Shown: piece by piece, positions 1 to 22,211 of the stretch | Layout of the letters: every line of letters begins with the position of its first letter | How positions within the stretch are numbered: the stretch's first letter is position 1 | Origin: a virus | Strand: one strand, 5' to 3' | Virus record (IMG/VR): IMGVR_UViG_3300020347_000038 | Coordinates: 1-22,211 of that record | Length of the DNA: 22,211 nucleotides | Position numbers and translations under genes: made by a program | Notes under the pieces: generated by a model | Told to the model about the DNA's origin: nothing | The model's database searches: none | The model's input: only the letters and a program-made list of their open reading frames with translations

Positions 1-135
1 GTTTACTTCAAAAAGCTCGTCTTCTAATTCTTGTACCTTTTCTGACGGTCCGTTAAACTCATAGTGTTCTAGCTTTTCGTTAATAACTTTTTTCTGTTCT
101 TTTAATTGTTGTAAAGTTATATCTCTATTTGTCAT
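1..135 (-). CDS. Hypothetical protein, 3' end cut by the window edge
   Basis: An open frame starts at an ATG at 135-133 and runs off the left edge without a stop. The 45 visible residues begin MTNRDITLQQLKEQKKVINE and are highly charged, rich in Lys and Glu, with a heptad-like spacing that suggests a coiled coil. Its start lies inside the end of the upstream gene (11-base overlap), the same close coupling seen through this early block. I do not recognise a family. The function is unknown and the total length cannot be judged. Confidence 0.7.
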   Translation of the reverse strand, partial: MTNRDITLQQLKEQKKVINEKLEHYEFNGPSEKVQELEDELFEVN

Positions 136-313
136 AGTTTCCCTTATCATTTGCTATAAGTTTACATTGCATTTGTATATCTGCAATAAGATTATCCACT
201 TCAGCGTCTCTTTCAGGCGTCTTTGGATTATCATACTTTAACTTTTGTAATCTATCACTCACTTTTTTAATACCATCAATCTTTTGACATAGTTCACTTA
301 CTTTATGTATCAT
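125..313 (-). CDS. Small charged hypothetical protein (62 aa)
   Basis: The start chosen is the ATG at 313-311, which overlaps the stop of the upstream lipoprotein gene as ATGA, the usual junction in this block. A longer in-frame start at 406 exists, but it would run 94 bases into the lipoprotein gene and give an implausible Trp/Cys-rich leader. The product begins MIHKVSELCQKIDGIKKVSD, is helical and charged, and has one short Pro-containing turn (NPKTPERD, near residues 24-31). No signal peptide or membrane segment is seen. It is probably a small cytoplasmic early protein. The family is not recognised. Confidence 0.7.
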   Translation of the reverse strand: MIHKVSELCQKIDGIKKVSDRLQKLKYDNPKTPERDAEVDNLIADIQMQCKLIANDKGNYDK

Positions 314-786
314 TGTTTTAACTCTACCCACCTGCCATCTGGTAATTGACATGTTGTACCAAAAATAGTATTTCTGTTTACACCACCAACACCAATCAAC
401 GGCCATTGATTTGTTATGTCCACTGTAGCGTCATAATCTTTACACTTGAAAGGACCCTCCATATACGACTTGGTCACTTTTATGATACCTGAATTTCCTG
501 TCTTTTTATTGTACCAATTAGTGTAACTTGAACCTAATGGACCATTATTTAAATGATCTACGAATACAGCATTGTGTACATCGTAATCTGAATTATACAT
601 AATTTCTGCACCGGCAAACGCACCTACAACAGCACAGGCGCCTATAGCGTATGGATCTGAAACACCCATACTCACACATGCACCAGTTGTGGTAGTTGAT
701 CCTAACACAGCACCAACTTGTGATCTATTTGTAGAGGCACAGTTGGTTAGTGTTAAACCGATTAAGATAATTAGTATAGTTCTCAT
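310..786 (-). CDS. Outer-membrane lipoprotein, RT0821/Lpp0805 surface-antigen-like
   Basis: The 158-residue product begins with a lipoprotein signal peptide: basic MR, a hydrophobic stretch, and a lipobox LTNC with Cys16 as the predicted acylated residue. Residues about 25-62 are rich in Gly, Ala and small residues (GAVLGSTTTTGACV..., GACAVVGAFAGAEI), a glycine-zipper-like segment that may insert in membrane. The C-terminal half carries a pattern I associate with the RT0821/Lpp0805 family and 17 kDa surface antigens: GNSGIIKVTKSY near residues 97-108, a CKDYDATV strand, and a closing GTTCQLPDGRWVEL. These are short outer-membrane lipoproteins of alpha- and gammaproteobacteria. A phage copy could have been taken from a host and could alter the cell surface, for example in superinfection exclusion, but that role is inference. 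The gene is coupled to its neighbours by 1-base and 4-base overlaps. Confidence 0.75.
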   Translation of the reverse strand: MRTILIILIGLTLTNCASTNRSQVGAVLGSTTTTGACVSMGVSDPYAIGACAVVGAFAGAEIMYNSDYDVHNAVFVDHLNNGPLGSSYTNWYNKKTGNSGIIKVTKSYMEGPFKCKDYDATVDITNQWPLIGVGGVNRNTIFGTTCQLPDGRWVELKQ

Positions 787-1019
787 TAGTCTTTTTTCTT
801 AAACATTGTCCAAGGCCATTTTGTTTTCATTTCAGCCCACGACTTTTTTTGATACTCTTTAGTCTTTTCAACTTCAGCACCAATAAAGTTCACAAGTTTA
901 CCTGGTGTTTCTGCAATTGCATTACCAAACTCTTGTGGCGTAATTGTTTTTTTCTCATCACTTTTAGCTATAGTCGCTGTCATTAAAGCAACAATAGTTA
1001 ACATCATCAAAGTTCTCAT
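786..1019 (-). CDS. Small exported protein (77 aa)
   Basis: The product starts MRTLMMLTIVALMTATIAKS, a convincing Sec signal peptide with a cleavage site likely near residue 18-20. The mature part is about 57 residues, basic, with an amphipathic helical look (GNAIAETPGKLVNFIGAEVE) and a Trp/Lys-rich tail (AEMKTKWPWTMFKKKD). There is no lipobox Cys. It sits between an unknown gene and the surface-antigen-like lipoprotein, with TAATG coupling to the latter, so the two may act together in the envelope. I do not recognise the family. The small size, positive charge and aromatic tail would suit a membrane-associated peptide, but this is a guess. Confidence 0.7.
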   Translation of the reverse strand: MRTLMMLTIVALMTATIAKSDEKKTITPQEFGNAIAETPGKLVNFIGAEVEKTKEYQKKSWAEMKTKWPWTMFKKKD

Positions 1020-1279
1020 ATCTTACGTCCCATAGTTTTGAAATCGGATGAATCTACAACCTGGTATGTTCCCTTATTGTAACCAATTCCTATTGTTTTA
1101 CCAGCAGGCAAAGTAACTTTAGGAGCACTACGTTTAGTACAACTGCCTGAAATCTTATCACTCGTTGGTAACGAGTTCATTTTGATACCGTTAATATCTA
1201 AAGTATAGTCTGGCATTTGTTTAGTACCATGCACTAACTTGATATTAACTGGTCTATATCTTTCTTTGATCTTCTTCAC
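1016..1279 (-). CDS. Hypothetical protein (87 aa), GTG start
   Basis: The start is a GTG at 1279-1277, coupled to the upstream stop as TAGTG. A purine-rich AAAGAAGAA lies just before it. The nearest ATG is 22 residues in and has no clear Shine-Dalgarno. The product is basic, beta-rich and without signal peptide: MKKIKERYRPVNIKLVHGT, then a Gly/Thr-containing segment (LPAGKTIGIGYNKGTYQVVD) near residues 57-76. It has a single Cys near residue 47. It overlaps the next gene by 4 bases. No family recognised; probably a small early phage protein. Confidence 0.65.
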   Translation of the reverse strand: MKKIKERYRPVNIKLVHGTKQMPDYTLDINGIKMNSLPTSDKISGSCTKRSAPKVTLPAGKTIGIGYNKGTYQVVDSSDFKTMGRKI

Positions 1280-1611
1280 TATTCTTCTTTGTTAAGGTTT
1301 GCTTCTGATTCTAAATGTTCTTTGGCTTTCTTCTCTGCATAAGTCATACCAAAACCTACTTGATAAAATGTATCTCTAGGGTTGGTAGTTCTATACGCAT
1401 TTTCTAAAGCGTCAAATTTAATATCTACATTCTCGTAATAAGATGGATTTGATTTTTTTAGTTCTTTATGATCTACACAAAATTTGATTCTATTAGTAAA
1501 GTAATCATTTTCTGCGTCATCAAGGTTAGTATGTTGTGATAATGCAATATCTTTGTCTTTTGCAATCTTAAACTCTTTGTATAAATTGTCTGTATCGTAT
1601 CTAAATGACAT
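1279..1611 (-). CDS. Hypothetical early protein (110 aa)
   Basis: This is the first gene after the promoter at 1644-1672. It starts at ATG 1611 with AAAAGGATATACTAT as leader, so AAGGA serves as ribosome-binding site. The product is acidic to neutral, rich in Asp, Lys, Tyr and Asn (MSFRYDTDNLYKEFKIAKDK), with no signal peptide or membrane segment. A Gly/Tyr patch, YQVGFGMTYAEKKAKEHLE, lies near residues 83-101. It heads a short operon running left through the genes ending at 1016, 786, 310 and 125. No known domain recognised; a cytoplasmic early function is inferred only from position. Confidence 0.7.
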   Translation of the reverse strand: MSFRYDTDNLYKEFKIAKDKDIALSQHTNLDDAENDYFTNRIKFCVDHKELKKSNPSYYENVDIKFDALENAYRTTNPRDTFYQVGFGMTYAEKKAKEHLESEANLNKEE

Positions 1612-1643
1612 ATAGTATATCCTTTTGTTAGTTATTTGACTTT

Positions 1644-1672
1644 ATCCTATCATATATAATAATAAATGGCAA
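1644..1672 (-). promoter_or_regulatory. Extended -10 sigma70-type promoter
   Basis: On the minus strand, TTGCCA (1672-1667) is followed by a 17-base spacer and TAGGAT (1649-1644). TGA sits directly before the -10 hexamer, forming an extended -10 (TGn). The -10 ends 33 bases before the ATG at 1611. The same -35, spacing and TGATAGGAT occur at 3436-3464, which makes chance unlikely. It is probably a host-polymerase early promoter. Confidence 0.75.
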
Positions 1673-1681
1673 CCAGCTAAA

Positions 1682-1882
1682 TTATTCAGTATCCGTTGCC
1701 CTTTTACCATATTTCTTATAGTCGTCACTGTTAAAATAAGCTTCAACAGCACTTATATCCGACTCGTAATCCTTAATTTTACTGTCTATTAGATCAGTAG
1801 TTGTTGGACATTTACTACCTAAAGATACCTTAATCTCTTTAAGGTCTTCTAGTGGTCTGTCCAAATCATGCATTAGTGACAT
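1682..1882 (-). CDS. Hypothetical protein (66 aa)
   Basis: ATG at 1882 is preceded by AGAGAGGTAAATAAT, an acceptable Shine-Dalgarno. The product begins MSLMHDLDRPLEDLKEIKVS and is acidic and helical. A central CPTTTDLIDSKIKDYES leads into a second helix with aromatic residues (VEAYFNSDDYKKYGK). No membrane segment or signal is seen. It ends just before the promoter region at 1,644-1,672, so it is the last gene of the upstream early unit that begins near 3402. The family is not recognised. Confidence 0.65.
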   Translation of the reverse strand: MSLMHDLDRPLEDLKEIKVSLGSKCPTTTDLIDSKIKDYESDISAVEAYFNSDDYKKYGKRATDTE

Positions 1883-1883
1883 A

Positions 1884-2198
1884 TTATTTACCTCTCTGCG
1901 ATTCTGAATCTAATTCTAGTTGCACATCTACCTCATGTGGTATGTTTACCTCATCGGTCATCCATGAATTATCTTCAACATATTCATTTTTCTTAACTAC
2001 TTCGGCAATCTGACTAAAATAACACCAGTTAGAACCAAAAGTAATTGCACCTGTATAATTTAACTCTGTATCATACTCTTTAGCATTCACTCCTAACTCA
2101 CCGGCGATATCGTTTTTATCGGTAGCAATACCAATATTAGTTATCTCACCCTCTCTTCCTTTCTCGTCTTTTACTGTATCTCCTAATTTAATAATCAT
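1884..2198 (-). CDS. Hypothetical protein with SH3/KOW-like N-terminus (104 aa)
   Basis: The start at ATG 2198 has a strong ribosome-binding site, AAAAGGAGAACACT, the same leader motif found in front of the gene starting at 3402. The N-terminus, IIKLGDTVKDEKGREGEITN, looks like a small beta-barrel opening (GDxVxDxxGxxGxI), as in KOW or SH3-like domains. The middle contains a Tyr/Trp-bearing beta segment (YTGAITFGSNWCYF) and the tail is acidic (VDVQLELDSESQ). The fold suggestion rests on pattern alone. The biological role is unknown. Confidence 0.65.
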   Translation of the reverse strand: MIIKLGDTVKDEKGREGEITNIGIATDKNDIAGELGVNAKEYDTELNYTGAITFGSNWCYFSQIAEVVKKNEYVEDNSWMTDEVNIPHEVDVQLELDSESQRGK

Positions 2199-2214
2199 AG
2201 TGTTCTCCTTTTAA

Positions 2215-2565
2215 TTATTCTGACGAAACTGGATCCAGTTTAGCCAGTGTTGCCATTTGTTCTAATCTGTTTTCATGTTCTTCATGTTCAGCCCATGAAA
2301 CAGCCGATGTTTTATCTTCGCTACTCATCAATAAAACTATATAATGAATAGCCTTTAGTAAATCTTTTCTGTTTTTACCGTCTTTTTTACCATATCTGCA
2401 AAGATACTTAATGGCATTAGCTTGGCAAAAATCTTTATCAATATCTAATTGTCTCAACATATCTTGCACCTGGAAACCGTCTTCGGTTGTACTATAGTGT
2501 TGTCCGTATGTTGATTTAATATATTCGTCTATCTCTTTTACAATCTTGTCTTCACCGTATTTCAT
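2215..2565 (-). CDS. DUF3310-family phage protein (116 aa)
   Basis: The central part matches the DUF3310 pattern common in phages: an aromatic or Gln-rich lead, then FCQANAIKYLCRYGKKDG near residues 47-64, followed by KDLLKAIHYIVLL near residues 67-79. The (G/A)N-x-x-KY-x-x-R core and the following D-L-x-K-A helix are the family's hallmarks. Proteins of this family are sometimes called nucleotide kinase-like because of an early annotation, but the activity is not established. The start ATG at 2565 overlaps the stop of the upstream gene by one base. There is no signal peptide. It is probably a cytoplasmic early protein. Confidence 0.75.
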   Translation of the reverse strand: MKYGEDKIVKEIDEYIKSTYGQHYSTTEDGFQVQDMLRQLDIDKDFCQANAIKYLCRYGKKDGKNRKDLLKAIHYIVLLMSSEDKTSAVSWAEHEEHENRLEQMATLAKLDPVSSE

Positions 2566-2972
2566 TAGCTTGCTCTCTTGTTAAGGTTTTTGTATGTATA
2601 TTGTTCCGTTAGTTTTGGATTATAATCTTTTTTAAAGAATTGTCTACCATTCCACAATTGACCATAATCATTGAATAATGAGTTATCAGTTCCAACTGTT
2701 TCTTTACCAAACACATCTTCGTAAGTTGAATAATAGTCTTCGCCATGTATAATCTTAACTGTAGTATTTCCACAAAAATTACTAGCAGTTTCAGTAAAAT
2801 TATCATCACAATATTTTCTAACTTTTTCTTTGAAAGTATTTAAAGTCTTTAGATGTTTCATAGGTACATTTCTGAATACTGTATTATAGATGTAAAAAAA
2901 TTCATCATATCTTTCATCTGAATCTTGGTATTCTCTACCGTATACTAAACTAACAACTTTGTTTTTACTCAC
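2565..2972 (-). CDS. Hypothetical protein (135 aa), GTG start
   Basis: The start is GTG at 2972-2970, set by a strong GGAGG seven bases upstream and by TAGTG coupling to the preceding stop. The product is polar, with many Tyr, Asp and Asn: SKNKVVSLVYGREYQDSDER at the N-terminus, a YDEFFYIYNTVFRNVP aromatic segment near residues 22-37, two Cys (about 54 and 67), and a basic end (NPKLTEQYTYKNLNKRAS). No signal or membrane segment is present. I do not recognise a domain. Confidence 0.7.
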   Translation of the reverse strand: MSKNKVVSLVYGREYQDSDERYDEFFYIYNTVFRNVPMKHLKTLNTFKEKVRKYCDDNFTETASNFCGNTTVKIIHGEDYYSTYEDVFGKETVGTDNSLFNDYGQLWNGRQFFKKDYNPKLTEQYTYKNLNKRAS

Positions 2973-3214
2973 TAAGCAGCCTCCAACATTGACATTGATA
3001 CTCTATAAATTCTACCATTTAAATCAACTAAACATTTTGTAGACATTATTTTTGTAATAACACCTGGTGTTTTTTTAGTCTTTTGTACTACGTTAACTTT
3101 TGTACCAACTTTAAATTCTCTTTTGATTTTATTCTGTACAATAGTGTCAATCAAAACTTTTGTATCTTGTAATTGAGCTATTGATAAATTATTTAATTCG
3201 TTCATTGTAATCAT
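2972..3214 (-). CDS. Small KOW/SH3-like hypothetical protein (80 aa)
   Basis: ATG at 3214 is coupled to the upstream stop (TAATG) and has GGAG eight bases upstream, so it is preferred over the second ATG at 3205. Residues about 5-30 form a helix (NELNNLSIAQLQDTKVLIDT). Residues 36-80 look like a small beta-barrel: KVGTKVNVVQKTKKTPGVIT, then KIMSTKCLVDLNGRIYRVSM. The FKVGTKVNV...GVITKI pattern is KOW/SH3-like and could bind nucleic acid or protein. That fold is inferred from pattern only. Nothing here fixes a function. Confidence 0.7.
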   Translation of the reverse strand: MITMNELNNLSIAQLQDTKVLIDTIVQNKIKREFKVGTKVNVVQKTKKTPGVITKIMSTKCLVDLNGRIYRVSMSMLEAA

Positions 3215-3402
3215 TATTGGATCTCCATTGCTATTACTTCATCAACATTGTTTTCATCAATACCTGTCATTGCGACATTATCAACTTTTAGAATATCTGC
3301 ACTAGCAGTTTCTTTAGTGATTAAGTTTTGTTTAACTTGCAATATGATTTTATCAACTGCTTTTGTTGCTGTGTCTTCAGCCCATTGTTTTACTTTTGAC
3401 AT
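3214..3402 (-). CDS. Small early protein (62 aa), first gene after tandem promoters
   Basis: ATG at 3402 follows AAAAAGGAGAACACTAT, a strong ribosome-binding site identical in core to that of the gene starting at 2198. The product is short, helical and charged: MSKVKQWAEDTATKAVDKII, then an acidic tail (TGIDENNVDEVIAMEIQ). Small proteins with this MSK-x-K-x-W-x-E-D opening are, as I recall, frequent in marine T4-like phage early regions, but I cannot name a function. It heads an operon of at least six genes reading left to about 1682, driven by the promoters at 3436-3464 and 3519-3546. Confidence 0.75.
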   Translation of the reverse strand: MSKVKQWAEDTATKAVDKIILQVKQNLITKETASADILKVDNVAMTGIDENNVDEVIAMEIQ

Positions 3403-3435
3403 ATAGTGTTCTCCTTTTTAGTGTTTATATTAATA

Positions 3436-3464
3436 ATCCTATCATAAAAAAGTACATTTGGCAA
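3436..3464 (-). promoter_or_regulatory. Extended -10 sigma70-type promoter, proximal
   Basis: On the minus strand TTGCCA (3464-3459), 17-base spacer, TAGGAT (3441-3436), with TGA immediately before the -10 (TGATAGGAT). The -10 ends 34 bases before the ATG at 3402, almost the same distance as in the copy at 1644-1672. It is probably an early promoter read by unmodified host polymerase. Confidence 0.8.
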
Positions 3465-3518
3465 CAAGTCTTTTGTAAGATTTGTTTTTATTAGTATCTT
3501 TTTTGTTTTCATATCATT

Positions 3519-3546
3519 ATCCTATCAGACCTGGCCTAGAAAGCAA
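3519..3546 (-). promoter_or_regulatory. Extended -10 promoter, distal copy
   Basis: TGATAGGAT recurs with its -10 TAGGAT at 3524-3519 and a TTGCTT -35-like hexamer at 3546-3541 (16-base spacer). It lies about 83 bases upstream of the proximal copy, so the early operon has tandem promoters. The gene-free stretch 3,403-3,602 holds these two promoters and their leaders. I saw no terminator hairpin in it and only one doubtful 40-codon frame. The -35 match is weaker than in the other two copies. Confidence 0.6.
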
Positions 3547-3602
3547 GCGTTATTTTTTGTTGTGGGATAAGGGTTTTAGATATAAAATGTTCTGGTTATG
3601 TT

Positions 3603-4277
3603 CTATTTCCAGTTATTTTGTACCCATTTCTTCGTTGATTCGTGTGGATTTGGTAGGCCATGAAACACACATACTTTAGCATTCGGTTTCTGGTCAAATG
3701 TCCACTGCGATTTATCTATTCTGGGGGCCTCTCGGGAGAACCACTTGTATGAAAATGTCCACTCGTCTGGCATTACCTTACAATGTGAAGTTGATTTAAT
3801 AAAATGACTCATAACTTGTTGATCACCATGGTTCCTCATCATATTAGTTTCATCTTTCTTAAATGATGTCCATATATGTTCAGCTGTAATATTGTTAAAT
3901 TTCATAATACTTGAATTGTACACACTACTGGCAGGATTAAAATCATTTATAACACCAAAGGTGTCCTCTTTACCAAACAAAGCCATATCATCTATGTTAT
4001 CTAGTATCACTACGTCTAAATCAAAGTATAAACATGTACCTTTTAAGTCTGCCTCTGGACTGAATAGAGTTAGTTTGTTCCACCAGCCTTCATATTGGTC
4101 AAATGGTAAACCTTTTGTGATAATACCATCGGAAAAATTTAGCGAAGGGTGATCGGTGTAAACTATGAATCTAAATGGTATAGAAAGGTTTCTTTTTACC
4201 ATACTGTATAGTTTATTTACATAGTCAATACTATACTTGTTTCCCCAATATACACAAACTACATTAACCAGTTCCAT
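3603..4277 (-). CDS. GT-A type glycosyltransferase-like protein (224 aa)
   Basis: The N-terminus reads VNVVCVYWGNKYSIDYVNKL, a beta-strand/nucleotide-binding opening typical of GT-A enzymes. FIVYTDHP follows near residues 37-44, then LYFDLDVVILD with a DxD at Asp86 and Asp88 that would bind the metal and sugar nucleotide. A second region, NSSIMKFNN (about residues 121-129), matches the usual acceptor-side strand. VFHGLPNPHE near the C-terminus is a further family-like motif. No signal or membrane segment is seen, so it acts in the cytoplasm. It is the last gene of the surface-glycan cassette and its ATG overlaps the upstream small membrane gene by 19 bases. The sugar and acceptor are unknown. 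Confidence 0.8.
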   Translation of the reverse strand: MELVNVVCVYWGNKYSIDYVNKLYSMVKRNLSIPFRFIVYTDHPSLNFSDGIITKGLPFDQYEGWWNKLTLFSPEADLKGTCLYFDLDVVILDNIDDMALFGKEDTFGVINDFNPASSVYNSSIMKFNNITAEHIWTSFKKDETNMMRNHGDQQVMSHFIKSTSHCKVMPDEWTFSYKWFSREAPRIDKSQWTFDQKPNAKVCVFHGLPNPHESTKKWVQNNWK

Positions 4278-4504
4278 ATTGCTCTCACTGCTATAATTAA
4301 ATACATAAATTCCATTAATGCTCTAGGTATATCTTTATCTTTCCAACCCATATAAATCCAAATACTACAACTTGATATTGCAATTGACCAACCTAACCAT
4401 TGTGTATCAGGATTAGCATTGCTAAGTACCCATGCACCAACCATGGCTAATAGAAAACCTATCCATCGCCAACCATCAATCTTTTTGTAGTATCTTATTT
4501 TCAT
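4259..4504 (-). CDS. Small integral membrane protein (81 aa), three predicted helices
   Basis: Three hydrophobic stretches are visible: about residues 12-28 (GWRWIGFLLAMVGAWVL), 34-52 (TQWLGWSIAISSCSIWIYM), and 62-80 (ALMEFMYLIIAVRAIWNW). The W-x-G-W, GWKDKD and RAIWNW pattern recalls the C-terminal half of PnuC-like nicotinamide transporters and related half-size phage proteins, but the similarity is weak and the length is about a third of a full PnuC. It lies inside the glycan cassette, overlapping the SGNH hydrolase by 29 bases, so a role in moving a sugar or acyl donor across the membrane is also possible. Function unresolved. Confidence 0.7.
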   Translation of the reverse strand: MKIRYYKKIDGWRWIGFLLAMVGAWVLSNANPDTQWLGWSIAISSCSIWIYMGWKDKDIPRALMEFMYLIIAVRAIWNWLM

Positions 4505-5279
4505 GTAATCTTTTTAAAAACTCCTCTGCTAGTATTTCTTGTCCTATTTTATTAGGATGTACGTCTTTGTCTGATACTTTATGTTGTGCTTTTAAACAAT
4601 CAGATAGTACATAAGACTTTTCTCCCCAATATTTATCGTTTACAACGTCACATGGCCAACCTAAAAAATTTTTGTTTATTAATTCATTATAACCTGTGCT
4701 TTTAATTAGATCAAAAAGTTCTTTTTCAAAATCAACTGGATTTTTATCTTTTACATTAAAATGTATCCATGATCTCCATAATGAGAGCATTTGAAAGTGA
4801 CAATATGGTAATTTAAGTTGTTTACATAAATTTTGATATGCATATTGTAATCTTATTGACTTTAACACGTGATAATACATATCTCCTTTTGTATCAAAGT
4901 TTTCATTAGTCCATAAATCTTTCTTTTGATCTCTTTTAACAAATCTATATTCAGACCAATCACGTCTATGACCTTGTGACCAGGCAGCCACAACTAGACC
5001 AATCTCACCTTTTGGAAATTCATAAAGTCTATCCATTAAATGCATTTTTGACACAAACGTAGGTGTTTGGCCTTCAGGTGTTGTAACAAAATCAGATATA
5101 CCACTATAAATTCTTTCGTTACCTGAACCACTTAATCCTAAATTAATACACTCCATATTTAATTCATCAGCGACTATTTGAGGCCATTTAGGCCAATCAC
5201 AAATCATATCAGGATGTATATCACTATGCCAATGTGGATCGGTAAAACTACAACCACTAACTAATAATATCTTTTTCAT
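4476..5279 (-). CDS. SGNH/GDSL-like hydrolase (267 aa)
   Basis: Block I is visible at the N-terminus, LLVSGCSFTDPHW, with Ser11 as the likely nucleophile. The Gly/Asn oxyanion block is LGLSGSGNERI, with Gly51 and Asn54. The C-terminal block is KDVHPNKIGQEILAE with His241. The Asp partner is at 239 or 237, so the spacing departs from the usual D-x-x-H. SGNH enzymes remove or transfer O-acyl groups, often O-acetyl on polysaccharide. Set among five glycosyltransferases, the likely substrate is a glycan, but this is inferred from context. There is no signal peptide (MKKILLV here forms the first beta-strand). It overlaps the preceding gene by 4 bases. Confidence 0.8.
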   Translation of the reverse strand: MKKILLVSGCSFTDPHWHSDIHPDMICDWPKWPQIVADELNMECINLGLSGSGNERIYSGISDFVTTPEGQTPTFVSKMHLMDRLYEFPKGEIGLVVAAWSQGHRRDWSEYRFVKRDQKKDLWTNENFDTKGDMYYHVLKSIRLQYAYQNLCKQLKLPYCHFQMLSLWRSWIHFNVKDKNPVDFEKELFDLIKSTGYNELINKNFLGWPCDVVNDKYWGEKSYVLSDCLKAQHKVSDKDVHPNKIGQEILAEEFLKRLHENKILQKD

Positions 5280-5482
5280 AACAACTTTCCTAATAATTTA
5301 AGTCCGTATAATATACCTACAGCAGATAGAACACCTGTAATACCTTGATCTATACCTCCTAATATTGCACCAATAATCAATAAGGCATAAAATACATATG
5401 TCTTCCAGTTCCAAACATAATAAAACCAACCATGTTCTTCTTTTGTTGGACCAAAATCTAATTTAGGTTTCTTATTCTTCAT
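5276..5482 (-). CDS. Small membrane protein (68 aa), two predicted helices
   Basis: A polar, Lys-rich N-terminus (MKNKKPKLDFGPTKEEHGWF) is followed by two hydrophobic segments, about residues 28-43 (TYVFYALLIIGAILGG) and 48-67 (ITGVLSAVGILYGLKLLGKL). ATGA overlaps join it to both neighbours, a GT-B glycosyltransferase-like gene upstream and the SGNH hydrolase downstream, so it is certainly co-translated with the cassette. No family recognised. It could anchor one of the neighbouring enzymes at the membrane. Confidence 0.7.
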   Translation of the reverse strand: MKNKKPKLDFGPTKEEHGWFYYVWNWKTYVFYALLIIGAILGGIDQGITGVLSAVGILYGLKLLGKLL

Positions 5483-6309
5483 ATTACAAATACTTTCTTT
5501 GATTGTTTACTTATAATATTAAATGCTGTACCATCTTCTATCTCTTTCAATGTAAATTGATTATTTGCTAATAGTTTTAACCATTCGTTTACATTATCTA
5601 CAGTAGGTTTCAAAGGGTCATTTATAAACTCCATATATCTTGTTGATACTGGCCATGCAACGTTTCTTGTATCACATATTACAGGTACACCCTCTAGTAC
5701 TGCGTCAACAGCTGCTAAACTCATATTAGTAACCAAACAGTGAGCGCCATCTAGGTCGTCTTGTATTGGTTTTCCCCACCACTCATTATGTGGTCTAGGT
5801 TTATTTCTAATTCTTATATCTCTATTGGTATATTTTTTTATTTGAGCAACAATATTATCTGTCCAATCTCCTTGTGTCATACCATTATGTTTGTAAGTTA
5901 CTGTTTCAGAGGAAGGACAAACTAATATATGATCTCCTTCTCCTTGATTCCAATTATCAAAAATACTTTTAATTCCTTTTTTATCTAGTTGTTTTATTCT
6001 ATCGCCACCGCCTTTTTTAGAACCTGATAATGTATGTATTCCACCTTTTACAATTCTAAAATAGGTTTTATCGTAATCGTTTATTTTAGGCGAAGGATAT
6101 CTTGTAATCTGTTCAGTTAAATAACCAACATCTACATAATACCATTCTTGTTTGTTTTTTTCTAATTCTGTTATCTTTGCTACGTTATCTCCACCTAATC
6201 CCCAAAAAAAATGAGTATCTAAACTAGGAATAGGCCAACCTTTTTCAAAACTAGGCCAAATTTCATGTGATAGACAATCAACTTTTTGCATTCTATGTGT
6301 ATAAATCAT
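5479..6309 (-). CDS. GT-B type glycosyltransferase-like protein, capsule KpsS/Kdo-transferase-like (276 aa)
   Basis: The C-terminal half carries the signature of a GT-B nucleotide-sugar site: DIRIRNKPRPHNEWW (about residues 164-178), then DLDGAHCLVTNMSLAAVDAV and LEGVPVICDTRNVAWPVS (about 205-222). The long N-terminal domain has HTLSGSKKGGGDRIKQ. These motifs resemble the capsule polysaccharide/KpsS-like and Kdo-transferase group. The upstream gene (6306-7211) has the same ordered motifs, so the two are paralogues with different N-termini. No signal peptide. It most likely acts in the cytoplasm on a lipid-linked or LPS-like acceptor. The donor sugar cannot be read from the sequence. Confidence 0.7.
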   Translation of the reverse strand: MIYTHRMQKVDCLSHEIWPSFEKGWPIPSLDTHFFWGLGGDNVAKITELEKNKQEWYYVDVGYLTEQITRYPSPKINDYDKTYFRIVKGGIHTLSGSKKGGGDRIKQLDKKGIKSIFDNWNQGEGDHILVCPSSETVTYKHNGMTQGDWTDNIVAQIKKYTNRDIRIRNKPRPHNEWWGKPIQDDLDGAHCLVTNMSLAAVDAVLEGVPVICDTRNVAWPVSTRYMEFINDPLKPTVDNVNEWLKLLANNQFTLKEIEDGTAFNIISKQSKKVFVI

Positions 6310-7211
6310 AATAGTCTTTTATGTACCTCGCCTGTATTTATCTCACTCATTTTCCATTGTGTATATGCTGTATCGTATAACCAATGTGTTCTATCATATA
6401 GAGGCATTACTGTTTCTTCTAAAACATTTAGTTTATGAGAAGACACTGGCCAAGCATGTGATGTTTTTGATAATGTAATAGTAGGCACACCCTCACATAC
6501 TGTTTCTACCAAACTATTACTTGAATATGAAATGGCTACTCTAGCATGATCTAGGTCTTTATATAAATCTTTACTACTAGATTTATTAAATGTTTGACCA
6601 ACATTTTTACTAAAAAGAATTGTGTTTCTTACAGGTACTTTTAGTAATCCTCTTAAATATTTTAAAGGAAATCTAGGGTGTACTCTGACCATAATATCTT
6701 CAGCAGTATACTTTGATATTTCCATAATCGTATGTCTTATCCAATTTTCATAATCAGGTTCATATTTACATAAATCATTTAAACTAGTGTCTTTTGGATT
6801 TTGTAATAATAATAAAATGTAATCACCATTTGTTTTCCAAGGCTTTATTTCTATATTTTGTTCTTTTTGTATTTGTAACCATCTATCTGGAGGACAATTT
6901 CTATTATTAAAATAACCTTTATTGTAAGTATAACAATCTTTACCAACTCTATAATAATAATCTGGTTTTTGTATATCTAAATTTTGTCTAAATGTTGCTT
7001 GTTCTACAACCAGTATAGGTTTTGATTGAGCCGATATCCATTTGTATTTGTCGGCATTAACAGTTTTTATATTACCTTTAATGTTTGTTTGAATATATGC
7101 GTCTGCTTTGTGATTATCTCTATCTGACCATTCTATTAATTTAAAATCTTCATGTGTAGGGAAAACATAATGATTGTTTTCGTTAAAAGGTCCTTTGATA
7201 CCTATGATCAT
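6306..7211 (-). CDS. GT-B type glycosyltransferase-like protein, paralogue of the next gene (301 aa)
   Basis: The C-terminal domain shows DIMVRVHPRFPLKYL (about residues 172-186), DLDHARVAISYSSNSLVETV (219-238) and CEGVPTITLSKTSHAWPVSS (239-258). These line up one for one with the motifs of the downstream gene. The pattern basic/His-Pro, Asp-His-Ala, Ser-Ser, EGVP, WPVS fits GT-B enzymes of the capsule KpsS-like type. The N-terminus begins MIIGIKGPFNENNHYVFPTH, unlike the partner, so acceptor specificity may differ. ATGA overlaps link it on both sides. No membrane segment or signal peptide. Confidence 0.7.
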   Translation of the reverse strand: MIIGIKGPFNENNHYVFPTHEDFKLIEWSDRDNHKADAYIQTNIKGNIKTVNADKYKWISAQSKPILVVEQATFRQNLDIQKPDYYYRVGKDCYTYNKGYFNNRNCPPDRWLQIQKEQNIEIKPWKTNGDYILLLLQNPKDTSLNDLCKYEPDYENWIRHTIMEISKYTAEDIMVRVHPRFPLKYLRGLLKVPVRNTILFSKNVGQTFNKSSSKDLYKDLDHARVAISYSSNSLVETVCEGVPTITLSKTSHAWPVSSHKLNVLEETVMPLYDRTHWLYDTAYTQWKMSEINTGEVHKRLL

Positions 7212-7876
7212 AAGTTTACCTCTGTTGTTTCTTTATACAACTTGTGCCATTCGTCTGCATAATCTTGATCTTTAAACTCTTTGTACCAAGGACCACCAAG
7301 TGTCCAATGTACATTTTTGGCATACTTATCATAGTCATATTCACCTACCAACCAGTTCCACTCAAACGGAAGTTCACCTACCATGTGTTCTCTCTCTAAC
7401 CACTTAAATTGGTGTAGTTCTAAACCACTTGCTGTATTTACGTATTCAGGTGTTAGTTTTGTGCATTGTGAGTTATGAAATAACATTACACTAGACCAGT
7501 TCTTTTTAGGAAATGCTTGATTTTTTGCACCTCTAAATTTTATATCTTGTTTTGGTGTATAATTATGTTGACAACACATAACAGAATATTTGTATGTAGC
7601 ATAACCATATAACTCTGCAATGTCTGATCTTACCATCATGTCGCAATCCATAAAGATTGACCAGCCCTTATAGTTTGATAGATAAGGTACTAAAAATCTG
7701 CTAAATGCAAAGTCTGTTGATTGATTGGATTGTTTTTCTCTTGTAAATTGTGGTAAATTATTTAAACTTAATGGTGTTATACTTACAGGTACACTAGAAA
7801 ACTTTCTAATACTTTCAGCAAGCACATGATAGGCTGCTTTTTCTCCCTCATCAAACCCTATAAAGACTTGAATCAT
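7208..7876 (-). CDS. GT8-like glycosyltransferase (222 aa)
   Basis: MIQVFIGFDEGEKAAYHVLA is the typical first strand of GT8/GT-A enzymes. The metal-binding DxD is FMDCDMM with Asp77 and Asp79, preceded by SRFLVPYL, a strongly GT8-like helix. NWSSVMLFHNSQC (about residues 126-138) is the acceptor-loop strand, and VHWTLGGPW near residue 189-197 supplies the conserved late His (HxxGxxKPW-like). Length is short but sufficient for a catalytic domain. It transfers a hexose-type residue from a nucleotide sugar; which one is not known. 4-base overlaps tie it to both neighbouring genes. Confidence 0.8.
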   Translation of the reverse strand: MIQVFIGFDEGEKAAYHVLAESIRKFSSVPVSITPLSLNNLPQFTREKQSNQSTDFAFSRFLVPYLSNYKGWSIFMDCDMMVRSDIAELYGYATYKYSVMCCQHNYTPKQDIKFRGAKNQAFPKKNWSSVMLFHNSQCTKLTPEYVNTASGLELHQFKWLEREHMVGELPFEWNWLVGEYDYDKYAKNVHWTLGGPWYKEFKDQDYADEWHKLYKETTEVNL

Positions 7877-8544
7877 AATCTACTTTCTTTACTTTTACCT
7901 GTTTTCTTTCTAGCACCTTTTGTATGATCATATACTTTACCTAATATTGATCTTGATTGTACATGACCAACTCTTCCATCTCCTATATCATAGTTTTCTA
8001 CACCATAATTTTCTTCTAGTCTAGTTCTAACTATATCAAATATAAATGAATCATGTTGTTCATCTTCTTTAAATAATAAGTTATCATCATACATCTTTCT
8101 CATATCTATGGCAAATTGTTTTATAAAATCATGTTTCATATTGAAATACATAAAACCACATTCACTATAAGTTGGTCTTTGTAGATAAGTTATCATACAA
8201 TCTTCTCTATATAAATGTTTTTTTACCCATGCCTCATCAATCTTTTTATAAAATACACTATCTGCGTCTATGAATATAAGACCATCACAATCTCTTGTTG
8301 TTAAGATTGCCTGTGTATATGCATATACTTTATAACTAAATCTTACTGCGTCTTTTTGAAAGTTTAATGGTATGTCTACCTTGTTTCTATCTACAAATTT
8401 TTTAAGAGTTGGTATCTCATCGTACATACCCTCATCTTCATTATATATTTCTAATTCAAATGGCCAATTATAAGTAGATTGAAATCTATGAGCATATTCT
8501 TTAAATAGTTTATTGTTCCAGGTACTAACTACTTTTATTTTCAT
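7873..8544 (-). CDS. GT-A type glycosyltransferase-like protein (223 aa)
   Basis: The start is placed at ATG 8544, which has AGGTGGG just upstream. The open frame extends 18 codons further, but that leader is a shadow of the overlapping nuclease gene. The product begins MKIKVVSTWNNKLFKEYAHR. It carries GLIFIDADSVFYKK with a DxD at Asp93 and Asp95, an upstream KDAVRFSYKVYAYTQA helix, and a later EDEQHDSFIFDIV. This combination is that of metal-dependent GT-A transferases. It is the first gene of the glycan cassette and overlaps the RuvC-like gene by 20 bases, so cassette expression appears coupled to the replication block. Confidence 0.75.
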   Translation of the reverse strand: MKIKVVSTWNNKLFKEYAHRFQSTYNWPFELEIYNEDEGMYDEIPTLKKFVDRNKVDIPLNFQKDAVRFSYKVYAYTQAILTTRDCDGLIFIDADSVFYKKIDEAWVKKHLYREDCMITYLQRPTYSECGFMYFNMKHDFIKQFAIDMRKMYDDNLLFKEDEQHDSFIFDIVRTRLEENYGVENYDIGDGRVGHVQSRSILGKVYDHTKGARKKTGKSKESRL

Positions 8545-9088
8545 GTCCCACCTTTTGTATATAATAACTATCAACAATATCAGATAAAGGATTACCACAT
8601 TTTTCAGTATCTAATATTTGTTTCAAATCAATTTTAGTTTCTTTTAGAAAGGCCTCGTACATCATGTCTTTGTCTGCGTTTCCTTTTCCTGTTGCGCCTT
8701 TTTTAACAACACTCGGTACAACTGTATTGTAATTAAGACCGTTAGATAGTATCCTGTATTTGAGGATGCCACAATTCTCAGCAATTTGAAAAAGACCCTG
8801 GCCTTTAGAACCATACGAATAGCCTTCAATGTAAATTTCTTTAGGAGTATTAATGGTAGACAGTATATTAAATACAAAATCCGAAATATAAGTAAATCTT
8901 TCAATAGGGTCTGTCCATTCTTTGTGTTCATAACCAATTATATTATCACTTTGTTTTCCTATCCACTTTTTTTTAGTAGTTAGGTAATAAAAATTTAGTT
9001 GGCCATCATTTATACAGATAGCCGGACTTGTTAAACTATAATCAATTCCAACTTTCGTGTTCGGCTTCGTCTGGTACTTCACTGTCAT
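8525..9088 (-). CDS. RuvC-like Holliday-junction resolvase/endonuclease (187 aa)
   Basis: KVGIDYSLTSPAICI at residues 12-26 is the first RNase H-fold strand with the metal Asp16. EIYIEGYSYGSKGQGLFQIA at 84-103 carries the second acidic residue, Glu88. The C-terminal LSDIVDSYYI (168-177) supplies Asp170 or Asp173. KGNADKDMMYEAF lies between. This order is that of RuvC-type nucleases, and 187 residues is close to bacterial RuvC. In T4 the equivalent step uses endonuclease VII. Here a RuvC-like enzyme may resolve branched DNA before packaging. The start at 9088 lies inside the zinc-ribbon gene (47-base overlap). Confidence 0.8.
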   Translation of the reverse strand: MTVKYQTKPNTKVGIDYSLTSPAICINDGQLNFYYLTTKKKWIGKQSDNIIGYEHKEWTDPIERFTYISDFVFNILSTINTPKEIYIEGYSYGSKGQGLFQIAENCGILKYRILSNGLNYNTVVPSVVKKGATGKGNADKDMMYEAFLKETKIDLKQILDTEKCGNPLSDIVDSYYIQKVGHENKSS

Positions 9089-9212
9089 GTTCTTCTTCTA
9101 CCTCATATCCACAAAAGGGACATGTTAAAGGAGGCAAATCATATTTGTCCTCGTCCCATTCTATAGTATATTTAGTCTGACAATTAGAACAGTGTTTTGA
9201 GACTTTATCCAT
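9042..9212 (-). CDS. Zinc-ribbon microprotein (56 aa)
   Basis: ATG at 9212-9210 is coupled to the nrdB stop as TAATG. The product begins MDKVSKHCSNCQTKYTIEWD and carries two knuckles, CSNC (Cys8 and Cys11) and CPFC (Cys31 and Cys34), which would bind one zinc. An acidic tail follows (YEVEEEHDSEVPDEAEH). The spacing C-x2-C-x19-C-x2-C fits a zinc ribbon. It sits between nrdB and the RuvC-like nuclease and overlaps the latter by 47 bases, so it may assist a replication or transcription protein. It is under 60 residues and easily missed. The zinc-binding call rests on the four Cys; the role is not known. Confidence 0.8.
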   Translation of the reverse strand: MDKVSKHCSNCQTKYTIEWDEDKYDLPPLTCPFCGYEVEEEHDSEVPDEAEHESWN

Positions 9213-10315
9213 TACAGTTTAAATTTTTTAAATTGATTTTTAGTAACGTCTTGTTTTATACCACCAACTACATAAGATTCAATTTCTGTTTCTTGTGGTG
9301 CATTTTGAGCTGATCTACTATTTAACCAGTGTTCTACCCACGGTAGTGGATTAGTTTTTTGATCATAAGCAGGTGCTAGACCTATCGCTTTCATACGTCT
9401 ATTCGCCATATATTCTACAAATTGGTGTAATAATTTTTCTGATAGACCTATCATAGAACCTTTGCTGAACAAATGAGTTGCCCAACGTTTCTCATCGTTT
9501 ACAGCTTGCTCATACATTTTGTAAACTTCTTTTTCGCTTTCTTTAATAATTTTTGTAAAGTCTTTATCATTTTCATATTCTCTCCAGTTATTAATTATTC
9601 TTTGTGACATTGCTAAGTGTTGGCTTTCATCCCTTGCTATGAAAGATATAATCTTAGCAGAGCCTTCTAGTTTTTTTAATTCACCAAATGCAAATGAACA
9701 AGCAAATGATACATAGAATCTTAAACCCTCTAGTATGTTTACTGATACCATTGCAAGGTACATTTTCTTTTTAAGTTCATATAAATCAACTTTGTCTGGT
9801 GATAGTGTCCATTCATATCCTTTTTTAATTAGATCATCATAAGTTTTAGTTACAGAGGCTGCTCGTTCCTCAATTTTTTGATCTGTTAAAATCATGTCAA
9901 ATACGTCTGACGGATTTGAATATAAATTCTTTATTATGTATGTATAACTTCTACTATGAATTGTTTCCATAAAGTCCCATACTATTATGGCACCCTCTAA
10001 TTCTGGAAGTGATACAAAAGGTAAAAATGCTAAACATGGACCTCTTCCTTGTACACTGTCTAACATAGTTTGGTATTTTAGATTACTAGTGAAGATAAAC
10101 TTTTGGCCTTCGGATAAATCCAAATAGTCGTTTCTATCTTTCTGTAAAGATATTTCTTCAGGTCTCCAAAAATAACCAAGTTGTTGTTGAGTAAGTTTAT
10201 CAAAGATAGGATATTTAAAAGTATCATACCTTTGTACAGATAAATCTTTACCAAAAAACATTAATTGTTTTTGTACATTTATTCCTTTTTCTTTGTTAAA
10301 AACTGTTTTACTCAT
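9212..10315 (-). CDS. nrdB: Ribonucleoside-diphosphate reductase, class Ia beta subunit
   Basis: NrdB holds the diiron-tyrosyl radical that starts each reduction of ribonucleotides in NrdA. All expected ligands are seen: Asp86 in TMLDSVQGRG, Glu117 and His120 in FMETIHSRSY, radical Tyr124 in the same motif, Glu196 in NILEGLRFYVSF, and Glu230 with His233 in IARDESQHL. Length (367) is close to E. coli NrdB (376) and T4 NrdB. The C-terminal tail, which would dock into NrdA, ends KNQFKKFKL. It lies 20 bases after nrdA in the same unit, with AAAAAGAA before its ATG. It supplies deoxynucleotides for phage DNA synthesis. No intron or insert is seen. Confidence 0.96.
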   Translation of the reverse strand: MSKTVFNKEKGINVQKQLMFFGKDLSVQRYDTFKYPIFDKLTQQQLGYFWRPEEISLQKDRNDYLDLSEGQKFIFTSNLKYQTMLDSVQGRGPCLAFLPFVSLPELEGAIIVWDFMETIHSRSYTYIIKNLYSNPSDVFDMILTDQKIEERAASVTKTYDDLIKKGYEWTLSPDKVDLYELKKKMYLAMVSVNILEGLRFYVSFACSFAFGELKKLEGSAKIISFIARDESQHLAMSQRIINNWREYENDKDFTKIIKESEKEVYKMYEQAVNDEKRWATHLFSKGSMIGLSEKLLHQFVEYMANRRMKAIGLAPAYDQKTNPLPWVEHWLNSRSAQNAPQETEIESYVVGGIKQDVTKNQFKKFKL

Positions 10316-10335
10316 AATTCTTTTTATTTATTAAT

Positions 10336-12645
10336 TTATATTGTGCAACTATCACAATTCTCCTCGTCTTCTTGTGGAGTTTCTGTTGTAATTGGTGTAT
10401 CGTAATCTATGGAGTGTTTAGGCTCTTCAATATCTTTTTTACTATCATATGTATTTTGATAATAAGATGTTTTCCAACCGTATTTATAAGTTGTTAACAA
10501 GTCTTGTGCCATAACAGATACAGGTACCTGATTGTCTTCGTAATTGTCTGGATTATATGACCAGTTACCTGATATAGCTTGATCAAAGTACTTTTGCATT
10601 ACTGCAACTATATTTATATATCCTTCATTACTAGGCATATCCCATAATAAAGTATAAAAATTCTTTAATTTATTATATTCTGGTACTATCTGTTTCAATG
10701 TGCCTTTTTTACTTTTCTTAACTGATAAGTGGTCTCTAGGTGGTTCAATGCCGTTTGTAGCATTTGAAACCACACTAGAAGACTCGGAAGGCATTTGGGC
10801 TGATAGAGTACTATGTCTTAGCCCAAATTCTTTAATGTCTGCTCGTAATTTGTCCCATTTCATTGAAAGTTTACGATTTACTAATTCGTCTACTTCTTTT
10901 TTGTATGTGTCTATTGGTAATATGCCGTCTGCATATTTTGTTCTATGAAATAGATCACACTGACCTTTTTCTTTTGCTATTTCGTTACTAGATTTTAATA
11001 GATAGTATTGAAATGCCTCTGATAGTTTATCTACTTCTTTCCAGGCACCTTTTTGTTCGTACTTATAACCTGTCTTTGCCAGATAATGTGCAAGACCAAT
11101 ATAACCTACACCTAATGATCTTCTTGCTTTTGTAGATATCTCGGCCGCCTTTACTGGATATTTTTGGTGGTCTATAATTTCTTCTAATGCTCTTACTGTA
11201 AGATCGCATAGTTCTTCCAGTTCATCCAGGTTGTTGATTTTACCTACATTGATTGCTGATAGAATACACAAAGCAATCTCTCCTGGACCGTCTATATGCT
11301 GTATAGGAGTGGTAGGGAGTGTGATCTCTTGACAAAGATTACTCATTGTAATGGTATCTTTAAATGAGGAGTGTGTATTACAGTGATCTATATTCATTAT
11401 GTAAATACGACCTGTTTCTGCTCTTTCTTTTAAAAGGTCAAAGAATAAATCTTGTGCATTTATCTTTTTCTTATTAACACTAATTTTTCTTTCTGCTTTT
11501 AAATATAGTTCATCAAATTCTGGTGTTCCCCATGCCTCATATAATTCAGGCACCTCGTGAGGAGAGAATAGTGTTATTTGTTCTTCGTTAATAAATCTCT
11601 CATAGAATAGTTTACTAATCTGTATTGAGTAGTCTAACTTTCTAACTCTGTTGTCTTCGGTACCTTTGTTGTTTTTTAAAACTATAATGTCTTCTATTTC
11701 TTGGTGCCAAATAGGGAAGTGTACAGTTGCTGAGCCTCCTCTAACACCGTTTTGAGTGCAACACTTGACCGTTGCTTCAAATTTTTTGAGAAAAGGAATA
11801 ACGCCTGTATGTTGTACTTCACCTCCTCTGATTCTTGCATTGATTCCACGTATTCGTCCTGCGTTGATTCCAATACCGGCTCTTTGTGCAACGTAATTTC
11901 CAACAGCCATGTCACTAGAGAAGATACTAGGTAAAGTATCGTCTGTATCAACAAGTACACAACTAGCATACTGCTTAATAGGAGTCCGAACACCAGCCAT
12001 AACAGGTGTTGGTATATTAATTTTAAAATTGGATATCGAGTCATAATATTTCTTGACATAAGTCATTCTCCTTGCTTTATCGTAGTTTTGAAAAAGTGTG
12101 GCAGCTATCATCATATACATAAATTGAGGTGTTTCATAAATCTCACCACTTGATCTATCTTGTACAAGATACTTATCTATTACTTGTCTTAATCCTGCAT
12201 ATGTAAAGTTGTTATCTCTTTCGTGAGTAATCCAGTTTTGCATTCTACTAAAATCTTTTTTAGCATATTTTTTTAGGATATCTGGATCGTATACTCCTAA
12301 TTTAACACATTTCTCTACGTGATCATTAATATTTGGGTGATCCCATAGTCTACCAATAACTTGTTTTCTTAAACTAAACAATAGTAATCTGGCTGCCACG
12401 TATTGGTAGTTTGGATTGTCTAGTGAAATTAAATCTGAAGCAGACTTAATTAAAATTTGTTGTATGTCGTTTGTAGTAATACCATCATAGAATTGTAAAC
12501 CACTGCTCATTTCTACTTGTGAAGCTGATACGCCTTTTATATCTTCACAGGCATACTCAACCATTTCATGTATCTTTTCTATGTTAAGTGGTTCTAAACC
12601 TCTACCACCTCTCTTTTCAACTTTAATGTTTATATCGTTTGTCAT
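10336..12645 (-). CDS. nrdA: Ribonucleoside-diphosphate reductase, class Ia alpha subunit
   Basis: NrdA reduces ribonucleoside diphosphates to deoxy forms. An N-terminal ATP-cone is visible (IKVEKRGGRGLEPLNIEKIH, residues 7-26), implying allosteric control by ATP/dATP. Active-site residues are present: Cys229 in ASCVLVDTDDT, Asn436, Cys438 and Glu440 in SNLCQEITLP, and Cys460 in IALCILSAIN, the partner of Cys229. The phosphate-binding MPSESSSVVSNATNGIEPP is intact. The C-terminus ends NCDSCTI, with the Cys764/Cys767 pair that relays electrons from a glutaredoxin or thioredoxin. Length 769 compares with 754-761 in T4 and E. coli. The ATG overlaps the primase stop by 4 bases. No glutaredoxin gene is in the window. 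Confidence 0.97.
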   Translation of the reverse strand: MTNDINIKVEKRGGRGLEPLNIEKIHEMVEYACEDIKGVSASQVEMSSGLQFYDGITTNDIQQILIKSASDLISLDNPNYQYVAARLLLFSLRKQVIGRLWDHPNINDHVEKCVKLGVYDPDILKKYAKKDFSRMQNWITHERDNNFTYAGLRQVIDKYLVQDRSSGEIYETPQFMYMMIAATLFQNYDKARRMTYVKKYYDSISNFKINIPTPVMAGVRTPIKQYASCVLVDTDDTLPSIFSSDMAVGNYVAQRAGIGINAGRIRGINARIRGGEVQHTGVIPFLKKFEATVKCCTQNGVRGGSATVHFPIWHQEIEDIIVLKNNKGTEDNRVRKLDYSIQISKLFYERFINEEQITLFSPHEVPELYEAWGTPEFDELYLKAERKISVNKKKINAQDLFFDLLKERAETGRIYIMNIDHCNTHSSFKDTITMSNLCQEITLPTTPIQHIDGPGEIALCILSAINVGKINNLDELEELCDLTVRALEEIIDHQKYPVKAAEISTKARRSLGVGYIGLAHYLAKTGYKYEQKGAWKEVDKLSEAFQYYLLKSSNEIAKEKGQCDLFHRTKYADGILPIDTYKKEVDELVNRKLSMKWDKLRADIKEFGLRHSTLSAQMPSESSSVVSNATNGIEPPRDHLSVKKSKKGTLKQIVPEYNKLKNFYTLLWDMPSNEGYINIVAVMQKYFDQAISGNWSYNPDNYEDNQVPVSVMAQDLLTTYKYGWKTSYYQNTYDSKKDIEEPKHSIDYDTPITTETPQEDEENCDSCTI

Positions 12646-13643
12646 TTAATTTTTTTCCAGTGGTTAAGTTTGGTAAGAGCACTTAATTGTGAATAAGTGT
12701 TCTTGTCTATTATATCTTTAATTTGAAGTTTTGTCAAGCCACTAATTATCATGTCATTAATATCTTTTAGTGTTTGTTCTTCAGGCCATATAACGATGTT
12801 GAAATCATGTTCAATCATTTTATACATACGATTTATAATTTCTTTGTTTCTTGGCTCGTTGTCAAATATATAGGTTATTTTATTATTAGGTACTTTGTTT
12901 TTTAACTGTAAATCGGCGCCAGCAGCTGCGATACAATTGCTGACGAACAAAGAGTCAAATGGACCTTCCACTATATATACATGATTTTGAAAATTTATAC
13001 GTTCTAAACCAAAAACTTTTTGTTTGTTTTCGTTTAGTTTTATTGTTAAGTATTTAGGATTTTCTTTTCCTAATGCACGTCCTTGAAAGGCAAATAACTC
13101 ACCAGTTGTATCGTAAAAAGGAATAACAATTCTATGGTGATCATATTGAGTTTTATATGTATTTGGTTTAACTTTGTTTACTAGTTTTTGAAATTCCTCT
13201 GCATAATATAACTTGTCATAAAATTCTTCAGGTATCTTTCTCTTATTACAATACTCTTTTGCTATATGATCTTCAGGTAATTCTTTTATTGTTTTTAGTC
13301 CTTCTAATATATTAATTTTAAATACAGGTTTTTCAAACTGCCAATCTGGTTTCTTTGTAGATGGTGCTGACCCTTTATATCTTTCTAATAGATACTCTGT
13401 ATATACTTTAGGGTCTATGAATTTTAAGAAGTTTGCAAAGTTTTGACCTTGACCACAATTATGACATTTAAAAAACATGTCATTTTTTACTCTGTAGAAA
13501 TAAGCTCTTGCTTTACTTTTAGATTTTTGAGAATCACCACAATGAGGACAACGAAAGTTAAACAGATAATCTGTCTTTTGTTTAAACTGTTGTAATCGGC
13601 CTGATAGTTGGTTGATGAATTTTAGATCAATATAAGACGACAT
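12642..13643 (-). CDS. 61: DNA primase, T4 gp61-like
   Basis: The primase lays RNA primers for lagging-strand synthesis and would pair with a replicative helicase (gp41 in T4). The N-terminal zinc domain has FRCPHCGDSQKSKSKARAYF (residues 30-49, Cys32 and Cys35) and FKCHNCGQGQNFA (Cys60 and Cys63). The TOPRIM core shows HVYIVEGPFDSLFVSN with Glu226 and Asp230, and ITYIFDNEPRNKEI with Asp261. At 333 residues it is close to T4 gp61 (342). No Shine-Dalgarno precedes the ATG at 13643. Instead a promoter lies only about 10 bases upstream, suggesting a nearly leaderless message. It overlaps nrdA by 4 bases. Confidence 0.93.
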   Translation of the reverse strand: MSSYIDLKFINQLSGRLQQFKQKTDYLFNFRCPHCGDSQKSKSKARAYFYRVKNDMFFKCHNCGQGQNFANFLKFIDPKVYTEYLLERYKGSAPSTKKPDWQFEKPVFKINILEGLKTIKELPEDHIAKEYCNKRKIPEEFYDKLYYAEEFQKLVNKVKPNTYKTQYDHHRIVIPFYDTTGELFAFQGRALGKENPKYLTIKLNENKQKVFGLERINFQNHVYIVEGPFDSLFVSNCIAAAGADLQLKNKVPNNKITYIFDNEPRNKEIINRMYKMIEHDFNIVIWPEEQTLKDINDMIISGLTKLQIKDIIDKNTYSQLSALTKLNHWKKIK

Positions 13644-13653
13644 AGTAAAGATT

Positions 13654-13682
13654 ACTATACACCATTTATATCAAATAGTCAA
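13654..13682 (-). promoter_or_regulatory. Near-consensus sigma70-type promoter before the primase gene
   Basis: On the minus strand TTGACT (13682-13677), a 17-base spacer, then TATAGT (13659-13654). The -10 ends only 10 bases before the primase ATG (13643), so the message would have a leader of about 4-6 bases. A one-mismatch late box (TATAAATG, 13670-13663) lies inside the spacer. It probably drives primase, nrdA and nrdB at an early or middle stage. Confidence 0.65.
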
Positions 13683-13684
13683 GC

Positions 13685-14122
13685 TTAATTGAAAAATGAG
13701 AAGTAAGGTAACATACCTTTTTTGGATACCATTAAAACTGTAATAAATTCAACAGCTATGAAAGCACCTATGATAATCCACTTGTACTTTTCTAATAGAC
13801 TAATTCTACCACGGAATTCGCCTTTTAGTTCAATTAACTCTTCCTTTATACGTTTTTCAGATTCTTCTATTTTATCAGAAAGTTCTTTTTCTATACTTAT
13901 CGTCTCACTGGCTCTTATCTTTAGCTTAGAGAATATCACATCATCTATCTTTTCCTGGTGTTCAATCTTCTCCTCGTGTACGGCCAACATAGACTTAATA
14001 TGTGTAGAAACGTCTGTTAGTTTGTCAATAGCAGTATCAAGTCTATTTTGAATATTATTAACCTGTTTGACATCTTTGGTTAATTCTGCTAATCGTACTT
14101 GAATTTCTGTATTCTCACTCAT
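13685..14122 (-). CDS. Coiled-coil protein with a C-terminal membrane helix (145 aa)
   Basis: The start is ATG 14122 (a TTG one codon earlier is also open). Residues 1-110 are a long charged heptad-type region: MSENTEIQVRLAELTKDVKQ, then VNNIQNRLDTAIDKLTDVST and IEKELSDKIEESEKRIKEEL. A single hydrophobic helix, YKWIIIGAFIAVEFITVLMV (about 113-132), follows, with a short tail ending PYFSFFN. This layout, coiled coil then K-Y-K-W and one TM helix, is common in marine T4-like phages and is sometimes labelled XhlA-like. A holin-associated or envelope-spanning role is possible but unproven. A late-promoter box at 14129-14136 sits directly upstream, and there is no clear ribosome-binding site. Confidence 0.75.
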   Translation of the reverse strand: MSENTEIQVRLAELTKDVKQVNNIQNRLDTAIDKLTDVSTHIKSMLAVHEEKIEHQEKIDDVIFSKLKIRASETISIEKELSDKIEESEKRIKEELIELKGEFRGRISLLEKYKWIIIGAFIAVEFITVLMVSKKGMLPYFSFFN

Positions 14123-14128
14123 CAACTA

Positions 14129-14136
14129 TATTTATA
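14129..14136 (-). promoter_or_regulatory. T4-type late promoter box TATAAATA
   Basis: TATAAATA on the minus strand, embedded in TTATAAATATAGTTG, lies 6 bases before the ATG at 14122. In T4, late transcription starts about 6 bases after such a box, which would put the start at or next to this ATG. The consensus match is exact. The very short leader is the main doubt. Confidence 0.55.
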
Positions 14137-14196
14137 ATAGTTTCTGTTTTATCTGACTTTATATTTTGTGTACATGTCCATAATAAACACCAACAT

Positions 14197-14216
14197 AAAA
14201 AAAACTTTATGAAAGT
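14197..14216 (-). terminator. Weak rho-independent terminator candidate after the cyclase gene
   Basis: On the minus strand ACTTT-CAT-AAAGT forms a 5-bp, 3-base-loop hairpin followed by a run of eight T in total. It starts 29 bases after the cyclase stop, where the late csg operon should end, and before the late box at 14129-14136. The stem is short and AT-rich, so strength is doubtful. Confidence 0.35.
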
Positions 14217-14245
14217 AAACGTTATCCTTTTTACCAGACAGCCTC

Positions 14246-15880
14246 CTAGATTGTGTAAATTGATACCTTATTGGATTTGCCCTTAACTTGAACCATATCC
14301 AATTTCTTCCAATCGTACTTATTTCTTATCATGCTGTAAGTATCGTAACCTACTATTAAAGTTGCGTCATAATTTTTGCTTATGCCTTCTAATCTACTTG
14401 CTAGATTTACGGCGTCACCAAGAACAGAATAATCAAATCTTTGTTTAGAACCCATGTTACCTACAACAGCAGGACCAGAGTTTATTCCTATACCTATATT
14501 TATATGATTGCCTTCCCCAAAATGTTCATTATCATTTAACTCTTTTAAACATTTGATCATTTCTATTGCTGAATCAACTGCAAGTGATCTATGATTATGT
14601 TGATTTAAAGGAGCATTCCAAAATGCCATAATACAATCACCCATATACTTATCAATTGTTCCATTATTCTTCATTATTATATCTGTCATAGGTGTTAGAA
14701 ACTTATTAATAACTTTTGTAAGACCTTGTGGATTACTTTGATACTTTTCTGAAATAGGAGTAAAACCTCTTATATCGCAAAATAAAAAAGTCATGTCTCT
14801 TGTATCGCCACCTAGTTTTAATAATTCTGGATTGTTTTGTAATTTCTTAACCATTGCTGGTGCTAAATAATGTTCAAATTGTTTTTTAATTTGTAGTTTT
14901 AATCTATTCTCTCTAGCAAAGTTATTATATATTAAGTGTGTCCATATTATACTTACAATTATTCCTATAGATGAATAGTCTGATAGTATTAATTTGTTTT
15001 GCCACAAATATGTTGAGGCCACACCTACAGTACCATAAAATATAAACAACATACTAGCAGACCAAAATAAGCCAACTCTAGGTATAATCAATAAGAAAGA
15101 AAGTAAAGAAATTATTAGTACTGCCCACTCTGCTTTAGGTAACCAATCAGGTCTACTAATAAATTTACCAGATAATAATGTTTCTGTAGATAGAGCCATT
15201 ATCTCGTGTGTATTCTTTAAACCATTAGGTGTTAATACAAAAGTAGAACCTGTAAATGTGGCACCTATGAATACTATTTTACCTTTCATAGATGACCAAT
15301 CTTTATCTGCATAGTTCACTCTAGGTATACTATGTCTAAAATCAATCCATATTTGATCTTGCTTAGGTAATGGAAATTTAATTATCTGTAAAATCTTTCC
15401 GGGCACGGAATTATCCAGAGGTATTTTTCGTATAACAGAGTCAACACTTACTTCCACTTCCACGTTAGCGATAGCTAGAGATTTCCTTTCTATACTCTTT
15501 AAGTTCTTTGCTGTGTCTGTTTCAGTTAGAATAACTGGATACTTTGAGATCATCTTCAAAAACATTTCATCACCACCTAGTCTGTCTTTGTGTACAAATA
15601 CTACGTTTAAAAATACTAGAGCTGCACCATTTTTATATGCATTTATAATAGCACGACCTAGTTTGTCTCTTTTCCATGGCCACTGACCTTCTTTTTTTAA
15701 TGCCTCGTCTGATATGTCTAACATCACCAAACTTTTAGATATATAATTATTACCTAGTTTTTGATATAGATCAAAAGTTTTTAATTGGAGGGTCTCTAGT
15801 GGTGCTGGATTATATAATTTTAATCCTAATAATATTACCACACTTACTATTACCGCCCATACGGAAGTAAATTTAGTCAT
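14246..15880 (-). CDS. CHASE2-domain class III nucleotidyl (adenylyl) cyclase
   Basis: This is a membrane receptor cyclase. A first TM helix (about residues 5-22) is followed by an extracytoplasmic CHASE2 sensor (about 25-245) with the family motif VMLDISDEALKKEGQWPWKR and the later KIVFIGAT. Three TM helices (about 252-320) and a linker (FEHYLAPAMVKKL) lead to the catalytic domain (about 355-544). Catalytic residues are all seen: metal Asp369 in FCDIRGFT, Asp415 in DKYMGDCIMAFW, adenine-side Lys411, Ser485 at the second base-contact site (Ser/Thr fits bacterial adenylyl cyclases), and transition-state Asn492 and Arg496 in VNLASRLEG. It should make cAMP from ATP. It lies 8 bases after the FecR gene with no strong ribosome-binding site. 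Confidence 0.93.
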   Translation of the reverse strand: MTKFTSVWAVIVSVVILLGLKLYNPAPLETLQLKTFDLYQKLGNNYISKSLVMLDISDEALKKEGQWPWKRDKLGRAIINAYKNGAALVFLNVVFVHKDRLGGDEMFLKMISKYPVILTETDTAKNLKSIERKSLAIANVEVEVSVDSVIRKIPLDNSVPGKILQIIKFPLPKQDQIWIDFRHSIPRVNYADKDWSSMKGKIVFIGATFTGSTFVLTPNGLKNTHEIMALSTETLLSGKFISRPDWLPKAEWAVLIISLLSFLLIIPRVGLFWSASMLFIFYGTVGVASTYLWQNKLILSDYSSIGIIVSIIWTHLIYNNFARENRLKLQIKKQFEHYLAPAMVKKLQNNPELLKLGGDTRDMTFLFCDIRGFTPISEKYQSNPQGLTKVINKFLTPMTDIIMKNNGTIDKYMGDCIMAFWNAPLNQHNHRSLAVDSAIEMIKCLKELNDNEHFGEGNHINIGIGINSGPAVVGNMGSKQRFDYSVLGDAVNLASRLEGISKNYDATLIVGYDTYSMIRNKYDWKKLDMVQVKGKSNKVSIYTI

Positions 15881-15888
15881 CGGTATAT

Positions 15889-18126
15889 TTAGTCTGTTTG
15901 TATGATAGTGATTTTAGCGCCGTTAGAACCGGCTATAACTGATTGTGTTTCTTGTTCTTGTATAACCATAACATCAAAATTTTGTATAGCGTCATTACCA
16001 CTATTCACACCACTACCACCTGTGTGTATGTGAAAAGTATGTCCTTCGTGTGTTCTTGTAAATGAACGCCAATTATTATCACCTGTCTCTACATTAACGT
16101 CTGCTGTATTGTTTAGTGTAGAATATCTACCTGTTCTAGTGACAGAATCAGATACACCATTTGTCGTTGTGGTAATTGTTTGTGTTATCTCTCCTGTTTC
16201 GTAGTTAATTTTTTCACCACTTGCTTTTACTTTAACATTTGCCTCGCTGTTATCTACCCATGTTGTACCACAAGTTTGATTAGCAACGTCCCAATAATAA
16301 CCAAAGTATATACAATCTGCCTCAAATGTAATACCTGCTAGCCATTCTGTTTCCCATTGATCTTCGGTAAGTAAATCATCTTCAAAAGCATATTCTTCTT
16401 CTAGTGATACTTCTTCGTAAGTAGATTCCCAGTTATCGTAATAGTCTGAATAGTACCATTCATCAAAATTTTTCCACCATATATCCCAATCGTCCCATGT
16501 CCAATCTTTAATATATTTGTCTTTTAGTTCTGGTATAGTCCAAGGTTTAGGTGCCTCTTTCATATCCATATCATACCAAGATAGGTGTACTTCTTCAAAT
16601 AGTTTTTTACTTTCAGAATTCCATTTATCGTATTTTGTATTTAAATCCCAGTCACCTTGTGCCCACTTATTATTATTCTCAATGTAAGCTGCGTCACACC
16701 AACTAGCTTCTTTACACCAATCTTCTTCACCTGTAATTAAGAAAGGACCATCTTCTTCTTCATAATAATTATAATTATCCCAATCTATATCTTCGTATTC
16801 GTCATCTTCTTTTAGAGAATTGTTGTCATCAAATATATCATCTGTCACATCTAGGTCGTCATAGTTATATGATTCTAAACCAAAACTTTCCATAGTCTCT
16901 GCAACCTTTTTATCATACTCTTCCCAATCAACCTCGTCCCAATTTATCTCATCCCAATTAACATTATCCCAATTACAATCGCCCTCACAACCTATTGCTT
17001 CCATATATGCTTGGTCCATTTCAGCATACATTTTCTTACTATCTTCATAATCCATTTTAGTTTCACCTGAAGCATCCCAAACACTTACCTCATTATTATC
17101 ATCAACCCAACCATATTCCTCATCATAAGCAGCGTCATCCCATTGATCGTAATAAGTTGTATCTATCTCTGTATTTACTGTATCATCTGTAATAACGTCC
17201 TCTGCTTTTTGTTCTAAAGTTTCCACTGGAGCTTTTTCTGTTTTAATATCTTCTACAATTTTAACAGTTTCATTAGGTGCTGTTTCAACAATCGTAAGTT
17301 CCTCTGTCATTAATTCTTGTTCTAAATTGCCAGCAACTTCTTCGGTTACTTCAATCTCTTGGTTTTCATCTTGTATCTCCATGTTGATATCAGTTTTAGT
17401 TTCTTGTTTATCAAAGACATCTAACTTTTCTATTTCATCTTTTCTATTACTTTGTTCTTCTATCTTTTCTTCAAATTTTTCTTCGGTAGTATCTAAATCA
17501 AATAAATCTTTTATCTGTGTTTGATTTAAAGGTGATGGTGGTGTAGGTGCTAGACTATCTGAAAGTACAGTTACCGAGCTATAAGCATTTGTAATTGTAG
17601 TAGCACCAGCTTCGTTAGCAACTGTAACCTGTCCTACTGCACCTCTACTATCTGGTAATAAAGTAATTGTAGTATGACCTGTTGATGTAACTGTACCTGA
17701 AAACGCCGTTCCTTGTACTGTAATCGTAGCAGACGCCGTGTTTATTTCAACATTTCCACCTAGATTAGATATTTGTCCTGACTCGTATGTAAATGTACCT
17801 ACGTTTACTGTTGTTGACATTGCAACTATTATTGGTACTTTGCTAGTATCAAAAGCAAATTCATCAATAATTAATTCTGTTCCTGGACCCATTGTAAATT
17901 TAGTATCATCAACATAATGTAGTATCATACCACCATCTTCTCCTGTTTGAAGAAAATCATTTATGGTTATGATATAACCTTTTTCAACCTTTTCTGTTTT
18001 ACCATTTCTCTCGTTGAAAGTATTACCCATTTGACCGATAACTTCACCTGCTTTATTTTCTATTACAGCAAAGGCGTTTGTGGTTATCAGTATCAGTAAT
18101 GATACTATGAGAAATATTTTTTTCAT
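15889..18126 (-). CDS. Secreted FecR-domain protein with long Asp/Glu/Trp-rich region (745 aa)
   Basis: A Sec signal peptide (MKKIFLIVSLLILITTNAFA) precedes a FecR-type domain at about residues 45-155: FLQTGEDGGMILHYVDDTKF, then TMGPGTELIIDEFAF. FecR domains here are periplasmic or surface beta modules, not necessarily iron sensors. Residues 200-310 are Glu/Thr-rich and low-complexity. Residues about 320-600 are extremely rich in Asp, Glu, Trp and Tyr, with tandem pentapeptides at 385-403 and Cys380/384, 471/477 and 605/619, possibly paired. The last 110 residues are Thr/Asn/Gly-rich and end in VIAGSNGAKITIIQTD, reminiscent of a curlin-like strand. It is one base from the curlin gene and 8 from the cyclase. 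FecR-CHASE2 cyclase pairs are, as I recall, frequent in bacteria, suggesting a sensor partner or secreted adhesin. Confidence 0.85.
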   Translation of the reverse strand: MKKIFLIVSLLILITTNAFAVIENKAGEVIGQMGNTFNERNGKTEKVEKGYIITINDFLQTGEDGGMILHYVDDTKFTMGPGTELIIDEFAFDTSKVPIIVAMSTTVNVGTFTYESGQISNLGGNVEINTASATITVQGTAFSGTVTSTGHTTITLLPDSRGAVGQVTVANEAGATTITNAYSSVTVLSDSLAPTPPSPLNQTQIKDLFDLDTTEEKFEEKIEEQSNRKDEIEKLDVFDKQETKTDINMEIQDENQEIEVTEEVAGNLEQELMTEELTIVETAPNETVKIVEDIKTEKAPVETLEQKAEDVITDDTVNTEIDTTYYDQWDDAAYDEEYGWVDDNNEVSVWDASGETKMDYEDSKKMYAEMDQAYMEAIGCEGDCNWDNVNWDEINWDEVDWEEYDKKVAETMESFGLESYNYDDLDVTDDIFDDNNSLKEDDEYEDIDWDNYNYYEEEDGPFLITGEEDWCKEASWCDAAYIENNNKWAQGDWDLNTKYDKWNSESKKLFEEVHLSWYDMDMKEAPKPWTIPELKDKYIKDWTWDDWDIWWKNFDEWYYSDYYDNWESTYEEVSLEEEYAFEDDLLTEDQWETEWLAGITFEADCIYFGYYWDVANQTCGTTWVDNSEANVKVKASGEKINYETGEITQTITTTTNGVSDSVTRTGRYSTLNNTADVNVETGDNNWRSFTRTHEGHTFHIHTGGSGVNSGNDAIQNFDVMVIQEQETQSVIAGSNGAKITIIQTD
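16915..16974 (-). repeat. 15-bp coding tandem repeat (W-D/E pentapeptides)
   Basis: Four consecutive 15-base units encode NWDNV, NWDEI, NWDEV and DWEEY (residues 385-404 of the FecR-domain protein). Copies differ mainly at third positions, so this looks like an older expansion under protein-level selection. Confidence 0.75.
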
Positions 18127-18127
18127 T

Positions 18128-19231
18128 TTATTGACAGTTTGTTAGGTTAACTGTCGTGTCGGAAGATTGTGTGTTTCTATTAAAAGAATAACTACAGTTA
18201 CCAGAATTAGTTTGAGTAAAGTTTAAAGTGTAATCGTAAATACTATCACCAGATACATTTATTGTACCTGTATTTGATCCGTTCTCTTGCCAAGCATATA
18301 TTGTAGAGTCACTAGTTGTTTGGTATAAATGTAAACTATTGTTACCACCTGCTTGATATAAACCAAAAGTATTATTACTACCATTTACTCTTAAATATGC
18401 TTTTTCATTATCACCTAATTGTACCATTCTAACATAACCAGTTGCGTTAGGGTGTACATCTAAAATATTGCTTTGACCAGAACCCATTACCTCTACTAAC
18501 ATATAGTTATTGTCGCCGTGTGTGGCACCATGTACTGTATTGCTACTTCCTATAATCCAAAAATCTATTGTGACTAAATTAGAATCACCTACCATACCAT
18601 GATCTGGCGAATTATAATGACCTACAGCAGCGTTGGCTGTTGTATTCTTACCTGTACCACCATTAACCATATCATATTCTATATCATTTGAATCACCATA
18701 TAGATAAACATATAAGTGATGATTGTCAGCATTACCATTATGATTTAGCCATACATCATTTGAGTCACCTCTTATATCTAAATCAACATTAAAATTTTGT
18801 ACGCCATTTGTTGATGAGTCAGTATCGTTTATTGCTAAAATATTTGAGTTACCTATAATATCAATATCTAAATACCAACCACTATCATCTATTTCATCAA
18901 TGTCTGTATTTAAAACATTTGAATTACCATTAACTTGATAATCTAATGTACAATTTGTACATTTAAAAGTAGACCAAGCAGCAGTTGTATTTGAATCACC
19001 TATTTGTTTTATGATTACAGTATTGCCTGTTCCGTGAATATCAAAGTAGTCTTCACTACCAGAGGTCATAGAAGTACCTACTTTGTTATTTGAACCTTGT
19101 TGTTTTATGAATACTGTTTCACCTGTACCACTGCCAGATGTATCGTTACCAGATATGTATATTGAATTACTTGCCCAACAACTAATCGTTGTTACCAGAA
19201 GAATCACCAGTGTCATTATCATTTTTCTCAT
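18128..19231 (-). CDS. Curlin-like secreted repeat protein (367 aa)
   Basis: A signal peptide (MRKMIMTLVILLVTTISCWA) is followed by about fifteen degenerate units of roughly 20 residues, each with a G-x-(S/N)-N turn and alternating hydrophobic strands: GSNNKVG, GTGNTVIIKQIGDSNTT, GNSNVL, GNSNIL, GDSNDVWL, GDSNDIEY, GDSNLVTIDF, GSSNTV, GQSNIL, GSNNTFGLYQAGGNN. The I-x-Q-x-G-x-x-N form matches curlin repeats of CsgA/CsgB, which stack as amyloid. E. coli CsgA has 5 repeats in 151 residues, so this is much longer. Start 19231 has AGGAG seven bases upstream and lies inside the end of csgG (50-base overlap), so translation is coupled. It is the probable substrate of the adjacent CsgG pore, possibly forming fibres on infected cells or particles. 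Polymerisation is inference. Confidence 0.82.
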   Translation of the reverse strand: MRKMIMTLVILLVTTISCWASNSIYISGNDTSGSGTGETVFIKQQGSNNKVGTSMTSGSEDYFDIHGTGNTVIIKQIGDSNTTAAWSTFKCTNCTLDYQVNGNSNVLNTDIDEIDDSGWYLDIDIIGNSNILAINDTDSSTNGVQNFNVDLDIRGDSNDVWLNHNGNADNHHLYVYLYGDSNDIEYDMVNGGTGKNTTANAAVGHYNSPDHGMVGDSNLVTIDFWIIGSSNTVHGATHGDNNYMLVEVMGSGQSNILDVHPNATGYVRMVQLGDNEKAYLRVNGSNNTFGLYQAGGNNSLHLYQTTSDSTIYAWQENGSNTGTINVSGDSIYDYTLNFTQTNSGNCSYSFNRNTQSSDTTVNLTNCQ

Positions 19232-20099
19232 CTGTATTCTCCTTTCGTTCTTTTATTTTCATGTCGTTATGTACGTCATTGCCTACATCAACATAGTCTT
19301 TAATTTGAGGTACTTCTATTTCTTTATCTACACTAAACTTCCATAATTCTTTTTGAGCACCTAAATGAATTAAATCTACAACACCTTTTTCTATTGCTTT
19401 TCTTACTGCAAAGGTCACTGGTTCGTTTTTAGCATAACCAGCTTCTATCTCTACTAACATTGTGTCAGCGTCAAAATATTTAAATACGTCTGATCCTGTT
19501 GACGTTGATACAATAGTCTTTTCTACCGTTGTCGTAATAACAACTTCACCAGTTTGTACATTTACTAATCTTAATATAATAGTAACAATATCTTCCCTAT
19601 ATTGTTTATTTGCTTGTATTCCTAAAACTCTAGCACCTATACCACCAGATTTTATATCACTATCATAACCTACAATACCACCTGTGATATATGCACCTGC
19701 AAATAGTAAAGCAGGTAGTGGTTCTGCGTTCTCACCACTTGCTAATTGTCTAGTTGTTCTAATTAATTTTCTTTCTTGCAATAGACTTGCTAAACTTGAT
19801 CTCTCTACAACTCTAAACCATTTACCATCGCCTGCGTCTTGTAATGCCTTGATTAACAACTGATAAGAGCCTTGTGTGACAGCACTTGACATTGAAGCAA
19901 AGTTACCACCTGGTTTCTTTTGACCAGTCATATCTAAAAAATCATAAACAGCAATTGTAACTGGATCGCCTTCAGGTGCCTTGACACTTGATAAATCTTT
20001 GTATGCAACTGTTTGAGTTTTTACATCAAAACTTGCCTTGTTTGTAGCACAACCTACTAAAATAAAAGAAAGTAATATAATTGATAAAGTTTTAAACAT
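19182..20099 (-). CDS. csgG: Curli secretion channel CsgG
   Basis: CsgG is an outer-membrane lipoprotein that assembles as a nonameric pore and lets curlin subunits out of the periplasm. Visible features: lipobox LVGC with Cys17; YKDLSSVKAPEGDPVTIAVY (about 33-52), matching the YKDLTHLPAP segment of E. coli CsgG; DMTGQKKPGGNFASMSSAVT, covering the constriction-loop region; RVVERSSLASLLQERKLIR; and GYDSDIKSGGIGARVLGIQA, nearly identical in pattern to E. coli GYESNVKSGGVGARYFGIGA. The E. coli constriction Tyr is not obviously kept, so the gate may differ. Length 305 versus 277; the extra is a hydrophilic, Asn/Asp/Lys-rich tail overlapping the curlin gene start. TAATG coupling links it to csgF. 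Confidence 0.94.
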   Translation of the reverse strand: MFKTLSIILLSFILVGCATNKASFDVKTQTVAYKDLSSVKAPEGDPVTIAVYDFLDMTGQKKPGGNFASMSSAVTQGSYQLLIKALQDAGDGKWFRVVERSSLASLLQERKLIRTTRQLASGENAEPLPALLFAGAYITGGIVGYDSDIKSGGIGARVLGIQANKQYREDIVTIILRLVNVQTGEVVITTTVEKTIVSTSTGSDVFKYFDADTMLVEIEAGYAKNEPVTFAVRKAIEKGVVDLIHLGAQKELWKFSVDKEIEVPQIKDYVDVGNDVHNDMKIKERKENTDEKNDNDTGDSSGNND

Positions 20100-20560
20100 T
20101 ATTGATTATCCTGATATGGTAAAGTATAACTTGTTGTTGTGCCATCTGGCTCTTGTACAGTCACGGTTACACCTGCGTTGTCACCTGAAGTGACGGTTGC
20201 CCAAGTTATAATATTTCCTGCTGTATCTGTATATGTTCCTGAATCTTGTTGTAAACCATCTGATCCAAATACATTATCTGTAATTTGTTTTGCAAGAGCA
20301 GTATAGAATCTTGCTTCTAAATTTGCTTGAAATTTAGCAACAGCAGTTGAGTTTAACTCATCTTGTAATGCCTTTGCGTCTGCTTTTTTCTGAGCTTCTA
20401 TTGCGTCTTTTCTAGTCTTCTCTATGTTCTCTATCGTTAAATAGTGTGATGATTTTCCGTTACCAGAAAATGATGGACTGCCAAATTTAAATATCATTTC
20501 TGACGCAGCCACACTTGAACATAAACCAAACGTTGCTAAAATTACTAATAATTTTTTCAT
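20099..20560 (-). CDS. csgF: Curli assembly factor CsgF
   Basis: CsgF plugs into the CsgG pore and couples secretion to nucleation at the cell surface. After a signal peptide (MKKLLVILATFGLCSSVAAS), the mature N-terminus reads EMIFKFGSPSFSGNGKSSHY. This aligns with the E. coli CsgF start (TMTFQFRNPNFGGNP), the part that binds inside CsgG. A charged helical insert (about residues 45-80) is followed by FYTALAKQITDNVFG and a beta-rich C-terminus (NIITWATVTSGDNAGVTVTV, DGTTTSYTLPYQ). Length is 153 versus 138 in E. coli. It is the first gene of the late operon, with a late-promoter box at 20583-20590 and AGAGGGA before the ATG. Confidence 0.9.
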   Translation of the reverse strand: MKKLLVILATFGLCSSVAASEMIFKFGSPSFSGNGKSSHYLTIENIEKTRKDAIEAQKKADAKALQDELNSTAVAKFQANLEARFYTALAKQITDNVFGSDGLQQDSGTYTDTAGNIITWATVTSGDNAGVTVTVQEPDGTTTSYTLPYQDNQ

Positions 20561-20582
20561 TAATTCCCTCTTTTTACACCTA

Positions 20583-20590
20583 TATTTATA
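20583..20590 (-). promoter_or_regulatory. T4-type late promoter box for the csg operon
   Basis: TATAAATA on the minus strand within TTATAAATATAGGTG, 22 bases before the csgF ATG. Transcription would start around 20576, leaving a short leader that contains AGAGGGA (around 20570-20565) as ribosome-binding site. Box, leader and start are well placed, making this the best late promoter in the window. Confidence 0.75.
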
Positions 20591-20607
20591 ACTTACGATT
20601 CGTTATT

Positions 20608-20697
20608 TTAAAACTTGTCGCACCATTTATATATGTTCCAACACATATAAACCATTAGCCCAACTAATAATAGAAGATTAATTGTTCCCAAGTCCAT
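20608..20697 (-). CDS. Membrane microprotein (29 aa)
   Basis: The ATG at 20697-20695 overlaps the stop of the upstream 54-residue gene as TAATG. The product begins MDLGTINLLLLVGLMVYMCW and ends NIYKWCDKF: one transmembrane helix (about residues 6-20) and a short aromatic, basic tail with two Cys. Positive charge lies at the C-terminal side, so an N-out, C-in topology is likely. It is the third gene of a trio of small membrane genes all starting MD. The function is unknown. Holin-like, pore or assembly-helper roles are open. Confidence 0.6.
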   Translation of the reverse strand: MDLGTINLLLLVGLMVYMCWNIYKWCDKF

Positions 20698-20861
20698 TAT
20701 TTTCTATCTGTTAACTTATTAATTAGTTCAAAGGCCACTTTTACCTTCTCCTCTAATACTTTTATTCTATAATGTGCTTGTGCTAAAGTAACAATTAGTA
20801 ATATAAAGGCAACAAATATTGGCCATAATCTACTAATCATCAACACTGCGTCTGAATCCAT
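20697..20861 (-). CDS. Membrane-anchored coiled-coil microprotein (54 aa)
   Basis: The ATG at 20861 is chosen because AGGAG lies seven bases upstream. An in-frame ATG at 20891 gives ten extra residues but overlaps the preceding small gene and lacks a site. The product begins MDSDAVLMISRLWPIFVAFI, has one TM helix (about residues 11-28, LWPIFVAFILLIVTLAQA) and then a charged amphipathic helix (RIKVLEEKVKVAFELINKLT). The layout, a short periplasmic end, one helix and a cytoplasmic coiled coil, is typical of small phage membrane proteins that oligomerise. The specific family is not recognised. TAATG couples it to the downstream 29-residue gene. Confidence 0.7.
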   Translation of the reverse strand: MDSDAVLMISRLWPIFVAFILLIVTLAQAHYRIKVLEEKVKVAFELINKLTDRK

Positions 20862-20871
20862 TATCAATCTC

Positions 20872-20946
20872 CTAATTTGGTGGACCTCCAAACAGAGCTA
20901 GTCCTACCATTAGTAAAATCAATATGGCTGTGAATCTGTAATCCAT
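20872..20946 (-). CDS. Membrane microprotein (24 aa)
   Basis: ATG at 20946-20944 has GGAG nine bases upstream and encodes MDYRFTAILILLMVGLALFG followed by GPPN and a TAG. It is nearly all one transmembrane helix with a Gly-Gly-Pro-Pro cap. An earlier in-frame ATG at 20961 gives 29 residues but is poorly spaced from the GAGGG upstream. It lies behind the late box at 20992-20999 and 10 bases before the next small gene. Support is the start context, the clean helix and the operon position. Conservation could not be checked here. The role is unknown. Confidence 0.6.
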   Translation of the reverse strand: MDYRFTAILILLMVGLALFGGPPN

Positions 20947-20991
20947 CCTGGCTATCTCCATGTTTGTATAAATCCCTCATTTGTTTAAAGG

Positions 20992-20999
20992 TATTTATA
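20992..20999 (-). promoter_or_regulatory. T4-type late promoter box before the microprotein trio
   Basis: TATAAATA on the minus strand, directly after a run of seven T and 46 bases before the ATG at 20946. Transcription would start near 20986, giving a leader of about 40 bases that contains GAGGG and GGAG. This also explains part of the gene-free stretch 20,947-21,046. I saw no convincing terminator hairpin there. Confidence 0.65.
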
Positions 21000-21046
21000 A
21001 AAAAAGAACCTGGATTTGATCAGTTTTTATTGGTTGGGAAACGTAA

Positions 21047-21265
21047 CTAATACTGTCTATGTATGTGTTTTCTCAATGCTCTGACAAGTTCCTCTATCTT
21101 ATCTATGACAGAAATAAGACCTGGGTCTGTTACGTATTTGCCTTGATTGGATACTTGATCTTTAAGTTTGTCGTAATCTCTTAAAGGTATTGAGACCATT
21201 GATTGTTCGTTCTCATAGGTCTTGTCGTGTTCATGTGTATCTGGATTGTTTATATCATCGCTCAT
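21047..21265 (-). CDS. Hypothetical protein (72 aa)
   Basis: ATG at 21265 has AAAGGTGA ten bases upstream. The N-terminal half is acidic and disordered (MSDDINNPDTHEHDKTYENE). The C-terminal half forms a charged helix: LRDYDKLKDQVSNQGKYVTD, then SVIDKIEELVRALRKHIHRQ. No signal or membrane segment. It stands alone between the exported-protein pair upstream and the late box at 20992-20999. No family recognised; the coiled-coil tail suggests it binds another protein. Confidence 0.65.
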   Translation of the reverse strand: MSDDINNPDTHEHDKTYENEQSMVSIPLRDYDKLKDQVSNQGKYVTDPGLISVIDKIEELVRALRKHIHRQY

Positions 21266-21296
21266 AATTATTCACCTTTTTTATATTGTTAATTAT

Positions 21297-21749
21297 TTAT
21301 TCGTAAACTTTTTTTCTTTCATATGCTTGTTCATGTCTGCCTGTAATCTCTAGTATCTCCCACTCGCCATTTTCTAATACTCTTACTTTAGCATTTACTT
21401 TATCACAAGTCATATTATATATGCCTTCTTTATCTTCACTATCTTTGTATTTTCTTTCTGCTTCTCTTTTATTTTTTAAGCAGTCCATTAAGTTCTCACT
21501 TGCAACATGGTCAACTAATACTCTTGTACCGTCTGCTGAAATTTCAAAGATACATACTGCGAATACAACACCATCCTCTGGTGTAGATGAAGACTCTTTG
21601 TGTTCTTCTTTCATATAAGTTTTGTGTGTATGTTTCTTTTCAATAGGACAAACTTGATGGCCATCATCACCACAACCAGTACAATCTGCTTGTGCGTTTA
21701 GACCAAATGTAATTAATACTAGAAATAAAAATGCAATTAAATAATTCAT
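21297..21749 (-). CDS. Exported Cys-rich protein (150 aa), paralogue of the upstream gene
   Basis: The signal peptide is MNYLIAFLFLVLITFGLNAQ with cleavage likely near residue 20-22. The mature N-terminus is Cys/His-rich (DCTGCGDDGHQVCPIEKKHT), and a metal site is possible. The C-terminal domain (about residues 60-140) has VVFAVCIFEISADGTRVLVD, then LMDCLKNKREAERKYK and a later MTCDKVNAKV. The CLK-x-KR-x-A-x-R and C-x-x-V pattern is shared with the upstream 100-residue gene, so the two are tandem paralogues and the Cys pairs may form a disulphide. Exported to the periplasm by inference. No known family named. Confidence 0.7.
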   Translation of the reverse strand: MNYLIAFLFLVLITFGLNAQADCTGCGDDGHQVCPIEKKHTHKTYMKEEHKESSSTPEDGVVFAVCIFEISADGTRVLVDHVASENLMDCLKNKREAERKYKDSEDKEGIYNMTCDKVNAKVRVLENGEWEILEITGRHEQAYERKKVYE

Positions 21750-22051
21750 TAGTCTAAAATTTTAAGTAATCTAATACCGTATTTTGCTTGTTTGTCAACT
21801 TGTAATAATCCTTTTACAGACTTACAAGCGAATATAACTCTTTCGCCACCTACTTCTCTACTTGCTAGTCTTTTAGATTTTAAGCATTGACTTATATTTT
21901 CTTTATATACCCATTCAATTAATTTACCATTAAGTGTTAGAGTTAATGCAACTACACCACTTTTTTCATACTTTTCTCCACCAGTATAAAGCTTGGCTGC
22001 TAAAACTGGTAAACATAATAACGTAAAAAATATTATTAATAATTTTCTCAT
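21749..22051 (-). CDS. Exported small protein (100 aa), paralogue of the downstream gene
   Basis: The signal peptide is MRKLLIIFFTLLCLPVLAAK, cleaved near residue 19. The mature protein holds a beta segment (GVVALTLTLNGKLIEWVYKE), ISQCLKSKRLASREVG and VIFACKSVKGLLQV. The two Cys are about 20 residues apart and match the Cys of the downstream paralogue, so a conserved disulphide is likely. The ATG overlaps the upstream partial gene by 4 bases, and the stop overlaps the next ATG by one. It is probably a small periplasmic protein. No function recognised. Confidence 0.7.
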   Translation of the reverse strand: MRKLLIIFFTLLCLPVLAAKLYTGGEKYEKSGVVALTLTLNGKLIEWVYKENISQCLKSKRLASREVGGERVIFACKSVKGLLQVDKQAKYGIRLLKILD

Positions 22052-22211
22052 TGTACTGTTTTGCCATTTCCGTTTTGATAGATAATATTTCTATTACTAT
22101 CTTTTAATTTTTCTACATCTTCTCGTAAAATTTTTACGTCTTCTTGTAATCTTTTTATATTAACACCATTGTTCATCATATTTTCCATTTGTGATTGAAT
22201 GGTTTCCAATT
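22048..22211 (-). CDS. Partial gene, coiled-coil C-terminus
   Basis: An open frame enters from the right edge and ends at TGA 22050-22048, overlapping the next ATG as ATGA. The 53 visible residues include IKRLQEDVKILREDVEKLKD, a clear heptad coiled coil, and end QNGNGKTVQ. The start lies outside the window, so length and family cannot be given. Confidence 0.7.
   Translation of the reverse strand, partial: LETIQSQMENMMNNGVNIKRLQEDVKILREDVEKLKDSNRNIIYQNGNGKTVQ

Follow-up and report, generated by a model that had tools for sequence, protein, structure and literature searches.

Curli (type VIII secretion) clusters that include FecR and adenylate cyclase genes have already been published for pelagiphages (PMC9599517; also PMC7029224, PMC9004378). 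The available text of PMC9599517 describes phage curli clusters as widespread in the ocean, reports that CsgE is missing in pelagiphages, and proposes that FecR acts as an iron-dependent regulator; the account of FecR in these portions is that of a regulator, with no mention of its tail or of a long form. FecR proteins also accompany CHASE2 proteins in bacteria. According to the accessible parts of the respective papers, a CHASE2 histidine kinase is accompanied by a FecR protein in a Burkholderia biofilm operon (PMC5192318), CHASE2 cyclases of Campylobacterota cluster with a FecR-domain outer-membrane protein (PMC9239204), and the Sinorhizobium FecR-domain protein SMc02177 is discussed together with the targets of a cAMP-dependent regulator (PMC5498481).

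The locus examined here shares the order csgF-csgG-curlin-FecR-(curlin)-cyclase with the pelagiphage cluster, as far as the published description is available. It differs in its FecR protein, which is long and carries an acidic domain, whereas the cultured phages HTVC008M and Melnitz encode a short FecR protein of 368-369 residues without this domain, followed by a second curlin gene.

The phage curli operon and its surroundings

The window, meaning the whole 22.2-kb stretch of DNA that was analyzed, corresponds to positions 1 to 22,211 of the IMG/VR virus record IMGVR_UViG_3300020347_000038. Its primase is 50% identical to that of HTVC008M; identity rises to 65.5% with the primase of Pelagibacter phage Mosig, which is T4-like and infects SAR11. 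Mosig differs in that other genes precede its primase, and it is absent from the seven records matching CsgG. Judged from its sequence, the source of the window is a T4-like Pelagibacter-type marine phage related to the SAR11 phages.

The minus strand of the window carries, in order, csgF, csgG, a curlin-repeat gene, the long FecR gene, a CHASE2-cyclase gene, a coiled-coil gene and the primase gene, as well as ribonucleotide reductase genes, which were assigned by similarity to the Mosig order. The genes central to this analysis are the following.

20099..20560, minus strand: CsgF (Pfam CsgF, E 1.5e-11)
19182..20099, minus strand: CsgG outer-membrane channel (Pfam CsgG, E 7.1e-52)
18128..19231, minus strand: curlin-repeat protein, 367 aa (Pfam Curlin_rpt, E 8.6e-4; NCBIfam CsgA, E 4.1e-5; both below cut-off)
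15889..18126, minus strand: long-form phage FecR protein, 745 aa, ATG start; whole gene, with relatives in 63 viral loci
14246..15880, minus strand: CHASE2-domain adenylate/guanylate cyclase (Pfam CHASE2, E 2.4e-25; Guanylate_cyc, E 5.8e-23)

The joint presence of csgG, csgF and a curlin gene, the Curlin_rpt match of the last falling one bit below the cut-off, identifies a type VIII secretion (curli) operon. The curlin and FecR genes are a single base apart, and the cyclase gene follows the FecR gene after eight bases. The pairing of a FecR-domain gene with an adjoining CHASE2-cyclase gene recurs in the relatives as well as in bacterial pairs, and the content and order of the operon are conserved across the relatives' loci. 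Some departures were observed: in L012, L018, L045 and many other loci, the cyclase gene lies on the opposite strand ahead of csgF instead of downstream, a relocation seen in about half of the long-form loci that still leaves the cyclase gene close. In L064 and L212, which represent the same contig, the long FecR gene is broken into two open pieces of 509 and 225 aa.

Elsewhere on the minus strand of the window, two small genes whose products look secreted (150 and 100 aa; 21297-22051) lie ahead of csgF and have no Pfam or NCBIfam match. The region 3603-8598 has the look of a glycosyltransferase cluster, based on gene order and one weak Glyco_transf_8 match at 7208-7876 that falls below the cut-off, and the gene at 310-786 weakly resembles a gene for a 17-kDa outer-membrane surface antigen (E 0.0026, which is below the cut-off). 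Outside the window, the 1499-base record OR851715.1, labeled "Salmonella phage," contains a csgG relative and is probably host DNA.

Domains of the long FecR protein

All 35 distinct full-length sequences, comprising the window's own and 34 others that are 41-62% identical to it, have a common domain layout; 22 of them remain as representatives below 90% identity, and the broken gene of L064 was excluded from the alignment. Along the 745 residues of the window protein, the layout is as follows.

18067..18126, minus strand: signal peptide, residues 1-20; sole hydrophobic stretch, N-terminal in 35/35 sequences
17533..18060, minus strand: FecR domain, residues 23-198; PF04773 matches in relatives, fold matches to PupR (Z 14.7) and 5ix9 (Z 8.0)
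17167..17532, minus strand: acidic variable linker, residues 199-320, predicted to be disordered; pLDDT <50, dN/dS 0.49
16297..17166, minus strand: acidic/aromatic, Cys-containing domain, residues 321-610, mostly helical in the model; delimited by composition, conservation, dN/dS and model
16915..16974, minus strand: five-residue tandem repeat N-W-D-x-V/I, residues 385-404, within the acidic domain; W391, W396 and W401 invariant
15982..16296, minus strand: C-terminal beta region, residues 611-715, from the predicted model; dN/dS 0.19 over residues 611-745
15892..15981, minus strand: curlin-like tail, residues 716-745; from motif, spacing and profile-profile tests

The N-terminal domain is assigned to FecR because relatives match the Pfam family (PF04773) and because the predicted fold matches that of PupR. 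Thirty of the 47 family members match at E<=1, with a best value of 3.4e-8, whereas the window protein by itself reaches E 0.14, which is below the cut-off. The match to the FecR-type domain of PupR covers residues 54-199 (Z 14.7, 127 residues, 2.2 A). A further fold match links residues 23-121 to 5ix9, annotated as "Cell surface anchoring domain" (Z 8.0, 74 of 76 residues, 2.3 A), which is probably the N-terminal retention domain of the Marinomonas ice-binding adhesin. The phage domain may have the fold of a LapA-type retention domain; identity to 5ix9 is 20%, and the common fold gives no function. For the short phage FecR proteins, the top NCBIfam matches are Leptospira surface proteins, far below the cut-off. 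The AlphaFold2 model of the whole protein has a mean pLDDT of 64, with values mostly of 80-92 in the FecR domain and below 50 in the linker.

In FecR anti-sigma regulators, a single membrane segment comes after a cytoplasmic anti-sigma part. This arrangement is absent from all 35 phage sequences, in which the only hydrophobic segment is N-terminal, none is internal, and nothing lies ahead of the signal peptide, so the contrast with such regulators drawn in the sequence-only reading holds throughout the family. Despite the likeness of its domain to that of FecR/PupR regulators, the phage protein differs in carrying this domain N-terminally, directly after the signal peptide, without a cytoplasmic part or an internal membrane segment. 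These features suggest that the protein is probably exported, in line with the secreted character first supposed for it.

The acidic, aromatic and Cys-containing region described in the same reading is real: residues 321-610 include 24 Trp, 26 Tyr and 5 Cys, with 31% Asp+Glu and a net charge of -73. Across the 22 representatives, the segment aligned to residues 320-630 contains 26-33% D+E, 17-21% F+W+Y, 4-7% K+R and either 6 or 8 Cys, and C380, C384, C471, C477, C605, C619, W350, W391, W396 and W401, among others, are invariant. Beyond residue 40, the number of Cys is always even (8 in 28 of the 35 sequences, 6 in the other 7), and the additional two are either both there or both lacking in the 14 aligned examples; an even count is in keeping with disulphide bonds outside the cytoplasm. 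Median dN/dS over 313 pairs is 0.21 for the FecR domain, 0.49 for the linker, 0.18 for the acidic domain and 0.19 for residues 611-745. Given the conserved composition, the invariant Trp and Cys and the low dN/dS, the acidic region is a conserved domain under purifying selection and not drifted low-complexity sequence, a behavior confined to the linker at residues 199-320. Its association with FecR is nearly complete: 139 of the 141 complete ORFs that carry the acidic domain encode a FecR domain in the same frame, and the remaining two represent the same half of one broken gene, which is found in two overlapping loci.

No family was matched by the acidic domain in Pfam, NCBIfam, profile or fold searches, and the known intracellular or unrelated family that might have accounted for it did not appear among them. 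The sequence profile of residues 318-745 reached a best E of 0.52 against the PDB, and fold searches with the same residues gave best values of E 0.12 (Foldseek, PDB), E 0.036 (BFVD) and Z 3.0 (VIA); in these searches, the beta part fills the match list and the helical part is barely probed, and the lack of a match is no proof of a new fold. The predicted model of this C-terminal part has middling confidence (pLDDT 73.5) and shows mostly helices in the acidic part and beta strands at the C-terminus. The acidic-domain profile matched viral loci only, with no match in the non-viral loci examined. Among 222 matches to two short patterns in genome contigs, no bacterial relative was confirmed, in a scan that detects pattern-matching sequences only and does not imply that the domain is absent from bacteria.

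A curlin-like C-terminal tail

Phage FecR proteins, both short and long, terminate in a psi-x-psi-x-Q strand. After omission of partial ORFs and clustering of the tails at 80%, the motif was found in 31 of 34 FecR representatives compared with 19 of 879 other ORFs, and 1000 shuffles of the FecR tails yielded a mean of 2.1 and a maximum of 8 matches. The three tails without it belong to a broken gene (L212), a short fragment (L173) and a variant ending (L260). A companion count with the loose motif gave 32/35 FecR tails, 20/876 other ORFs and 23/38 curlins, with no matches among 63 CsgG, 26 CsgF and 52 cyclase sequences; set sizes vary slightly between counts (876 or 879 other ORFs, 34 or 35 FecR representatives) owing to differing cut-offs.

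The curlin kernel is described as N-psi-x-psi-x-Q in the portion of PMC10192328 that was available. In this strict form, it occurs at the C-terminus of 16 of the 34 FecR proteins, in 1 of the 879 other ORFs and in none of 44 phage curlins; the window protein has the strand spacing, with Ala replacing the kernel Asn. Two strands 20-24 residues apart, the last of them C-terminal, are present in 23/34 FecR tails versus 3/879 other ORFs, 0/62 CsgG, 0/24 CsgF and 0/49 cyclases (shuffle mean 0.045). This two-strand ending is found in only 11 of the 44 phage curlins and in none of 16 complete bacterial FecR proteins. Escherichia coli CsgB has it and E. coli CsgA does not.

Profile-profile comparisons with hhalign point in the same direction at a more modest level. 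Short and long FecR tails align with E 4.9e-5; short-FecR tails align with phage curlin tails ending in the motif at E 0.0013 over 41 columns, and with other curlin tails at E 0.00036 over 20 columns. For long-FecR tails against curlin tails, the value is 0.07. Four control tails gave E 0.12-0.89, and reversed curlin tails gave 0.019-0.036.

The interpretation of the tail as a statistically clear curlin repeat was rejected, as HMM tests failed in both directions. An HMM of the tail retrieved curlins at E 0.064 at best, which is not significant, and an HMM of bacterial curlin repeats placed the tail at the top in just 5 of the 34 FecR proteins, performing poorly in the long forms. Pfam curlin matches at E<=1 were likewise absent from the families listed for 47 members. 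The tail is thus placed near curlins by its kernel and its spacing of about 22 residues (16/34 and 23/34, respectively) and not by repeat matches. Because support comes from motif, spacing and profile-profile tests only, we limit the claim to resemblance: the tail appears curlin-like and is not a proven curlin repeat. The similarity to a curlin strand pointed out beforehand is therefore genuine in its motif, modest between profiles and not significant in the two HMM tests. The closest parallel is CsgB, the E. coli curli nucleator, which shares the C-terminal strand motif and the spacing of 20-24 residues, although the phage FecR protein resembles it in the tail only, the rest not being curlin repeats.

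Short and long forms, bacterial neighbors and the proposed role

The two forms of phage FecR differ in the gene that follows. Next to short-form FecR (104 loci), we recognized a curlin gene in 68, the cyclase in 16, a FecR piece in 1 and no identifiable gene in 19, whereas next to long-form FecR (71 loci) curlin genes numbered 0 and no gene was recognized in 7; both sets of counts include overlapping contigs. A gap of 236-1208 bases is present in 18 of 20 short-form loci with the cyclase next, and 8 of the 10 gap ORFs printed look curlin-like by eye, while 2 do not. Gaps before the cyclase in long-form loci measure <=132 bases in 25 of 28. Over their final 52 residues the two forms can be aligned (E 7e-4, probability 27%), and no part of the short-form C-terminus aligns with the acidic domain; on these grounds, the acidic domain appears to have been inserted ahead of a common tail in phages without the second curlin gene. 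Since it occurs in place of the second curlin found in most short-form phages, it probably provides the structural or binding function that this curlin has elsewhere. One locus, L078, comes from a Saprospirales MAG (contig PAPS01000029.1) and has the arrangement csgF-csgG-curlin-FecR-curlin-CHASE2 cyclase, and its other strand carries an SdhB-like gene; the FecR protein has 367 aa and ends in NSITIRQQGG, and the contig is either a bacterial copy or a phage contig binned into the MAG.

In 385 alphaproteobacterial genomes, a FecR relative (E<=1e-12) was found in 104, a CHASE2 domain (E<=1e-8) in 183, and a CsgG relative (E<=1e-10) in 14, six of them strong. Of the best 150 FecR places, 30 have one of the best 150 CHASE2 places within 6 kb, where about 0.7 would be expected by chance. 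In many species, bacterial FecR genes, some encoding large adhesin-like proteins, adjoin CHASE2-cyclase genes. Ten longer bacterial FecR proteins, chosen for length or repeats and not at random, all pass the Pfam FecR cut-off, and nine of them also contain RTX, cadherin-like, Calx-beta or nidogen-like domains, in one case only below the Pfam cut-off. The phage protein is similar to these alphaproteobacterial proteins, large adhesins included, in having a FecR domain near the N-terminus and an adjoining CHASE2-cyclase gene; the bacterial proteins differ in the domains that follow FecR and, for the 16 complete ones, in lacking the two-strand tail. Even the loose single-strand motif occurs in only 1 of 20 bacterial loci (L278-L297), which were selected as FecR-CHASE2 pairs and inform on the tail and not on adjacency. 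After three phage-like loci (L072, L077 and L078) and a fragment (L081) were set aside from the 15 bacterial csgG loci found, none of the other 11 had FecR beside csgG, and none of the six strong CsgG places shares a contig with a FecR place among the matches listed.

We propose that the long FecR protein is an exported accessory subunit of the phage curli system that may couple the fiber to the cyclase, a reading to which we assign a probability of about 0.5. It is suggested by the signal peptide, the kind of FecR domain, the acidic domain with its even number of Cys, the curlin-like tail and the operon. The protein would be exported by Sec, its tail would dock on the curlin fiber or at the CsgG-CsgF exit site, much as CsgB does, and the FecR domain would be held at the envelope as an anchor or contact. 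From there, it could report fiber export or assembly to the CHASE2 cyclase, which would make cAMP in the infected cell, while the acidic domain would act as a structural or binding part in place of a second curlin. For CsgB itself, deletion of repeat 4 or 5 is reported to abolish outer-membrane association (PMC4551309, available in part). The earlier suggestion that the tail joins the fiber stands as far as the strand likeness, which makes joining or docking a fair inference; the docking itself we infer from sequence. Counting against the exported-subunit reading are the HMM results for the tail, the E value of 0.07 for long-form tails and the small share of curlins with a two-strand ending. 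CsgG carries unfolded substrates, and a large folded, Cys-containing domain may fit poorly through this channel, which also weighs against it.

The closest rival is a periplasmic gate or adaptor for CsgG, whose tail would bind unfolded curlins while the acidic domain sits at the CsgG mouth, replacing the missing CsgE, and the FecR domain contacts the CHASE2 cyclase. It draws on the reported lack of CsgE in pelagiphages (PMC9599517), on the report that CsgE binds curlin repeats and caps CsgG (PMC6957492), both papers being partly available, and on the signal peptide, the absence of any other membrane segment and the strong negative charge of the protein. We nevertheless consider it rather unlikely: no family search (Pfam, NCBIfam) named CsgE, and short-form phages do without the acidic domain, though the cluster is, in the accessible text, reported without CsgE there too. 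The sequence-only reading had favored a secreted calcium-, metal- or glycan-binding polymer, with an acidic/aromatic region that binds ions or sugars extracellularly and a tail that joins the fiber. Composition, conserved Cys, probable export and the curlin-like tail are compatible with this idea, yet no binding family or fold was matched and the model consists mostly of helices and does not resemble a repeat polymer; we regard it as improbable.

The least probable role, in our judgment very improbable, is the one proposed in the 2022 pelagiphage paper (PMC9599517, as far as available), namely a FecR-type signal transducer controlling expression by iron. The FecR/PupR fold of the domain speaks for it. 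Against it, the protein has no cytoplasmic anti-sigma part, since the signal peptide stands at its very start and the remainder contains no membrane segment; neither a sigma factor nor a TonB receptor was found among the 20 window proteins scanned with Pfam; and many of the bacterial FecR domains closest to it belong to adhesin-like proteins.

Returning to the exported subunit, a more speculative and doubtful extension is that phages welded together two bacterial modules, the curli fiber system and the FecR-CHASE2 cyclase sensor, which were not seen together in the bacteria sampled. The curlin-like tail would be the weld, the fiber of the infected cell would be wired to cAMP signaling, and in one lineage the acidic domain would have replaced the second curlin. 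No description of a curlin-like tail or of an acidic long form of phage FecR was recognized in the literature searched, which lies outside subscription papers, preprints and supplements and was partly available. Within this scope, the following are new: the acidic domain and the long form that carries it, the tail resembling curlin, the exchange of this domain for a second curlin gene, and the connection with bacterial FecR proteins neighboring CHASE2 cyclases.

Competing ideas on the purpose of phage curli clusters include sibling capture, lysis timing and import. If FecR docks on the fiber and is linked to a cAMP cyclase, the cluster would be a device that combines fiber and sensor, and the iron interpretation would fall. 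It would also hint at the signals perceived by CHASE2 domains in bacteria, in which FecR proteins, including some adhesins, adjoin CHASE2 cyclases.

Follow-up and report, generated by a model that had tools for sequence, protein, structure and literature searches.

SAR11 phages are among the commonest viruses of the sea, and the way in which they open their hosts is poorly known. Short holin-like peptides of the BhlA/UviB type, which combine an N-terminal transmembrane (TM) helix with a charged C-terminal helix, are met mostly in Gram-positive bacteria. In the mycobacteriophages Girr and NormanBulbieJr, LysF1b is encoded by a gene of the lysis cassette whose deletion impairs lysis (PMC13056207). 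A lysis role has also been shown genetically for the releasin gp25 of phage Mu, a DUF2730 protein which releases a SAR endolysin (PMC9239132). In the description of the OM43 phage Melnitz, CsgG was put forward as a substitute for a pinholin (PMC9004378).

Organization of the locus

The DNA analysed here, called the window, is the whole 22,211-nucleotide stretch formed by positions 1 to 22,211 of the IMG/VR virus record IMGVR_UViG_3300020347_000038. Its minus strand carries a phage curli cluster encoding CsgF, CsgG, a curlin-repeat protein, a FecR-like protein and an adenylate cyclase, in an order which agrees with the one published for phages (PMC9599517). The csgG gene is similar to its counterpart in Pelagibacter phage HTVC008M (67.8% DNA identity over 341 query bases), and the window probably belongs to a marine phage with SAR11 bacteria as host. 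No endolysin or holin gene is visible within these 22 kb. A preliminary description of the sequence had pointed to three short genes in a row, called here A, B and C, situated between the curli genes and the right end of the window:

22048-22209, minus strand: incomplete membrane/coiled-coil gene of the phrog_20984 type (HTVC027P gp15-like), of which only the part for the C-terminus lies inside the window, context on the lysis side
21297-22051, minus strand: two genes for small secreted-type proteins of 150 and 100 aa, context on the lysis side
20992-20999, minus strand: TATAAATA, exact match, probable T4-type late promoter element of A-B-C
20872-20946, minus strand: gene A, 24 aa (MDYRFTAILILLMVGLALFGGPPN), or 29 aa with the start at 20961; predicted N-in membrane micropeptide
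20697-20858, minus strand: gene B, 54 aa, single N-terminal TM helix and helical charged C-terminal tail
20608-20697, minus strand: gene C, 29 aa, TM micropeptide, its start overlapping the stop of B (TAATG)
20583-20590, minus strand: a further TATAAATA, placed 22 nt before csgF and giving the curli operon a late promoter of its own
20099-20560, minus strand: csgF (Pfam CsgF, E=1.5e-11), context gene, followed by csgG

The layout that had been described was found again in most respects. The three genes directly precede csgF and csgG, the TAATG coupling of B and C is present, and each protein has a single hydrophobic stretch (best 19-residue Kyte-Doolittle means of 2.0, 2.5 and 1.8 for A, B and C). 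The lengths of 54 and 29 aa stand for B and C, while that of A is 24 or 29 aa depending on the start.

To the right, the 100-aa secreted-type protein matches phrog_24646 (E=3e-7) and the 150-aa one is joined to it by a home-made profile. Relatives of these proteins adjoin an M15 endolysin in HTVC027P, and proteins of this kind are also met beside spanin genes. The fragment cut by the window end matches phrog_20984 over 53 residues (E=0.0013), and full-length relatives of this gp15-like gene lie near B at three of the loci used for comparison (L290, L298 and L159). Two further proteins of the window's minus strand may be mentioned. A 72-aa protein (21047-21265) has no significant match in Pfam, PHROGs or NCBIfam and has weak relatives near csgF and A at other loci, and a 146-aa protein encoded behind the adenylate cyclase (13685-14125) has an XhlA-like layout: its long coiled coil is combined with a single hydrophobic segment at the C-terminus.

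A, B and C are under purifying selection

Short hydrophobic open frames are frequent in AT-rich DNA and gene C is known in just five copies, so that chance frames had to be considered. Comparison of the window with locus L003 revealed in-frame purifying selection in all three genes (pN/pS, Fisher p=0.0003 for A, 3e-14 for B and 0.0003 for C, the latter from 11.8/16.2 synonymous versus 18.2/70.8 non-synonymous changes), and no selection signal was found in the shifted frames of A and C. Across its family, A has a pN/pS of 0.25-0.28, a value which holds in the stand-alone copies alone. Among 61 distinct sequences of the window's type, B reaches a pN/pS of 0.085 (pN 0.068; pS 0.80, synonymous sites being nearly saturated), and the same DNA read in shifted frames gives 0.91 and 5.4. 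For C, the value is about 0.35, from a sample of five sequences only. Since this selection acts in frame and is absent from shifted frames, A, B and C are protein-coding genes, C on the evidence of its five sequences only. The chance reading is thus already refuted for A and B, and for the row as a whole it is hardly credible.

The loci closest to the window in CsgF (L001, 88%; L002, 85%) keep an intact B and have neither A nor C. This is modular gain or loss and not the breaking of frames by which the preliminary description had proposed to judge the three genes. A 38-aa frame overlapping A (20864-20980) was set aside, as was a 64-aa TTG-start version of B, whose relatives keep the 54-aa protein and not the extension. 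Gene callers which ignore frames of fewer than 30 codons may overlook A.

Gene B, a conserved membrane protein among lysis genes

The search for the short peptides in phage contigs, which had been suggested as a check, was productive for all three genes. Gene B was found at no fewer than 131 distinct loci in marine viral contigs. It has no significant Pfam, PHROG or NCBIfam match (in these libraries, A, B and C gave sub-threshold matches only) and, by sequence comparison, constitutes an unnamed family. No match was found among 50,697 phage records, tblastn of cultured phage records was empty, and the B profile did not match four cultured SAR11/OM43 phages in which the positive controls matched. 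In genome contigs, three matches only were obtained, all of them metagenome-assembled. The segment flanking the helix on its N-terminal side contains on average 0.6 K/R and 1.9 D/E, against 6.4 K/R and 3.9 D/E in the C-terminal part. According to the positive-inside rule, this charge bias, the sole basis of the prediction, predicts an N-out/C-in topology with a helical, charged cytoplasmic tail. An AF2 model of B is a single helix spanning residues 2-52 (pLDDT 84).

The surroundings of B (4 kb) were surveyed with profiles seeded from the same loci, whose representatives were checked against PHROGs and Pfam. The lysis-gene set comprised Rz/Rz1 spanins, 3-TM holin, lysozyme, and M15 or GH108 genes on B's strand within 3 kb, the families being confirmed as Rz-like phrog_739, Rz1-like phrog_812, GTA_holin_3TM PF11351, Phage_lysozyme, GH108 and Peptidase M15. 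A same-strand lysis gene was found at 62 of the 131 B loci, which are fragments, some of them near-copies, and whose counts depend on the home-made profiles, versus none of 80 control loci, all taken round one T4-type baseplate gene and hence representing one late gene from one phage type. No recognised lysis gene lies within 3 kb of B at the other 69 loci.

Two arrangements recur. In the order Rz-Rz1-B, the Rz1-like lipoprotein gene ends on the start base of B (L021, L070) or 3 nt before it (L084, L094). In the other (L290, L298 and others), B is followed by the gp15-like gene (phrog_20984), the 3-TM holin, and a lysozyme or M15 gene. The window matches this pattern by the two small secreted-type genes and the cut gp15-like gene to the right of A-B-C. 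B is also found behind adenylate cyclase, among baseplate genes (L111, L123, L131), between portal and scaffold genes (L158, L161) and close to a tape-measure-like gene (L240), so that its association with lysis genes is strong and not exclusive. The GH24 endolysins of 19 B loci have no hydrophobic N-terminal segment of the SAR or signal type and, from their sequences, look cytoplasmic. The earlier suggestion of lysis parts gains support for B from the neighbourhood counts and from the touching or overlapping Rz-Rz1-B genes, and for A from its place beside M15 endolysins.

Companion peptides

Gene A has 301 confirmed relatives. In most copies, ATGGAG is followed by six variable bases and AGG, then by the ATG of MDY. 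The four codons ahead of this second ATG are under weak constraint compared with the body of A (pN/pS 0.53-0.80), and GGAG could act in ribosome binding, if the protein has 24 aa, or provide the second codon, if it has 29. Twenty-one distinct copies stand alone and stop one to three codons past GGP, a uniformity which argues against random truncation. In 43 other copies, the 22 residues of A open a longer protein (about 220 aa at most), examples being HTVC027P gp14 and a Skadi gene labelled 'micro-tubular organizer', mostly in a gp15-like, small secreted or M15 neighbourhood; A-type genes precede genes of these three kinds. Judged from these sequences, the A segment exists both as a stand-alone micropeptide and, next to M15 endolysins, as the signal-like opening of longer secreted proteins, that is, a short membrane segment put to two uses.

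Relatives of C were found only in L003, L018/L019, L021/L022 and L032, at each of them between B and csgF. The stop of B coincides with, or lies close to, the start of a further tiny membrane peptide at many loci. Three types of such followers, with no recognisable mutual kinship, were distinguished: the C type, a 28-31-aa 'YTLAG' type (MxxxYTLAGxxAV...) and a 48-aa type (L111, L123, L131). The 'YTLAG' peptides, an unnamed family known from 13 distinct DNA sequences (pN/pS 0.47), are encoded behind Rz-Rz1-B, mostly with an ATGA overlap with B. Their loci include L061, L083, L086, L095, L102, L139 and L152.

Late promoters and the slot before csgF

Because the number of TATAAATA motifs in the window equals chance (six found, 6.0 expected, no enrichment), the motif alone is no evidence, and its positional conservation was used instead. 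All four loci with the order A-B-csgF (the window, L003, L035 and L056) have it ahead of A. Within 80 nt upstream of csgF, it is present in 59 of 72 distinct loci, versus an expected background of 0.8%, the first base of the 8-mer lying mostly at -28 to -32; its upstream frequency for ten other gene families is 0-1.4%. This conservation indicates that csgF has a late promoter of its own. Support was likewise obtained for the view that A, B and C are real membrane genes, prone to be missed, behind a plausible late promoter. In loci where B follows the cyclase (L147, L050, L122, L160 and others), TATAAATA ends 6-10 nt before the ATG of B, which would leave a T4-type late transcript with almost no leader.

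In cultured phages, the slot before csgF holds phrog_18771 membrane-plus-coil proteins (L386 3764-4417 in HTVC008M; L387 3858-4496 in Melnitz), one of which weakly matches a holin PHROG (E=1.1e-4); that of HTVC008M also contains a 41-aa membrane peptide. A small membrane protein before csgF is common, but it is not one family. In the baseplate control set (L388-L467), a CHASE2-type adenylate cyclase lies near the baseplate gene at 51 of 80 loci, and csgF is absent from all of these fragments.

Alternative functions

The preliminary description had also considered the three proteins as helpers of secretion. They would then be inner-membrane accessories of the phage T8SS which, for instance, gate or energise CsgG as a replacement for CsgE, which is missing, or anchor the adenylate cyclase/FecR part. 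The confinement of C to the interval between B and csgF agrees with such a role, as do the same-strand cyclase upstream of B at 14 loci (18 nt apart in L147) and the position of B directly before csgF at 17 of 73 csgF loci. The filling of this slot by other small membrane proteins elsewhere points the same way (p77 at 19 of these loci, beside the phrog_18771 proteins of HTVC008M and Melnitz; a cyclase gene lies nearby at 33 loci, and none of these is found at 4). However, these other proteins have no kinship with B, csgF has a promoter to itself, and the cyclase is not tied to curli, as its frequent presence in the csgF-free control fragments indicates. B is also frequent beside lysozyme or holin genes and away from csg genes: csgF lies within 3 kb of B at 48 of the 131 B loci, and many B phages have no csg genes in reach, which is no steady co-occurrence. 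As Csg-family members, A, B and C were rejected; none of them has a Csg match, while the neighbouring CsgF and CsgG do match. The secretion proposal is thus weakened and we regard it as unlikely; a role of A-B-C shared with CsgFG is possible, not favoured.

The very different contexts of B, from cyclase to baseplate, portal-scaffold and tail genes, and the coming and going of A and C among close relatives would also suit late morons, i.e., superinfection-exclusion or host-takeover membrane peptides swapped among marine phages. Nevertheless, the extreme conservation of B agrees less with an arms-race factor than with a partner inside the cell, and its recurrence amid spanin, holin and endolysin genes favours such a partner as well, which makes morons improbable. 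The loci with B in a baseplate setting, in the portal-scaffold interval or near the tape-measure-like gene could also indicate a small virion structural or assembly factor, acting for instance at the membrane during assembly. Against this stand the lysis neighbours on B's strand at nearly half of its loci and the combination of a TM helix and a charged tail with no structural family match, and we consider a virion function highly improbable.

Proposed role and comparison with known lysis proteins

Collectively, these data lead us to read A-B-C, with slightly better than even confidence, as a lysis-accessory cassette at the border between lysis and curli genes, its function being suggested by context. 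The three genes probably belong to lysis rather than to curli formation and have been overlooked. They would encode late-expressed small inner-membrane proteins of the phage lysis equipment, at a junction with a putative lysis module to the right (gp15-like and small secreted genes) and the curli module from csgF onwards under its own late promoter. From its gene neighbourhood, we infer a lysis function for B, which by analogy may be an accessory of the inner-membrane breach that sets the timing or efficiency of holin/endolysin action, possibly oligomerising through its tail after the manner of LysF1b and Mu releasin. C would be its coupled membrane micropeptide partner, and A a free-standing version of the signal-like N-terminus which may export a lysis-module protein in other phages. 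More speculatively, marine phages may possess a modular set of micro-membrane lysis proteins, made of a hyper-conserved N-out/C-in B of 50-57 aa and exchangeable peptides of 24-50 aa including A, which together with CsgFG would form an envelope-breach or release machine in phages with curli genes; this extension is a long shot. As a conserved, unnamed membrane protein found repeatedly among the spanin, holin and endolysin genes of diverse marine phages, B is a concrete candidate for a part in lysis.

The curli clusters of pelagimyophages, HTVC008M and Melnitz, the last an OM43 phage related to SAR11 phages, share with the window the order csgF-csgG-curlin-FecR-cyclase, and those of HTVC008M and Melnitz differ from it by other small membrane proteins before csgF; the accessible parts of the accounts of these clusters contain no mention of A, B or C (PMC7029224, PMC9004378, PMC9599517). 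Among lysis proteins, the Rz/Rz1 spanins belong to the same cassette as B, which has a weak match to an Rz-like PHROG (E=0.1), but their topology is opposite to the one predicted for B. An Rz-type i-spanin, which has an N-in TM helix and a long periplasmic coiled coil and pairs with an o-spanin lipoprotein, was rejected on account of the predicted C-in tail of B and because a separate Rz-like gene, itself paired with an Rz1 gene, adjoins B. Likewise, a class III holin of the T4 T type needs a single TM helix, an N-in/C-out topology and a large periplasmic C-terminal domain, in contrast to the 54 aa and predicted N-out/C-in topology of B. BhlA/UviB-type peptides resemble B in layout, B having no Pfam match.

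The likeness to Mu releasin is that of a late gene downstream of endolysin and spanins, encoding a single-TM protein with very few periplasmic residues, whose N-out/C-in topology is in B a predicted one; releasin has 99 aa, and B 54. B was not retained as a DUF2730 member (no Pfam match; hhalign against Mu gp25, probability 5.7%), nor was a SAR endolysin partner found, the GH24 lysozymes mentioned above having no SAR segment. Since the lysozymes beside B look cytoplasmic, the role of Mu releasin in SAR release cannot be carried over to B. To LysF1b, the likeness is one of gene context and predicted layout: a lysis-cassette setting, a single N-terminal TM helix, a predicted N-out/C-in topology, a helical charged cytoplasmic tail and overlapping genes. 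LysF1b differs by its 124 aa, its Gram-positive host and its partner, a 2-TM protein, B's neighbour being a 27-31-aa micropeptide or a gp15-like protein. In its predicted layout, B is thus unlike a spanin or a T4-type holin; it lies outside DUF2730 beside lysozymes without a SAR segment, and agrees with the releasin/LysF1b type in charge bias, hence in predicted topology, and in gene context; it is for these reasons that a lysis accessory at the inner-membrane breach is proposed.
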